Of a stretch of 64,000 bases of DNA, positions 1 to 64,000 are shown piece after piece. This DNA comes from Crossiella cryophila. Its GTDB lineage: Bacteria > Actinomycetota > Actinomycetes > Mycobacteriales > Pseudonocardiaceae. The translations under genes were made by a program, and so were the position numbers. Location of the stretch: assembly GCF_014204915.1 (NCBI RefSeq), contig NZ_JACHMH010000001.1:1116001-1180000 (forward strand), written 5' to 3'. Position 1 is the stretch's first letter; each line of letters begins with the position of its first letter. The notes beneath the pieces were generated by a model that was not told where the DNA came from, did no database searches, and saw only the letters and a program-made list of their open reading frames with translations.

Positions 1-239
1 TCGGCGGCGGCCCCCTGCAGTGCGATGCCGACGTCCTCCAGCGAGAGGCCGAAGGAACGCAGCGCCCGCACCCGGTACAACCGCTGGAGATCAGCGGCGA
101 TGTACCGGCGGTGGCCTGCCGAGGTCCGTTCGCTCGGTTGCACCAGCCCGATCTGGTCGTAGTGGTGCAGCGTGCGGACGGTCAGTCCGGTGGCCCGCGC
201 CAGTTCCCCGACGCTCCACCGTTTGGTTTCCCCGTTCAC
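1..239 (-). CDS. MerR-family transcriptional regulator, partial (C-terminus beyond window)
   Basis: Only about the first 80 codons are present; the gene runs off the left edge. The visible part is a MerR winged-helix DNA-binding domain: an N-terminal WSVGELARATGLTVRTLHHY helix-turn-helix, then the wing HRRY and the start of the dimerisation helix (LRSFGLSLEDVG). MerR proteins bind and twist promoters with long spacers, usually activating when an effector binds the C-terminal domain. That domain is missing here, so the effector (drug, metal or oxidant) cannot be inferred. The GTG at 239 is the start that puts the HTH at the usual distance from the N-terminus. Confidence 0.85.
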   Translation of the reverse strand, partial: MNGETKRWSVGELARATGLTVRTLHHYDQIGLVQPSERTSAGHRRYIAADLQRLYRVRALRSFGLSLEDVGIALQGAAA

Positions 240-273
240 GTCGATGACGGTAGGAGCTGACGTCGCGTCAGGT

Positions 274-1002
274 TCAAGCCCGAATCGCCGGAATCGGTGT
301 GATCGGCGCCGCATTCGGCCGGAAGTCGATCAGCGCGGACTGCTCGCTGGTGCCGATCCGGGCCTCCAGCCGGTGCAGCCGCCCGTCCCCGGCCACCCAG
401 TAGCGCAGCCGCCCGGTGGCCTCCTTGCCCGGCTGCTGCGGCCCCTCGAACACGTCCACCACGGTGTCGCCGACCTTGTCCGCACGCAGCCAGCGGGCAC
501 TGCTCTGTTGCAGCAGCTGGGCGTTGTCCGGCCGGTCCGCGGCCAGGTTGACCAGCAGGTTCAGCGCGGTGTCCAGGTCGTTGCCCGCGCGCTGGATGGG
601 CCGGACCTGCCAGCCGTTGCCCGGCACCGGATCGGCCGCGACCTGGCCGGTGCCCGCGCGGAAGGCCAGCACCTCCGGGTTCCACTGGAGCAGTCCGGCC
701 GAGGAGGCGTCGGCGCGGCCCTCGGTGCGCATCGCGGCGTACCCGATGTGCTCGACGAAGTCGACCCGCCCGTCCAGCACCAGCACGCCCGCCGCGCTGG
801 GCACCGCCGCGCGCACGGTGGCGGTCCGCGACTCGTAGTTGATGAAGCGCACCAGGGCCAGCCGTTCGGCCTCGGCACTGCTGAGCGAGCGCGGCATGGC
901 GTCGCCGGGGCGGGCGCAGCTCATCAGCACACCCAGCAGCGGGACCAGGAGCAGCGCGAAGACGATGATGGCGGCGATGAGCCGGACCCGGCGGGGTTTC
1001 AC
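274..1002 (-). CDS. Membrane-anchored hypothetical protein downstream of beta-helix lipoprotein
   Basis: A 242-residue protein with a short basic start (KPRRVR), one hydrophobic segment at about residues 7-26, and a Cys in LLGVLMSCARPGD that could be a degenerate lipobox. The rest is a soluble extracytoplasmic domain without a motif I recognise. Its GTG start overlaps the stop codon of the beta-helix gene by 4 bp (GTGA), so the two are almost certainly translationally coupled and may work together at the cell surface. Function unknown. Confidence 0.75.
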   Translation of the reverse strand: MKPRRVRLIAAIIVFALLLVPLLGVLMSCARPGDAMPRSLSSAEAERLALVRFINYESRTATVRAAVPSAAGVLVLDGRVDFVEHIGYAAMRTEGRADASSAGLLQWNPEVLAFRAGTGQVAADPVPGNGWQVRPIQRAGNDLDTALNLLVNLAADRPDNAQLLQQSSARWLRADKVGDTVVDVFEGPQQPGKEATGRLRYWVAGDGRLHRLEARIGTSEQSALIDFRPNAAPITPIPAIRA

Positions 1003-2333
1003 AGTCGAACTCCAGAGCAGTCGGCGAGGAAGGCGGTCTCGGGCACCGAGATCCGATCGAGGTCGACCGGCGGCAGTTCGGCACCGGCAGGCACACCCGG
1101 TGCGGTGGCGGCCGAGGGCAGGTCGGGCAGGTGCGGTGGCTGGGCCACCGCGCGGAAGGAGATGCCCCGCGGCGCGGGCAGCCGGGGCACGGGCACCCCT
1201 GGCCGGGCGGTCTCCGGTTGCGGGCAGGCCATCAGGGTGTCCAGCCTGGCGGGCAGGGTGAGGCCGATCCGGTTGTCCCGCAGGCAGTTGCCCGCCCCGG
1301 GCGCCCGCGCGGAGGCCGCGTAGACCAGGTCGATCCCGTTGGCGGACAACACGTTGCCCTCGATCCGGTTGCCGTTGGGCGGCAGGTCCTCGCTGGAGGC
1401 CAGCACCACCCCGGCGGCCGGGTGGCCGACGATCCGGTTGCGGGACACCAGGTTCCGGCTGCCCCCGGCGATGCCGACCCCCAGCCCGAAGCCGCCGTCG
1501 GCCTGCGCGGGGGAGGCGGGTTCGGCGTTGTTGCCGATCAGGTTGCCCATGATCACCGCGTCCTCCTGCGGGACAAGGGCTTCCTGGTAGTCGGAGTTGC
1601 TGGTCAGCCCGACCCGGTTGGCCACGAACCGGTTGCGCAGCACGTACATCCCGGTGGAGGCGTTGGCGCCCTCGTAGCCCACCGCGTTGCGCTCGGCCAC
1701 GTTGTCCCGCACCACGATGTGGCAGGGCTTGCACTGGCCGACGTAGATGCCGGAGTCCGCGCTGCCCGAGGCGTAGTTGTTCTCGATGATCCCGTGCTGG
1801 GCGTCGAAGGCGTAGATGCCGTAGAGCGCGTTGTTGCTGGCGGTGAGGTAGGAGACCCGGAAACCCTTGAGCGGTGGGAAGACCGAGGTGTCCAGCCGCC
1901 GGTACCCGGTGCTGCCCCTTGCCACCCCGCCCGCGGTGTCGGACATGCCGGTGATCAGCACCCCGTTGAGGGTGTGGTTGCGCACGGTCAGGTTCTCCAC
2001 CGCGACACCCGGCGCGGTGACCACGATCCCGTTGGCCCGCCGCACCTCGCCGTCGATGATCACCGCATTGCGCTCGGTCCCGCGCAGCACCAGGTTGGCC
2101 CGCCTGACCTGGACCGTCTCCCGGTAGGTGCCGGGGGAGACCAGGACCAGATCGCCCTCCCGCGCGGCATCCACCGCGGCCTGGATCGTGGGCGCGTCAC
2201 GGGGCACCCGGACAGTGGTCGGGCCGTCGGTGGCGGGGCGGACCGGGCTTTGACCGGCAGTGCCCGAAGCACATCCGGAGCCGAGCACGATAACCGCGAG
2301 CAGACCGGCGGCACGCAGGAAAACGGCTCGCAC
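999..2333 (-). CDS. Right-handed parallel beta-helix lipoprotein
   Basis: A 444-residue predicted lipoprotein. The signal peptide ends in a lipobox (VLGSGC, Cys at about 21). PTIQAAVDAAREGDLVLVSPGTY is the typical opening of a pectin-lyase-like parallel beta-helix, and the middle carries repeated coil turns rich in N and G such as NALYGIYAFDA, ENNYASGSADSGIYVG and LRNRFVANRVGL. Such folds act as polysaccharide lyases, epimerases or surface scaffolds. No catalytic set could be assigned by eye. It is the first gene of a two-gene leftward operon and is divergent from the DyP peroxidase gene. Confidence 0.8.
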   Translation of the reverse strand: MRAVFLRAAGLLAVIVLGSGCASGTAGQSPVRPATDGPTTVRVPRDAPTIQAAVDAAREGDLVLVSPGTYRETVQVRRANLVLRGTERNAVIIDGEVRRANGIVVTAPGVAVENLTVRNHTLNGVLITGMSDTAGGVARGSTGYRRLDTSVFPPLKGFRVSYLTASNNALYGIYAFDAQHGIIENNYASGSADSGIYVGQCKPCHIVVRDNVAERNAVGYEGANASTGMYVLRNRFVANRVGLTSNSDYQEALVPQEDAVIMGNLIGNNAEPASPAQADGGFGLGVGIAGGSRNLVSRNRIVGHPAAGVVLASSEDLPPNGNRIEGNVLSANGIDLVYAASARAPGAGNCLRDNRIGLTLPARLDTLMACPQPETARPGVPVPRLPAPRGISFRAVAQPPHLPDLPSAATAPGVPAGAELPPVDLDRISVPETAFLADCSGVRL

Positions 2334-2460
2334 AGCGCCGGAATCCTAGGGCCAGCACACCCCGGAAACCCGCTTCCACCGCAAGCCTCACTCGAAGGGG
2401 GACCACGGTCGGGCGACTTTCCCGCCCAGTAGCCGGGAGTAGCCATTTCCGCCCGGCACA

Positions 2461-3570
2461 ATGCGCCCCGTGACGCCACCGCTGTCCCGCCGCGGCCTGC
2501 TCCTGGGCCTGGGCGCCACCGGCCTGCTGGCCGGCTGCCACGTCCCGGACGCACCGGCCGCCCCGGCGAGTGGCCCGCGCGCACACGGCCCGCACCAGGC
2601 AGGCGTGGCCAGCCCGGCGATCGCCCAGCGGCACTGCGATTTCTCGGTGTGGGACGCCCCGGGCGCGGACTGGCGAGCCCTGCTGCGCACCCTCGGCGAC
2701 CGCATCACAGCGCTGACAAATCCCACCCCCACGCCCGCCGCCCCCGGCGCGCTCGCGGGCCTGCCGCCTGCGGACCTCACCATCACCGTCGGCATCGGCC
2801 CCCGCGTAGTCGCCACCATCACCCCTGGTCAGCCCGGTGCGACCGACCTGCCCGCGTTCGCCCGCGAACAGATCCGCCCCGAGCACCGCGGCGGCGACCT
2901 CATGCTCCAGGTCTGCGCGGGCGACCCGCTGGTCGTCTCGCTCGCGGTGACCGAACTCCTGCGCGAGCTGGACCTGCGCCCGCGCTGGCGGCAGACCGCC
3001 TTCCGCGGTGAATCCCGCCCGGACGGCGCGGCCCGCAACATCTTCGGCTTCACCGACGGCATCGTGGTCCCGCGCGGCGAGGAGGAACTCCGGCGCGAGG
3101 TCTGGCTCGACTCCGGCGCGAGCATCGCGGTGATCCGCCGCCTGCGCCTGGACGTCCCCGGCTTCCTGGCCCAGCCGGTGCCGCGGCAGGAAGCGGTGTT
3201 CGGCCGGCGGCGGGACACCTCGGAACCGCTCTCCGGCGGCGGGCCGGCGGCCGAGATCGACCTGACCGCGAAGTCCGCCGACGGCGAGTACCTGGTCCCC
3301 GCCGACTCACACGTCCGCCGGGCCCACCCGCTGACCTCGGGTTCCGGCCTGATGCTGCGCCGGTCCTACAGCTACGACGACGGCCCGGCCGACCGCGGCC
3401 TGCTCTTCGTCTGCTTCCAGCGCGAACTGCGCACCTTCGTGGCCACCCAGCACCGGCTGGACGAGGGCGACGCGCTGATGCACTACGCCACCGCGACCGC
3501 CTCGGGCACCTTCCTGGTGCTGCCCGGCTTCGGCCCGGACCGGCCACTGGGCGCGACCCTGTTCCGCTGA
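2461..3570 (+). CDS. Dyp-type haem peroxidase with twin-arginine signal
   Basis: 369 residues. The N-terminus has a Tat-type motif (SRRGLLLG, Arg 10-11) followed by a lipobox-like LLAGC at about residue 26, so it is probably exported folded and perhaps lipidated. The DyP fingerprint GxxDG appears as GFTDGI at about residues 196-201; its Asp is the distal acid. HVRRAHP at about 284-290 provides the candidate proximal haem His. The family oxidises phenolic or dye-like substrates with H2O2, and some members (EfeB) act with iron-uptake proteins; no efeU or efeO lies nearby. The substrate is therefore unknown. A parS-like site and a terminator follow the stop codon. Confidence 0.9.
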   Translation: MRPVTPPLSRRGLLLGLGATGLLAGCHVPDAPAAPASGPRAHGPHQAGVASPAIAQRHCDFSVWDAPGADWRALLRTLGDRITALTNPTPTPAAPGALAGLPPADLTITVGIGPRVVATITPGQPGATDLPAFAREQIRPEHRGGDLMLQVCAGDPLVVSLAVTELLRELDLRPRWRQTAFRGESRPDGAARNIFGFTDGIVVPRGEEELRREVWLDSGASIAVIRRLRLDVPGFLAQPVPRQEAVFGRRRDTSEPLSGGGPAAEIDLTAKSADGEYLVPADSHVRRAHPLTSGSGLMLRRSYSYDDGPADRGLLFVCFQRELRTFVATQHRLDEGDALMHYATATASGTFLVLPGFGPDRPLGATLFR

Positions 3571-3573
3571 GCT

Positions 3574-3589
3574 GGTTTCACGTGAATCT
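3574..3589. promoter_or_regulatory. Candidate ParB-binding site (parS-like, degenerate)
   Basis: GGTTTCACGTGAATCT matches the palindromic parS consensus TGTTTCACGTGAAACA at 13 of 16 positions, including the whole TTTCACGTGAA core. It lies between a stop codon and a terminator, outside coding DNA, about 28 kb from the main parS cluster. Actinobacterial chromosomes often carry several dispersed parS sites around oriC. The outer mismatches make it the weakest of the four sites seen. Confidence 0.55.
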
Positions 3590-3601
3590 TGATCAGACGC
3601 G

Positions 3602-3634
3602 ACGGCGCCCGGACACCAGGTGTCCGGGCGCCGT
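3602..3634. terminator. Bidirectional hairpin between DyP gene and MMPL gene
   Basis: A perfect 14-bp inverted repeat (3602-3615 with 3621-3634) around a 5-nt loop, in the gap between two convergent genes. It is G+C-rich with no clear T tract, a common form in actinobacteria. It probably serves both the DyP gene (+) and the MMPL gene (-). Confidence 0.7.
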
Positions 3635-3645
3635 GCTCGCGAGAC

Positions 3646-5841
3646 TCAGCGCACCGGTTGCGGCGCCTGGGACTTCGGGTTCTCCTCGATGTCGTCGCTC
3701 TCCTGGATGCCCACCCGCTGCTGCAGCCTGCGCAGCGGACCAGGGGCCCACCAGGCCGCGTTGCCCATCAGCTTGAGCACCGCCGGGACCAGCAGCATCC
3801 GCACCACGGTGGCGTCCAGGGCCAGGGCCAGGATCATGCCGACGCCGACGAAGCGCATCATCGTGACCTCGGCGAAGGCGAACGCGCCGGTCACCACGAT
3901 GAGCAGCACCGCGGCCGAGCTGATCACCCGGCCGGTGCGGGCCAGGCCGGTGGCCACCGCCTCCTCGTTGCTGGCGCCCTTGCTCTTGGCCTCGACCATC
4001 CGGGACATCAGGAAGACCTCGTAGTCGGTGGACAGGCCGAAGACCACGGCCGCCATCAGCACCACGATGCCCGCTTCCAACGGGCCAGGGGTCACGTTCA
4101 GCAGGTCCGCGCCGTGACCGTCCTGGAAGACCCAGGTCAGCACGCCGAAGGTGGCGGAGAGGCTGAGCGCGCTCATCACCACGGCCTTGATCGGCAGCAG
4201 CACCGAGCCGAAGGCCAGGAACATCAGCACCAGGGTGGCGCCGACGATGACCAGCACCATCCAGGGCAGACCGGCGGTGATCGCGTTGAGGCTGTCCAGC
4301 ACCCGGGCGCTGATACCGCCGACCAGCACCTTGGTGTCGGTGGGCGGGGTCAGGTTCCGGATCTCCTTGACCGCGTTCTTGGCCTGGTCGCTGAGCACGT
4401 CGCCGGGCAGCTTCGCGGTCAGCGTGACCACGTCCTTGCCCGCGCCCGAGGGCTGCACATTGGTGACGCCGGAGACCTTGCCGACCTCGCCGACGAACTT
4501 CTGCACCGCGGCCTGGTCGGGCGCCTTGCCGTCCTTGCCCTGCAACACGATCTGCGCGGCGTCCTTGCTCACCGACGGGAAGTCCCGGTTCAGCGTCTCC
4601 GCGGTGACCCTGGCCGGGTTGCCTGCGGGCAGCACCTTCTCGGTGACCTCGCCGAAGCTGGCCGACAGGAACGGCGTGCCGAGCAGCAGCAGGCCCGCGA
4701 TGATCGGCACCGCGAACAGCAGCGGGCGCTTCATCACGGCCAGGCCCAGCTTGCGCCAGCCGCGGCCCTCCTCCTCCACCGACTTGGTCGCGGCCCGCTT
4801 GCGCCAGGGCAGGGCGAGCGCGTCGACCTTGCGACCGAGCACGGCCAGCAGTGCGGGCAGCAGGGTCAGCGAGACCAGTGCGGCGATGGCCACCGCGGCC
4901 ATACCGCCGTAGCTGACCGACTTGAGGAAGCCCTGCGGGAACAGCAGCAGTCCGGCCAGCGCGATGACCAGCAGCGTTGCCGAGAAGGCGACGGTGCGAC
5001 CGGCGGTGGCCACGGTGCGGCGCACCGCGTCCTTGGGCTCGCGGCCGGTGGCCAGCTCCTCACGGAAGCGGCCGACCATGAACAGCCCGTAGTCGATCGC
5101 CATGCCGAGGCCGAGCAGGCTGGCCACGTTCACCGCGAAGGTGTTCACCTCGACGAAGCTGGTCAGCAGGTTGAGCAGGCCCAGCGAGCCGAGGATGGAC
5201 AGGCCGCCGACCAGCACCGGCAGCGCGGCGGCGACCAGGCCGCCGAAGATCAGCACGAGCAGCAGCAGGGTGATCGGCACCGCCACCAGCTCGGCGGTGA
5301 TCAGGTCGTTCTGCGAGCTGGTGTTGATCGCGGCGCCGGTGGGTGCGAAGCCGCCGATCTGGCTGGTCACGCCGTCGACGGCCAGCTTGTCCTTGATCTT
5401 CTCGTAGGCCCGCAGCATCTTGTTCGAGTCATCGCCCGCGGTCAGCGTGATCACCGCGAGGCCGCGCTTGTGCCCGGTGTCGGCGAAGGCCGCGCGCATG
5501 GCCGGGTCCGGGATCATCCAGTAGGAGACCACCCGGCTGACCTCGGAACTCGGCAGTTCCTTGAGCTTGTCGTTGATCTTCTGGCCGAGGGCCGGATCGT
5601 CGATCGAGCCGCCGTTGGGCGCCTCGTAGATCACCACGACATCGCCGTTCTGCCGCCCCAGCGCCGCGTCCGCGGTCTTGACCGCGGTGATCGCCTGGCT
5701 GGTCGGATCCTCGTAACCACCCTGGGTGAGCTTGTCGAAGACGCCGCTGCCCCACGCGCCGCCGAGAATGGTCAGCAGTGCGGCGGCGACGAGCACCACC
5801 CAGCGGCGCCGATGCACCACCGATCCCCAGGAAAGGAACAT
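3646..5841 (-). CDS. MMPL-family RND exporter
   Basis: 731 residues with the MMPL/RND layout: an N-terminal membrane helix, a large extracytoplasmic loop, a five-helix block, then a second loop and block. Each block has the DY signature of the family: LGLGMAIDYGLFMVGRFREE at about residue 245 and FGLSTDYEVFLMSRMVEA at about 600; these Asp residues carry proton flow. Members export lipids, glycolipids or drugs. The gene is divergent from a TetR regulator with two operator-like sites in the shared promoter region, which argues for an inducible efflux pump. The cargo cannot be read from sequence. Confidence 0.92.
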   Translation of the reverse strand: MFLSWGSVVHRRRWVVLVAAALLTILGGAWGSGVFDKLTQGGYEDPTSQAITAVKTADAALGRQNGDVVVIYEAPNGGSIDDPALGQKINDKLKELPSSEVSRVVSYWMIPDPAMRAAFADTGHKRGLAVITLTAGDDSNKMLRAYEKIKDKLAVDGVTSQIGGFAPTGAAINTSSQNDLITAELVAVPITLLLLVLIFGGLVAAALPVLVGGLSILGSLGLLNLLTSFVEVNTFAVNVASLLGLGMAIDYGLFMVGRFREELATGREPKDAVRRTVATAGRTVAFSATLLVIALAGLLLFPQGFLKSVSYGGMAAVAIAALVSLTLLPALLAVLGRKVDALALPWRKRAATKSVEEEGRGWRKLGLAVMKRPLLFAVPIIAGLLLLGTPFLSASFGEVTEKVLPAGNPARVTAETLNRDFPSVSKDAAQIVLQGKDGKAPDQAAVQKFVGEVGKVSGVTNVQPSGAGKDVVTLTAKLPGDVLSDQAKNAVKEIRNLTPPTDTKVLVGGISARVLDSLNAITAGLPWMVLVIVGATLVLMFLAFGSVLLPIKAVVMSALSLSATFGVLTWVFQDGHGADLLNVTPGPLEAGIVVLMAAVVFGLSTDYEVFLMSRMVEAKSKGASNEEAVATGLARTGRVISSAAVLLIVVTGAFAFAEVTMMRFVGVGMILALALDATVVRMLLVPAVLKLMGNAAWWAPGPLRRLQQRVGIQESDDIEENPKSQAPQPVR

Positions 5842-5911
5842 TTCCGGCCCTCCGGCAAAACTGGTCGGGTGGCGTAGCCAGCGGCTACCGTGCCTGTTGA
5901 ACGCGAGGTCA

Positions 5912-5926
5912 GTAAACGGTGTTCAC
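5912..5926. promoter_or_regulatory. TetR operator-like inverted repeat, site 1
   Basis: GTAAACGGTGTTCAC, a 6-3-6 imperfect palindrome (GTAAAC / GTTCAC) in the 143-bp region between the divergent MMPL and TetR genes. Site 2, with the same half-site types in swapped order, lies 40 bp to the right. Likely bound by the adjacent TetR protein, by position and symmetry. Confidence 0.7.
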
Positions 5927-5951
5927 CTACCGTCGGTGACCATAGGCGAGA

Positions 5952-5966
5952 GTGAACGGTGTTTAC
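5952..5966. promoter_or_regulatory. TetR operator-like inverted repeat, site 2
   Basis: GTGAACGGTGTTTAC, centred 40 bp from site 1. The outer half-sites are those of site 1 seen from the other strand. It ends 18 bp before the TetR start codon, so binding would also block tetR expression (autorepression, inferred). Confidence 0.7.
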
Positions 5967-5984
5967 AACCCGAAGGGGTGAAGT

Positions 5985-6734
5985 ATGACGGAGGCCACCC
6001 GCCGAGAACGGCTGCGCGCTCACACCGAGCGTGATATCCGTGCGGCGGCCCGTCGCCTGCTGGTGGGGCACGGCCGAGACGCGGTGACCCTGCGCGCCAT
6101 CGCGCGCGAGCTGGGCATCACCGCACCGGCCCTCTACCGCTACTACGACTCGCGCGAGGACCTGCTCCGCCAGCTGGTCGAGGACATCTGCGCGGACCTG
6201 GCCGAGGACCTGCGCCCACGGCTCGACGCGGTGCCAGAGGACGACGTGGTCGGCAAGGTCTTCGCCGTGTTCCGCTCCTTCCGGCACTGGGCACTGGCCC
6301 ACCCGCAGGAGTTCACGCTGGTCTTCGCCTCGCCGGAGGTGGAGGTCAACAACAGCTCCCGCGGCGGCCGCAAGACCCTGGGCGAGGACCAGTTCGGCAA
6401 GGTCTTCCTCGGCGTGGCCGGCAAGATGCTGGCCGAGAACGAGTCACTGGCCGCAGGCAACAACGAGGTGCCTGCCGCACTCGTGGACGACCTGCGCGGC
6501 TACCGCGAGGACCTGCTGAAATCCCTGGCCGAGACCGGCGTGGAACTGACCGCGGACCAGCTCGGCCTGTCCACGGTCTACCTGATCCTGCAGTGCTGGG
6601 TCCGGCTCTACGGGCATGTGGCGCTGGAGGTCTTCGGCCGCTTCCCGTTCGCGCTCAACAACGCCGAGACCCTGTTCGAGTCGATGATCGCCGAGCTGGG
6701 CCGGGAGGTCGGCCTGCCAGAGCCGACCTCCTGA
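5985..6734 (+). CDS. TetR/AcrR-family transcriptional regulator
   Basis: 249 residues. The N-terminal TetR domain is clear: IRAAARRLLVGHGRDAVTLR, then the recognition helix region IARELGITAPALYRYYDSRED at about residues 35-55. The C-terminal ligand domain is helical and long for the family. It is divergent from the MMPL exporter, and two near-palindromes lie between them, so it most likely represses the exporter and itself until an exported compound or envelope signal binds. ATG at 5985 follows AAGGGGTGAAGT. Its stop lies 10 bp from the leuS stop on the other strand. Confidence 0.92.
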   Translation: MTEATRRERLRAHTERDIRAAARRLLVGHGRDAVTLRAIARELGITAPALYRYYDSREDLLRQLVEDICADLAEDLRPRLDAVPEDDVVGKVFAVFRSFRHWALAHPQEFTLVFASPEVEVNNSSRGGRKTLGEDQFGKVFLGVAGKMLAENESLAAGNNEVPAALVDDLRGYREDLLKSLAETGVELTADQLGLSTVYLILQCWVRLYGHVALEVFGRFPFALNNAETLFESMIAELGREVGLPEPTS

Positions 6735-6744
6735 CCAGCTTCGA

Positions 6745-9579
6745 TCACACGACCAGGTTGACCAGCCGGCCGGGCACCACGATCACCTTGCGCGGCGCGC
6801 CGCCGTCCAGCAGGGCGAGGACCTTCTCATCGGCCAGCACCGCGGCCTTGATCTCGTCCTGACCGGCCGAGGCCGCGACCACGACCTTGGACCGCAGCTT
6901 GCCGTTGACCTGCACCGGGTACTCGATGCTGTCCTCGATCAGGTACCGCTCTTCGGCCTGCGGGAACGGGCCGTGCGCCAGCGAGGTGTCCTTGCCCAGC
7001 TTGGCCCACAGCTCCTCGGCCAGGTGCGGGCACAGCGGGGCCAGCATCAGCACCAGCGGTTCGGCCAGTGCGCGCGGGGTGCCTGCCGTGGCCGCGTAGG
7101 CCTTGGTGACGTGGTTGTTCAGCTCGATCAGCTTGGCCGCGGCGGTGTTGTAGCGCATGGCCGCGTAGTCCTCGCGGACCCCGGCGATGGTCTTGTGCAG
7201 CAGCCGCAGCGCGGTCTCGTCCGGGGCGTCCGCGATGACCCGCAGCTCGCCGGTGACCTCGTCCACCAGGTTGCGCCACAGCCGCTGCAGGAAGCGCTGG
7301 GCGCCGACCACGTCCTTGGTCGCCCAGGGGCGGGAGACCTCCAGCGGGCCCATGGACATCTCATAGAGCCGGAAGGTGTCGGCCCCGTAGCCGTCGCACA
7401 TCTCGTCCGGGGTGACCACGTTCTTCAGGCTCTTGCCCATTTTCCCGTACTCGCGGTTGACCTCCTGGCCCTGCCAGAAGAACTTCCCGTCGATCTCCTC
7501 CACCTCGTGCGCGTTGACGTAGCTGCCGCGCGCGTCGGTGAAGGCGTAGGCCTGGATGTAGCCCTGGTTGAACAGCTTGCGGTAGGGCTCGTCCGAGCTG
7601 ACCTCGCCCAGGTCGAAGAGCACCTTCTGCCAGAACCGGGAGTACAGCAGGTGCAGCACCGCGTGCTCCACGCCGCCGATGTACAGGTCCACGCCGCCGG
7701 GGTCGGTGGCGCCGTGCTCGGCCGGGCGCGGGCCCAGCCAGTACGCCTCGTTGGCCGGGTCCACGAACCGCTCGCTGTTGTCCGGGTCCACGTAGCGCAG
7801 CTGGTACCAGCAGGAGCCGGCCCAGTTCGGCATGGTGTTGGTGTCCCGGCGGTACTTCTTCAGGCCATCGCCCAGGTCCAGCTCCACCGTGGTCCACTCG
7901 GTCGCCCGCGACAGCGGCGGCGAGGGCTCGGTGTTGGCGTCGTTGGGCTCGAAGGTCCGCGGCGAGTAGTCGTCGACCTCGGGCAGCTCCACCGGCAGCA
8001 TCGACTCCGGCAGCGCGTGCACCCGGCCGTCCTCGTCGTAGACCACCGGGAACGGCTCGCCCCAGTAGCGCTGCCGGGAGAACAGCCAGTCGCGCAGCTT
8101 GTACTGCACGGTGCCCTCACCGGCGCCGCGCTCCTGCAGCCACTCGATGATCGTCTTCTTCGCCTCGCCGACGGCCAGGCCGTCCAGGAACTCGGAGTTG
8201 ATCGCCGGTCCGTCGCCCAGGAACGGCCCGTCCTGGTGACTCTCACCCGGCTGCACGGTGCGGACGATCGGCAGGCCGAAGGCGGTGGCGAAGTCCCAGT
8301 CGCGGGAGTCCTGACCGGGCACCGCCATGATCGCGCCGGTGCCGTAGCCCATCAGCACGTAGTCGGCGATGAACACCGGGATCTGCTTGCCGTTGACCGG
8401 GTTCACCGCGTACGCGCCGGTGAACACGCCGGTCTTGTCCTTGTTCTCCTGCCGGTCCAGCTCGGACTTGCGGGCCGCCACGGCCCGGTATGCCTCGATC
8501 GCCGCGCCGGGGGTGGCCGCGCCGGAGGTCCAGCGCGGGTCGACGTCCTCGGCCCACTGGGTGGAGGCGATCTCGTCGACCAGCGGGTGCTCGGGCGCCA
8601 GCACCATGTAGGTGGCGCCGAAGAGGGTGTCCGGGCGGGTGGTGAAGACCTCGATCGCGGAGTCCCCGACCGCGAACCGGACCCTGGCGCCGTGCGAGCG
8701 CCCGATCCAGTTGCGCTGCATGGACTTGATCTTCTCCGGCCAGTCCAGCCGGTCCAGGTCGTCCACCAGGCGGTCGGAGTAGGCGGTGATCCGCATCATC
8801 CACTGGCGCAGGCTGCGGCGGAACACCGGGAAGTTGCCGCGTTCGCTGCGGCCGTCCGCGGTGACCTCCTCGTTGGCCAGCACGGTGCCCAGCCCTGGGC
8901 ACCAGTTGACCGGCGCCTCGGACAGGTAGGCCAGCCGCTGCGTGTCGATGATCCCGGCCTGCTCGGCCACGGTCAGCTCGCACCAGCCGCGGCCGTCCGG
9001 GGTGGACCGCTTGCCCTGGGCGTACTCGGTCTCCAGCTCGGCGATCGGCCGCGCCTTGCCCAGCGCGGTGTCGTAGAAGGAGTTGTAGATCTTCAGGAAG
9101 ATCCACTGGGTCCACCGGTAGTAGCCGGGGTCGATGGTGGAGATCCGCCGCCGCTCGTCGTGGCCCAGCCCCAGCCTGCGGATCTGCCGCAGGTAGGTGT
9201 TGATGTTCTCCTCGGTGGTCTTGCGCGGGTGCTGCCCGGTCTGCACCGCGTACTGCTCGGCTGGCAGGCCGAAGGCGTCGAAGCCCATCGTGTGCAGCAC
9301 GTTGCGCCCGGTCATCCGGTAGTAGCGGGCGAACACGTCGGTGCCGATGAAGCCCAGCGGGTGCCCGACGTGCAGCCCGGCCCCTGACGGGTAGGGGAAC
9401 ATGTCCTGCACGAACAGCTTGTCCGCTGGCACCTCGCCGTCACCCGCGAGCGACCCGGCCGGGTTCGGCGCGTGGAAGGTCCCGCTGGACTCCCAGCGCT
9501 CCTGCCAGCGGCGCTCGATCTCGCCTGCCATGGCGGCGGTGTAACGGTGCGCCGGAACGGCGTCCTGGTCCGTGCTCAT
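6745..9579 (-). CDS. leuS: Leucyl-tRNA synthetase
   Basis: About 944 residues, a class I aminoacyl-tRNA synthetase charging tRNA-Leu in the cytoplasm. HVGH (HIGH-type signature) is at about residue 66 within [16 protein letters not shown], and the KMSKS-type loop appears as GKMGKS at about 713. The CP1 editing domain and C-terminal anticodon-binding domain are present, giving the usual actinobacterial length. An upstream ATG at 9612 is in frame, but the ATG at 9579 is preceded by AGAGGACATGAC, the only good ribosome-binding site, so I chose 9579. An intrinsic terminator and a Leu-rich leader peptide precede the gene. Confidence 0.95.
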
Positions 9580-9614
9580 GTCATGTCCTCTGCGTTTGCC
9601 TGCCCCTGACAACC

Positions 9615-9646
9615 AAAAACCCCTCAGCCCGGGAGGGCATGAGGGG
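9615..9646 (-). terminator. Attenuator terminator in leuS leader
   Basis: Read on the minus strand, CCCCTCA (9646-9640) pairs with TGAGGGG (9626-9620), extended inside by GCCC/GGGC, and is followed by five U (9619-9615): a classic intrinsic terminator. It lies between the leader peptide and leuS, inside the transcription unit, so it must be conditional if leuS is to be expressed from the upstream promoter. A second strong hairpin lies just before it and includes the leader peptide stop codon. Confidence 0.8.
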
Positions 9647-9670
9647 TTGCCGCGCGGACCGGAGAGTCGG

Positions 9671-9709
9671 TCAGCGCGGCTGGCTAAGAAGCAGGTGGGC
9701 CGTGCTCAC
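9671..9709 (-). CDS. Leucine leader peptide of leuS attenuator (12 aa)
   Basis: GTG-started 12-codon frame encoding [12 protein letters not shown] (initiator Met in vivo) with three consecutive Leu codons CTG CTT CTT; CTT is rare in this G+C-rich genome. Its last codons and stop form the 5' arm of a hairpin (CCGCGC-U-GACCG / CGGUC-C-GCGCGG) that precedes the terminator. This is the layout of ribosome-mediated attenuation: with little charged tRNA-Leu the ribosome stalls on the Leu codons, the first hairpin fails and the terminator is avoided. A -10-like TAACCT sits 7 nt before the GTG, so the leader is probably leaderless. Confidence 0.75.
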
Positions 9710-9716
9710 GCCTATC

Positions 9717-9722
9717 AGGTTA
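9717..9722 (-). promoter_or_regulatory. Predicted -10 element of leuS leader transcript
   Basis: TAACCT (minus strand 9722-9717) fits the actinobacterial TANNNT -10 and is 7 nt from the leader GTG at 9709, which would place the transcript start at the start codon. It overlaps the TAA stop of the upstream gene. No convincing -35 was seen. Confidence 0.5.
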
Positions 9723-10817
9723 GCGCACCGCGAGCGTGATCAGCTGGCTGACCTGCGTCGCGGAGAAGTTGTCATCGCTGACCAGCACCAGGCTGCGTTC
9801 GCCTGAGCGCAGCCGCGGACCCCAGGTCATACCCTCCACGTTGTCCACAGTGGACAGACCGAGGGTGCCGAGGTCGGCGAGGAGCTTCTTGCGCACCGGG
9901 CGGAACTTCGCCCCGGCCAACGAGTCGATCTTCCGCACGTCGGTGGCCCCGGCGGTGTTGATCTCATAGATCCGCACCTTGTTGCCGACCCCGGTGACGA
10001 AGGAGCGCTCCATCACCAGGTACCGGTGCGGGTCGTGCTCCTCCACCGGCAGGATCGCCACCACGCCGTTGTTGGCGAAGGCCCCGGCAGGCACCGGCTC
10101 GGCGAAGACCTTCTCCATCGGATAGGCGTACTGGGAGAGCAGCCGCCCGGCCCGGTTCTGCACCGAGATCCGGCCCAGCGCGCCGGCGGCCGGGGTGGGG
10201 GAGAGCCCGTCCTGGATCAGCGGCCCCTCCACGGTGGAGACGACCAGGTGACCGCCCGCGGCGAAGGCCAGCCCCTCCAGCACCTCGTTGCGCCGAGGGC
10301 CCTGCTCGCCCGCGGACATCCGCAGGTTGGCGGGCAGCGGCAGCTCACCGGCGAAGGAGCCGTCCCGGTGCGCCCGGCGGATGGCCGGGTCGATGAGCAC
10401 CGGCGGCAGCCGGTCGCCCTCGCTGGTCCACCACAGGTCGCCGGAGAGCGGATCGATCCGGATCTCCTCCGGGTCGGGGGTGTCCAGGGACAGCTTCGGG
10501 TAGGTGCTGCCGTCCGGACGGAGCAGTGGCTTGGTGCCGGTCAGCTCGAACCCGTCCTTGCCCTGGCGCGCGGTGTAGTAGCGGACCGGCTGCCGGTCGG
10601 AGCGGTCATCGCAGATCAGCACCCATTCCCCGGTGCGCCGGTCGTAGTCGATGCCGGAGAGGCCACCGACCGTCGTGCCCTGGAAAGTGATCTTCCCGAG
10701 CACCTGCTCGGAGACAAGTCGAACGCGCTGACCTGCGGGTTCCGCCATGGCGGGGCCGGCGAGGCCGAGCACGAGAACACCGGTGAGCACACCGGCGGCG
10801 CCGATACGTACAGACAT
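9720..10817 (-). CDS. Secreted esterase-like / phytase-like family protein
   Basis: About 365 residues with an N-terminal signal peptide (GVLTGVLVLGLAGPAMA, probable cleavage after AMA). The body resembles the 'esterase-like activity of phytase family' beta-propeller proteins: LSGIDYDRRTGEWVLICDDRS, DPEEIRIDPLSGDLWWTSEG, NEVLEGLAFAAGGHLVVSTVEGPL and NVEGMTWGPRLRSGERSLVLVSDDNF. These are acidic, metal-binding-like loops between propeller strands. The true substrate (phosphoester or other) is not known for the family. ATG 10817 is chosen because it gives a normal-length signal peptide. It lies just upstream of the leuS leader on the same strand and is divergent from the SdpI-like gene. Confidence 0.75.
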   Translation of the reverse strand: MSVRIGAAGVLTGVLVLGLAGPAMAEPAGQRVRLVSEQVLGKITFQGTTVGGLSGIDYDRRTGEWVLICDDRSDRQPVRYYTARQGKDGFELTGTKPLLRPDGSTYPKLSLDTPDPEEIRIDPLSGDLWWTSEGDRLPPVLIDPAIRRAHRDGSFAGELPLPANLRMSAGEQGPRRNEVLEGLAFAAGGHLVVSTVEGPLIQDGLSPTPAAGALGRISVQNRAGRLLSQYAYPMEKVFAEPVPAGAFANNGVVAILPVEEHDPHRYLVMERSFVTGVGNKVRIYEINTAGATDVRKIDSLAGAKFRPVRKKLLADLGTLGLSTVDNVEGMTWGPRLRSGERSLVLVSDDNFSATQVSQLITLAVR

Positions 10818-10880
10818 GGGTGCAGCACACCTCACAACGGTGACGAGAAGGTAGCGAGCAAGTCCCGGATTCACGGCGCT

Positions 10881-10886
10881 TACCCT
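10881..10886 (+). promoter_or_regulatory. -10 element of a leaderless promoter (SdpI-like gene)
   Basis: TACCCT followed by 6 nt (CAAGGG) and then the GTG start at 10893. The spacing puts the transcription start at the first base of the start codon, as in leaderless actinobacterial mRNAs. AAGGGG abuts the GTG too closely to act as a ribosome-binding site. Confidence 0.55.
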
Positions 10887-10892
10887 CAAGGG

Positions 10893-11339
10893 GTGCAGCA
10901 GCTCGCAGTCATCGCCATCGTGCCGCGAATCAGCGTGACCTTCCTGCTCGTCATCGCCGGGGTGGCGCTGGCCGTGGTCGGGCTGCGCGGCATGCGCGGC
11001 TCCCTGGCCCGCAACGCCTACGTTGGTGTGCGCACCGCCCGCTCGATGCGCAGCGACGAGGCATTCGCGCTGGCCAACCGGGTGGCCGGGCTGCCGACCC
11101 TGGTCTCCGGCGTGCTGCTGGCGCTGACCGGCCTGGTCACCGCGCCGCTGACCGAGGCCGGGCTGTACATGACCCTGCTCATCCTGGGCGGCCTGGGCGC
11201 GGTGCTGATCACCGCGGCAGGCGGCATGCTCGGGCACCGCGCGGCCGACGCCCTGCCCGACCCGGAGCCAGCGGCCAAGGGCTGCGGTGGCTGCTGCGGC
11301 GGGATCTGCTCGAAGCTGGGCGCGGCTAGTTCCTCTTGA
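10893..11339 (+). CDS. SdpI-family membrane protein with Cys-rich tail
   Basis: 148 residues with three or four membrane helices. The SdpI family signature is present: RNAYVGVRTARSMRSDEAFALANR at about residues 38-61, between helices 1 and 2. SdpI-type proteins were described as immunity or signalling membrane proteins in Bacillus, but in actinobacteria the role is unknown. Unusual here is the C-terminal tail KGCGGCCGGICSKL, which places four Cys within nine residues and could bind metal or form disulfides. The 3' end overlaps the convergent yqgE gene by 14 bp. Confidence 0.8.
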   Translation: MQQLAVIAIVPRISVTFLLVIAGVALAVVGLRGMRGSLARNAYVGVRTARSMRSDEAFALANRVAGLPTLVSGVLLALTGLVTAPLTEAGLYMTLLILGGLGAVLITAAGGMLGHRAADALPDPEPAAKGCGGCCGGICSKLGAASSS

Positions 11340-11907
11340 TGTCCACCGGGTGCGTGGCCAGCAGCGACAACGGCATGCCCTGACGGCGCAGCACCCGGCC
11401 CCACAGGTCCACCCTCGGCGGGGTGAGCACGTCGTCGGGCAGCGCGGGCACCACCAGCCAGTCCCCGCGCTCGATCTCGTCCTCCAGCTGCCCCTCGCTC
11501 CAGCCGGAGTACCCGGCGAAGACGCGCAGCCCGCGCATCCGCGGCGCCAGCTCGTCCGGGTCGGAGTCCAGGTCGACCAGTGCCACCGGGCCGCGGACGC
11601 CGATCACCCCGTCCATGGCGTCGATGTCCTCGCCCGCCTTGAGATTGGCCAGGCACAGCGCGGTCTTCTGCTCCACCGGACCGCCGACGAAGACCGCGGG
11701 CGGGCGGCTGGCGTGCGCGGCCCAGCCGGGTAACACGTCCTGGACGGCCACCTCGCTCGGCCGGTTCAGCACGACGCCGAGCGTGCCCTCGTCGCGGTGG
11801 TCGATGATGTAGACCACTGTGCGACGGAAGTTGGGGTCGAGCAGCCCTGGGGTGGCCACGAGCAGGGACCCCGGCTCGACTTCGGCGTCGGAAGACACGA
11901 CGCACAT
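11326..11907 (-). CDS. YqgE/AlgH family protein
   Basis: 193 residues, full length for UPF0301/YqgE (AlgH). Family marks: EPGSLLVATPGLLDPNFRRTVVYIIDH at the N-terminus, then EGTLGVVLNRP, VFVGGPVE and RVFAGYSGWSEGQLEDEI. It is a cytoplasmic protein of unknown biochemical role, long linked to alginate regulation in Pseudomonas without a proven mechanism. The order yqgE next to an MFS gene and close to leuS matches the mycobacterial Rv0037c-Rv0041 neighbourhood. The gene is divergent from the MFS gene. Confidence 0.9.
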   Translation of the reverse strand: MCVVSSDAEVEPGSLLVATPGLLDPNFRRTVVYIIDHRDEGTLGVVLNRPSEVAVQDVLPGWAAHASRPPAVFVGGPVEQKTALCLANLKAGEDIDAMDGVIGVRGPVALVDLDSDPDELAPRMRGLRVFAGYSGWSEGQLEDEIERGDWLVVPALPDDVLTPPRVDLWGRVLRRQGMPLSLLATHPVDIKRN

Positions 11908-11998
11908 GATCCCACCCGCGTCCGCGCCGGTCGCCGCACCGCACCGTGCGCGGTCAAGGCCAGGTGGTGCGGGGTGCCGCGGGGTGCACCCGGCCCCG

Positions 11999-12004
11999 TA
12001 CCCT
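11999..12004 (+). promoter_or_regulatory. -10 element of a leaderless promoter (MFS gene)
   Basis: TACCCT, then GCGTGT (6 nt), then the GTG start at 12011. There is no ribosome-binding site at the usual distance, so leaderless initiation is the simplest reading. Confidence 0.55.
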
Positions 12005-12010
12005 GCGTGT

Positions 12011-13366
12011 GTGCAGACGGCCGAAGACAGCGTGGCCGGTCGCGGCCAATCCCCGCACAAAGCTCGGGCCGGACTGCGCCATCTCCTGACCAATCCCGGG
12101 TTCTTCCGGCTGCTCGGCGTCAAGGTCACCGCCCAGTGGGGTGACGGCGTCTTCCAGGCCGGACTGGGCAGCGCGGTGCTGTTCAACCCCGAGCGCGCGG
12201 CCGATCCACTGGCCGCGGCCGCCGGGTTCGCGGTGATCTTCCTGCCCTACTCGGTGGTCGGCCCGTTCGCCGGCGCGCTGCTGGACCGCTGGGACCGCAG
12301 GCAGGTCCTGTTGCTGTCCAACGTGATCCGCGGGGTGCTGGTGCTGGTCACCGCGGTGGCCGTGCTGAGCGGGCTGACCGGCCCGCCGCTCTACGTGGCC
12401 GCGCTGCTCACCCTTGGCGTGAGCCGGTTCATGCTGGCCGGGCTGTCCGCCTCGCTGCCGCACCTGGTGCCCAGGGAGGACCTGGTCGAGGCGAACGCGG
12501 TGGCCGCCACCCTGGGCGCTGGCATGGCCGTGGTCGGTGCGGGCAGCGCGATCGGCCTGCGTGCCCTGCTCGGCGCCGGGGACGCGGGTTCCGGCACGGT
12601 CACCGCGATCGCGGTGCTCGGCTCGATCGGCGCGGCGCTGATCATGCTCGGCTTCCGGCGCGGCCAGCTCGGCCCGGACGAGGTCAACGAACCGTCCAGG
12701 GCGCTGGTCGCGATCGCGCACGGCCTGATCGACGGGGCCAGGGCGGCCGCCCGCACCACCAGCGTGGCCGCCGGGTTCGTCGCGCTCATCGCGCACCGGC
12801 TGGCCTACGGCGCGCTGGTGCTGCTCGGCGTGCTGCTGCTGCGCAACTCATTCCACGACGTTGGCTGGCTGCCCTCGGGCATGGGCGGGGTCGGCGTGAT
12901 CGCGCTGGCCGGCGGCGCGAGCATCCTGGCCGCCGCCTTCGTCACGCCACCGCTGGTGGCCAAGGTCGGCCGCCGGGCCACCATCACCGGCTCGCTGGTG
13001 CTGGCCGCGCTGACCCAGCTGGCGCTCACCCTGACCCTGTCGCTGCCCGCGCTGCTGCTGTCCTCGTTCCTGATCATCGGCGCGGGCCAGGTGGTCAAGC
13101 TGTGCGTGGACGCGGCCGCGCAGCGCGATATCGGCGATGAGACCCGCGGCCGGGTCTTCGCCCTCTACGACACCCTGTTCAACGTCAGCATGGTGGTCTC
13201 GGCGGGCACCGTTGCCTTGCTGGTGCCCGCCGACGGCCACTCCACCGGCGTGATGCTCGGCGTCGTCGTGGTCTACCTGATCGGGACGCTCTGCTACCTG
13301 CTGGTCGAACGCCGTGGTCAGGCGCAGGCCAGCCGGACCGAGGCCACCGGCCGCGAGTCGGGCTGA
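12011..13366 (+). CDS. Major facilitator superfamily transporter
   Basis: About 451 residues with roughly 12 hydrophobic helices. An MFS motif A-like loop follows helix 2-3: FAGALLDRWDRRQVLLLSN. The second half contains the matching loop PPLVAKVGRRATITG. The N-terminal cytoplasmic stretch (KARAGLRHLLTNPGFFRLLGVK) is typical of drug- or siderophore-type MFS members related to Rv0037c. I set the start at GTG 12011, which lies 6 nt after a clear -10 element; longer upstream frames run over the divergent yqgE promoter. The substrate is unknown. The 3' end overlaps the convergent receiver-like gene by 49 bp. Confidence 0.88.
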   Translation: MQTAEDSVAGRGQSPHKARAGLRHLLTNPGFFRLLGVKVTAQWGDGVFQAGLGSAVLFNPERAADPLAAAAGFAVIFLPYSVVGPFAGALLDRWDRRQVLLLSNVIRGVLVLVTAVAVLSGLTGPPLYVAALLTLGVSRFMLAGLSASLPHLVPREDLVEANAVAATLGAGMAVVGAGSAIGLRALLGAGDAGSGTVTAIAVLGSIGAALIMLGFRRGQLGPDEVNEPSRALVAIAHGLIDGARAAARTTSVAAGFVALIAHRLAYGALVLLGVLLLRNSFHDVGWLPSGMGGVGVIALAGGASILAAAFVTPPLVAKVGRRATITGSLVLAALTQLALTLTLSLPALLLSSFLIIGAGQVVKLCVDAAAQRDIGDETRGRVFALYDTLFNVSMVVSAGTVALLVPADGHSTGVMLGVVVVYLIGTLCYLLVERRGQAQASRTEATGRESG

Positions 13367-13737
13367 CGCGGACCGGGCAGCGAGGGCACCGCCAGCAGCG
13401 GGTCCAGCACCCGGTTGCCCTCGGCCGCGGCACGGGCTGCCGCGGCCAGGCTCTCCGGCGTGTAGGTCTCGTGGAAGAGAATCCCCTGGAACCCCTGCCG
13501 CAGCAGGCCGATCGCCTGGTGCACCCGGGCCACCCCGAGCAGCGCCACCACCGGCGTCCTGGTGGTCAGCCTGGCCAGTCTGGTCAGCCGCCACTCGGAC
13601 AGGTCCGGCAGGTCGGCCAGCACCACGTCGGCCCGGTCCCCCTCATCGACCAAGGTCAGGTCCGCCCCCGCGGACACCATGCTCCGCAGCCCGAACCCGA
13701 CTATCAGGTCGTCCGCACTCACCAACACCCTGTACAC
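13318..13737 (-). CDS. Receiver-like (CheY-fold) protein without output domain
   Basis: About 139 residues. It begins like a response regulator (VYRVLVSADDLIVGFGLRSMV), with the beta3-Asp region LADLPDLSE and LTTRTPVVALLGVARVHQAIGLLRQGFQGILFHETYTPESLAAAARAAAEG, which matches the alpha4-beta5-alpha5 face of NarL-type receivers. No LuxR helix-turn-helix follows. The paired acidic residues of beta1 are only partly kept (SADDL) and the usual beta5 Lys is not evident, so phosphorylation is doubtful. GTG 13737 is the start that gives a normal N-terminus. No partner kinase is nearby. Confidence 0.65.
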   Translation of the reverse strand: MYRVLVSADDLIVGFGLRSMVSAGADLTLVDEGDRADVVLADLPDLSEWRLTRLARLTTRTPVVALLGVARVHQAIGLLRQGFQGILFHETYTPESLAAAARAAAEGNRVLDPLLAVPSLPGPRQPDSRPVASVRLACA

Positions 13738-13824
13738 GGCGCACCCCCATGCCCCTGCGTTACGAGATCCCTCCAGCACACATGGTGACCGACGGGCCTG
13801 TCGTCCCGCTAACCGCTGAACGCG

Positions 13825-14199
13825 TTATCTGTCACCGTCCTTCTTGGACTTCAACAGGATCCTCGTGTCCAGCGCCACCACCGTGCCCGCGGCCGGTTCC
13901 TGACTCACGACCTTCCAGTTCCGGTCGTTGAGCAGCAGCCTGCCACGCCCGGTGGCGTCTTCCTCAGCGAGATTGCGCAGGCCAGCGGCTTGCATGGTGT
14001 CCTGCGCCTGCTGGTGCACCATGCCGACCACGTTCGGCACCGCCACCGTCTTACCGCGAGTCGCCGAGGTTGGCGACGGGTTTGCCGGCGGCTGGGTCAC
14101 CGTCACCGTGACTGTTTCCCTGGGTGGCGGCGCACTGCACCCCGATACCGCAACACCTACCGTGACCAGGCTAAACAGGGTTTTGCCCAAGATATTCAC
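13825..14199 (-). CDS. PASTA-domain lipoprotein
   Basis: 124 residues with a lipoprotein signal (LVTVGVAVSGC, Cys at about 21), a short Thr/Pro-rich linker with TVTVTVTQPP, and one PASTA domain: VPNVVGMVHQQAQDTMQAAGL followed by NWKVVSQEPAAGT. PASTA domains bind muropeptides or lipid II and are usually found on PknB-type kinases and PBPs. A stand-alone PASTA lipoprotein could act as a free peptidoglycan sensor or decoy for the PknB encoded 42 kb away (inference). It precedes the cca stop by a 53-bp gap on the same strand. Confidence 0.85.
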   Translation of the reverse strand: MNILGKTLFSLVTVGVAVSGCSAPPPRETVTVTVTQPPANPSPTSATRGKTVAVPNVVGMVHQQAQDTMQAAGLRNLAEEDATGRGRLLLNDRNWKVVSQEPAAGTVVALDTRILLKSKKDGDR

Positions 14200-14252
14200 C
14201 GTGCCCCCTTTCGCTACCCAACGTAGCGAAAGGGCAACTGAACCGGCAGAAA

Positions 14253-15734
14253 CTAGCCCCGATCAGGTGGTTGCAAACCCTGTTCCTTTGCCCATGCGAG
14301 CAGCTCGACCTCTGCCTCTTCGGGCGCCAGCGGACCGCGGTCCAGCCGCAGCTCCTTCAGGAACGTCCACGCCTTGCCCACCAGCGGACCCGGCGGCAGC
14401 CCGAGCAGCTCCATGATCGCGTTGCCGTCCAGGTCCGGCCGCACCCGGCGCAGGTCCTCCTCGGCCGCGATCCGGTCGATCCGGACTTCCAGGTCGTCGT
14501 AGGTGCGCTGCAGCGCGGCCGCCTTGCGCTTGTTGCGGGTGGTGCAGTCCGCGCGCACCAGCTTGTGCAGCCTGCTCAGCATCGGGCCCGCGTCGGTGAC
14601 GTAGCGGCGCACCGCGGAGTCGGTCCACTCGCCCTTGCCGTACCCGTGGAAGCGCAGGTGCAGGTAGACGAGCTGGGCCACCGCCTCGGTGATCTCCTTG
14701 GAATATTTCAGCGCACGCAGCCGCTTGCGCGCCATCTTCGCGCCGACCACCTCGTGGTGGTGGAAGCTGACCCCGCCGCCGGGCTCGAACCGCCGGGTGT
14801 CCGGCTTGCCAACGTCGTGCAGCAGCGCGGCCAGCCGCAGCACCAGGTCCGGCGAGTTGTCCGGCTCCTCCAGCGCGATCGCCTGGTCCAGCACCACCAG
14901 CGAGTGGTGGTAGACGTCCTTGTGCTGGTGGTGCTCGTCGATGGCCAGCCGCATCGCGGGCACCTCTGGCAGCACGTACTCGGCCAGCCCGGTGTCCACC
15001 AGCAGCTCCAGCCCGCGCCGCGGCTGCGCCCCGCAGAGCAGCTTGGACAGCTCGGCCTGCACCCGCTCGGCGGTGATCCGCTGGATCTCGCCTGCCATCT
15101 CGCGCATCGCGGTCAGCACCCGCGGCGCCACCTCGAAACCGAGCTGGGCGACGAACCGGCAGGCCCGCAGCATCCGCAGCGGGTCGTCGGCGAAGGACTC
15201 CTCCGGCGTGGCCGGGGTGTCCAGCACCCGCGCAACCAGCGCGGCGGCCCCGTCGTGCGGGTCGACGAAGGTCTTCGCGGGCAGCTGGACCGCCATCGCG
15301 TTCACGGTGAAGTCCCTGCGCACCAGGTCGGCCTCGATGGTCTCGCCGAAGACCACCTCTGGGTTGCGCCCGACCCGGTCGTAGCTGTCCGCGCGGAAGG
15401 TGGTGATCTCCACCGTGGCCCCGCGCTTGACCGCGCCCAGGGTGCCGAAGGCGATGCCGGTGTCCCAGATCGCCTCCGCCCACCCGGTCAGCAGCGTGCG
15501 CACCTGCTCCGGCCGCGCGTCGGTGGTGAAGTCCAGGTCGGTCAGCGGCCGTCCCAGCAGCGCGTCCCGGACACTGCCGCCGACCAGGTACAGCCGGTGA
15601 CCCGCGGCGGCGAACCGCTGGGCGAGTTCGTCGGCGACCGGGGCGATCCGCATCAGTTCCACGACCGCATTCTGCTGCGCGCCGCGAGCGGGGTCGACCT
15701 GGTTCGGCTGGGCCGGTACAGAGGTGCTGGACAC
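14253..15734 (-). CDS. cca: CCA-adding tRNA nucleotidyltransferase
   Basis: 493 residues. It adds or repairs the 3' CCA end of tRNAs (the actinobacterial gene is often called pcnA). The class II nucleotidyltransferase head carries [20 protein letters not shown] with the DLD metal ligands at about residues 68-70. Next come the neck ([14 protein letters not shown]) and an HD phosphohydrolase domain: [13 protein letters not shown] and [11 protein letters not shown]. The HD domain is common in bacterial members. It is divergent from the NUDIX gene with only 35 bp between start codons, the same arrangement as Rv3907c/Rv3908. Confidence 0.95.
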
Positions 15735-15756
15735 GAGGAGCCACCCTACGTCGCAC

Positions 15757-15762
15757 TACCAT
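15757..15762 (+). promoter_or_regulatory. -10 element of a leaderless promoter (NUDIX operon)
   Basis: TACCAT, then CGGCGCC (7 nt), then ATG at 15770. Only 35 bp separate the divergent cca and NUDIX starts, leaving little room for a 5' UTR on this side. Confidence 0.55.
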
Positions 15763-15769
15763 CGGCGCC

Positions 15770-16291
15770 ATGCCCCCGTCGTCCTCCGGCAGCGCTGGTG
15801 GCGCCGCACCGGGCAGACGGACCAGGCGCCAGCGGGGAAAACGGCTGCGTACGGTGGACGAGGTGTCCGCTGGCGGGCTGGTAGTGGATGCCGCGCGCGA
15901 ACACGCTGCGCTCATTGGCAGACTTGATCGAAAAGGACGGCTGTTGTGGTCGCTGCCCAAGGGCCACATCGAGCAGGGTGAGACCGCCGAAGAAGCGGCC
16001 GTCCGCGAGGTCGCCGAGGAGACCGGCATCCGTGGCCGGGTGCTGGCCGTACTCGGGGCGATCGACTACTGGTTCGTCGCCGAGGACCGGCGAGTACACA
16101 AGACCGTGCACCACTTCCTGCTGGAGGCGGTGGGCGGAGAGCTTTCCGACGAGGACGTGGAGGTCACCGAAGTGGCGTGGGTGCCGCTGGGTGAACTGGA
16201 TGGGCTGCTGGCCTACGTGGATGAACGCCGCCTGGTGCGCAAGGCGGTCGAACGCGTGCGCGCGCCCAGTGAGACTTCGGAGCCGGCGTGA
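15770..16291 (+). CDS. NUDIX hydrolase (MutT4-like)
   Basis: 173 residues. A perfect Nudix box is present at about residues 65-87: [23 protein letters not shown], which binds Mg and cleaves nucleoside diphosphate-X substrates. SLPKG just before the box is typical of the MutT/Ap4A-type branch. The basic N-terminus ([12 protein letters not shown]) is unusual and may bind nucleic acid. Position matches mycobacterial mutT4 (Rv3908). The stop overlaps the next start by 4 bp (GTGA), placing it at the head of an operon with DUF6049 and murJ. Confidence 0.92.
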
Positions 16292-18471
16292 AGAGGCTGT
16301 TCACGGTCGCGGCGGTAGCCGCGTGCACCGTGCTGACCCTGCCCCTGCCCGGGTGGGCGGAAACCTATGACGTGCGGGCCCAGCCCGCCTCGACCAGCCC
16401 GTCGCCGGCCCCGCCCGCGACGCTGGAGCTGGACACCTTGCAACCGAGGGTGGTCACCGCCGATGGCGACAACAAGGTCGTCGCGGTCGGCAAACTGACC
16501 AACACCGGGGACCGCAAGCTCAGCGACCTGATCGTCCGGTTGCAGGCCGGCGCGCCGCTGACCAGCGAGGACAAGATCAACGACGCGCTGGCGGGGGAGG
16601 TGGCCACCGACCGGGCCGAACCCAAGTTCACCAACGTGGGCGACCTGGAGCCGGGGCAGAGCGTGCAGGTCAGGGCCGAGGTCGCACTGGCCACCCTGCA
16701 GATCACCACCCCCGGCGTCTACCCGGTGCTGTTCAACATCAACGGCACCCCGGACTTCGGCAAGCGGGCCCGGATCGCCTCCCGCGGCTTCCTGCTGCCG
16801 GTCACCGGCGTGCCCGGCGGCGCCTCGCTGCCACCGGCGCCCAACGCGCCCGCGACCACCGTGCTCTGGCCGATCGTCGACCAGCCGGTGCGCCTGCCCA
16901 CCAGCGACGGCAGCACCGTGCTGACCAACGACGACCTGGCCCGCTCGCTGACCACCGGCGGCAGGCTGTCCGAACTGGTCTCCGCGGTGGAGCAGACCGC
17001 GCCGTCGGGCTCGGCGCTGGCCAGCTCGCTCTGCCTGGTGATCGACCCCGACCTGGTGCAGACGGTGGCCGCGATGGCCGACACCGCGGGCGGCGTCTAC
17101 CGCATCCGCAGCGGCCGGACCACCGTGGAGGGCACCGGCTCGACCGCGGCGCAGAAGTGGCTGGAGCGGCTCAAGGGCATCGCCCGCGGCCGCTGCGTGC
17201 TCGCGCTGCCCTTCGCCGACGCCGACCTGGTCGCGCTGTCCAAGGCCGGGCTCACCGACCTGCAGGAACAGGCGGTGACCCGGAGCAAGTCGGTCGGCGA
17301 GCTGCTCCAGGTGCAGACCGTCAGCGAGATGGTGTGGCCGCTGGGCGGGGTGCTGGACGAGCGCACCCTGGCCGACCTCGGCCGGCGCAACCTGCTGCTG
17401 GAACAGCGCGGGCTGCAGGACGGCCGCACGGTGACCGCCCCGGTCAAACTCGCCGCCCCGGCCGGCTCGCTGACCGCCGGCTCCACCGCGGTGCCGATCG
17501 ACCCGCTGGTGCTCAACGCCCTCGGCGGCGGCCGCGCGCCCACTTCCGGCTCAGCCACCTACGGCGCGCTGGACCTGCAGAACGGCATGGGCGCGCTGCT
17601 GTACCGGGCCACCGCGCTGGGCAAGACCGGCGGTTCGCTGGTGGTCGCCCCGCCGCGGCGGTGGAAGGCCCCGGTCGGCGAGCTGACCGCGTTCCTGCAG
17701 TCCATGCAGCAGCTGCTCGGCGGCAGGCTGGTCACCCCGCGTGGGCTGACCGAGCAGGCCGCCGCCGCGGCAGGCGGGCGCACCGCGGGCCTGACCTACC
17801 CGGTGGAGGCCACCGGCGCGGAGATCTCCCCGACCGCCACCGGCGAACTGCGTGCGATGCGCGACCGGTCAAGGGACCTGCTCGCGGCGATGACCAGCGA
17901 CGGCGTCAAGGGCACCGCCCCGGCCGCGCTGATCGACCCGCTGGACCTGGGCATGATCCGGGCGGCCTCCGGCGCCTGGCGCGGCAACAGCTCCGCTGGC
18001 GGCGCGGCAGGCTCGCTGGTCGGCGACCAGCTGGCGAACCTGGTCTCCCAGGTGCGGATAGTCACCCCACCCGGCCCGTACTACCTGGCCTCCTCGGACA
18101 GCCCGTTGCCGCTGACCATCAGCAACAAGCTGCCGGTGGTGATCAAGGTGCGGGTGACCTTCAGCAGCACCCAGGGCCTGCGCACCAGCGATGTCAACGA
18201 CCTGACCATCGGCGCGAACAGCAACCTGCCGATCCGGGTGCCCACCGAGATCACCCGTGGTGGCCAGTTCAGCGTGGACGCCCTGCTGCAGACGATCAAC
18301 GGCAGCCCGCTGGGCCCAGGCGGGGACGCCAACCGGATCACCCTCATCTCCACCGCGTACGGCACGATCACCCTCGGCATCACGGTCACCGCGGGCGCGG
18401 CCCTGGTGCTGCTGGTGGCCCGCAGGCTGTACCGGCGCCTGCGCTCGGGCAAACAGGAGCACACCGCGTGA
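16288..18471 (+). CDS. DUF6049 family secreted membrane-anchored protein
   Basis: 727 residues. It has an N-terminal signal peptide ([21 protein letters not shown]), a large extracytoplasmic region, and one C-terminal membrane helix ([22 protein letters not shown]) followed by a short basic tail. It matches the conserved actinobacterial protein between mutT4 and mviN (Rv3909 in M. tuberculosis). No enzyme motif is seen. Tight coupling on both sides (GTGA overlaps with NUDIX and murJ) suggests a role with lipid II flipping or cell wall assembly; that is inference from context. Confidence 0.85.
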
Positions 18472-20120
18472 GCGAGACGAGGCAGATGGACAAGCCGGTC
18501 CCGGCCAAGCCCCAGCCCTCACTGGCCAAGGCCAGCGGCTCGATGGCGATCGCCACCCTGGCCAGCCGGGTCACCGGGTTCCTGTCCCGGATCGTGCTGG
18601 TGGTGGTGGTCGGCTCCGGCGTGATCACCGACTCCTACCAGGTCGGCATGACCATCCCGCTGCAGGTCTACGAGCTGCTCCTGGGCGGCGTGCTGACCAG
18701 CATCATCGTGCCGCTGCTGGTGCGGGCGGAGAAGGAGGACGAGGACGGCGGCGAGGCGTACACCCAGCGCCTGCTGACCATGGCGCCGGTGATCCTGCTG
18801 GTGGCCACCGTGGTGATGGTGCTGGCCGCACCGCTGCTGACCACCATCTACGTCGACGGCAGCAGCACCAGCAAGGCCCGGCCGGACCTGGTCACCGCCT
18901 TCGCCTTCCTGCTGCTGCCGGAGATCCTCTTCTTCGGCCTCGGCGCGCTGTTCACCGCGATCCTCAACGCCCGCGGCGTGTTCGGCCTGCCGGCCTGGGC
19001 GCCGGTGTTCAACAACCTGGTCGTGCTGATCACGCTCGGCGTGTACCTGCTGGTCCCCGGTGACCCGACGATCAACCCGCTGGCCATGAGCGACCCGAAG
19101 CTGCTGGTGCTGGGCATCGGCACCACGCTGGGCATCGTGGTGCAGTCGCTGGTCGTGCTGCCCGCGATGCGCCGGGCCGGGATCAGGTTCAAGTGGCGCT
19201 GGGGCTGGGACCGCAGGCTCACCGAGTTCGGCACCCTGGCGCTGTGGATGCTGGTCTACGTGGTGCTCGGCCTGGTCGGCGTGATCGTGGTCACCCGGAT
19301 CGCCACCGCCGCCCTGCCCGGCAGCATGACCTCGTACAACCTGGCCTGGCAGCTCTTCCAGCTGCCCTACGGCATCCTCGGCTTCTCCCTGCTCACCGCG
19401 ATCATGCCGCGGATGAGCAAGGCGGCCGCGGACAACAACGTGCGCGGGGTGGTCGCCGACCTGTCCCTGGGCAGCCGCCTGCTGACCACCATGCTGCTGC
19501 CGCTGAGCGCGGGCATGACCGTGCTGGGCAGCCAGCTCGGCGTCGCGCTGTTCTTCTACGGCGCCAACACCCTCTCCAGCGCCCAGCAGATCGGCACCAC
19601 GCTGGCGGTCTCCGCGTTCGGGCTGGTGCCCTACGCGATCACCATGATGCAGCTGCGGGTGTTCTACGCGATGAAGGACGCCCGCACCCCGGCCATGCTG
19701 CAGCTGGTCACGGTGGCGGTGAAGATCGGCCTGTCCATCCTGTGCGTGCAGGTGCTCGACCCGCACACCATGGTGCTCGGCCTCGCCTTCGTGAACTCGA
19801 TGTCGTTCCTGGTGGGCGCGGTGGCAGGCAACATCTGGCTGCGGGTCCGGCTCGGCAGGCTGGAGACCGGGCGGCTGGGCCGCACCTTCGGGCTGTCCCT
19901 GGTCGGCTCGCTGCTGGGTGCGCTGACCGTGGTCCTGGTGCACACCGCGACGCTGGAGTTCGCCCCGATCGGCACCTCGCCGCGGATGATCGCCTGGATC
20001 GTCCTGATTGTCGGGAGCATGCTCGGACTGGCCGTCGCCTTCGGCTCGATGATGCTACTCAAGGTGACGGAGCTGAATCCGGCAATGTCACGGATCACCC
20101 GACTTTTGCGCCGCCGTTGA
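18468..20120 (+). CDS. murJ: Lipid II flippase MurJ (MviN)
   Basis: 550 residues with about 14 hydrophobic helices and the MOP/MATE-like fold of MurJ, which moves lipid II across the membrane for peptidoglycan synthesis. Family segments seen: ASRVTGFLSRIVLVVVVG near the N-terminus, ALFTAILNARGVFGLPAWAPVFNN, and LPYGILGFSLLTAIMPRMS. In M. tuberculosis MviN is fused to a pseudokinase and an extracellular domain; here MurJ ends in RLLRRR and these parts are a separate gene 90 bp downstream. GTG 18468 overlaps the DUF6049 stop. Confidence 0.93.
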   Translation: MSETRQMDKPVPAKPQPSLAKASGSMAIATLASRVTGFLSRIVLVVVVGSGVITDSYQVGMTIPLQVYELLLGGVLTSIIVPLLVRAEKEDEDGGEAYTQRLLTMAPVILLVATVVMVLAAPLLTTIYVDGSSTSKARPDLVTAFAFLLLPEILFFGLGALFTAILNARGVFGLPAWAPVFNNLVVLITLGVYLLVPGDPTINPLAMSDPKLLVLGIGTTLGIVVQSLVVLPAMRRAGIRFKWRWGWDRRLTEFGTLALWMLVYVVLGLVGVIVVTRIATAALPGSMTSYNLAWQLFQLPYGILGFSLLTAIMPRMSKAAADNNVRGVVADLSLGSRLLTTMLLPLSAGMTVLGSQLGVALFFYGANTLSSAQQIGTTLAVSAFGLVPYAITMMQLRVFYAMKDARTPAMLQLVTVAVKIGLSILCVQVLDPHTMVLGLAFVNSMSFLVGAVAGNIWLRVRLGRLETGRLGRTFGLSLVGSLLGALTVVLVHTATLEFAPIGTSPRMIAWIVLIVGSMLGLAVAFGSMMLLKVTELNPAMSRITRLLRRR

Positions 20121-20209
20121 CGCCCGGCTTCCCGTACCCTCGACCGGGAGCAGCAGCACACGGTCAGGGGTCGCGACCGTAGAAGACGTGCGGAACGGGA
20201 GAAAGCTCG

Positions 20210-21802
20210 GTGAGTGGGACGCCGGATTACACGGCGCCGCACGGGAATCCAGCCGGCGGCGCGGTAGGTGCTGCCGCCTTCGTTCCGGGTGCGACGCTCG
20301 GTGACGGCCGCTACCGCCTGTTGTCACTGGCGGGCCAGGATCCACGCGGCCCAGCCCAGTTCTGGCGGGCCAGGGACAACGCGCTGGGGCGTGACGTTGC
20401 TCTCACCGTGCTGATCGGCGACGCCTCGGACGAGCGCACCGCCGCCCGCTCCCGGCGCACCCTGGAACGCGCCACCCACTCCGCGGGCTTCACCCACCCC
20501 GGGGTCTCCCGGACGCTGGACGTGCTCTGGCCAGGACACGGGGTCAACCCGAGGGACGGCGTGTTCGGCATCGTGGTGGCCGAATGGACCCAGGGCACCG
20601 ATCTGCTGGACCTGATCACCGAGGGCCCACTGCCCGCGGGCACCGCCTCCCGGCTGCTGGAGCCGCTGGCCGCCGCGGTGGAGACCGCGCACCACGCCGG
20701 CCTGGTGCTGGGCGTTGACCACCCGCAACGACTGCGGGTCACCCCGGACGGCAAGCTGCGGCTGGCCTTCCCCGGCCCCAGGGCCGAGGTGACCGCCCGC
20801 GAGGACGTCCGCGGTCTCGGCGCCACCCTGTACCTGATGCTGACCTGCCGCTGGGCCCTGGACGGCGGCCCCAACGGCCTGCCGTCGGCGCCCACCGGCC
20901 CGGACGGCACCGTGGTCTCCCCGCAGACGCTGCACCCGGCCGTGCCACACGAGCTGTCCACGGTCGCCGTGCGCAGCCTGGAGGACACCAGCGTCGGCGG
21001 CCTGCGCACCGGCGCGGCCATCCTGCGGGTGCTCGAGCAGACCGCGGCCGCCGAGGCCGAGGCCGCCGCGCTGCGCGCCCAGGAGGCCGCGCTCACCGAG
21101 TCCTACCCGGCGCTGGGCAGCGACGAGGACGACAAGCGGGACGAGAAGAGCAGGCGGCGCAAGCTCGCCGTCGGCATGACGCTGCTGACCATGGCCACCG
21201 CGGGCATCCTCGCCTGGGCCGGGCTGTCGGTGATCGGCATGTTCTCCACCCCGGAGACCCGTTCCGGCCCCACCGTGGCGCTCACGCCCACCACGCCCCC
21301 GCCGCCGGGTCAGACCAGCAGCACCCAGCCGAGCACGCCGCAGAGCGAGCAGCCCCAGTCCGGTGGCACCGTCGATGTGGCCAGCGTGAACGTCTACAAC
21401 GTGCAGGGCGAGCCGGACAACCCGCACCGGATCAAGCGGGTGGTCGACGGCGATCCGCGCTCGACCTGGAAGACCATGACCTACCGGCAGCAGTTCCCCA
21501 GGGGCAAGCCGGGCGTGGGCATCATGATCACCCTGGCCGAGGCGGCCAAGCTGGCCAAGGTGGTCATCGACTCGCCGAGTGCCGGCACCAAGATCGAGGT
21601 GCGCAGCGCGCCCTCTGGCAGCGCCGATCTGGACGAGACCACGGTGCTGGGCACCGGGACCCTGCAGAAGGGCGACACCGAGATCAGCCTGGAAGCCGGT
21701 GACGCCACGAAGTTCGTGTTGCTGTGGATCACCGGTCTGGGTGGCAGCGGCGACCGCAACGTCTCCGAGCTGTCCGAGCTGACCTTCGTCCGTGCCGGGT
21801 GA
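20210..21802 (+). CDS. Pseudokinase with extracytoplasmic discoidin-like domain (split MviN C-terminus)
   Basis: 530 residues: a kinase-like domain (about 25-270), one membrane helix (LLTMATAGILAWAGLSVIGMF, about 325-345), a Pro/Thr linker, and a C-terminal beta-sandwich domain (about 380-528) resembling the carbohydrate-binding part of MviN. The kinase fold lacks catalysis: the VAIK Lys is Thr (VALTVLI), the HRD loop reads GVDHPQRLRV and DFG reads FPG. In mycobacteria PknB phosphorylates this pseudokinase and FhaA then binds it to slow lipid II flipping. GTG 20210 follows GGGAGAAAG, and a TACCCT promoter-like element is at about 20136. Confidence 0.88.
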   Translation: MSGTPDYTAPHGNPAGGAVGAAAFVPGATLGDGRYRLLSLAGQDPRGPAQFWRARDNALGRDVALTVLIGDASDERTAARSRRTLERATHSAGFTHPGVSRTLDVLWPGHGVNPRDGVFGIVVAEWTQGTDLLDLITEGPLPAGTASRLLEPLAAAVETAHHAGLVLGVDHPQRLRVTPDGKLRLAFPGPRAEVTAREDVRGLGATLYLMLTCRWALDGGPNGLPSAPTGPDGTVVSPQTLHPAVPHELSTVAVRSLEDTSVGGLRTGAAILRVLEQTAAAEAEAAALRAQEAALTESYPALGSDEDDKRDEKSRRRKLAVGMTLLTMATAGILAWAGLSVIGMFSTPETRSGPTVALTPTTPPPPGQTSSTQPSTPQSEQPQSGGTVDVASVNVYNVQGEPDNPHRIKRVVDGDPRSTWKTMTYRQQFPRGKPGVGIMITLAEAAKLAKVVIDSPSAGTKIEVRSAPSGSADLDETTVLGTGTLQKGDTEISLEAGDATKFVLLWITGLGGSGDRNVSELSELTFVRAG

Positions 21803-21833
21803 ACGCCCGTCATAGGCACGGATGAGCTGACGC

Positions 21834-21839
21834 TATTCT
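21834..21839 (+). promoter_or_regulatory. -10 element of a leaderless promoter (sigM)
   Basis: TATTCT, then CTGCCGC (7 nt), then GTG at 21847. The gap to the previous gene is only 44 bp, with no ribosome-binding site before the GTG. Confidence 0.55.
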
Positions 21840-21846
21840 CTGCCGC

Positions 21847-22464
21847 GTGACAGCCGCGGCTAGCTCGGACGGGGACCTCATAGCGGCCCATGCTGCCGGC
21901 GACCCACACGCGTTCACCGAGCTCGTGCGGCGTCATCGGGATCGCATGTGGGCGGTGGCCCTGCGGACATTGCGTGATCCGGAGGAAGCGGCCGATGCGC
22001 TGCAGGAGGCGTTCATCTCCGCCTTCCGCGCCGCGGCCTCCTTCCGTGCCGAGTCACAGGTCTCCACCTGGTTGCACCGGATCGTGGTGAACGCATGCCT
22101 CGACCGGGTGAGGCGCCGCCAGGCCCGGCCGACCGTGCCGATGCCCGAGGAGCCGCACCGCGAACCGGTGGCGCCCAGGGACGTGATGGACGAGCGGGTC
22201 ACCTCGCTGGCCGTCCAGGACGCCCTCGCCGAACTGCCCGAGGAGCAGCGCGCGCCGATCATCCTGGTGGACGTGCAGGGATACTCGGTAGCCGAGTCCG
22301 CGCAGATCCTGGGGATCGCCGAAGGTACCGTGAAGAGCAGATGTGCTCGCGGTAGGGCGAAGCTGGCGAAACTTCTCGGGCACCTGCGGAACCCCGATGC
22401 AAGTGCGAACGTCTCACCTGACGCTGGAGCAATGGCACCGCGGCGTCCACGGGAGGGACGATGA
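21847..22464 (+). CDS. sigM: ECF RNA polymerase sigma factor SigM
   Basis: 205 residues. Sigma region 2 is at about residues 20-90 (FTELVRRHRDRMWAVALRTL, EEAADALQEAFISAFRAAASF, VSTWLHRIVVNACLDRVRRR). Region 4 is at about 120-180 (LAELPEEQRAPIILVD, YSVAESAQILGIAEGTVKSR). Gene order murJ-pseudokinase-sigM-antisigma-trxB-trxA equals that of Rv3910-Rv3914, so SigM is the likely orthologue. In mycobacteria SigM controls surface and secreted products late in growth. Its stop overlaps the anti-sigma start (ATGA). Confidence 0.92.
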   Translation: MTAAASSDGDLIAAHAAGDPHAFTELVRRHRDRMWAVALRTLRDPEEAADALQEAFISAFRAAASFRAESQVSTWLHRIVVNACLDRVRRRQARPTVPMPEEPHREPVAPRDVMDERVTSLAVQDALAELPEEQRAPIILVDVQGYSVAESAQILGIAEGTVKSRCARGRAKLAKLLGHLRNPDASANVSPDAGAMAPRRPREGR

Positions 22465-23273
22465 CCACCAACGAGCGCCGGCCCGGTGTGCCGGACGGCC
22501 CGCCGTGGTCTGTTGATCTCATCGCCGATCTGCACGCCGGGGTCCTCGACCCCGCTGTGGCCGCGCAACTGCGACCCAGGATCGAGGCCGACCCGGAAGC
22601 CCGGGAGATCCTCGCCGCGCTGGATGAGACGCAGGCCGAACTCGCCGCCCTGCCCCCGCTGCGGATGCCCGAGCACGTGGCGAGCCGGATCGAGGCCGCG
22701 ATCGAGAACGAGGTGCGGCTGGCCATGGCCGCCCGCCCCGGCGCGGCCCCGCTGGCCCCGCCCGCACCCCCTCAGTTCCACCAGCAGCCACCGCAGCCGC
22801 AGCCCATGGCCCAGGTGGTCGACCTTGCGTCCGCCCGCCGCAGGCGCAACAAGACCATCGGATGGGGCATCGGCGCGGTGGTCGGCCTGGCCGCGGCCAC
22901 CGGACTGATCTTCGCCACGCTGCCGGGCCAGGCGCCGACCGTCGGCACCGCCCAGCCCACCAGCGCCGTGACCACCCCGTCCGCCCCCGATGGCGGGGTG
23001 CTGGCGCTGAAGGGTTCGGACCTGGACGGCAAGTCGGTGCCAGGAGGCATCGCCGGGTCCAAGGACTACGGACCGTTCACCGACCCGGCCAAGCTGAAGG
23101 CCTGCCTGGCCACCCACAACACGGGCGGGTTCGCCCAGCTGGCCGCGCGCCAGATCACCCTCGACGGCAAGCCGGGCGTGCTGCTGCTGATGAGCAACAA
23201 ACCCGGTCAGCAGCGGATCCTGGTGGTCAGCGCGGACTGCTCGGTGTTGAAGGACACGACCGTCGGCAGGTAG
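22461..23273 (+). CDS. Membrane anti-sigma factor for SigM
   Basis: 270 residues. The cytosolic N-terminal part (about 15-80) is helical and acidic (DLHAGVLDPAVAAQLRPRIEADPEAREILAALDETQ), fitting the sigma-binding fold of RsmA-type anti-sigma factors. A Pro-rich linker and a basic stop (ARRRRNK) precede a single membrane helix (about 133-155), followed by an extracytoplasmic sensor domain with two Cys. No HxxxCxxC zinc motif is present, so it is not a ZAS thiol sensor. Coupling to sigM by the ATGA overlap and the Rv3911-Rv3912 order support the call. Confidence 0.85.
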   Translation: MTTNERRPGVPDGPPWSVDLIADLHAGVLDPAVAAQLRPRIEADPEAREILAALDETQAELAALPPLRMPEHVASRIEAAIENEVRLAMAARPGAAPLAPPAPPQFHQQPPQPQPMAQVVDLASARRRRNKTIGWGIGAVVGLAAATGLIFATLPGQAPTVGTAQPTSAVTTPSAPDGGVLALKGSDLDGKSVPGGIAGSKDYGPFTDPAKLKACLATHNTGGFAQLAARQITLDGKPGVLLLMSNKPGQQRILVVSADCSVLKDTTVGR

Positions 23274-23298
23274 TTCGGATGTGACGTCGCAGTCACCT

Positions 23299-23325
23299 GG
23301 GAACAGCCGCACCTAGGATCGCGTT
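23299..23325 (+). promoter_or_regulatory. SigR/SigH-type thiol-stress promoter of trxB-trxA
   Basis: GGGAAC (23299-23304), exactly 18 nt, then GTT (23323-23325), the GGGAAY-N18-GTT pattern of Streptomyces SigR and mycobacterial SigH promoters, which classically drive trxBA. A housekeeping-type -10, TAGGAT (23314-23319), lies within it and could give a second start. Supports disulfide-stress induction of the thioredoxin system. Confidence 0.75.
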
Positions 23326-23400
23326 GTGCCGGTACGAAGCCGGCATACGTCGACTCAGGCCTCGGAGGTCCCCAGGTGTCATCGCAGGTACGCAACCTGA
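23326..23400 (+). CDS. Possible 24-codon upstream ORF overlapping trxB start
   Basis: GTG at 23326 lies 6 nt after TAGGAT and reads 24 codons ([11 protein letters not shown]... ending RCHRRYAT) to a stop at 23400, overlapping trxB in another frame by 25 bp. If the housekeeping start is used it would be a leaderless frame with terminating ribosomes near the trxB start. One Cys codon is present. Could equally be fortuitous; only position supports it. Confidence 0.25.
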
Positions 23401-24341
23401 TCGTGGTGGGCTCCGGCCCAGCGGGATACACCGCGGCCACCTACGCGGCGCGGGCGCAGCTCAACCCCCTGGTCTTCGAGGGCACCCAGTTCGGCGGCGC
23501 GCTGATGACCACCACCGAGGTGGAGAACTACCCGGGGTTCAAGGACGGGATCATGGGTCCCGACCTGATGGAGCAGATGCGTGCCCAGGCCGAGCGCTTC
23601 GGCGCCGAGCTGCGGGCCGAGGACGTCGAGGCCGTTGACCTGTCCGGGCCGGTCAAGACGGTCACCGCGAACGGGGTCACCTACCAGGCCAAGTCCGTGG
23701 TGCTGGCCATGGGCGCGGCAGCCCGCTACCTGGACGTGCCCGGTGAGCAGCGCCTGCTCGGCCGCGGCGTGTCCGCCTGCGCCACCTGCGACGGGTTCTT
23801 CTTCCGCGACCAGGACATCGCCGTGATCGGCGGTGGCGACTCCGCGATGGAGGAGGCCACCTTCCTGACCAGGTTCGCCCGGTCGGTGACGATCATCCAC
23901 CGGCGGCAGGAGTTCCGCGCCTCCAAGATCATGCTGGAGCGGGCCCGCGCCAACGAGAAGATCCGCTGGCTGCTGGACACCAAGGTCACCGAGGTGATCG
24001 GGGAGACCTCCGTCACCGGTGTGCGGGTGCAGAGCACCGTCACCGGCGAGGAGACCGTGCTGCCGCTGACCGGCTTCTTCGTCGCGGTCGGCCACGACCC
24101 GCGCTCGGCGCTGGTCAAGGACCAGATCACCACCGACGACGAGGGCTACGTGCGGGTCGCCGCGCCGGGCACCGCCACCAACATCGACGGCGTGTTCGCC
24201 GCTGGCGACCTGGTCGACCACACCTACCGCCAGGCGATCACCGCCGCGGGCTCCGGCTGCGCCGCGGCCATGGACGCCGAGCGCTGGCTGGCCAGGCAGG
24301 AAGCCGAACCGGAGACCGTCGCAGCGGCCGCGAGCCACTGA
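23376..24341 (+). CDS. trxB: Thioredoxin reductase
   Basis: 321 residues, an FAD/NADPH enzyme that reduces thioredoxin. FAD-binding [16 protein letters not shown] is at about residues 9-24. The redox CATC motif (Cys 135 and 138) is in [28 protein letters not shown], with the NADPH-binding [10 protein letters not shown] next to it. The FAD C-terminal motif is [10 protein letters not shown]. The GTG start follows GGAGGTCCCCAG. It forms an operon with trxA and is preceded by a SigR/SigH-type promoter. Confidence 0.96.
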
Positions 24342-24388
24342 GCACCCCCGCAGACCCGAATCACCTGCCCCACAACCAAGGAGTGACG

Positions 24389-24715
24389 ATGGGCAACAAC
24401 ACCAAGGTCGTGTCCGACGCGACTTTCGTCGAGGACGTCCTGCAGAGCGAGAAGCCAGTGCTGGTGGACTTCTGGGCGACCTGGTGTGGACCGTGCAAGA
24501 TGGTCGCCCCGGTGCTCGACGAGATCGCGGGCGAGCACGCCGACAAGATCACCATCGTCAAGCTCGACATCGACGCCAACCCGGCGACCGCACGGGACTA
24601 CCAGATCATGTCGGTGCCGACCATGATGCTCTTCCAGGGCGGCAAGCCGGTGAAGACCATCGTGGGCGCCAAGCCCAAGGCGGCGATCCTCACCGACCTG
24701 CGCGACGTGATCTGA
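24389..24715 (+). CDS. trxA: Thioredoxin
   Basis: 108 residues with the thioredoxin fold: VLVDFWATWCGPCKMVAPVL (Cys 33 and 36), the cis-Pro loop SVPTMMLF, and the C-terminal helix. It is the electron carrier for disulfide reduction in the cytoplasm and the substrate of the adjacent TrxB. ATG 24389 is chosen over the in-frame GTG at 24383 because AAGGAG sits 5 nt before it. Corresponds to trxC (Rv3914). Confidence 0.96.
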   Translation: MGNNTKVVSDATFVEDVLQSEKPVLVDFWATWCGPCKMVAPVLDEIAGEHADKITIVKLDIDANPATARDYQIMSVPTMMLFQGGKPVKTIVGAKPKAAILTDLRDVI

Positions 24716-24800
24716 GTCCTATGCCGGGTACCACGCCAATGCCCTGACCTGTGCGATGAGTCAGTTCAGGTGAACCTGGCGTAAAGTCCCCTGCTGGATC

Positions 24801-24888
24801 GTGCAACCCCGGTTCGCGGTTCTTCGTCATCCTGCTGAGTGGTTCTGCCACCAGGACGACGGATCCGAGATCCGGGGTTGTGCTTTTT
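24801..24888 (+). terminator. Long branched stem-loop with T tract after trxA
   Basis: Outer stem 24801-24812 with 24872-24883 (nine Watson-Crick pairs CAACCCCGG/CCGGGGTTG, plus three further pairs of which two are G-U), an internal loop, a middle stem 24825-24834 with 24852-24861 (9 of 10 pairs), an apical GTGG/CCAC stem, then TTTTT. It ends like an intrinsic terminator for trxBA but is about 85 nt and three-tiered, larger than normal, so it could also be a stable 3'-end RNA. The rest of the 295-bp gap between trxA and cwlM shows no gene. Confidence 0.65.
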
Positions 24889-25010
24889 GGTGGCCGAACG
24901 ACTGCTGGGAGTAGCCCCGCACGTGGCTGCTCGGACCGCAAGGCACAATAGGACGTCTCTAACTGTGCGCCGAAACGAATTTTCCGGCGCCCGAGTCATG
25001 CGAGGGGTGC

Positions 25011-26165
25011 ATGCTGCTGCTCCGCCGGGGTGATGACGGTCCAGCCGTCGCCGAGATCCGGGCGACTCTCGTGAAGCTGGGGCTGCTACCGGCCACCAAC
25101 GGCCACGCCAGGCCCACGAACTTCGATGGCGAGGTCGAGCACGCAGTCCGCTCTTTCCAGCAGCAACGCGGGCTGATCACGGACGGCATCGTCGGCCCCA
25201 ACACCTACCGCGCGCTCACCGATGCCCGCTGGCAGCTCGGTGACCGCAACCTGGCCTACCTGATCTCCCAGCCGATGAGCGGCGACGATGTGCTCACGCT
25301 GCAGCAGCGACTGCTGGAGCTGGGCTTCAACGCCGGCCGCGCGGACGGTCTCTTCGGCCACCAGACCGAGCACGCGCTGCGCAACTTCCAGCGCGACTAC
25401 GGCCTGGCCGTGGACGGCATGTGCGGACCGGGCACGCTGCGCGCACTGCGCCAGCTCGCGCCCAAGGTCCGCGGCGGCCGTCCGGTCTTCCTGCGTGAGC
25501 AGGAACACCTGCACCGGTCCGGCCCGCGCCTGTCCGGCAAGCGGATCGTGATCGACCCCGGTCACGGTGGCGGCGACCGGGGCATCGTGGTGGACGGGGT
25601 GGCCGAGGCCGACCTGATGTGGGACCTGGCCAGGCGGCTGGAGGGCCGCATGGTGGCCACCGGCATGGAGGCCCTGCTGGCCAGGGGTCCGCAGGTGTGC
25701 CCGCCGGAGTCCGACCGCGCCCAGTTCGCCAACAACGCCAACGCGGACCTGTTCCTGTCCCTGCACTCGGACGCGAACGCCTCCCCGCACGCCCGCGGCG
25801 TGGCCACCTTCCACTTCGGCAGCAGTGGCCACGGCACCAGCTCCACCGTCGGTGAGGCCCTGGCCGGCTTCATCCAGCGCGAGCTGACCGCCCGCACCGG
25901 CATGCTGGACTGCGGCACCCACCCCAAGACCTGGGACTCGCTGCGGCTGACCCGCTGCACCGCGGTCCGGGTGGAGACCGGTTACCTGACCAACCCGGAG
26001 GACCGCCGCAGGCTGCTCGACCCGGCGTTCCGGGACGTGGTGGCCGAGGGCATCCTGGTCGCGGTGAAGCGGCTGTACCTGCTGGGCAAGAACGACCAGC
26101 CCACCGGCACCTTCACCTTCGACGACCTGCTCAAGTACGAGCTGTCCAAGGCCGAGACGGCCTGA
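25011..26165 (+). CDS. cwlM: CwlM-like regulator: peptidoglycan-binding and amidase_3 domains
   Basis: 384 residues, no signal peptide. Two peptidoglycan-binding repeats at about 5-65 (FDGEVEHAVRSFQQQRGLITDGIVG) and 80-140 (FGHQTEHALRNFQRDYGLAVDG) precede an N-acetylmuramoyl-L-alanine amidase_3 domain (about 175-360). The Zn ligands and catalytic Glu are kept: DPGHGG, VAEADL, SLHSDA and VETGYLTN. In mycobacteria CwlM is cytoplasmic, is phosphorylated by PknB, and activates MurA; the same gene position and missing signal peptide support that role. The C-terminal TGTFTF segment offers Thr phosphosites (inference). GAGGGG precedes the ATG. Confidence 0.9.
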   Translation: MLLLRRGDDGPAVAEIRATLVKLGLLPATNGHARPTNFDGEVEHAVRSFQQQRGLITDGIVGPNTYRALTDARWQLGDRNLAYLISQPMSGDDVLTLQQRLLELGFNAGRADGLFGHQTEHALRNFQRDYGLAVDGMCGPGTLRALRQLAPKVRGGRPVFLREQEHLHRSGPRLSGKRIVIDPGHGGGDRGIVVDGVAEADLMWDLARRLEGRMVATGMEALLARGPQVCPPESDRAQFANNANADLFLSLHSDANASPHARGVATFHFGSSGHGTSSTVGEALAGFIQRELTARTGMLDCGTHPKTWDSLRLTRCTAVRVETGYLTNPEDRRRLLDPAFRDVVAEGILVAVKRLYLLGKNDQPTGTFTFDDLLKYELSKAETA

Positions 26166-26173
26166 CCCCAGCC

Positions 26174-26220
26174 ACGAGAAAGGCCCCCGCCCGGTTTCCC
26201 GGGTCGGGGGCCTTTCTCGT
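26174..26220. terminator. Bidirectional terminator between cwlM and GNAT gene
   Basis: A perfect 16-bp inverted repeat (26174-26189 with 26205-26220) extended by an inner CCCGG/CCGGG, lying between two convergent stop codons. The stem foot has CTTTCTCG on either strand. Confidence 0.85.
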
Positions 26221-26225
26221 ACGTC

Positions 26226-26864
26226 TCAGACGGGCCGGAAGCTCGGTTCCTTGGTCCCGGCGGTGGCACTGATGGAAACCGTGCCCAGCAGCCGCTCCAG
26301 CGCTGCCTCCACGTCTTCCTTCCAGGTCAGCGCGGTCCGCAGTTCCAGGCGCATCCGCGGCCACTTGGGATGCGGGCGCACGGTCTTGAACCCGACGCTG
26401 AGCAGGAAGTCCGCCGGCAGCACGCAGTTGGGCTCATCCGGGGTGGCATCGCCGAAGGCCTCGATCGCCTTGACCCCACGCCGGGTCAGGTCCTTGGCCA
26501 CCGCCTGCACCAGCACCCGGCCCAGACCGCCACCGGTGAACTCGGGCAGCACCTGCAACGCGGTGATCAGCACCGCGTCCGGACTGGCCGGTGAGGTGGG
26601 GAAGGTGGAGGCCCTTGGCACCACGCTGGGCGGGGCATAGAGCACATGCCCGGCGGGCACCCCGTCGGCGTAGATGATCCGGCCGCAGGAACCCCACTCC
26701 AGCAGGACCGCGGAGATCCAGGCTTCCTTGTCGAATTCGGTCTGGCCGAACTCCTCTGACTGCTCCTTCATATGCGGAGCCAGCTCCCAGAACACACAGC
26801 CCCGGGAATGCCGGGACAGGTGGTCGAGGTTGTCCAGCGTGACGCCGACTACGCGTCGCGACAC
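26226..26864 (-). CDS. GNAT-family N-acetyltransferase
   Basis: About 212 residues. The acetyl-CoA binding motif is in ITALQVLPEFTGGGLGRVLVQAVAKDLTRRGVKAIEAFG (about residues 105-145), with the Q/R-x-x-G-x-G/A pattern as GGGLGR. Position next to cwlM and before parB matches Rv3916c, a conserved acetyltransferase of unknown substrate. The start is GTG 26864, preceded by GGGAGG 4 nt away; a longer frame upstream has no such site. Divergent from the aminotransferase gene. Confidence 0.85.
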   Translation of the reverse strand: MSRRVVGVTLDNLDHLSRHSRGCVFWELAPHMKEQSEEFGQTEFDKEAWISAVLLEWGSCGRIIYADGVPAGHVLYAPPSVVPRASTFPTSPASPDAVLITALQVLPEFTGGGLGRVLVQAVAKDLTRRGVKAIEAFGDATPDEPNCVLPADFLLSVGFKTVRPHPKWPRMRLELRTALTWKEDVEAALERLLGTVSISATAGTKEPSFRPV

Positions 26865-27026
26865 CTGACCTCCCAGCAAGAACGGCATGCCCGCGCACCA
26901 CGGGCACCGTGAACCAGCATAGGCGCAGCGCACCGGCTTCGACAGGGAGGCCGGATCACACTCGGCGCCATCGCTCCTGCCGGCGGCCTAGACTGACTCG
27001 GACGATCGCCGATACCGGAGCGCGCC

Positions 27027-28376
27027 ATGAACCTACCTGCCCCCAAGCCCGAACAGCAAAATCCGTCCGCTGTCCCGGCCGCGGCGGCAGCAGGGCGCAG
27101 CCTGGACACCCACCTGCGGCGCTACGCGGCACGCACGGCCGGCATGACGGCATCGGAGATCAGGGCCCTGTTCGCGGTGGCCAGCAGGCCCGAGGTGGTC
27201 TCACTGGCCGGTGGCATGCCCTACCTGGCCGCGCTGCCGCTGGAGACGCTCTCGGCCGATGTGGCCCAGTTGCTGGCCACCGAGGGCCAGACCGCGCTGC
27301 AGTACGGCTCGGCCCAGGGCATCCCGGCACTGCGTGAGCAGATCTGCCAGATCATGGCGCTGGAGGGCATCTCGGCCCACCCGGACGACGTCACGGTCAC
27401 CGTGGGCTCGCAGTCCGGCCTGGACATGGTCACCCGGATCTTCTGCGATCCCGGCGACGTGGTGGTGGCCGAGGCTCCCTCCTACGTGGGCGCGCTGGGC
27501 ACCTTCACCGCCTACCAGGCCGAGGTCGTGCACGTCCCGCTGGACGACGAGGGCCTGATCCCGGCGGAGCTGGAGCGCACGCTGAGCGCACTGGCCGCGG
27601 CCGGGCGACGGGTGAAGTTCCTCTACACGATCCCGAACTTCCACAACCCGGCTGGCGTGACCCTGGCCGTGCACCGGCGGGCCGAGGTGCTGGAGATCTG
27701 CGCCCGGCACGGTGTGCTGGTGGTCGAGGACAACCCGTACGGGATGCTCGGCTTCGACGGCCAGACCTACCCGGCGCTGCGCTCGATGGAGTCGGAGAAC
27801 GTGGTCTACCTCGGCTCGTTCTCCAAGACCTTCGCACCGGGGCTGCGGGTCGGCTGGGCACTGGCCCCGCACGCGGTGCGGGAGAAGCTGGTGCTGGCCG
27901 CGGAATCGGCCACGCTGTGCCCGCCCACCTTCACCCAGGCCGTGGTGTCCCGGTACCTGGCCCAGCACGACTGGATGGGCCAGATCAAGACCTACCGCGA
28001 GGTGTACCGGGAGCGCCGGGACGCCATGATCGGCGCGCTGGAGGCACACCTGCCCGCCGGCTGCCGCTGGACCAGGCCGGACGGCGGCTTCTACGTGTGG
28101 CTGACCGTGCCGGAAGGCATTGACACCAAGGCGATGCTGCCGCGCGCGGTCACCCAGCGGGTGGCCTTCGTGCCGGGCACCGCCTTCTTCGGCGACGGCA
28201 CCGGCAACAGCCAGTTGCGGCTGTCCTTCTGCTACCCGACGCCGGAGCGGATCCGGGAGGGCGTGCGCAGGCTGGCCACCGTGCTGGAGGGTGAGCTGGA
28301 GCTGATCAGCACCTTCGGCCAGGTGGTCCGCCGCCAGCCGACCGGCCCGCAGTCGCCGTCCCCGGACACGGCCTGA
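27027..28376 (+). CDS. PLP-dependent aminotransferase (class I/II, 2-aminoadipate type)
   Basis: 449 residues. Fold type I aminotransferase: SLAGGMPYLAALPLE, LQYGSAQGIPALREQI, YTIPNFHNPAGVTL, VVEDNPYGMLGFDG (PLP-ring Asp region, Tyr), and the Schiff-base Lys in YLGSFSKTFAPGLRVGW at about residue 272. It resembles LysN/MocR-like aminotransferases but lacks the N-terminal GntR helix-turn-helix, so it is an enzyme only. The amino acid substrate cannot be assigned. A TAGACT -10-like element (26989-26994) and GGAGCGCC lie before the ATG. It is followed by a palindrome and a Ddl-like gene on the same strand. Confidence 0.88.
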   Translation: MNLPAPKPEQQNPSAVPAAAAAGRSLDTHLRRYAARTAGMTASEIRALFAVASRPEVVSLAGGMPYLAALPLETLSADVAQLLATEGQTALQYGSAQGIPALREQICQIMALEGISAHPDDVTVTVGSQSGLDMVTRIFCDPGDVVVAEAPSYVGALGTFTAYQAEVVHVPLDDEGLIPAELERTLSALAAAGRRVKFLYTIPNFHNPAGVTLAVHRRAEVLEICARHGVLVVEDNPYGMLGFDGQTYPALRSMESENVVYLGSFSKTFAPGLRVGWALAPHAVREKLVLAAESATLCPPTFTQAVVSRYLAQHDWMGQIKTYREVYRERRDAMIGALEAHLPAGCRWTRPDGGFYVWLTVPEGIDTKAMLPRAVTQRVAFVPGTAFFGDGTGNSQLRLSFCYPTPERIREGVRRLATVLEGELELISTFGQVVRRQPTGPQSPSPDTA

Positions 28377-28401
28377 CCGGCCTTATCCCGCAACGTTTTC
28401 A

Positions 28402-28439
28402 CCGACGGTCCACTGTGGACAATCACAGTGGACCGTCGG
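28402..28439. repeat. Perfect 38-nt palindrome containing a DnaA box
   Basis: A perfect inverted repeat, 16-bp arms (28402-28417 and 28424-28439) around GACAAT, between the aminotransferase and ddl-like genes. Spanning one arm and the loop is TGTGGACAA (28414-28422), the exact G+C-type DnaA box. GTCCAC/GTGGAC occurs three times, so alternative smaller hairpins are possible. No good T tract follows on the plus strand. It could be a terminator, a DnaA-binding site, or both. Confidence 0.6.
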
Positions 28440-28464
28440 CACTTTCCAGGCGAGGAGCTGTGCA

Positions 28465-29412
28465 GTGTCTGATCGTTGGGTCGCGGTGCTGGCCGGTGGG
28501 CTGTCCCACGAGCGGGAGGTCTCGCTGCGGTCGGGCCGCAGGCTCTCCGCCGCGCTGCGCGAGACCGGGCTGACCGTGGAGGAGTGGGACGCCGACGGCG
28601 CCCTGCTGGAGCGGCTGCGGCAGCACCGGCCCGATGCCGCGGTGGTGGCGCTGCACGGCGGCGAGGGCGAGAACGGCGCGGTGCAGTCGGTGCTGGAGAT
28701 GCTCGGCGTGCCCTATGTCGGCACCGACCCGAGGGCCTGCCGGCGCGCCTGGGACAAGCCGACCGCCAAGGGCGAGCTGGCCAGGGCCGGGCTGAGCACG
28801 CCGGACTGGGTGGTGCTGCCGCACAGCACGTTCCGGGTGCTCGGCGCGCAGGCGGTGCTGGACGCGCTGGTCGACCGGCTCGGCCTGCCGCTGATGCTCA
28901 AGCCGGACCAGGGCGGCTCCGCGCTGGGCGCGACCGTGGTCCGGGACGCCGCGGACCTGCCTGCCGCGATGGTGGACTGCCTGGCCTACGGGGACACCGT
29001 GCTCGCGGAGACCTACGTTGCGGGCGTTGAGGTGGCCGTGGCGGTCGTGGACACCGCCGAGGGGCCCCTGGCCCTGCCGGCGGTGGAGATCCAGCCGGAG
29101 AACGGCGTGTACGACTACTCGGCCCGGTACACCGCGGGACTCACCACGTTCCACGCCCCGGCCCGGCTCTCGCCGGAGACCCAGCGGGCGGTGGGGGAGC
29201 TGGCGGTGGCCGCGCACCAGTTGCTCGGCCTCCGCGACATCTCCCGGACCGACGCGATCGTGACGCCGGATGGCACGCCGCACTTCCTGGAAGTGAATGT
29301 CTCGCCGGGTCTCACCGAGACCTCGCTGCTGCCGATGGCGGTGGAGGCCGCCGGGCGCTCGCTCGGTGAGGTGTTCGGCACCCTGGTCGAGCGAGCGCTC
29401 GCCCGCAGCTGA
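28465..29412 (+). CDS. D-alanine--D-alanine ligase family protein
   Basis: 315 residues with the ATP-grasp Ddl layout: VAVLAGGLSHEREVSLRSGR at the N-terminus, VVALHGGEGENGAVQ, the ATP loop LKPDQGGSALGA, the metal and catalytic segment SRTDAIVTPDGTPHFLEVN, and SPGLTETSLLP at the end. It is shorter than E. coli Ddl-type enzymes but keeps the catalytic EVNxxPG motif. Ddl joins two D-Ala for the peptidoglycan stem; a second Ddl-like gene near parAB is common in Pseudonocardiales, and whether it is the housekeeping enzyme cannot be told here. GAGGAGCTGTGCA precedes the GTG. Confidence 0.87.
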   Translation: MSDRWVAVLAGGLSHEREVSLRSGRRLSAALRETGLTVEEWDADGALLERLRQHRPDAAVVALHGGEGENGAVQSVLEMLGVPYVGTDPRACRRAWDKPTAKGELARAGLSTPDWVVLPHSTFRVLGAQAVLDALVDRLGLPLMLKPDQGGSALGATVVRDAADLPAAMVDCLAYGDTVLAETYVAGVEVAVAVVDTAEGPLALPAVEIQPENGVYDYSARYTAGLTTFHAPARLSPETQRAVGELAVAAHQLLGLRDISRTDAIVTPDGTPHFLEVNVSPGLTETSLLPMAVEAAGRSLGEVFGTLVERALARS

Positions 29413-29464
29413 TTTGCGTTTCCATCCGAAAACGTCACCGTGACATAAGTCGGCAATACCCTGG

Positions 29465-30436
29465 CTAGTCGCTCTGCTGTGACCGTTTTGCCCCGTTATG
29501 TCCCATCAGCTCCACGATCCGCTCAAGATCGTCCACGGAGCCGAATTCGAGCACGATCCGGCCCTTGCGGCGGCCGAGTTCGACCTTGACCCGGGTGTCG
29601 AAGGCGTCCGACAGTTTTTCCGCCAGGTCCTGCAGACCGGGGGCCTGGATCGGCTTGCGCGCGGCGGGCTTGGCCTTGGCGGGCAGCTCGCTCTTGGCGA
29701 GCACCACGGCCTCCTCGGTCGCCCGGACCGACAGCCCCTCAGCAATGATCTTGGCGGCCAGGTCCTCCTGACGGCCAGGGTCGTCCAGGCCGAGCAGCGC
29801 GCGGGCGTGTCCGGCGGAGAGCACGCCGGCGGCGACCCGGCGCTGCACGGGGAGGGGCAGCTTCAGCAGCCGGATGGTGTTGGTGATCACCGGGCGGCTG
29901 CGGCCGATCCGGCCGGCCAGCTCCTCGTGGGTGACCTCGAACTCCTCCAGCAGCTGCTGGTAGGCGGCCGCCTCTTCCAACGGGTTGAGCTGCACCCGGT
30001 GGATGTTCTCCAGCAACGCGTCCCGCAGCATCGCCTCGTCGGCGGTCTGCCGGACGATGGCCGGGATCCGGTCCAGCCCCGCCAGCTGCGTCGCCCGCAG
30101 GCGCCGCTCACCCATGACGAGTTCGTACTGACCCTTGCCCAGCTCCCGCACCACGACCGGCTGCATGAGCCCGAACTCGCGGATCGAGTGCTCCAGCTCG
30201 GACAGCGCGTCCTCGTCGAAGACGTGCCGGGGCTGCTTCGGGTTCGGCTTGATCGCCGCGGTCGGCACCTCGCGGTAGACCGCACCGGCCACCGAGGTCT
30301 CCGGCTCCACCTCACCCTTGGTCCGGGCGGCCACCGCGGTGGCGGTGGGGGAGGAGGCACCCGCCGCACCGGGCGGCGGGCCACTGGGGATCAGTGCGGC
30401 GAGACCTCGACCGAGCCCGCCCTTTCGTTCTGTCAT
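29465..30436 (-). CDS. parB: Chromosome partitioning protein ParB
   Basis: 323 residues. A CTP-binding N-domain ([41 protein letters not shown], about 70-160) precedes the HTH that reads parS ([23 protein letters not shown], about 172-195) and a C-terminal dimer domain. ParB loads at parS, spreads as a CTP clamp and builds the origin segrosome. ENIHR replaces the more usual ENIQR. ATG overlaps the parA stop (ATGA). Three good parS sites lie 1-2 kb upstream. Confidence 0.96.
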
Positions 30437-31416
30437 GTGGTTCCCATCTCGGCGCCGCGTACGGCGAGTTCCTTGGCTGCGTCGAGGTAGCTCATCGCGC
30501 CCCGCGAACCCGGGTCGTAGGTGATGATCGTCTGCCCGAAGCCGGGCGCCTCGGACACCTTCACGCTACGAGGGATCACGGTCTTGAGGACGCGTTCCTG
30601 GAAGTGGTTGCGCACCTCAGTGGTCACCTGGTCGGCCAGCTTGGTGCGGCCGTCGTACATGGTGAGCAGGATGGTGGAGACGTCCAGGTCCGGGTTCAGG
30701 TGCTGCTGCACCAGCTCGATGTTGCCGAGCAGCTGGCTCAGTCCCTCCAGCGCGTAGTACTCGCACTGGATCGGGATGAGCACCTCCTGCGCCGCCACCA
30801 TCGCGTTCAGCGTGAGCAGACCGAGCGAGGGCGGGCAGTCGATGAAGACGTAGTCGGGCTGCAGGGAGTCCAGCGCCTCGGGGGAGAGGGCCTCCTTGAG
30901 CCGGGACTCCCTGGCGGCCATCGAGACCAGCTCGATCTCGGCGCCGGCCAGGTCGATGGTCGCCGGGACACAGACCAGGTTGTCCGTCTGGTTGCTCGGC
31001 GCGGCCGCGTCGGCGAGCGAGATCTCGCCGATCAGCACCTCATAGATGGAGGGGGTGCCGGACCGGTGCTCGACACCCAGGGCGGTGCTCGCGTTGCCCT
31101 GCGGGTCGAGGTCGATCACCAGGACCTTGAGGTGGTGCAGGGCGAGCGCGGCGGCCAGGTTCACCGTGCTGGTGGTCTTACCGACGCCGCCCTTCTGGTT
31201 GGCCACGGTGAGCACGCGGCGACGGGCCGGGCGGGGCAACTGCAGGGCGTCGGGGTGCAGCACGCGGGTAGCGCGCTCGGCTTCCTCGGCAATGGGGGTC
31301 CACACGGGGCTCTCCTCGGGCGCGTGGGGTGTCACCGAATCCGGTGCGAGTGTTTCACGTGGAACGTGGGCCGTTTCGCGCTCCGAATGTGAAAACTGGG
31401 GCGACTCCGGCCTCAT
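30433..31416 (-). CDS. parA: Chromosome partitioning ATPase ParA (Soj)
   Basis: 327 residues from ATG 31416. Deviant Walker [14 protein letters not shown] at about residues 71-83, Walker B-like [14 protein letters not shown], and [18 protein letters not shown]. It moves ParB-parS complexes and links the origin to the pole. The ATG overlaps the rsmG stop (ATGA), favouring coupling. An alternative GTG at 31305 has a strong GAGGAG upstream and would leave the parS site 31351-31366 outside the gene; with the longer form parS encodes part of an N-terminal VPRET segment, as in other actinobacterial ParA. Confidence 0.95.
31351..31366. promoter_or_regulatory. parS site in 5' end of parA
   Basis: TGTTTCACGTGGAACG matches the parS consensus at 14 of 16 positions. 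It lies inside the long reading of parA (VPRET codons) or just before the short one. One of three clustered sites. Confidence 0.85.
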
Positions 31417-32096
31417 CCCCGATCCTTCCTTCTCCGACGCTTCCCGTCACGCCCTGGAGCGCGATCGACCACAACTACCGTCGTCGGCACCTCAAGAACC
31501 CCTTCCCCGCACACCACAATCCGACCGTTCACGCCCCCAACCGCCGCCACCGCCTGCGCGTCCCGCTCCAACTCCTCCGCCGCACTCGACCCCTTGAGCG
31601 CCAGCAGTTGCCCTTCGGGCCGAACCAACGGCAGACACCACCCGGCCAGCTTCGCCAACGGCGCGACGGCGCGTGCAGTCACTACATCGGCACCAGCGAG
31701 CTGTTCCCGAACGGCCTTCTCCTCAGCACGTCCCCGAACCACCTCGACGTCGAGGTCCAGTTCCTCGACGACCTCAGTCAGCCAGGCGACCCGGCGAGCC
31801 ATCGGCTCCAGCAGGGTGATGGAGACGTCGGGCCGAGCGATCGCCATCGGCAGTCCGGGGAGTCCGGCCCCAGAGCCGACGTCGACCACGGACACCGAAG
31901 GCGGCAGCAGATCGGCCACCACGGCCGAGTTGAGCATGTGCCGATCCCAGACCCGCTCAACCTCACGGGGCCCGATCAGCCCACGCTCCACGCCGTGCTC
32001 GATGAGCAGATCGGCGAACCGCACCGCCAGGTCGAACCGATCCCCGAACACCCGCGCCGCCAACTCCGGCACCGGCACCGTTTCACGTGAAACCAC
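31413..32096 (-). CDS. rsmG: 16S rRNA 7-methylguanosine methyltransferase RsmG (GidB)
   Basis: About 227 residues. It methylates N7 of a guanosine (E. coli G527) in 16S rRNA; loss gives low-level streptomycin resistance in several bacteria. The SAM-binding motif is VVDVGSGAGLPGLPMAIARPDVSITLLEP, preceded by the family segment RLWDRHMLNS-like VERVWDRHMLNSAV. Start GTG 32096 has GGGGAG 5 nt upstream and gives the usual length. The frame stays open far upstream, through a 13-bp tandem repeat, but homologue length and the RBS argue against that extension. parS overlaps the start region. Operon with parA and parB. Confidence 0.93.
   Translation of the reverse strand: MVSRETVPVPELAARVFGDRFDLAVRFADLLIEHGVERGLIGPREVERVWDRHMLNSAVVADLLPPSVSVVDVGSGAGLPGLPMAIARPDVSITLLEPMARRVAWLTEVVEELDLDVEVVRGRAEEKAVREQLAGADVVTARAVAPLAKLAGWCLPLVRPEGQLLALKGSSAAEELERDAQAVAAVGGVNGRIVVCGEGVLEVPTTVVVVDRAPGRDGKRRRRKDRG
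32079..32094. promoter_or_regulatory. parS site at rsmG 5' end
   Basis: CGTTTCACGTGAAACC: the 14-bp core GTTTCACGTGAAAC is a perfect palindrome equal to the Streptomyces-type consensus. It encodes codons 2-6 of rsmG (VSRET) if the gene starts at 32096. Confidence 0.92.
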
Positions 32097-32121
32097 GCCC
32101 ACTCCCCATCCCTCCAGTCGC

Positions 32122-32137
32122 CGTTTCACGTGAAACG
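32122..32137. promoter_or_regulatory. parS site upstream of rsmG
   Basis: CGTTTCACGTGAAACG, a perfect 16-bp palindrome with the full parS core, 43 bp from the neighbouring site (about four helical turns) and so on the same DNA face. Confidence 0.92.
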
Positions 32138-32242
32138 ACCACCAAAACCCAGACGCCCAATAAGACCACGAACCAAGACTCACCCCCGCCCCACCCGGCC
32201 GCCACTCACCCCCAGTTCCCCACAACCCACCCCCACCACACC

Positions 32243-32606
32243 CGCGCTTCCCGCCCGCGCTTCCCGCCCGCGCTTCCCGCCCGCGCTTCCCGCCCGCGCT
32301 TCCCGCCCGCGCTTCCCGCCCGCGCTTCCCGCCCGCGCTTCCCGCCCGCGCTTCCCGCCCGCGCTTCCCGCCCGCGCTTCCCGCCCGCGCTTCCCGCCCG
32401 CGCTTCCCGCCCGCGCTTCCCGCCCGCGCTTCCCGCCCGCGCTTCCCGCCCGCGCTTCCCGCCCGCGCTTCCCGCCCGCGCTTCCCGCCCGCGCTTCCCG
32501 CCCGCGCTTCCCGCCCGCGCTTCCCGCCCGCGCTTCCCGCCCGCGCTTCCCGCCCGCGCTTCCCGCCCGCGCTTCCCGCCCGCGCTTCCCGCCCGCGCTT
32601 CCCGCC
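32243..32606. repeat. 28 perfect tandem copies of a 13-bp unit
   Basis: The unit CGCGCTTCCCGCC (other strand GGCGGGAAGCGCG) repeats 28 times without a mismatch over 364 bp, followed by a partial copy. It lies between the khpB terminator and rsmG, about 106 bp from parS. The period of 13 is not a multiple of 3, so every frame is open and 39 bp encodes the same 13-residue repeat in all frames of one strand (GGKRGREARAGSA on minus). I see no ribosome-binding site that would make it protein. The flanks 32138-32242 and 32607-32746 show no gene. Confidence 0.95.
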
Positions 32607-32746
32607 CGCGCGCAAGCGCTGCGGGCGGGCACCGGGCACCGACCTCTCCTCGGCCTCTCACTCCAGCCGAGCCCGGACCCGCCACCCGGGTCCGTCCAAC
32701 CGCCGATCTCCCCGCCCATCTCTCCGGCCGCCCCACCCCAAAACAA

Positions 32747-32779
32747 AACGCCCGGCCGGGGAAGCCCCGGCCGGGCGTT
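32747..32779. terminator. Terminator after khpB
   Basis: A perfect 15-bp inverted repeat (AACGCCCGGCCGGGG with its complement, loop AAG). On the minus strand it is followed by TTTTGTTTTGGGG-like sequence, so it should end the rpmH-to-khpB transcript. rsmG-parA-parB would then need its own promoter in the repeat/parS region. Confidence 0.85.
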
Positions 32780-32793
32780 CTGCGTGTTCTTGG

Positions 32794-33324
32794 TCAGCTA
32801 GTCGGGAAGACCACCACGCGGCGGTGCGGCTCCTCGCCCTCGCTCTCGCTGTGCACCCCGGTGACGGCGGCGACCGCGTCGTGCACGACCTTCCGCTCGA
32901 ACGGGGTCATGGTGCGCAGGCGGATCGGCTTGGTCGTCTCCAGCACCTTCTCCGCCGTGGACTTGCCCAGCTCGCTCAGCTCGGCGCGGCGGTCGGCGCG
33001 CCACTGCGCCACGTCGAGCATCAGGCGGCTGCGGCTGCCGGTGGACTGCTGGACCGCGAGGCGGGTCAGCTCCTGGAGGGATTCCAGGACCTCACCGCGG
33101 CGACCGACGAGCTTCTCCAGGTCCTCGCCGCCGTCGATGCTCACGATCGCGCGGCCAGCTTCGACGTCCAGGTCGATGTCGCCGTCGTAGTCGAGCAGGT
33201 CGAGCAGCTTTTCCAGGTAGTCGCCCGCGACGTCGCCTTCGCGCACCAGCAGGCTCTCGTCGTTGCCGGCGTCCGGAGTAGCGGCGTCCGCTTCCTGTTC
33301 GGTCGCCTGCAAGGTCTCCGACAC
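32794..33324 (-). CDS. khpB: RNA-binding protein KhpB (Jag; KH-R3H)
   Basis: About 176 residues. An acidic N-terminus, a KH-like domain (DYDGDIDLDVEAGRAIVSIDGGEDLEKLVGRRGEVLESLQELTRLAVQQ, about 45-105) and a C-terminal R3H motif (RTMTPFERKVVHDAVAAVTGV). KhpB binds RNA with KhpA and affects cell elongation and division in Gram-positives. GTG 33324 has AAGGAGACACC before it; an ATG 15 bp further upstream at 33339 is possible but has a weaker site. Usual place directly after yidC. Confidence 0.92.
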   Translation of the reverse strand: MSETLQATEQEADAATPDAGNDESLLVREGDVAGDYLEKLLDLLDYDGDIDLDVEAGRAIVSIDGGEDLEKLVGRRGEVLESLQELTRLAVQQSTGSRSRLMLDVAQWRADRRAELSELGKSTAEKVLETTKPIRLRTMTPFERKVVHDAVAAVTGVHSESEGEEPHRRVVVFPTS

Positions 33325-33351
33325 GGTGTCTCCTTCCATATTGCAGTCGCC

Positions 33352-34428
33352 TCAGCGGCGCTTGCGGGTCTGCTTCTTGCCCGTCGACCGGCTCTGGATG
33401 ATCCCGGGGACCTCACCGGGCTTGGGGGCGGCGGAGTCCGTGGACTTGGCCGCGTCCGAACCGTTGCGCGGGGCAGTGCTCTTCTCCGACCCGGTCGAGG
33501 CGGAGGTGTCCTTGTTCTTGTCGGCCGAGGAGGTGGCAGGCGGGGCGGTGTTGGCCGGGCGCTTGCGCACCGGCTTCTGGCCGGGCTGCGGCTTCAGGCC
33601 GGGCTTGGGGCCGATGTTCTGCCGCTTCTCGATGGCGGCGGCCTTCTTCTCGTCTTCCTCGCGGTCGATGCGGTGGTACACCACGTACTGCTGACCGAGG
33701 GTCCAGGTGTTGTTGCTCAGCCAGTAGAGCAGCATCGCGACCGGGAAGAACGGGCCACCGACGAGCACCGCGAGCGGGAACAAGTACAGCATCAGCTTGT
33801 TCATCATCGCCGACTGCGGGTTGGCCGCCGCGGTCGCCGACTGGCGGGCCACCGAGTGCCGCGCGGTCAGGTGGGTCAGCGCCGAGGCCAGCACCATGAG
33901 CGGGATGGCCAGCAGCAGCAGGGCGGTGCGGTCGGTGCCGATGGTGGCCAGGTCCGCGCCGCTCATCCGGATCGCGGCGGACAGGTTCACGCCGAACAGC
34001 TTCGAGGCGAGGAAGGAGCTGACCTCGGGCTGGCCGAAGATGTAGTTGCTCGTGGCACCGGGCTTGAAGCCCTGGAGCACGTTGAGCAGACCAAGGAACA
34101 CCGGCATCTGGACCAGCATCGGGAGGCAGCCGCCCAGCGGGTTGAACCCGCCCTCGGCCTGGAGCTTCTGCATCTCCTGGGCCATGCGCTGCTTGTCGTT
34201 GCCGTACTTCTCGCGAAGCTTGGCGAGCTGGGGCTGGAACTCCGCCATCTTGCGCATCGAGCGCACCTGCTTGACGAACGGCTTGAACAGCAGCCCGCGC
34301 AGGGTGAACACGAGGAGCATCACCGACAGGGCCCAGTTCACCCCGCTGGTCTCCGGGATGACATAGCTGAGCACCTTGTGCCAGAACCACATGATGGCTG
34401 ACACGGGGTAGTTGATGAAGTCGAGCAC
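33352..34428 (-). CDS. yidC: Membrane protein insertase YidC/Oxa1
   Basis: 358 residues, the Gram-positive-like short form. N-terminal helix (FINYPVSAIMWFWHKVLSYV), then the conserved 60KD_IMP core with helices and the cytoplasmic hairpin QLAKLREKYGNDKQRMAQEMQKL, GGCLPMLVQMPVFLGLLNVLQGF, and the last helix near WTLGQQYVVYHRI. It ends in a long charged, Pro/Lys-rich tail (about 90 residues) that can bind ribosomes. It inserts membrane proteins with or without SecYEG. GTG 34428 lies 3 bp from the yidD stop. Confidence 0.95.
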   Translation of the reverse strand: MLDFINYPVSAIMWFWHKVLSYVIPETSGVNWALSVMLLVFTLRGLLFKPFVKQVRSMRKMAEFQPQLAKLREKYGNDKQRMAQEMQKLQAEGGFNPLGGCLPMLVQMPVFLGLLNVLQGFKPGATSNYIFGQPEVSSFLASKLFGVNLSAAIRMSGADLATIGTDRTALLLLAIPLMVLASALTHLTARHSVARQSATAAANPQSAMMNKLMLYLFPLAVLVGGPFFPVAMLLYWLSNNTWTLGQQYVVYHRIDREEDEKKAAAIEKRQNIGPKPGLKPQPGQKPVRKRPANTAPPATSSADKNKDTSASTGSEKSTAPRNGSDAAKSTDSAAPKPGEVPGIIQSRSTGKKQTRKRR

Positions 34429-34431
34429 GAA

Positions 34432-34716
34432 CTACTCCTCAGCGGATTTGCACGAAGCCCGCTCCGAAGCACGGTCGCGGGGCGGCGGAACGGGGTCCAG
34501 GCCTCCAGGGTGCCAGGGTCCGCAGCGCAACAGCCTGCGCACGGTGAGCCACGACCCGCGGAAGGCGCCGTGTGTGGTCAGCGCCTCCACCGCGTAGGTG
34601 CTGCAGCTCGGGTAGAAGCGGCACGTCGGGGGAAGGGCGGGGGAGATGAACCGGCGGTAGAACCGGATCGGCCACAACAACACGGTGGCCACCGGTCCGG
34701 CACGCCCGGCGCTCAC
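34432..34716 (-). CDS. yidD: Membrane protein insertion efficiency factor YidD
   Basis: 94 residues with the family core [37 protein letters not shown] and [25 protein letters not shown], including the three conserved Cys. It assists YidC-dependent insertion. GTG overlaps the rnpA stop (GTGA). Confidence 0.94.
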
Positions 34717-35084
34717 GCCGCACCACCGTGGACGGGCAGACCGAGCTTGCGGAAGGCCGAGTCGAGATCGCCACCGAGCTGGTCGCTGGTGGCCTCGGCC
34801 GAGGCGGGCAGGGCGCGCACCACGAGTGCGCTGCCCGGCGGGAACCGGTCGAGCCGGTCCCGCATCAGGTGCCGGAGCCGGCGGGAGACCCGGTGCCGGA
34901 CGACTGAATTGCCCACGGCCTTACTCACGACGAAACCCACCCGCGGCGAGCAGGACTCGCCAGGGGTGGGCGGGTTCGACAGTTGCGCGTGCACCACCAA
35001 CCGGGGTCGCCCAACGCGGCGGCCCCGGCGTACCACCAGGCCGAAGTCCTGGCTACGGGTGAGCCGGGCAGCCGCGGGGAGCAC
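34713..35084 (-). CDS. rnpA: Ribonuclease P protein component
   Basis: About 123 residues. RNase P protein core: [59 protein letters not shown] (the RNR-type RNA-binding helix), and [18 protein letters not shown]. It binds RNase P RNA and helps mature pre-tRNA 5' ends. GTG 35084 gives a normal N-terminus; longer frames run into rpmH. Only 13 bp separate it from the rpmH stop, with no clear ribosome-binding site, suggesting coupled expression. Confidence 0.93.
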
Positions 35085-35097
35085 GGCGGCGGGTGTC

Positions 35098-35235
35098 TCA
35101 GGCGGACAGCTCGTCGCGGCCCTTGCGGCGGCGAGCAGCCAGGATGGCGCGACCGGCACGGGTGCGCATCCGCAGCCGGAAGCCGTGGGTCTTCGCGCGA
35201 CGACGGTTGTTGGGCTGGAAGGTGCGCTTGCTCAC
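35098..35235 (-). CDS. rpmH: 50S ribosomal protein L34
   Basis: 45 residues, highly basic: [18 protein letters not shown], then [24 protein letters not shown]. It matches L34 over its full length. GTG 35235 follows GGGAGAACCGACC. First gene of the leftward operon running to khpB; the standard left flank of dnaA. Confidence 0.97.
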
Positions 35236-35611
35236 GGTCGGTTCTCCCGGTACATGGGTGTAGCAGGTCTAGGGTTGTCTCCGTCGCGTTCGTCAAGATC
35301 AGACGACCATGACAGGCACGGCAAACGCACCCGTCGGTACGCGGGAGACCGTTCGAGGGTACTTATCACCCGCCGTCATCTCAAATCCGCCCCCCGTTCC
35401 ACCACCACGGGCAAGCCTGCCGCCCACTCCAGTGCAGTCGCCATCCGGGTCTTGTGGGCGGTGTCCAGTGTTGTTAGGTTGCCCCTTCCGCGGTTACAGG
35501 GGGGTCCATGTGCGGCCCGTCCTGCCTTCGTGCACAGTTGTGGACAACTCTGTGGACATCTCACGTTTGGTGTCCGCGCGGCACTGACACGAGGGGAGGG
35601 GAGCGGAGCAA
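35236..35611. promoter_or_regulatory. rpmH-dnaA spacer: dnaA promoter and paired DnaA boxes
   Basis: 376 bp without a gene. On the plus strand TTGTGG (35452-35457), 17 bp, TAGGTT (35475-35480) makes a reasonable dnaA promoter. TGTGGACAA (35539-35547) and TGTGGACAT (35551-35559) are DnaA boxes 12 bp apart, placed downstream of that promoter as expected for DnaA autoregulation. No clear rpmH promoter was picked out by eye. Confidence 0.7.
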
Positions 35612-37225
35612 GTGTCCGACACCCACGCCGAGCTGGGACTCGTATGGGAGCGTGTGGTGCAGGAGTTGTCCTCCGGCACCCTGTCTCCTCAGCAGCGAGC
35701 CTGGATGCGGGTGACCCGCCCGATCGGCCTGCTCGACGGAACGGCCCTGCTGGCCGCCCCGAGCGATTTTGCCAAGGACGCCATCGAACGCGCGTTGCGC
35801 GAACCGATCACCGCCGCGCTCTCCCGCCACCTCGGCCGGGACGTCTCGCTCGCGGTGAAGGTGGACAACGCGCCGTTGAGCCCCGCCCCGCCCAAACCGG
35901 TGGCCCCGCCGCCGGTCAGCCCACCAACGCACTCGGGCCCGTCGCTGGAACAGCCGACGATGCCCGCGATCCCGCTGCCGCTGGCCCCGCTGCCCAACGG
36001 GATGGCCACCTCGCCGATCTCCGGTCCAGGGTTGTCGCAGCTCGGCGCACTGCCCAACGGCCTGGCCGAGGGCGGGGACACCGAGGACGAGGTGGACGAG
36101 GAGCGCGAAGCCCTCGCCGCGGTGCACGAGATATGGCCCAAGTACTCCGGTAATTCGGCCGGTCAGCCCGCTCGCTCGCCGAGCAACCCGCAGACCAGGC
36201 TGAATGAGAAGTACACCTTCGACACCTTCGTCATCGGCGCCTCCAACCGATTCGCGCACGCCGCGGCGGTGGCCGTGGCCGAGGCGCCGGCCAGGGCGTA
36301 CAACCCACTGTTCATCTGGGGCGAGTCCGGTCTGGGCAAGACCCACCTGTTGCACGCGGTCGGGCACTACGCCCAGCGGCTCTTCCAGGGCATGCGGGTG
36401 CGGTACGTCTCGACCGAGGAGTTCACCAACGACTTCATCAACTCACTGCGTGATGACCGCAAGGTCGCCTTCCAGCGCCGCTACCGGGACGTCGACGTGC
36501 TCCTGGTCGACGACATCCAGTTCCTGGAGGGCAAGGAAGGCACGCAGGAGGAGTTCTTCCACACCTTCAACACCCTGCACAACGCGAACAAGCAGATCGT
36601 GGTGTCCTCGGACCGGCCGCCCAAGCGGCTGGAGACCCTGGAGGACCGGCTGCGCACGCGGTTCGAGTGGGGCCTGATCACCGACATCCAGCCGCCCGAG
36701 CTGGAGACCCGGATCGCGATCCTGCGCAAGAAGGCCGCCCAGGACCGGCTGGCCGCGCCCGCCGAGGTGCTGGAGTTCATCGCGGCCCGGATCGAGCGCA
36801 ACATCCGCGAGCTGGAGGGCGCGCTGATCAGGGTCACCGCGTTCGCCTCGCTGAACCGGCAGCCGGTGGACGTGCCGCTGGCCGAGATCGTGCTGCGCGA
36901 CCTGATCCCGGACTCGCAGGCGCCGGAGATCACCGCGCCCACGATCATGGCGGTCACCGCGGAGTACTTCACGGTGAGCATCGACGACCTGTGCGGCCCC
37001 GGTAAGACCAAGGCGCTGGCCCAGGCCAGGCAGATCGCCATGTACCTGTGCCGCGAGCTGACCGACCTGTCCCTGCCGAAGATCGGGCAGACCTTCGGCG
37101 GCCGCGACCACACCACGGTCATGTACGCGGACAAGAAGATCCGCAAGGAGATGGCCGAGCGCCGCCGTATCTACGACCAGGTCCAGGAGCTGACCTCGCG
37201 GATCAAGCAGCGGGCCCGCGCCTGA
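35612..37225 (+). CDS. dnaA: Chromosomal replication initiator DnaA
   Basis: 537 residues. Domain I (about 1-85), a long Pro-rich domain II (about 90-200), the AAA+ domain III with Walker [10 protein letters not shown] (about 238-246) and Walker [25 protein letters not shown], and domain IV with [14 protein letters not shown] (about 496), which reads the DnaA box. It opens oriC and loads the helicase with DciA. GTG start after GAGGGGAGCGGAGCAA. Two boxes precede it; oriC follows. Confidence 0.98.
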
Positions 37226-37240
37226 CCCCCAGCACGCCGT

Positions 37241-37275
37241 AGACGCCCGTCGGAGAGTCCCTCCGGCGGGCGTCT
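37241..37275 (+). terminator. dnaA terminator
   Basis: A 15-bp stem (37241-37255 with 37261-37275, one G-T pair) and TTCTCTTGTG following, 15 bp after the dnaA stop. Confidence 0.8.
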
Positions 37276-37479
37276 TCTCTTGTGTGCCCCGCCCCCGTGG
37301 CCGATGACTCCTGGGATGCCCGGGTATGGCTGCCGCACGCCGATGTTTCTGACTCGGCGATGCCCCGCCGCGCGCCCCACAAGCTGAGAAAAGTCGGGCG
37401 ACCCGGGGCAGGACACCGGTCGGCCCCGCACTGAGGTGCGGAACTTTTCTGACGGTGTGGAGCGCCCGATCGGACCAAC

Positions 37480-37800
37480 TCTGGAGAAAGTTTCGGCGAG
37501 TTGTCCCCCATCCAGGGAGACCCGGACCACGCTCGGCCTGTGTAGAGGCTGGGTATGAACGCACCCACAGCTGGGGACAACCTTGTGGACAGCTCGGAGA
37601 TCTTGTGGATGCTCTTTGCCAACAGCTGAGTTGTCCACGGGCACCCCCGGTTTCTCACCAGTTGCCCACAGCCGTAGTCCACACCCTCAGAAACCACTTG
37701 AGCTGCGCAGACTCACCTTGTCCACACAACTCACAGCCCTTACTACTACTGCTGTCTTGATCTTTCGAAGAAGTAAAAATCAAAAGATGAACAAGCGGCG
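37480..37800. other. oriC: Chromosomal replication origin oriC
   Basis: In the 777-bp dnaA-dnaN spacer. DnaA boxes or near-boxes: 37501 TTGTCCCCC, 37572 TGGGGACAA, 37584 TGTGGACAG, 37604 TGTGGATGC, 37631 TTGTCCACG, 37662 TTGCCCACA, 37675 TAGTCCACA, 37718 TTGTCCACA (perfect). The right side, about 37739-37790, is A+T-rich (TTACTACTACTG, then GAAGTAAAAATCAAAAG) and is the probable DNA unwinding element. 37276-37480 holds no boxes or gene. Layout is that of other actinobacterial oriC regions. Confidence 0.9.
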
Positions 37801-38002
37801 CGAAGTTGGGGATGGACGGCTCACGGTCGAGGGCGGGCCGAGATGACGAGCAGGCCCGGAAGCCTCTACGGTGGAGCCACTTCGCTCGGACCTCGATGCG
37901 TCGCTGCGCCAACCCCGGGCCGTCGTGGCCCACGACCGACGGCGAACGACCAGCCCAGCCCGAGCCCATGACGGTCGCGTCGAATTTCCGAAAGGACCTG
38001 CC

Positions 38003-39142
38003 ATGAAGATCCGCGTCGAGCGGGACGGCCTTGCCGACGCCGTCGCCTGGGTCGCCCGCAGCCTGCCCTCCCGGCCTCCGGTGCCGGTGCTCGGTGGAGT
38101 GCTGCTGGACGCGGGCGGAGCCGACGGCGACAACGGGGAGACGTTGACCGTCTCCGGTTTCGACTACGAGGTCTCGGCCCAGATCGGCGTGCCGGCCACC
38201 ATCTCCGCGGCCGGTCGCACCCTGGTCTCCGGCAAGCTGCTGGCCGACATCACCAGGGCGCTGCCCAACCACCCGGTGGAGATCGCGGTGGACGGCGCCC
38301 GGGTGACGATCACCTGTGGCAGCGCCAAGTTCAGCCTGCCCACCATGCCGGTGGAGGACTACCCGCAGCTGCCTGCCATGCCGCAGCTCGCCGGGCACCT
38401 GCCCTCGGACAGCTTCGGCCCGGCCGTCGCCCAGGTCGCCATCGCGGCAGGCAAGGACGACACGCTGCCGATGCTCACCGGTGTGCGGATGGAGATCGAG
38501 GACGAGAAGGTCACCCTGGTGGCCACCGACCGCTTCCGGCTCGCCCTGCGCGAGTTCACCTGGGAGCCCAGCGGCGAGGTCGGCTCGACCGCGCTGCTCG
38601 TCCCGGCCAAGACCCTCGCCGACGCGGCCAAGACCCTCGGCGGCTCCGGCTCCAAGATCGAACTCTCCCTCGGCGACAGTGACGGCCTGCTCGGCCTGTC
38701 AGGTTCCGGGCGGCGCACCACCACCCGGCTGCTCGACGCCGAGTTCCCCAAGTACCGCCAGCTGCTGCCCAGCGAGCACGCCGCGGCCGCGATCATCGAC
38801 GTGGCCCCGCTGGTCGAGGCGATCAAGCGGGTCTCCCTGGTCGCCGAGCGCGGCACCCAGGTCCGGCTGGAGTTCTCCGAGTCCTCGCTCCGGCTCTCCG
38901 CCGGTGGCGATGACGAGGGCAGCGCGGAGGAGGAGCTGCCAGTCGAGCTGACCGGTGACGGGCTGACCATCGCGTTCAACCCCGGCTACCTGCTCGACGG
39001 CCTCGGCGCGATGCACACCAGCCGGGCGCAGCTGACCTTCACCACGCCCAGCCGCCCCGCGCTGATCAAGCCGGTGGACGCCGAGGGCGAGGTCGAGCCC
39101 GGCTACATCTACCTGCTGATGCCCGTCCGGCTGCCCGGCTGA
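38003..39142 (+). CDS. dnaN: DNA polymerase III sliding clamp (beta subunit)
   Basis: 379 residues with the three repeated clamp folds. Recognisable parts: [32 protein letters not shown] at the start, [37 protein letters not shown] (domain II), and YLLDGL with the C-terminal [12 protein letters not shown]. It encircles DNA as the polymerase processivity ring. ATG 38003 has AAAGGA 7 nt upstream. Confidence 0.97.
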
Positions 39143-39187
39143 GTCCTCCCCACCCCGAACGCTTCGTAGTCAGGAAAGGTCGTAACT

Positions 39188-40075
39188 GTGGTGCAGCTCG
39201 GACTCGTCGGCCTGGGCAAGATGGGCTTCAACATGCGCGAGCGACTGCGCCGCGCCGGCCACGAGGTGATCGGGTACGACCGCAACCAGGAGGTCAGCGA
39301 CAGCGAGTCGCTGGCCGACCTGGTGTCGCGGCTGGCCGCTCCCCGGATCGTGTGGATCATGGTTCCGGCCGGTGCGCCCACCCAGGCCACCGTGGAGGAG
39401 CTGAACGACCTGCTGGCCGAGGGTGACCTGATCATCGAGGGCGGCAACTCCCGGTTCACCGACGACCAGAAGCACGCCGCGCTGCTGGAGAAGAACGGCA
39501 TCGGCTACCTGGACTGCGGTGTCTCCGGCGGGGTGTGGGGGCTGGAGAACGGCTACGGCCTGATGGTCGGCGGCGACCAGGCCTTCGTCGAGCGGGCCAT
39601 GCCGATCTTCGACTCGCTCCGGCCGGAGGGTCCGCGCGAGGAGGGCTTCGCGCACGCGGGCAAGGTCGGTGCGGGCCACTTCGCCAAGATGGTGCACAAC
39701 GGCATCGAGTACGGCCTGATGCAGGCCTACGCCGAGGGCTTCGAGCTGCTGGACGCCTCCACCGTGGTCGAGGACGCGCCCGCGGTGATCAAGGCTTGGC
39801 AGCGCGGCACCGTTGTCCGCTCCTGGCTGCTGGACCTGCTGGTCAGGGCGCTGGACTCGGATCCGGAGCTGGATGACCTGCGGGGCTATGTGGAGGACTC
39901 CGGCGAGGGCCGGTGGACCGTCGAGGAGGCGATCAACCACGCGGTGCCCGCGCCGGTGATCTCCGCCGCGTTGTTCGCCAGGTTCGCCTCGCGGCAGGAG
40001 GACTCGCCCGCCATGCGCGCGGTGGCCGCGCTGCGGAACCAGTTCGGCGGCCACGCGGTACAGCAGGTCAAGTAA
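39188..40075 (+). CDS. gnd: 6-phosphogluconate dehydrogenase, decarboxylating (short form)
   Basis: 295 residues, the short GndA/YqeC-type enzyme (E. coli Gnd has about 470). NADP-binding [17 protein letters not shown] at the N-terminus, [32 protein letters not shown], and the catalytic Lys in [16 protein letters not shown]. It makes ribulose 5-phosphate and NAD(P)H. Placement between dnaN and recF is common in actinobacteria. Two GTG codons in tandem occur at the start. Confidence 0.92.
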
Positions 40076-40079
40076 GTCG

Positions 40080-41234
40080 TTGTACGTCCGAGCGCTCCAG
40101 GTCGCCGACTTCCGCTCCTGGGAGTCCGCCGACCTGGTCTTCGAACCCGGTCCGAGCGTGCTGGTCGGCCAGAACGGCCAGGGCAAGACCAACCTGGTCG
40201 AGGCGATCGGCTACGTGGCCACCCTGTCCTCGCACCGGGTGGCCACCGACGCGCCACTGGTCCGCCTTGGCGCGCCGCGGTCGGTGGTGCGCACCGCGGT
40301 GGTGCACCACGGGCGGGAGCTGCTGGTCGAGCTGGAGATCACCCCCGGCAAGGCGAACCGGGCCCGGATCAACCGGGCGCCGGTGCCAAGGCCGAGGGAG
40401 GTGCTCGGCATCCTGCGCACCGTGCTGTTCGCGCCGGAGGACCTGGCACTGGTCCGGGGCGATCCCGGCGAGCGGCGGCGGTACCTGGACGACCTGCTGG
40501 TGCTGCGCGCGCCGCGGTTCGCCGGAGTGCGCGCGGATTATGAACGAGTGCTCAAGCAGCGCGGCGCCCTGCTGAAAACCGCTGGTGCGGCGCGCCGGGC
40601 GGGCAAGAGCGGGGATATTCGCACCCTGGACGTGTGGGACGGGCACCTGGCCCGGCACGGCGCGGTGCTGCTGGCCGCGCGGCTGGACCTGGTCGCCGCA
40701 CTGCAGCCGCTGGTGTCCGCGGCCTACGCCGGGGTGGCCCCGGAGTCGCGACCCGCCGAGGTGAAGTACCGCAGTTGCCTGGGTGCGACCCTGCCGGCGG
40801 GATACGGTGTGGCGGGCGGTCCGCCTGCGGACATCGCGACCTTGGAAGCGGTGCTGCTGGAGGAGGTCGCCAAGGTGCGGACCCAGGAGATCGACCGCGG
40901 GGTCAGTCTCATCGGGCCGCACCGGGACGAGCTGGAGCTGATCCTGGGCAGCACGCCCGCCAAGGGATATGCCAGCCACGGCGAGTCCTGGTCCTTCGCG
41001 CTCGCCTTGCGCCTGGCGGCCTTCGAGCTGCTGCGTGCGGAGGACGTCGAACCGGTGCTGATCCTCGACGACGTGTTCGCCGAGCTGGACCGGCGGCGAC
41101 GGCAGCGGCTGGCCGAGGTCGCCGCCGCCGCGGAGCAGGTACTGGTCACCGCCGCGGTGGCCGAGGACGTGCCCACCGAGCTGGCTGGCGCCCGCTACGA
41201 GGTGGGTGAAGGGAAGGTCCAGCGTGTCCGGTGA
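40080..41234 (+). CDS. recF: DNA replication/repair protein RecF
   Basis: 384 residues. Walker [11 protein letters not shown] at about residues 25-34, ABC signature region [20 protein letters not shown], and Walker [18 protein letters not shown]. It loads RecA at gaps. The start is a TTG ([14 protein letters not shown] follows), 4 bp after the gnd stop; no ATG or GTG fits the family N-terminus. The stop overlaps dciA (GTGA). Confidence 0.95.
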
Positions 41235-41902
41235 CAAGAGGTCAACCGGGTGTGACGCGTCGCACTCCTGGGGACAACCCTGTGGATAATGTGGATAACT
41301 CCGTCACGCGTGGGGGTCTGCCACCACCTGACCCGGGGATCGATCGACCCTCTGTCACCTCTCCAGGTGGATTCAACGCGGAGGGTGAACACGGTCTGCG
41401 AGGGGTCGACCTGGCCAAGATGGCCCTGGCCGAGGCCCGCGCCGCGAACAAGGTCAAACGGGACGCGGCCAAGGCCGCCCAGGCCCCGCGAGCCGGTGGC
41501 GCCAATGCGCAACGCCGCCGCCGGTGGTCCGGGCCCGGGGTGGACAACCGGGACCCGCAGCCGCTGGGCGCGCTGGCCGCCCGGATCGCCAGCGACCGCG
41601 GCTGGAGCGACAAGCTCTCCGGCGGCACCGTCTTCGGCAGCTGGGCCAAGCTGGTCGGCGCCGAGGTCGCCGAGCACGCCACCCCGATCGCGCTCAAGGA
41701 CGGCGAGCTGACCGTGCAGGCCAGCTCCACCGCCTGGGCCACCCAGCTCAAACTGCTGCAGCGTCAGCTGCTCAGTCAGATCCGCGCCGGGGTGGGCAAA
41801 GACGTGGTCAAACGCCTGCGGGTGCAGGGACCGGCCGCGCCGAGCTGGCGCTACGGGCCCCGGCACGTGTCCGGTCGCGGCCCGCGCGACACCTATGGGT
41901 GA
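41231..41902 (+). CDS. dciA: DciA-type replicative helicase loader (DUF721; Rv0004-like)
   Basis: 223 residues. A disordered N-terminus (about 1-110) precedes the DUF721 domain (about 115-205: [69 protein letters not shown]). DciA interacts with DnaB and serves as helicase operator in most bacteria lacking DnaC. The first 25 codons contain three DnaA boxes. GTG start overlaps the recF stop. Confidence 0.9.
41269..41298. promoter_or_regulatory. Triple DnaA-box cluster inside dciA
   Basis: TGGGGACAA (41269-41277), then TGTGGATAA (41281-41289) and TGTGGATAA (41290-41298) directly abutting. The last two are exact complements of the classic TTATCCACA box. They sit in codons of the disordered N-terminus ([10 protein letters not shown]). 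The first pair repeats the 12-bp spacing seen in oriC at 37572/37584. Confidence 0.75.
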
Positions 41903-41936
41903 CATGGCGCGGCTGGTTTTCGCACAGAACCCTTGA

Positions 41937-44072
<2,136 letters not shown>

Positions 44073-44123
44073 TCTCGGCGAGCACAACCACAACTGCCCG
44101 CCGTTTAGAAGGGATTTCTGGTC

Positions 44124-46691
<2,568 letters not shown>

Positions 46692-46741
46692 TCGCCTGAA
46701 CGCGTCTCTTCGACGGACACCACCGTCGGTTAGGACTGCTG

Positions 46742-47581
46742 ATGACTTCACCGAACCAACCGGACACCCCCGGGCAGCAGGCGAACAAGCCTGCTGACGA
46801 GGCAACCGTGATCACCGATCCGAAGCAACCGGACGGTGCCGCGGGCGCGTCGGGGAACACCGGCGAGCCCGCGCCCGCGGCACCGCCGGCCGAGGAGTTC
46901 GCGCAGGCATCGGCCGCTCCGCCGCCGTGGCAACGGGTGACCGTGACCAACCAGCAGAGCGCACCGCCCGCTCCCGAGCCCGTCAAGGAGAGTTCGATCG
47001 ACCAGCCGACGGCCGCGTTCCGGCCGGCGGCTCCGGTCGAGCACTCCCCGCCGCCGCAGCCCGATCTCGACGCACCCACGGTGTTCGGGACCGCGGCGGG
47101 CGTGCACCAGCCCGACAACGGGCTGGGCGCGCTGGGCCGGGAAACGGTCAACTTCTCCGCAGCGGCGACCACGCCGCGACCCGCGGTGGCCGCACCCAGC
47201 GCCCGCCGCACCGGCAGGGGCCCGCGCCGGGCCGCCCTGCAGGTGAAGCGGGTCGATCCGTGGTCGGTGCTCAAGCTCGCGCTGGTGCTCTCGGTCGCCC
47301 TGTTCTTCGTGTGGCTGGTCGCGGTCGGTGTGCTGTACGGCGTACTCCAGGGCATGGGCGTCTGGGACTCGCTGAACAACACCTACAAGGACCTGGTGAC
47401 CAACGCGGACGGCGGCGCTGAGCCGTTGATCAGCGCGGGCAGGGTGTTCGGCGTCGCCGCGGTCGTGGGCGTCGTCAACATCGTGCTGTTCACCGCGCTG
47501 GCCACGGTCAGCGCCTTCGTCTACAACGTCTCGGCCGACCTGGCCGGCGGCGTGGAGGTCACCCTCTCCGAACGCGAGTAG
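46742..47581 (+). CDS. DUF3566 membrane protein (Rv0007-like)
   Basis: 279 residues. A long, disordered Pro/Ala-rich N-terminal half (about 1-155) is followed by a basic stretch and the DUF3566 domain (about 160-279) with two membrane helices: LKLALVLSVALFFVWLVAVGVLYGV and VFGVAAVVGVVNIVLFTALATVSAFVYNV. Always found just after gyrA in actinobacteria; function unknown, possibly a division or envelope component. Confidence 0.9.
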   Translation: MTSPNQPDTPGQQANKPADEATVITDPKQPDGAAGASGNTGEPAPAAPPAEEFAQASAAPPPWQRVTVTNQQSAPPAPEPVKESSIDQPTAAFRPAAPVEHSPPPQPDLDAPTVFGTAAGVHQPDNGLGALGRETVNFSAAATTPRPAVAAPSARRTGRGPRRAALQVKRVDPWSVLKLALVLSVALFFVWLVAVGVLYGVLQGMGVWDSLNNTYKDLVTNADGGAEPLISAGRVFGVAAVVGVVNIVLFTALATVSAFVYNVSADLAGGVEVTLSERE

Positions 47582-47586
47582 AACTG

Positions 47587-47631
47587 CCGGGAGGGGTGCC
47601 CCCCGATTTGGGTCGGCGGCACCCCTTCCGG
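47587..47631 (+). terminator. Terminator after DUF3566 gene
   Basis: CCGGGAGGGGTGCC (47587-47600) pairs with GGCACCCCTTCCGG (47618-47631) apart from one bulge, just after the stop codon and before the tRNA-Ile gene. Confidence 0.75.
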
Positions 47632-47651
47632 TAGTGTTCATCTCGCAACGG

Positions 47652-47725
47652 GGGCCTATAGCTCAGTTGGTTAGAGCGCTTCACTGATAATGAAGAGGTC
47701 GGAGGTTCAAATCCTCCTAGGCCCA
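47652..47725 (+). tRNA. tRNA-Ile (anticodon GAT)
   Basis: 74 nt cloverleaf. Acceptor stem GGGCCTA/TAGGCCC, D-arm GCTCAGTTGGTTAGAGC, anticodon stem CTTCA/TGAAG with loop CTGATAA (GAT at 47686-47688), T-arm GGAGGTTCAAATCCTCC, discriminator A. CCA is not encoded. Matches ileT after gyrA in mycobacteria. Confidence 0.97.
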
Positions 47726-47796
47726 CTGCCCGCTGCTCCTCAGGGGGGCACCCGTATCGGGCACCAACCGCGTGCCGCTTTGGGAGGCGAACGTAC

Positions 47797-47919
47797 GTGA
47801 AGAAGCTTCTGGCACTTGCCGCTGTTGCTGGCGTCGTGCTCTTCTTTGTCAAGCGCAACCGTTCTGCGAAGGCTGAGGCGGACCTGTGGCGTGAAGCCAC
47901 TGCTCCGACCGAGGGCTGA
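47797..47919 (+). CDS. DLW-39 family small membrane protein
   Basis: 40 residues: KKLLALAAVAGVVLFFVK (one membrane helix), then a charged tail with the family triplet ADLWREAT. It lies between the two tRNA genes, the usual place for this actinobacterial family. GTG 47797 follows GGGAGGCGAACGTAC. Function unknown. Confidence 0.88.
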   Translation: MKKLLALAAVAGVVLFFVKRNRSAKAEADLWREATAPTEG

Positions 47920-47983
47920 GTCGAACGAACCGAGGGACTAGGCGTGGCCGTCCAGGTACCGGCGGCCTCGCCAACTGTCCTGC

Positions 47984-48056
47984 GGGGACGTAGCTCAATT
48001 GGCAGAGCACTGCCTTTGCAAGGCAGGGGTTAGGGGTTCGATTCCCCTCGTCTCCA
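47984..48056 (+). tRNA. tRNA-Ala (anticodon TGC)
   Basis: 73 nt. Acceptor stem GGGGACG/CGTCTCC, D-arm GCTCAATTGGCAGAGC, anticodon stem CTGCC/GGCAG with loop TTTGCAA (TGC at 48017-48019), T-arm AGGGGTTCGATTCCCCT, discriminator A. Equivalent of alaT. Confidence 0.97.
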
Positions 48057-48118
48057 CGACCGATCGGGGTCGCCCTGCTGACGCGGCGGCCCTGCTCTGG
48101 AAATCGTTTGCATTGTTT

Positions 48119-48153
48119 GGCGGCATCCCCTGTGGGTGTCGCCTTCTTTGTTT
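48119..48153 (+). terminator. Terminator after tRNA-Ala
   Basis: GGCGGCATCCC pairs with GGGTGTCGCC and is followed by TTCTTTGTTT. This is a proper T-rich intrinsic terminator. The remainder of 48057-48254 shows no gene. Confidence 0.75.
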
Positions 48154-48254
48154 CCGTGGGTGTTTCTTCCTCACTCGTCGGTGTGCAACCTGGTGGGTGA
48201 ATCTCGCGTCTGGGAGTCGTCAGGGATTGACGATCTTCACAGGGGTGCATACCG

Positions 48255-48737
48255 ATGTCTGTTCTCCGCCGGTTGGCGGTAGTTGTCACGTCGTTGTTCG
48301 CGGTGGTGGCGGTGATCACACCGGCCGTCGCGGTGGCCGCCGTGGCGGCGCCGCCAGGGGTCAAGTTCCGGGCGGGCTCGCACGACGGGTTCGACCGGGT
48401 GGTCTTCGAGTTCGTGGGTGCCAAGGCGCCGGGGTCGGTGCTCTTCCAGCAGCTGGACGGGGAGCGGCCGTACTGGGGGCAGAGCGACCTGCGGGTCACC
48501 GAGCTGTGGGGCAACCGGTTCCTCAAGCTCGCGCTGCCCTCGCCGGAAGGGGCCGAACCGTACGTCGAGGTGATCGGCAAGCGGGTGGTCAACTACCCGT
48601 TGCCGCTGGTGCGCGGCGCGGTGGTGAACGACGCCGGGCACGGCGGCAGCATGGAGGTCTCGATCGGCCTTGAGCGGGACGCCGGCTACACGGTCAAGCA
48701 CCAGGGACACCTGGTGATCATCGACTTCAAGCGCTGA
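48255..48737 (+). CDS. Secreted AMIN-like domain protein
   Basis: 160 residues. Signal peptide (VVVTSLFAVVAVITPAVAVAAVAA) then an AMIN-like beta domain: GSHDGFDRVVFEFVG, YWGQSDLRVTELWGNRFLKLALPS, EVSIGLERDAGYTVKHQGHLVIIDFKR. AMIN-type domains bind peptidoglycan or localise envelope proteins. Alone here and without an attached enzyme; substrate unknown. Confidence 0.82.
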   Translation: MSVLRRLAVVVTSLFAVVAVITPAVAVAAVAAPPGVKFRAGSHDGFDRVVFEFVGAKAPGSVLFQQLDGERPYWGQSDLRVTELWGNRFLKLALPSPEGAEPYVEVIGKRVVNYPLPLVRGAVVNDAGHGGSMEVSIGLERDAGYTVKHQGHLVIIDFKR

Positions 48738-48773
48738 CGTGGCGGCGCGAGTGGCTCTAGGGTGGGCCGCGTT

Positions 48774-49319
48774 ATGAGACGACCACTGCTGCTCGTGCTG
48801 CCCGCGCTCGCGGTGCTCTCCGCCTGCGGGGGCGCCCCGGCGGACTCGACCCCGCCGACCAGCTCCGGGGCCCCGGCCCAGGAGCCCACCTCGGCGGCGC
48901 CGGCCAAACCACCGCCGGTGCCGGAGCCGTCCGCGGACGGCCCGTGCCCGTACCTGGACAAGGAGGAGGTGCGGGCGGCCAACGGCCAGGGGGTCGGCAA
49001 GGTCCGGATCTCCGAGGGCAAGCCGAACCCGGCCTGCTTCTTCTACCGCGCCGACAACAAGTCGGTGCAGGCCATGGTGTGGATCTACAGCGGATCCGCC
49101 GAGGTGGCCAAACTGCTCGTCGACACCCAGGTGCCGGTGGCCGGTTCGTCACCGGCCGACCTGCCCGGTGGGTGGAAGGGCGGGTCGAAGAAGACCGACA
49201 CCGGCGCGGTGTTCGCGGTGGCCAAGGGCGAGTACGCGATCGTGGTCACCACGAACCAGGACCGCACCATCGCGGCCAAGCGGATCGCCACCGTCACGGC
49301 GGGCAATCTGAAGCTGTGA
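48774..49319 (+). CDS. Lipoprotein, DUF2020 family
   Basis: 181 residues. Lipobox VLSAC (Cys about 18) after LLLVLPALA, a Pro/Ser-rich linker, then a compact domain with CPYLDKEEVRAANGQGVGKVRIS, PNPACFFYRADNKSVQAMVWIY (two Cys, probably a disulfide) and the C-terminal TIAAKRIATVTAGNLKL. It matches the DUF2020 lipoproteins of actinobacteria by these marks. ATG 48774 is the start; TAGGGT upstream may be its -10. Confidence 0.75.
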   Translation: MRRPLLLVLPALAVLSACGGAPADSTPPTSSGAPAQEPTSAAPAKPPPVPEPSADGPCPYLDKEEVRAANGQGVGKVRISEGKPNPACFFYRADNKSVQAMVWIYSGSAEVAKLLVDTQVPVAGSSPADLPGGWKGGSKKTDTGAVFAVAKGEYAIVVTTNQDRTIAAKRIATVTAGNLKL

Positions 49320-49324
49320 ACAAC

Positions 49325-49357
49325 GGTGGGGCCGGGCGAGACTCGCCCGGCCCCACC
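49325..49357. terminator. Bidirectional terminator
   Basis: Inverted repeat 49325-49340 with 49342-49357 (16 bp in sequence; a realistic loop takes in the inner few bases), between convergent stop codons of the DUF2020 and basic coiled protein genes. Confidence 0.85.
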
Positions 49358-49365
49358 GGTTCAGC

Positions 49366-49905
49366 TCACTTCTGGTGCGCGGTCGCCGGCCGGTGCCCGT
49401 TGTCGGAGGGGCTGCCTGCCGGGCGCTCCTCGCGCTTGTCCTCGGTCTCCTCGACCACCGGCTTGACCTCCTGCGGCCGCCTGGCCAGCAGCACCGCGGC
49501 CACCGCGCCAGCCGCGCCGAGCAGCAGCACGGCGAAGGGCCACTTCCGGCGCTTCGGCTTCGGGTCCAACCGGTCGGCCAGCCGCTTCTTGGCCTTGCGG
49601 CCGCGACGGCCCAGGTCCTTCCGCGCCTGCTTGGTGGCCTTGGCCAGCTCCTTGCGTGCCCGGCGACCGCGGTTGCCGATCTCCTGGCTGAACTCCTCGG
49701 CGGTGTCCGCGACGTTCTGGGCCAGCTGGTGCGGGGTGAGTCCACGCTTGGCCAGCTTCTTCTCCGCTCGCCTGCTCGCTCGCCTGGTGGCCTTGAGCCC
49801 GTCGGCACCGGCTCGTTCAGCGCGCTTGCGCACCACGTGGATACCGGTGCCCAGTGCGCGCCCGACCTGCTCACCGGCTCTGGCCAGGGTCCGTACCTCG
49901 TCCAT
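49366..49905 (-). CDS. Basic helical protein with C-terminal membrane helix
   Basis: 179 residues. The N-terminal two thirds is very rich in Arg, Lys and Ala with helical periodicity (RKRAERAGADGLKATRRASRRAEKK, NRGRRARKELAKATKQARKDLGRRGRKAKKRL). One membrane helix follows (WPFAVLLLGAAGAVAAVLLA, about 123-142), then a short acidic tail. It lies where Rv0008c is found. Basic repeats of this type may bind DNA or phospholipid near the membrane; that is inference. Confidence 0.75.
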   Translation of the reverse strand: MDEVRTLARAGEQVGRALGTGIHVVRKRAERAGADGLKATRRASRRAEKKLAKRGLTPHQLAQNVADTAEEFSQEIGNRGRRARKELAKATKQARKDLGRRGRKAKKRLADRLDPKPKRRKWPFAVLLLGAAGAVAAVLLARRPQEVKPVVEETEDKREERPAGSPSDNGHRPATAHQK

Positions 49906-49998
49906 GCCTGCCTCCCGAGCGTGACGAATGCCTCGTCAACGCGTTACCCCATCCTGCCCCTTCTCACACGATCCCGCCGTGGATGGCACGATGGTTCG

Positions 49999-50550
49999 GT
50001 GGCTGACAGCACTGAATCGCTCGTTGGGGCGACCGTGATCGCGACCCTGCACACCTCCGAAGGCGAGGTCCGGATCAAGCTGTTCCCGGACTACGCACCC
50101 AAGACGGTGAAGAACTTCGTCGGACTGGCGGACGGCTCCAAGCCCTACACCACCGAGAACGCCGCCGGGGAGCGGTCCGGGCCCTTCTACAACGGTTCGG
50201 TGTTCCACCGGGTCATCGCCGGCTTCATGATCCAGGGCGGCGACCCGACCGGCACCGGCCGCGGCGGCCCCGGCTACACCTTCGCCGACGAGTTCAACTC
50301 CGAGCTGCGCTTCGACCGCCCGTACCTGCTGGCCATGGCCAACGCGGGTCCGGGCACGAACGGCTCGCAGTTCTTCGTCACCGTGGGCAAGACCCCGCAC
50401 CTGAACATGAAGCACACCATCTTCGGCGAGGTCGCCGACCAGGCGTCCCGCTCGGTGATCGACACCATCGCGCAGGCCGAGACCGACCGGCAGGACCGGC
50501 CGATCAAGGAGATCACCATCGAGCGCGTCTCGGTCTCGGTCGAGCGCTGA
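49999..50550 (+). CDS. ppiA: Cyclophilin-type peptidyl-prolyl isomerase
   Basis: 183 residues, cytoplasmic (no signal). Cyclophilin marks: IKLFPDYAPKTVKNFVGLADG, FHRVIAGFMIQGGDPTGTGRGGPGY, FADEF, MANAGPGTNGSQFFV and HTIFGEV. It catalyses proline cis-trans isomerisation. Position equals Rv0009. GTG start lies 6 nt after CACGAT, perhaps another leaderless gene. The rhomboid gene follows after 10 bp. Confidence 0.95.
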   Translation: MADSTESLVGATVIATLHTSEGEVRIKLFPDYAPKTVKNFVGLADGSKPYTTENAAGERSGPFYNGSVFHRVIAGFMIQGGDPTGTGRGGPGYTFADEFNSELRFDRPYLLAMANAGPGTNGSQFFVTVGKTPHLNMKHTIFGEVADQASRSVIDTIAQAETDRQDRPIKEITIERVSVSVER

Positions 50551-50560
50551 GCCCGCATCG

Positions 50561-51454
50561 ATGACCCAGCCGCACACGCTGCCCGGCTGCACCAGGCACC
50601 CGGAGACGCCGACCGGGCTGAGCTGCATCCGCTGTGAGAAGCCGTACTGCTACCGGTGCCTGACCGATGGCTCGGTCGGCAAGCAGTGCCCGGAATGCGT
50701 GGCCCAGGGCAAGAAGAGCCAGCGCCGCGGGGTGAACCTGGTCGGCAACGAGGACGAGCACATTCGCCCGATCGTGATGCCGGTGCTGATCGCACTGAAC
50801 ATCGTCATGTTCGCGATCACCGTGGTCCAGGCTGGCACCTTCAACGACCTGGCCGCCTCCTGGGTCTATGACAACGGTGCGATGTGGAACCTCGCCGTCG
50901 CCGGCGACCAGTGGTGGCGGTTGATCACCAGCGAGTTCCTGCATGTGGCGCCGTGGCACCTCGCGGTCAACATGCTGTCGCTGTGGATGCTCGGCCAGGA
51001 GCTGGAGCCGATGTTCGGGCGGATCCGGTTCCTGCTGCTCTACCTGCTCTCCGCGGTGGGCGCCTCGGTGGCCGTGTTCCTCTTCTCCGAGGGTGCGGTC
51101 GGCGCCTCCGGCGCGATCTTCGGCCTGCTCGGCGCGGTCGTGGTGGTGTTCATCCGGAAGCGGCAGAGCCTGCAGCCACTGCTCATGGTCTTCGGCCTCA
51201 ACGTGGTGTTCGGCCTGGTGATCGGCAACGTGTCCTGGGTCGGCCACGGTGGCGGCCTGGTCGTCGGCGCGCTGGTGGCGGCCGGGCTGATCTATGTGCC
51301 GGTGGCCAGCCGGAAGCTGTGGCAGACGATCAACCTGGTGGCGATCACCGCGGCCGTCATCGGGCTGGCGATCTTCCAGTACTACGAGATGCCGCGGTAC
51401 GAGTGCGATCCGCCGGGCGCGCGCATCCTGTGCGGGCCGGTCGATCCGAACTAG
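50561..51454 (+). CDS. Rhomboid intramembrane serine protease with N-terminal zinc-binding domain
   Basis: 297 residues. The first 50 carry paired Cys/His (GCTRHPETPTGLSCIRC, KPYCYRCL, GKQCPEC), a B-box-like zinc domain. The rhomboid core follows: WWRLITSEFLHVAPWHLAVNMLSLWMLGQELEP, catalytic Ser183 in GASGAIFGLLGA, and His229 in VGHGGGLVVGAL. It cleaves membrane proteins within the bilayer. Convergent with the PH-domain gene (4-bp overlap). Substrates unknown. Confidence 0.93.
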   Translation: MTQPHTLPGCTRHPETPTGLSCIRCEKPYCYRCLTDGSVGKQCPECVAQGKKSQRRGVNLVGNEDEHIRPIVMPVLIALNIVMFAITVVQAGTFNDLAASWVYDNGAMWNLAVAGDQWWRLITSEFLHVAPWHLAVNMLSLWMLGQELEPMFGRIRFLLLYLLSAVGASVAVFLFSEGAVGASGAIFGLLGAVVVVFIRKRQSLQPLLMVFGLNVVFGLVIGNVSWVGHGGGLVVGALVAAGLIYVPVASRKLWQTINLVAITAAVIGLAIFQYYEMPRYECDPPGARILCGPVDPN

Positions 51455-51900
51455 GCGGGGCCGCGCAACTCGCCGAGTTGCGCGGCCACGTCCTCGGGAT
51501 CGGCGCCCAGGTCCAGCCTGCCCAGTACGAACAGGCGCTCCAGCTCGTCCCTGGTGACCTCGATCTCCAGCACCGCGACCCGGCGGCCCAGCCGCTGGGT
51601 GTGCAGGACCCTGGTGCTGACCTCGGCCCAGGACCATTCCTCGGTCCGGAACAGGCCACGGACGGACAACCCCATCGGGCTGGCGGCCAGCCTCGGCCGG
51701 GCGATGCTGCCGAACAACGCGGCGAAGGCCAGGACCAGTGCGGCGACCGCCGCGATCACCCGTCCGGCCGGATCCGTGGTGAAGACCAGCCACACCGTCG
51801 CACCGGCGGCCAGCACCCAGCCGACACTCACCAGCGCGGGGTCCGCTGACCAGGCAAGTTGTCGACTCTGACCCGTTGACCAGGGCATCTGTTCTTCCAC
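51451..51900 (-). CDS. PH-domain membrane protein (Rv0010c-like)
   Basis: 149 residues. Two hydrophobic helices (about 22-40 and 48-66), then a PH-like domain with SPMGLSVRGLFRTEEWSWAEVSTRVLHTQRLGRRVAVLEIEV. Matches the bacterial PH_6 family. Position next to crgA equals Rv0010c. GTG 51900 or ATG 51888 could start it. Confidence 0.87.
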   Translation of the reverse strand: MEEQMPWSTGQSRQLAWSADPALVSVGWVLAAGATVWLVFTTDPAGRVIAAVAALVLAFAALFGSIARPRLAASPMGLSVRGLFRTEEWSWAEVSTRVLHTQRLGRRVAVLEIEVTRDELERLFVLGRLDLGADPEDVAAQLGELRGPA

Positions 51901-52005
51901 CAGTCCAGCTTGCCCGTTCGAGCGCGTTCCGTCAGCCCCGCTGCGCCCAGCGGCGCAACCACATCATGTTGTGTGCCCCAGTGGCCGCAGACCGGCTATG
52001 GGGTG

Positions 52006-52050
52006 CCTGTGGAAAAAGTTATCCACAGGAGTTGTCCCCACTGGGGATGA
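52006..52050. promoter_or_regulatory. DnaA-box cluster between PH-domain and crgA genes
   Basis: CCTGTGGA/TCCACAGG makes an 8-bp hairpin (52006-52013 with 52022-52029) that contains the perfect box TTATCCACA (52019-52027) and a weak one on the other arm. TTGTCCCCA (52032-52040) follows 13 bp on, facing TGGGGATGA (52042-52050). It sits in the 257-bp gap between the crgA stop and the PH gene start, about 14 kb from oriC. Confidence 0.65.
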
Positions 52051-52102
52051 CTTACATCCGTGTGGTTCAGTGACTGTCCGCCAAACGGGTGGTGAACAGG
52101 GT

Positions 52103-52134
52103 GCGGCCCGGACGTGTGGTGCCGTCCGGGCCGC
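52103..52134. terminator. crgA terminator
   Basis: GCGGCCCGGACG (52103-52114) pairs perfectly with CGTCCGGGCCGC (52123-52134), 23 bp after the crgA stop. Confidence 0.8.
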
Positions 52135-52157
52135 GATACTCAGGGTGTTTGCGCTGG

Positions 52158-52424
52158 TCAGCGCCAGCGCATGGTCATCAGCAGACCAGTGATCATCAGT
52201 GCGAAGCCGACCGCGAAGTTCCACGAGCCGAGGTCGGCCATGAACTGGATGTCCTGGCCCGCGAGGTAGTACACGACCAGCCAGGCCAGTCCGAGCAGCA
52301 TCACCAGCAGCATCACCGTGATGTAGATCGGGTGTGAGGGCCCCTTGGCCTTCAGCTTGACCGGCGTGCGCCGGTCCGCCGGCGGCGTGTAAACGTCCTT
52401 CTTGCGGACCTTGGACTTCGGCAT
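52158..52424 (-). CDS. crgA: Cell division protein CrgA
   Basis: 88 residues: a basic cytosolic start (PKSKVRKKDVYTPPADRRTPVKLKAKGPSHP) and two membrane helices (about 33-53 and 67-85). CrgA is an actinobacterial divisome protein that interacts with FtsZ, FtsQ, FtsI and the elongation factor CwsA. ATG 52424 has GAGGACAG upstream. Divergent from the DUF881 gene, as in Rv0011c/Rv0012. Confidence 0.94.
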   Translation of the reverse strand: MPKSKVRKKDVYTPPADRRTPVKLKAKGPSHPIYITVMLLVMLLGLAWLVVYYLAGQDIQFMADLGSWNFAVGFALMITGLLMTMRWR

Positions 52425-52595
52425 TCTGTCCTCGCCTGACGTTGGATCCGATGGCTGTGTCTGTTCGCGGAGCGCGTTCGGCACAGCGAAAACGAAACTC
52501 CGGCCCGACGAACACGTTAACGTAGCCGAAGAGTGTGGAGGAGAGGCAACTTACCCCTGCTTACCCCACGGACGGCGTAGGAGAGGACACGAGGC

Positions 52596-53330
52596 GTGCG
52601 GAGGCTCGACGGCTGGCGGGTGGCCGCGCCGGTGATGTGCCTGGTCGCGGGCCTGATCTTCGCGGTCAGCCACAACGTGGCCGACGGCCATGACCTGCGT
52701 GGCGGCCGCAACACCGAACTGCACGGTTTGGTCCGCGACGCCGAAGGCCGGGTACACGAGGCCGAAGCCGCGCTCGGTCGGCTGCGCACCGACCTGGAGG
52801 CCCTCGAACGCGGCGCGGCCAGCTCGGACGAGCGGGTCGGCAAGGCCCGCGGCACCGCGGCCAACCTGGCCAACCCGGCCGGCCTGAACCCACTGCGCGG
52901 CACCGGGCTGGTGGTGACCATCAGCGACGCGCCCCGCGGCCCGGACGGCCGCTACCCGGCCGACGTCCCGGTGGACGCGCTGGTGGTGCACCAGAAGGAC
53001 CTGCAAAGCCTGCTGAACGCGCTGTGGGCCGGGGGCGCGGAAGCGCTCGCCGTTGCCGACCAGCGCCTGGTCAGCACCTCGGCCGTGCGCTGCATCGGCA
53101 ACACGCTGCTGCTGCACGGCCGCACCTACTCCCCGCCGTATGTGATCAGCGCCATCGGCGACCCAGACAAGCTGAACTCCGCTTTGGACGCCGCTGAAGG
53201 CGTGCGAATCTTCCGGCAGTACGCCCAGAGCTACGGCCTCGGCTACCGGGTCCAGCGACCCGATGTGGTGCGAGTGCCCGGCTATGGCGGGGCGTTACGA
53301 CTGGACAAGGCACAGGAGGTGCCCCGATGA
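52596..53330 (+). CDS. DUF881 membrane-anchored protein (Rv0012-like)
   Basis: 244 residues. One N-terminal membrane helix (VAAPVMCLVAGLIFAVSHNV), a coiled-coil (HGLVRDAEGRVHEAEAALGRLRTDLEALE, about 43-75), then the DUF881 domain with LRGTGLVVTISDAPRG, NALWAGGAEALAVADQRLVSTSAVRCIGNTLL. Companion of division genes; function unknown. ATGA overlap with the sortase gene. Confidence 0.9.
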   Translation: MRRLDGWRVAAPVMCLVAGLIFAVSHNVADGHDLRGGRNTELHGLVRDAEGRVHEAEAALGRLRTDLEALERGAASSDERVGKARGTAANLANPAGLNPLRGTGLVVTISDAPRGPDGRYPADVPVDALVVHQKDLQSLLNALWAGGAEALAVADQRLVSTSAVRCIGNTLLLHGRTYSPPYVISAIGDPDKLNSALDAAEGVRIFRQYAQSYGLGYRVQRPDVVRVPGYGGALRLDKAQEVPR

Positions 53331-55030
53331 CCGACCCCCGCACTCCACAGCCGGAGGACGGCACCGAGGCGACCCAGGAGATCCACCACCGCCAGCCCAG
53401 GGACCAGCGCCCGGAGCAGTGGTGGTCGGAGCCGGGCGCGGAAGCCCGCCCGGCGCCGCGGCGCCCGGAACCGCCGAGGGCGGAGGTGCCGCCAGACGCA
53501 CCGCGCCGCGCGGAGCCGCCCAGGGCTGAGCTGCCGCCGGACGCACCGCGTCGGGCCGAGCTGCCGCCGGAGGCGCCTCGGCGCCCCGAGCCGCCGCAGG
53601 TGTGGGTGGCCCCCGGTGACACCCCGCCCGGCGAAGGGCATCAGGGGGCACCTCGTTTCCAGGGCGAGCCGCCCCGGTCCGACCAGCCCCGCCAGCCTGC
53701 CGAGCCGCCGCGCCCGGACCTGAGGGCACCGGGCGTGCCAGGCCAGTTCGAGCCGCCCCGCTTCGAGCCTCCGCAGGATCCGCGTGGGCACAGCGAGGCC
53801 GCCCGGTTCGAGCCGCCGCGCCCACCGCAGGAAGCGCGGATGCCGGGGGAGGGGCTGAACGAGCCGCCCCGTCCGCCGATGCGCCCCAGGACCGAGCCGC
53901 CGCGAGCCGAGCCGCCGCGGGGCGCCCGCCCGTCCGCGCCGCCGCCAGCGGATGCCGAGCAGACCCAGCTCATCCCGCCGATCCGGCCGGACGCCCCGCC
54001 GCCCACGCCCCCGCGAGCCGTGGCGCCGCCGCCCACGCCGGAAGAGCTGACCATGCCGATCCCGCGCATCCCCGCGCGGCCGCGGCTGGACGAGCCGGAG
54101 ACCGAACTCATCCCGCGGGTCGAGGACTACGAGGACTACTCGGACCTGGTCGCGGCCGACCCCGAGCCGGAACCCGAGGCCGAGGCGGCCGCGGTGCCGG
54201 CGCAGCGGCGGGAGCCGGGGCGGGTCGTGGTGCGGACCTTCGGGGAGCTGCTGATCACCGCCGGGCTGGTGGTGCTGCTGTTCGTGGTCTACGAGGTCTA
54301 CGTGACCGACTGGCTCTCCGCGGGCAAGCAGGCCAACGCGACCACCGCCATGGACGACCGGTGGAAGAACCCCAGCGTGGTCAACAACAACGAACCGCAG
54401 CGGACCAACCAGTTCCAGGTCGGTGACGGGGAGGGCTTCGCCAAGGTCTTCGTGCCGGCGTTCGGGCCGGACTGGGTCTACACCGTGCTGGAGGGGACCA
54501 CGGACAAGATCCTCGAGGTCGGGCCGGGGCACTACAAGGGCACCGCCTACCCCGGCCAGCCGGGCAACTTCGCCGTGGCCGGGCACCGGGTCGGCAAGGG
54601 CGCGCCGTTCAACGACATCGACCTGCTCGAGTCCTGCGACGCGATCGTGGTGGAGACCCAGAACGAGTGGTTCGTCTACCGGATGCTGCCCAAGTCCGAC
54701 GAGGTCAAGGACTGGGCAGCCGGCAAGGGCAAGGACGCCAAGTGCAAGGGCGTCGCGCCGCAGGGCAAGGGCGGCAAGGACGATCCCTACGCCAAGACCG
54801 TCGGCCAGGAGATCGTGCGGCCGGAGCAGGGCGAGGTCATCGCGCCGGTGCCGTGGCGGGGCAACAACGCCGTGCCGCAGGGCCAGCAGGCCAAGCTGAT
54901 CACCCTGACCACCTGCCACCCGCGGTTCTCCGCCCGGCAGCGGCTCATCGTGCACGGTGTCCTGGTCCGCAGCCAGCCGAAAGATCCGAAGGATCCCAAG
55001 GCCGTGCCAGCCGAGTTCCAGACCGGCTGA
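53327..55030 (+). CDS. Class E sortase with long Pro-rich cytosolic region
   Basis: 567 residues. About 290 residues at the N-terminus are Pro/Arg/Glu-rich with short repeats (PPRAEVPPDAPRRAEPP and variants). A membrane helix (TFGELLITAGLVVLLFVVYEVYV) leads to the sortase domain (about 350-555). Catalytic His420 is in FAVAGHRVG and Cys530 in LTTCHPRFSARQR, with the C-terminal Arg following. Class E sortases attach proteins to peptidoglycan with LAXTG-type signals. Found next to pabA in many actinobacteria but absent from Mycobacterium. Confidence 0.92.
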   Translation: MTDPRTPQPEDGTEATQEIHHRQPRDQRPEQWWSEPGAEARPAPRRPEPPRAEVPPDAPRRAEPPRAELPPDAPRRAELPPEAPRRPEPPQVWVAPGDTPPGEGHQGAPRFQGEPPRSDQPRQPAEPPRPDLRAPGVPGQFEPPRFEPPQDPRGHSEAARFEPPRPPQEARMPGEGLNEPPRPPMRPRTEPPRAEPPRGARPSAPPPADAEQTQLIPPIRPDAPPPTPPRAVAPPPTPEELTMPIPRIPARPRLDEPETELIPRVEDYEDYSDLVAADPEPEPEAEAAAVPAQRREPGRVVVRTFGELLITAGLVVLLFVVYEVYVTDWLSAGKQANATTAMDDRWKNPSVVNNNEPQRTNQFQVGDGEGFAKVFVPAFGPDWVYTVLEGTTDKILEVGPGHYKGTAYPGQPGNFAVAGHRVGKGAPFNDIDLLESCDAIVVETQNEWFVYRMLPKSDEVKDWAAGKGKDAKCKGVAPQGKGGKDDPYAKTVGQEIVRPEQGEVIAPVPWRGNNAVPQGQQAKLITLTTCHPRFSARQRLIVHGVLVRSQPKDPKDPKAVPAEFQTG

Positions 55031-55047
55031 AAGGTACGGTTGGCCTC

Positions 55048-55206
55048 GTGTACAGCTGGATCTGGCGGCACCTGCCTGGGCCGTTGCCGCTGCGACTGCT
55101 GCTGGCAGCGGTCCTGATCGTCGGCGTGGTCGCACTGCTGCTGTTCGTGGTGTTCCCGTGGATCGAACCGATGCTGCCGTTCAACCAGGTCACCACCGGG
55201 CAGTGA
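55048..55206 (+). CDS. Small membrane protein between sortase and pabA
   Basis: 52 residues: YSWIWRHLPGPLPLRLLLAAV, one membrane helix (about 18-42) and WIEPMLPFNQVTTGQ. Conserved-looking WRHLPG and PFN ends suggest a real gene. TACGGT (55035-55040) is 7 nt before the GTG, so it is probably leaderless. Function unknown. Confidence 0.75.
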   Translation: MYSWIWRHLPGPLPLRLLLAAVLIVGVVALLLFVVFPWIEPMLPFNQVTTGQ

Positions 55207-55238
55207 ATCCCGTTCGACGCGCGCCGTAAGCTGGCCGC

Positions 55239-55880
55239 GTGCGGGTACTCGTGGTCGACAACTACGACAGCTTCGTCTACAACCTGGTCCAGTACCTGGC
55301 CCAGCTCGGGGCCGAGTGCGTCGTCCGGCGCAACGACTCGGTGGAGCTGGCCGAGGTCGACCAGGCCGACGGTGTGCTGCTCAGTCCTGGACCGGGCACC
55401 CCGGAGCGGGCGGGCCGGACCATCGAGGTCATCCGGCGCTGCGCCGAGCTGACCAAGCCCGCGCTCGGCGTCTGCCTTGGCCACCAGGCCATGGGCGTGG
55501 CTTGGGGCGCGACCGTGGATCGGGCGCCGGAGCTGCTGCACGGCAAGACCAGCCAGGTGCACCACACCGGTGCGGGCGTGCTCGCCGGGCTGCCCGATCC
55601 GTTCACCGCCACCCGCTACCACTCGCTGACCGTGCTGGAGGAGACCATCCCGGCCGAGTTCGAGGTGACCGGGCGGACCGAGTCCGGCGTGGTGATGGCC
55701 ATGCGGCACCGCGAGCTGCCCATCCACGGCGTGCAGTTCCACCCCGAGTCGGTGCTCACCGACGGTGGCCACCGGATGCTGGCCAACTGGCTGGCCATCG
55801 CCGGGCACCCGGTGCCCGAACCCACTGTCGCCGCCCTGGAGAAGGGCATGCGCGAGGTGGCCGCGGCCGCCGCTCGCTGA
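55239..55880 (+). CDS. pabA: Glutamine amidotransferase subunit PabA/TrpG
   Basis: 213 residues. Class I GATase: VLVVDNYDSFVYNLVQYL, LLSPGPGTPERAG, nucleophile Cys79 in LGVCLGHQAMG, and HGVQFHPESVLTD. It gives ammonia for aminodeoxychorismate (folate) or anthranilate synthase. The stand-alone position, same as Rv0013, and lack of trpE nearby favour a PabA or dual role. TAAGCT (55227-55232) lies 6 nt before the GTG: leaderless. Confidence 0.92.
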   Translation: MRVLVVDNYDSFVYNLVQYLAQLGAECVVRRNDSVELAEVDQADGVLLSPGPGTPERAGRTIEVIRRCAELTKPALGVCLGHQAMGVAWGATVDRAPELLHGKTSQVHHTGAGVLAGLPDPFTATRYHSLTVLEETIPAEFEVTGRTESGVVMAMRHRELPIHGVQFHPESVLTDGGHRMLANWLAIAGHPVPEPTVAALEKGMREVAAAAAR

Positions 55881-55894
55881 GCAGCCCAGAACAC

Positions 55895-55934
55895 ACAACG
55901 GCCCGGCCCCCGTGACGGGGTGCCGGGCCGTTGT
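55895..55934. terminator. Bidirectional terminator between pabA and pknB
   Basis: A 13-bp stem (55895-55907 with 55922-55934) with an inner CCCC/GGGG hairpin, between convergent stop codons. Confidence 0.85.
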
Positions 55935-55947
55935 CGTTGCTACGGGA

Positions 55948-57900
55948 TCAGCCGCCGCCCCTGGGCGTGGTGCTGGTCGGTCCGCCGCCGCCGAGTTTGC
56001 CGACCTGGATCTGGATGGTCTGCGTCTTCGACACCGGGTCGCCCGCGACCGGCTTGGAGTCCATGATCCGGCCGAACTCGCTGATGCTGCCGCTCACCTC
56101 GACCTTGCTGAAGCTGCCGGTCCAGCCGAACTCCTGCAGCTTCGACCGCGCCTCGGTCTCGGTCATGCCCTCGATGTTGGGCATGGTGAACTGGTCGTTC
56201 TTGGAGATGCTCAGCGTCACCGTGGCGCCGGGCCGCACCGAGGTGCCGCCCGCCGGGGTCTGCGCGATCACCTCGTTCAGCTGCTTGTTGGAGCTGACTT
56301 CCTTGATCTCCACCCGCAGGCCGAGGCCCTCCAGGTTGCCGCGCGCGGCGCTGTTGGACTGGCCGATCACGTTCTGCACGGTGATCCGGTCCTGCGCCTT
56401 GCCGACGGTGATGCTGACCAGCGAGTCCTTCGGCGCCTTGCTGTTGGCCGACGGCGTCTGCGACTGCACCTTGCCGACCTGCTTGGTGTCATCCACGGTG
56501 GTCTCGGTGGGGTTCGCGCTGAGCTTGAGCCCGGCGGCGGTGAGCATCGTCTCGGCCTCGCTCGGCGTCTTGCCCTTGAGGTCGGGGACGGTCACCTCCT
56601 CCGGACCGCTGCCGATGTTCAGCGTGATCTCCGCGTCCTTCTTCACCGCGGAGCCCTCGGCCGGGTTGACCGAGACCACCCGGTTCAGCTCTTCCGGCTT
56701 GGAGACGACCTTCTGCAGGTTCGGCGTCTTGGTGAACCCGGCGCTGGCGATGTCCTGCCGCGCCTGCACCTCGGTCTTGCCGAAGACCTTCGGGACCGTC
56801 GCGGTGTCGCCGCTGCTGCCGGAGTTCCCACTGAGCAGCGGGCCCAGCAGGAAGGCGAGCAGGATCAGCAGCGCGACGCCGAGCGCGACCGCCACCGAGA
56901 CGAAGATGGTCTTGCGCCGCTTCTCCCGGCGCTCCTCCTCGTCGTCGCTGTCGGCCAATGCCTCCGGCCGGTGCTTGCCCTGGATCACCTGGGTGGCGCC
57001 GCCACCGCCGACGATCGAGGTGCGCTCGTCCTCCGACATCACCATCGGCGCCAGCGGCCGCTGCCCGGAGAGCACCCGCACCAGGTCGCCGCGCATCTCG
57101 CCGGCGGACTGGTAGCGGTTGGCCGGGTTCTTGCTCATCGCCTTGAGCACGATGGCGTCCAGCACCGCGGGCACCTGCGGGTTGACCTGCGAGGGGGACT
57201 TGGGGTCCTCGCGCACGTGCTGGTAGGCCACGGCCACCGGGGAGTCACCGGTGAACGGCGGCTCGCCGGTCATCAGCTCGAAGAGCACGCAGCCGGTGGC
57301 GTAGACGTCGCTGCGCGCGTCCACCGCCTCGCCGCGGGCCTGCTCCGGGGAGAGGTACTGGGCGGTTCCTATCACCGCGGCGGTCTGGGTGACGGCGGCC
57401 TGGCCGTCGTGCACGGCCCTGGCGATGCCGAAGTCCATCACCTTCACGGCGCCGGACTTGGTGATCATCACGTTGGCCGGCTTCACGTCCCGGTGCACGA
57501 TGCCGTGCCGGTGGCTGAAGTCCAGTGCCGCGCAGACGTCGGCCATGACCTCCATGGCCCGGCGCGCGGGCAGCGGGCCCTCGGTCTTGACGATGTCGCG
57601 CAGCGTCTTGCCGTCGACGAACTCCATCACGATGTACGGCAGCGGGCCGTACTCGGTCTGCGTCTCGCCGGTGTCGTACACGGCGACGATCGCGGGATGG
57701 TTCAAGGAGGCGGCGTTCTGCGCTTCCCGGCGGAAGCGCAGCTGGAACTGCGGGTCGCGGGCGAGATCGGCGCGCAGCACCTTGACCGCCACGTCGCGAC
57801 CCAGACGAACGTCCCGGCCCTTGTGGACCTCGGACATACCGCCATAGCCGAGCGTTTCGCCCAGCTCATAGCGGTTGGAGAGCAGTCGCGGAGTGCTCAT
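55948..57900 (-). CDS. pknB: Serine/threonine protein kinase PknB with four PASTA domains
   Basis: 650 residues. Kinase domain (about 10-270): LGYGGMSEVHKG, VAVKVL, HRDVKPANVMI and MDFGIAR, followed by a juxtamembrane linker. One membrane helix (about 332-355) precedes four PASTA repeats (starting VPKVFGK, VPDLKGK, VQNVIGQ, MPNIEGM), which bind muropeptides or lipid II. Like mycobacterial PknB, it should phosphorylate CwlM, the MurJ-linked pseudokinase, FhaA and others. Last gene of the leftward operon. Confidence 0.97.
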   Translation of the reverse strand: MSTPRLLSNRYELGETLGYGGMSEVHKGRDVRLGRDVAVKVLRADLARDPQFQLRFRREAQNAASLNHPAIVAVYDTGETQTEYGPLPYIVMEFVDGKTLRDIVKTEGPLPARRAMEVMADVCAALDFSHRHGIVHRDVKPANVMITKSGAVKVMDFGIARAVHDGQAAVTQTAAVIGTAQYLSPEQARGEAVDARSDVYATGCVLFELMTGEPPFTGDSPVAVAYQHVREDPKSPSQVNPQVPAVLDAIVLKAMSKNPANRYQSAGEMRGDLVRVLSGQRPLAPMVMSEDERTSIVGGGGATQVIQGKHRPEALADSDDEEERREKRRKTIFVSVAVALGVALLILLAFLLGPLLSGNSGSSGDTATVPKVFGKTEVQARQDIASAGFTKTPNLQKVVSKPEELNRVVSVNPAEGSAVKKDAEITLNIGSGPEEVTVPDLKGKTPSEAETMLTAAGLKLSANPTETTVDDTKQVGKVQSQTPSANSKAPKDSLVSITVGKAQDRITVQNVIGQSNSAARGNLEGLGLRVEIKEVSSNKQLNEVIAQTPAGGTSVRPGATVTLSISKNDQFTMPNIEGMTETEARSKLQEFGWTGSFSKVEVSGSISEFGRIMDSKPVAGDPVSKTQTIQIQVGKLGGGGPTSTTPRGGG

Positions 57901-57966
57901 CGGTGCCTTGTCCCGCTCCTCGTCGACGGTGGTCTGTTCATGTCATGTAGCTGCTGCGGCCGCACG

Positions 57967-59307
57967 TCAACCGTCCTCGTGCGGGGTGCAGCGCAGGGTC
58001 ACGTCCGACCCCGCGGACAGCTCGCCGACCGGAGTCACCTCGGTGACCACGCACCGCGCCGGATCCGCAGGCCGTCGGCCGTCCTTGGTCCACACCTCGC
58101 TGTGCAGACCGGATTTCGTGAGCCGGTCGGCCGCCTCCGAAGCCGCCCGTCCCACGTACTCAGTCGGATTCACCTGCACCGACCCCTGGCTGGCTGTGCG
58201 CATGATCTCGCTGATCACCCATGCTGCCAAAACCAGTGCCGCCACCGCGAATACCGCTATCACCAGCCACAGGCCGGTCCGGCGGGTGCGCACCGGACCT
58301 GGGTGGTGACCCATGCCCGCCGGGGTGAACTGCCCCGTCCCGTGTCCGAGCACCGGGATCCCCGGTGAGGACATGGGGGTGATGGGTCCGCCCGGACCCA
58401 GCTGGGGCTGGCCGACCGGAACGCCGACCGGCGCCTGCGGCATGGTCAGTCCGGAGGGCACCGGCAGCGGGTGCCCGGCCCGCACCGCGGCCACCGCGAC
58501 CGCGAACTCGCCGCCGCTGCGATACCGCCGTCTCGGGTCCTTGATCAGGGTCGCCTCGATCAGCGCCCGCGGACCCGGTGGCACGTCCGGCGGCAGCGGC
58601 GGGGCGAGATCCCTGATGTGCATCATGGCCACGGTCACCGAGTTGTCGGACAGGAACGGGCGATGCCCGGCCAGGCACTCGTAGCCGACCACGGCCAGCG
58701 AGTACACATCGCTGGCCGGCTCCGCCTCCGAACCCAGCGCCTGTTCCGGCGCGATGTAGTGCGCGGTGCCCATCACCATGCCGGAGCGGGTGACCGGCGC
58801 GGCGTGCGCGGCCTTGGCGATGCCGAAGTCGGTCAGCTTCACCTTGCCGTGCGGGGTGACCAGGATGTTGCCGGGCTTGACGTCACGGTGCACCAGCCCG
58901 CGCTCGTGCGCGGCCTGCAACGCGTGCCCCGCCTGCTCCAGCACGTCCATGGTGCGCTCGGCGTTGAGCCTGCCCTGCCCGGCGATGATCGCGGCCAGTG
59001 GATCGCCCTCGACCAGCTCCATCACCAGGTAAGCGGTGTCCTGCGGGCCGTCGGGCACGGCGGCCGTCTCGCCGTAGTCGTGCACCGCGGCGATGTTCGG
59101 GTGGTTCAGCGAGGCGGTCATCCTGGCCTCGGTGCGGAAGCGGTGCAGGAACTCCGCGTCCCCGGTCAGCTCCGGCTTGAGCACCTTGATCGCGACCCGC
59201 CGGTCCAGCCTGGTGTCGGCGGCCTCCCACACCTCGCCCATGCCACCGACCGCGATCCGCCTGGCGAGGCGATAGCGGTCGGCGAGCAGCTGGCCGGAGG
59301 TGAGCAT
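57967..59307 (-). CDS. pknA: Serine/threonine protein kinase PknA
   Basis: 446 residues. Kinase: [30 protein letters not shown] and TDFGIAK. A Pro/Gly-rich linker and one membrane helix ([20 protein letters not shown]) follow. Unlike M. tuberculosis PknA, the outer tail (about 70 residues, with two Cys) looks like a single PASTA domain: [23 protein letters not shown]. Controls growth and division proteins. Stop codon of pbpA is 2 bp before its start. Confidence 0.95.
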
Positions 59308-59309
59308 GC

Positions 59310-60776
59310 TCAGCCACCTCCGAGGAAGGCGCCGATGACGCCGCGGCCGATCGGCGCGGCCACCGTGCCGCCGGTGGCGTCCTGCCCGCGGTCGCCACCG
59401 TTCTCCACGATCACCGCGACCGCGATCTTCGGGTCCTCGGCCGGGGCGAAGGCGGCGTACCAGGCGTGCGGGTTGTTCGCCTTGGGGTTGGCGCCGTGCT
59501 CGGCGGTGCCGGTCTTGGAGGCGATGGTGACGCCGGAGATCTTGCCGCCACCGGCGGTCCGCGACTCCGACTGGATCATCATCTCCTTGAGCGTGGCCGC
59601 GGTGGCCGAGGAGATCGCGGTGCCCGAGCGGACCGGGTCGTTCTCCTGGAGCACGGTGACATCGCGCAGGATCTGGCTGACCAGCTGCGGTTCCATCCGC
59701 ACCCCGCCGTTGGCGATGGTGGCCGCCACCACCGCGTCCTGCAGCGGGGTCAGCCGGACGTCACGCTGGCCGATGCCGCTCTGGCCGAGCGCCGCCTTGT
59801 CCGGGATGTCGCCGAGGGAGGAGCCTGCCACGCCGATCGGGATCTTCTGGCCCTGCTCGCCGATGCCGAACTTCTCCGCCTGCTGGCGCAGCTTGGTCTC
59901 GCCGAGCTGGATGGCCAGGTCAACGAACGCGGTGTTGCAGGAGCGGGCCAGCGCCTCGATCAACGGCGCGGTCTCGCCGCCGCCGCAGCGGTTGCCGTTG
60001 AAGTTCTCCAGCTGGTTGTTGGTGCCAGGCAGGGTGATCGTGGGCGCCGCGGTCAGCGGGCTGTCCTTGGTGAACCCGTTCTCCAGCGCGGCCGCGGCGG
60101 TGACCATCTTGAAGGTCGAGCCGGGCGGGTAGGTCTCCCCGACGGCCCGGTTCATCGACGGCTTCTTCGGGTCCTTGGTCAGCTCGCCCCAGGCCTTCTG
60201 CTGCGCCTCGGTGTCGTGCGCGGAGAGCACGTTCGGGTCGAAGGACGGGGTGGAGACCATGGCCAGGATCCGGCCGGTCTTCGGGTCCATCGCCACCACG
60301 GCACCGCTGAACTTCTTGTCCGACATCGCCTTGTAGGCGAACTGCTGGACCTTGGGCACGATCGTGGTCTGCACGCTGCCGCCACGCGGGTCCCGGCCGG
60401 TGATCAGGTCGGAGAGCCTGCGGCCGAACAGCAGCGGGTCGGAGCCGTTGAGCACCGAGTCCTGCGCCTTCTCCAGCCCGGTCGCGCCGTAGTTGGAGGA
60501 GTAGTAGCCGGTGATCGGCGCGTAGATCGGTCCCTCGGGGTACTTGCGCAGGTACTTCAGCCGGCCGGTGGTGTTCTCCACGGTGGCCATCAGCTGACCG
60601 CCCGCCGCGCTGATCTGGCCGCGCTGACGGGAGTACTCCTCCAGCAGCACCCGGCTGTTGCGCGGGTCGTTGCGGTAGGTGTCGGCCTTGATCACCTGGA
60701 TGTAGGTGCCGTTGGCCAGCAGCATCAGGACCATCACCATGACGGCGAGCGCCACCCGGCGCAGTGGTGCGTTCAT
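59310..60776 (-). CDS. pbpA: Penicillin-binding protein 2-type transpeptidase PbpA
   Basis: 488 residues, class B PBP. An N-terminal membrane helix, a dimerisation region, then the transpeptidase with STFK ([12 protein letters not shown]), SCN (LARSCNTAF) and KTG (ASKTGTAEH). It cross-links peptidoglycan with RodA in elongation or septation. ATG overlaps the rodA stop (ATGA). Confidence 0.95.
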
Positions 60777-62233
60777 GAGGGCCGCTCCACAAGCACGGTG
60801 TGCGCCTCCGCGATCGGCGCCTGCGGCACCACTGGTTTGGCCGCCACGGCCGGTCTGCGCGCGCCGTCGGATATCCGCAGCAACAGCGCGACCAGGGCGT
60901 AGTTGGCCACCAGCGACGATCCGCCGAGGGACAGGAAGGGGGCGGTCAGACCGGTCAGCGGGATCAGCTTGGTGACGCCGCCGACCACGATGAAGACCTG
61001 CAGGCCGACCGCGAAGGACAGACCACCGGCGAGCAGCTTGCCGAAGGTGTCGCGCACCGCCAGCGCACTGCGCATACCGCGCATCACCAGCAGCGTGTAG
61101 AGCATCAGCAGCGCGGCCAGGCCGACGAAGCCCAGCTCCTCACCGATCGCGGCGATGATGAAGTCGCTCTTGGCCAGCGGCACCAGCTCGGGCCGTCCGG
61201 CGCCAAGACCGGTGCCGCCGATCCCGCCGGTGCCCAGCCCGAACAGCGCCTGGCCGAGCTGACGGCCCTTGTTGAAGAAGTCCGCGAACGGGTCCAGCCA
61301 GGTGGTCACCCGGACCTGCACGTGGTCGAAGATCTGATAGGCGACCAGGCAGCCGCCGATGAAGAAGGTCATGCCCAGCACCAGCCAGGCGACCCGCTCG
61401 GTGGCCACGTAGAGCATCACCAGCACGATGCCGAAGAACAGCAGCGAGGTGCCGAGGTCCTTCTCCAGCACCAGCACGCCGAGCGAGGCGAACCAGGCGA
61501 ACAGCATCGGCATCAGGTCGCGGGCGCGCGGCAGCTCCATCCCGAGCACCTTGCGGCCAGCCGCCATGAACAGGTCCCGTTTGGAGACCAGGAACGCGGC
61601 GAAGAAGACCATCAACAGGATCTTGGCGAACTCACCGGGCTGGATGGAGAACACACCAGGTATACGTAGCCAGATCTTCGCACCGTTGATTTCCGGTGCG
61701 ATGACATTCGGCAGGATGCCCGGCAGCGCCAGCGCGACCAGTCCGGCCAGGCCCGCGGTGTAGCCGTACTTGGACAGCGTGCGGTGGTCCTTGACCAGCA
61801 CCAGCACCGCGACGAAGAGCACCAGCGCGATCGTGGTCCACATGATCTGGCGGGGCACGTCCGCGCTGAAGACCCGGCCGGTCAGCTCGGCCCGCTCGGC
61901 CTCGGCCAGGTCGATCCGGTGGATCATGACCAGGCCAAGCCCGTTGAGCAGGGCCACGCACGGCAGGATCAGCGGATCGGCGTAGGGCGCCCAGATCCGC
62001 ACCGCGACGTGCGCCACCCCGAACAGGCCGAGGTAGGCCGCGCCGTAGTAGAGCAGGGCATTGGTCAGCTCCTGCTCCTGGTTGATCTCCACCAGCATCA
62101 GCGCACCGGTGACCAGCACCGCGGCGAAGGCGAGCAGCATCAACTCGGTGCCGCGCCTGGTCGCGGTGGGTGGCGGCTGAGCTGGCGGCCCCCCGGGCAG
62201 TGGCCCGGTGGTCGTCGCGGCCGACTCAGCCAT
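60773..62233 (-). CDS. rodA: SEDS peptidoglycan polymerase RodA/FtsW
   Basis: About 486 residues with roughly 12 membrane helices. SEDS marks: GAKIWLRIPGVFSIQPGEFAKI, LEKDLGTSLLFFGI, FGLGTGGIGGTGLGAGRP, KSDFIIAAIGEELGFVG and GVTKLIPLTGLTAPFLSLGGSSLVANY. It polymerises glycan strands with PbpA. ATG 62233 overlaps the pstP stop (TGATG) and is preferred to the in-frame start 18 bp upstream. Confidence 0.95.
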   Translation of the reverse strand: MAESAATTTGPLPGGPPAQPPPTATRRGTELMLLAFAAVLVTGALMLVEINQEQELTNALLYYGAAYLGLFGVAHVAVRIWAPYADPLILPCVALLNGLGLVMIHRIDLAEAERAELTGRVFSADVPRQIMWTTIALVLFVAVLVLVKDHRTLSKYGYTAGLAGLVALALPGILPNVIAPEINGAKIWLRIPGVFSIQPGEFAKILLMVFFAAFLVSKRDLFMAAGRKVLGMELPRARDLMPMLFAWFASLGVLVLEKDLGTSLLFFGIVLVMLYVATERVAWLVLGMTFFIGGCLVAYQIFDHVQVRVTTWLDPFADFFNKGRQLGQALFGLGTGGIGGTGLGAGRPELVPLAKSDFIIAAIGEELGFVGLAALLMLYTLLVMRGMRSALAVRDTFGKLLAGGLSFAVGLQVFIVVGGVTKLIPLTGLTAPFLSLGGSSLVANYALVALLLRISDGARRPAVAAKPVVPQAPIAEAHTVLVERPS

Positions 62234-63627
62234 CAGCGCACCGTCCGGCATTCCACCCCGGGCTTCGGCGTCGGCGGCGGCAACGGCGTGACGTCCGAGG
62301 TCGTGGGCGCGTTCGGGTCAGGGGGCGGCGTGCTCGTGCTGGTCGTCGGCGTGCCGGTGCCACCAGGAGTGCCGGTGGCAGGCGGGCACGGCGGCATCAG
62401 CTGGGCGGTGCGCAGCCTGCGGATCGCGTTGCGCGCGCCCTCCAGCCCGTCCAGCCCGGTGATCCCGTTGGTGATGATCTCCTTGCCGGAGGAGGTCAGG
62501 TCGGAGACCAGGATCGGCTCCGGGTCACAGCTCGCCGAGTTCGGCGCGCAGGAACCCTCGACCTCACGCTGCAGCCGGATGCCCAGCACATTGCCCTGCA
62601 CGCCCTGGAAGACGGCCACCCGGCCGTCCTCGGTCGCGCCGACGTAGTACTGCTGCAGCACCCAGTACCGGGTGAAGAACCCGGCCGCGCCGAAGAGCAC
62701 CAGCACCAGCAGCACGACCGAGAGGGTGCGCAGCCAGCGCCTGCCCCGTGGCGGGTCCGGCGGTGGGGTGGTCGGGTCCGGGCGTGGCTGCTGTTGTTGC
62801 TGCCAGCCAGGGTTGAGCGCGCCCGCGCGGGAGGCAGGGGAGTCCGGCGGTGGCGGATCGGCGCTGCCGTCGCCGGCGGCGCCACCGACGATCGGGGCGT
62901 TCTCCCCGAAGTCGACGTCCACCACATCGGCGACGATCACCGTCACGTTGTCCGGGCCGCCGCCCTTGAGCGCCAGCTCGATCAGCCGGTCGGCGCAGGT
63001 CCTCGGGTCGGGGATGGCCAGGGCCTCGGCCAGCGTCTCCGCCGACACCACCCCGGAGAGCCCGTCCGAGCACAGCATGTACCGATCGCCGTTGCGGGCT
63101 TCCCTGATCGCCAGGCTCGGCTCCACCTCGTGCCCGGTCAGCGCCTTGAGCAGCAGCGACCGTTGCGGGTGGGTGAGCGCCTCGTCCGGAGTGATCCGGC
63201 CTTCGTCGATCAGGGATTGCACGAACGTGTCGTCGTGGGTGATCTGGGACAGGTTTCCGTCCCGGACCAGGTAGGCGCGCGAGTCGCCGATGTGCACGAG
63301 ACCCAGTCTGTTGCCGGCGAAGAGCACCGCGGTCAGCGTGGTGCCCATCCCCTCCAGGTCGGGATCGCTCGCGACGAGTTCGGCGATCGCCGAGTTGCCG
63401 CCGAGCATCGACCCGCGCAGATCACTGAGCAGGTCCTCCCCGGGTTCGTCGTCGTCGAGGGGGGCTAGTGCGGCGATGACCACCTTGCTGGCGACTTCAC
63501 CGGCGGCATGGCCGCCCATGCCGTCGGCGAGCGCGAGCAGTCGGGGGCCGGCGTACACGGAGTCCTGGTTGTTGGCACGTACCAGGCCCCGGTCGCTGCG
63601 GGCCGCGTAACGAAGGACGAGGGTCAT
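62233..63627 (-). CDS. pstP: PP2C-type Ser/Thr phosphatase PstP
   Basis: 464 residues. PP2C domain (about 1-235): RGLVRANNQDS, ADGMGGHAAGEVAS, VHIGDSRAYL, LCSDGLSGVV and DNVTVIVADV, which hold the metal-binding Asp residues. One membrane helix (about 303-325) and a Pro/Thr-rich outer domain follow. It reverses PknA/PknB phosphorylation. ATG overlaps the fhaB stop. Confidence 0.95.
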   Translation of the reverse strand: MTLVLRYAARSDRGLVRANNQDSVYAGPRLLALADGMGGHAAGEVASKVVIAALAPLDDDEPGEDLLSDLRGSMLGGNSAIAELVASDPDLEGMGTTLTAVLFAGNRLGLVHIGDSRAYLVRDGNLSQITHDDTFVQSLIDEGRITPDEALTHPQRSLLLKALTGHEVEPSLAIREARNGDRYMLCSDGLSGVVSAETLAEALAIPDPRTCADRLIELALKGGGPDNVTVIVADVVDVDFGENAPIVGGAAGDGSADPPPPDSPASRAGALNPGWQQQQQPRPDPTTPPPDPPRGRRWLRTLSVVLLVLVLFGAAGFFTRYWVLQQYYVGATEDGRVAVFQGVQGNVLGIRLQREVEGSCAPNSASCDPEPILVSDLTSSGKEIITNGITGLDGLEGARNAIRRLRTAQLMPPCPPATGTPGGTGTPTTSTSTPPPDPNAPTTSDVTPLPPPTPKPGVECRTVR

Positions 63628-64000
63628 GAGCGCAGCTCGATCACCGTCTTACCGATGCGGATCGGAACGCCGAGCGGGACCCGGGTGGGTGCCGTGACCT
63701 TCGCCCGGTCTAGATAACTGCCGTTGGTGGAGCCTAGGTCCTCCACGTACCAGTCCGTTCCACGAAGAGAGAGTCTGGCGTGCCTCGTCGACGCGTAGTC
63801 GTCGTCGAGCACGAGGGTGGAGTCGTCGGCACGGCCGATGAGAATAGGGCGGCCGTCCAGCGCGATGCGAGTACCCGCCAGCGCGCCGTGGGTCACCACG
63901 AGTTGCCGGGCGGCTTTGTTGCCCCGCAACTGCCGCCCACTGGTCCGTCGGGAACCGGGTAGGGCGACCCGCAGCCCGGAGGCCGCGTAAAGGTCAGAGC
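63624..64000 (-). CDS. fhaB: FHA-domain protein FhaB (FipA), partial at window edge
   Basis: The 3' part of about 125 codons; the N-terminal membrane segment lies outside the window. The reading frame continues to the edge (DLYAASGLRVALPGSRR), matching mycobacterial Rv0019c. FHA marks: ILIGRADDSTLVLDDDYASTRHARL, then YVEDLGSTNGSYLDRAKV. The domain binds phosphothreonine made by PknA/PknB and recruits division proteins (FtsZ, FtsQ in mycobacteria). Confidence 0.93.
   Translation of the reverse strand, partial: SDLYAASGLRVALPGSRRTSGRQLRGNKAARQLVVTHGALAGTRIALDGRPILIGRADDSTLVLDDDYASTRHARLSLRGTDWYVEDLGSTNGSYLDRAKVTAPTRVPLGVPIRIGKTVIELRS

Follow-up and report, generated by a model that had tools for sequence, protein, structure and literature searches.

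The gap between khpB and the parS/rsmG block of the soil bacterium Crossiella cryophila holds a perfect tandem array of a 13-bp unit, which raises the question of whether the array is a working part of the partition region or spare DNA expanded by replication slippage. The window, that is, the whole stretch of 64,000 nucleotides analysed, gave 12 TRF rows in all. The array had 28.5 copies of CGCGCTTCCCGCC (32241–32611) with a period of 13, a match of 100% and a score of 742, and the next-highest score in the 64 kb was 141. A pattern scan found 28 exact tandem copies at 32243–32606, and the nearer parS ended at 32136, 106 bp before 32243. A sequence-only reading of this DNA had reported 28 perfect copies about 106 bp from parS, and both observations were confirmed. 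We consider it likely that the array is a recent, lineage-specific minisatellite in spacer DNA, grown by replication slippage. Since the relatives lack the array or carry different ones, recent slippage in spare DNA is the most likely origin, rather than a working partition part. The features of the locus are as follows.

29465–30436, minus strand: parB (TIGR00180, 201.4 bits, above the cut-off).
30433–31416, minus strand: parA-like gene (ParA family matches, all below the cut-offs).
31413–32096, minus strand: rsmG (TIGR00138, 131.5 bits, above the cut-off), with a GTG start at 32096 deduced from the frame through parS.
32080–32093, no strand: exact parS GTTTCACGTGAAAC, overlapping the deduced rsmG start (pattern match).
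32123–32136, no strand: exact parS GTTTCACGTGAAAC (pattern match).
32154–32174, minus strand: candidate rsmG promoter block CGCCCAATAAGACCACGAACC, 66 bp from the array, identical in the sister strain Crossiella sp. S99.2 and nearly so in congener G004 (alignment).
32241–32611, no strand: minisatellite, 28.5 perfect copies of CGCGCTTCCCGCC (minus strand GGCGGGAAGCGCG; TRF and pattern scan).
32241–32611, minus strand: 14 non-overlapping predicted quadruplex motifs G3+N1-7 (G3-N1-G3-N6 repeating), found by regular expression, with 0 on the plus strand.
32601–32629, no strand: hairpin CCCGCCCGC-11 nt-GCGGGCGGG with a 9-bp perfect stem, abutting the array and including its last unit.
32747–32779, minus strand: hairpin 3′ of khpB with a 15-bp stem, a presumed terminator without a T run (by eye).
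32794–33339, minus strand: khpB/jag-like gene (NF041568, 114.1 bits, below its cut-off of 145).

The genes yidC, khpB/jag-like, rsmG, parA-like and parB lie on the minus strand, and dnaA and dnaN on the plus strand. Among the gene names proposed earlier, RsmG and ParB (also DnaA, YidC and DnaN) exceeded their NCBIfam cut-offs, whereas KhpB/Jag and ParA remained below theirs. The khpB terminator proposed in the same reading corresponds to the 15-bp-stem hairpin, but the T run is absent. The scan of 31350–33400 returned 0 sigma-70 promoters and 0 T-run terminators; the promoter role of the 32154–32174 block is putative because it has no sigma-70 consensus match. A hairpin similar to that at 32747–32779 was seen by eye in four congeners. 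With the hairpin 3′ of khpB on one side and the candidate promoter of rsmG on the other, the array probably sees little transcription and is probably nearly neutral. The window contained 23 DnaA-box-like matches. Six of them (1 exact, 5 with one mismatch) cluster at 37572–37726 in the dnaA–dnaN interval, which places oriC approximately 5 kb to the right of the array. We infer a replication fork that crosses the array leftward, with the G-rich minus strand serving as the template of the lagging strand. Imperfect 30/45-bp tandem repeats also occur at 53456–53597 of the window, and they are perhaps coding because their period is a multiple of 3.

The unit was searched for in the window and in the whole genome (10,058,141 bases, single contig), C. 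cryophila being covered by one assembly. With up to 2 mismatches, 42 matches to CGCGCTTCCCGCC were found in the 64-kb window. The 28 exact ones all lay inside the array, and the other 14 carried 2 mismatches each, against a chance expectation of 13.2. The two-unit pattern (up to 3 mismatches) matched 27 times in the whole genome, and 27/27 matches lay inside the array. This is the only array of the unit in the 10.06-Mb genome. A genome-wide role of the unit was rejected, its array standing at this locus only. The array was also considered as a parS-like element and rejected: the window held 4 parS matches with at most 1 mismatch, none of them within the array.

Five Crossiella genomes were compared, namely the window genome (G000) and the congeners G001, G002 (the sister strain S99.2), G003 (Crossiella sp. 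SN42) and G004. Alignment of the gap flanks between the window genome and S99.2 gave identities of 97.0% (3107 columns) and 97.1% (2414 columns), and KhpB was 100% identical. In the S99.2 gap, the array is absent and a single unit is present at the same spot, beside the hairpin. The minus strand reads GCGCGGGCGGGAGGCGCGGG in S99.2 and GCGCGGG(CGGGAAGCGCGGG)n in the window genome. The S99.2 seed is GCGCGGG-CGGGAG-GCGCGGG, in which one unit lies between 7-bp direct repeats GCGCGGG spaced exactly 13 bp apart, and the window unit differs from this single-copy unit by one base. The S99.2 assembly is apparently short-read. We take its single unit as real, since a collapsed long array should leave several units. 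The spacers adjoining the array differ between the two genomes at 9/85 and 21/110 aligned columns (gap columns left out), whereas the 28 copies are mutually identical. The array is therefore either younger than the split of the two strains or homogenised by ongoing slippage. The single unit in a 97%-identical sister supports the recent expansion proposed from the sequence and the idea of a slippage tract as such. Presence does vary among close relatives, which the same proposal had named, together with a lack of effect on parAB/rsmG expression or growth, as counting against it.

Birth of the array would start with misalignment between the 7-bp GCGCGGG repeats during replication, giving the first 13-bp duplications. 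Later slippage, perhaps with recombination, would have lengthened the tract and held its copies identical. The hairpin at its end and the quadruplex-prone G runs on the presumed lagging-strand template would favour slippage; both aids are correlations.

The gap is occupied differently in the other congeners. The two-unit match with up to 3 mismatches was found in 0/4 of them. G003 and G004 each carry CGGCTGG (7 bp) × 8.4, and G001 carries two arrays, CGGAAGCCCGGTC (13 bp) × 11.2 and GGGCGGAGTGCC (12 bp) × 15.8. The G003 contig ends within the gap, so more gap sequence may be absent from it. In total, 4/5 Crossiella genomes hold gap arrays of 98–100% match, built from 4 different units, and 1/5 holds none. 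As in minisatellites, whose unit falls within about 10–100 bp, the window array is head to tail (13 bp × 28.5, 100%), and its presence and length vary between close relatives, with one unit in the sister and other arrays in the other congeners. The spacer thus appears permissive and its exact sequence dispensable, because congeners grew other near-perfect arrays there.

Five units, including that of the family genome G078, were compared as cyclic words against shuffles, giving 10 pairs. The G001 13-mer agreed with the window unit on the same strand at 10/13 positions (counted by hand from the score). This likeness was equalled by 1.5% of 400 shuffles, as one of 10 pairs and uncorrected. The G001 12-mer scored at shuffle level, and for the short C-rich 7-mer the strand-aware shuffles give no meaningful test. 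Both the window array and the G001 13-bp array lie on the parS side of a GCTTGC hairpin. The two units may have diverged from one ancestral seed, or the likeness may be due to chance. The two arrays may also descend from a common seed, even from an old array since lost in S99.2.

The survey was extended to two partly overlapping sets (e.g., G022 and L023): named khpB loci, limited to the best 80 of 479 relatives, and 40 of the 114 matched family genomes outside the genus. Of these 40, 35 had no more than 5 contigs, among them 26 with a single contig, and the other 5 were taken in addition. With minimum thresholds of 3 copies and score 60, gap rows occurred in 5 of the best 80 loci (L022, L024, L032, L085, and L097). 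A match of 90% or more was reached only in L022, L085 and L097, the first of these being Crossiella SN42 itself. In 4/80 loci (L022, L089, L097, and L100) the stored sequence showed no rsmG, which leaves the gap open-ended. Gap arrays (at least 3 copies, 85% match, score 50) were present in 2/40 family genomes, G078 (CCCGGATG × 13.2) and G100 (15-bp unit × 4.9), both of genus g43; the third g43 member taken, G046, had no gap array. Across the 40 genomes, the gap length ranged from 6 to 3721 bp (extrapolated gene ends). A parS core lay within the gap in 37/40, and the other 3 gaps were 83, 6 and 9 bp. The khpB–rsmG spacer reached 1.6–3.7 kb in L024, L082, L085, L094, L096 and the G026 gap (L167), and many other loci had less than 250 bp.

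The functional proposals of the sequence-only reading are mostly unsupported. The minus strand of the array is G3-C-G3-N6 throughout, with at least four G3 runs and loops of 1–7, and qualifies as a predicted quadruplex-forming repeat. Against its 14 motifs stand 7 elsewhere in the window and, in an 800-kb genome sample, no more than 8 per 371 bp. The densest sample cluster, 8 motifs within 371 bp, lies on the minus strand of L113 (G000:C1:2650001–2670000). The window array is thus the densest cluster seen, on a single strand, and the 14 potential quadruplexes could, independently of exact sequence, insulate the rsmG–parAB promoter from khpB or form a topological barrier between the two, or affect the fork near oriC. 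We regard this structural role as unlikely, with the array absent in the sister and its unit absent in 4/4 congeners. The G001 and G004 arrays, moreover, hold no four-run G3 motif. Quadruplexes are therefore not needed for array birth, and they make a weak candidate for the cause of every array.

By eye, a GCAAGC/GCTTGC hairpin flanks the window array as well as each of the two G001 arrays, and the array-side hairpin is also present in S99.2 with a shorter outer stem (7 bp). Perfect stems of at least 9 bp occurred in 1.0% of 1500 random noncoding 53-mers. Stems of at least 8 bp were found at 2/20 flanks of 10 arrays (window and L123), against 2.3% of random noncoding 53-mers; this test allowed loops of up to 12 nt and so overlooked the hairpin next to the 12-bp array of G001. 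The idea that every array needs an adjacent hairpin is weak, since most arrays checked had no strong one beside them. Fold z-scores were unremarkable for four window stretches (−1.35 to +0.03), and among three congener stretches only L019 3410–3470 was notable (−3.91). The single-strand fold energies of the array were ordinary.

The recurrence of arrays in one gap counts against the slippage-born minisatellite, as it could reflect selection for some array. The background was estimated with an array search (at least 4 copies, 90% match, score 80) applied to 40 stretches of G000 beyond the window, 800 kb in all, and to 400 kb of G001. The G000 sample gave 5 arrays, 4 of them noncoding, with 134.6 kb noncoding by a crude GC-frame gene call. 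The G001 sample, with 61.3 kb noncoding, gave 4 rows, of which 2 came from the gap itself, 1 was noncoding elsewhere and 1 was coding. The gene caller is rough: the rsmG of the window escaped it, and it labelled one of the gap arrays as coding. Outside the gap there were 5 noncoding arrays per approximately 196 kb, 2 of which (L129 and L146) belong to a dispersed GTTGGCC family. By post hoc hand arithmetic, approximately 0.07 arrays would be expected in about 2.8 kb of array-free gap sequence from five genomes, against 3 or 4 births seen; the births fall by one if the attention-drawing array is left out, and they may be non-independent. The recurrence suggests that the khpB–rsmG gap is a slippage hotspot.

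Three array sites of G000 were traced into the congeners as controls under relaxed minimum thresholds of 3 copies and score 40. At the L123 site, the unit was found in 0/3 other congeners, the fourth having no usable match. At the L134 site, a related 3.6-copy array was present in S99.2 and an imperfect 10-bp row × 3.6 in G004, with none in G003 or G001. Here, GGGCTGC × 12.6 at L134 17548–17635 of the window genome stands against GGGCAGC × 3.6 at about the same place in S99.2 (L207 1454–1478), and this pair is a second lineage-specific expansion. At the L136 site, the unit was found in 0/4 others, three of which carried imperfect rows of other units at 76–81% match (13 bp × 3.9 in S99.2, 18 bp × 5.3 in G004, and 18 bp × 7.4 in G003). 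This spacer holds GGGGCT × 16.8 in the window genome, with imperfect other arrays at L218 2471–2563, L219 2398–2528 and L217 2613–2663, and it is a second candidate for recurrent array birth. No congener had the same unit in as many copies at any of the three sites. These sites indicate that lineage-specific arrays are ordinary in Crossiella. The khpB–rsmG gap is a rich array site whose uniqueness is not proven, and the 10/13 unit likeness and the arrays of the L136 spacer weigh oppositely on the hotspot reading. The gap might be a true birth hotspot in which a long tract of largely free sequence is selected because a structured barrier between khpB and parS–parAB near oriC is useful. To this we assign a slightly smaller chance than to the structural role above; if it is true, the tract could, for example, limit ParB spreading or read-through.

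The dispersed GTTGGCC-core family is a separate observation. It has a 22-bp period (about GTTGGCCGTTNTNGTACGNNGT) and is abundant genome-wide in G000. Its sites include C1:143792–143944 (L229 1490–1660) and L129 3270–3443, with others in L146 (G001) and L202 (G002). Triple matches in the genome numbered 162 forward and 183 reverse (overlapping), against 0 for the reversed-pattern control, and 16/17 matches in the 800-kb sample were noncoding by the crude gene call. Arrays of this family face each other at several places and would make a long multi-unit inverted repeat. A two-unit match to the family was found nowhere in the window.

Changes in copy number by slippage might shift promoter spacing or supercoiling, so that rsmG and parAB expression would vary between cells. 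A long perfect tract that stands 66 bp ahead of the candidate promoter fits such a contingency tract, but it lies upstream of the conserved block and not within it. Housekeeping genes are also unusual targets of contingency tracts. We consider this explanation improbable.

The sequence-only reading had also offered an iteron-like protein-binding array, to which a ParB-accessory array or partition element may be added. The position of the array (106 bp from parS, approximately 5 kb from oriC) recalls the iterons of plasmids and some origins, which are likewise short direct repeats near an origin, and the same-gap 13-bp array of G001 with its 10/13 likeness gives a shared element a small chance. 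Iterons, however, as a rule stay the same in kind from one close relative to the next, whereas the unit of this array is absent from the congeners (0/4 at up to 3 mismatches, one 10/13 13-mer), whose gap holds other arrays or none. The same-gap 12-bp and 7-bp units resemble the window unit no more than same-strand shuffles do, and 13 bp is no helical multiple. Neither an iteron-like role nor a partition element finds support here, and we give such an array very little credence.

Equally little weight falls on the possibility that the assembler made the array or its copy number. Short reads make it hard to assemble a perfect repeat of 371 bp at its true copy number, but the 10.06-Mb assembly is one contig, the unit is the real single-copy unit of the sister but for one base, and comparable arrays occur in other assemblies. 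Translation of the array as a repeat N-terminal extension of RsmG can practically be dismissed: a 408-aa open frame, which the sequence-only reading did not mention, does run on the minus strand through the array into RsmG, and remains open 151 codons upstream of parS in the array-less S99.2, but the frames close 55 (G004) and 48 (G001) codons upstream, the RsmG profile begins at residue 207 of 408, and the array's openness is trivial, since a minus-strand unit that lacks T cannot give a stop in any frame. The array is likely untranslated, as had been held before.

The slippage-born minisatellite has parallels in known repeats. Like bacterial minisatellites (VNTR) as a class, the array consists of perfect head-to-tail units longer than 9 bp, is intergenic and lineage-specific, and has a short-direct-repeat seed; unlike them, one gap here spawned several different units within one genus. 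The heptamer repeats of Xanthomonas (GGGAATC) and Nostoc, as described in PMC4692102, can form quadruplexes, with one unit at many, rather conserved places. They share with the Crossiella array a tandem, mainly intergenic, G-rich and potentially quadruplex-forming nature. Those heptamers occupy many loci, whereas the Crossiella array is a single locus with a 13-bp unit that is not conserved. No publication on this array was found in the literature library searched. The seed allele of S99.2 and the perfect 28-copy tract form an unusually clean before/after pair for the birth of a minisatellite in a high-GC bacterium. The recurrence of different tracts in one parS-side spacer would allow origin-near slippage hotspots to be tested against structural selection.
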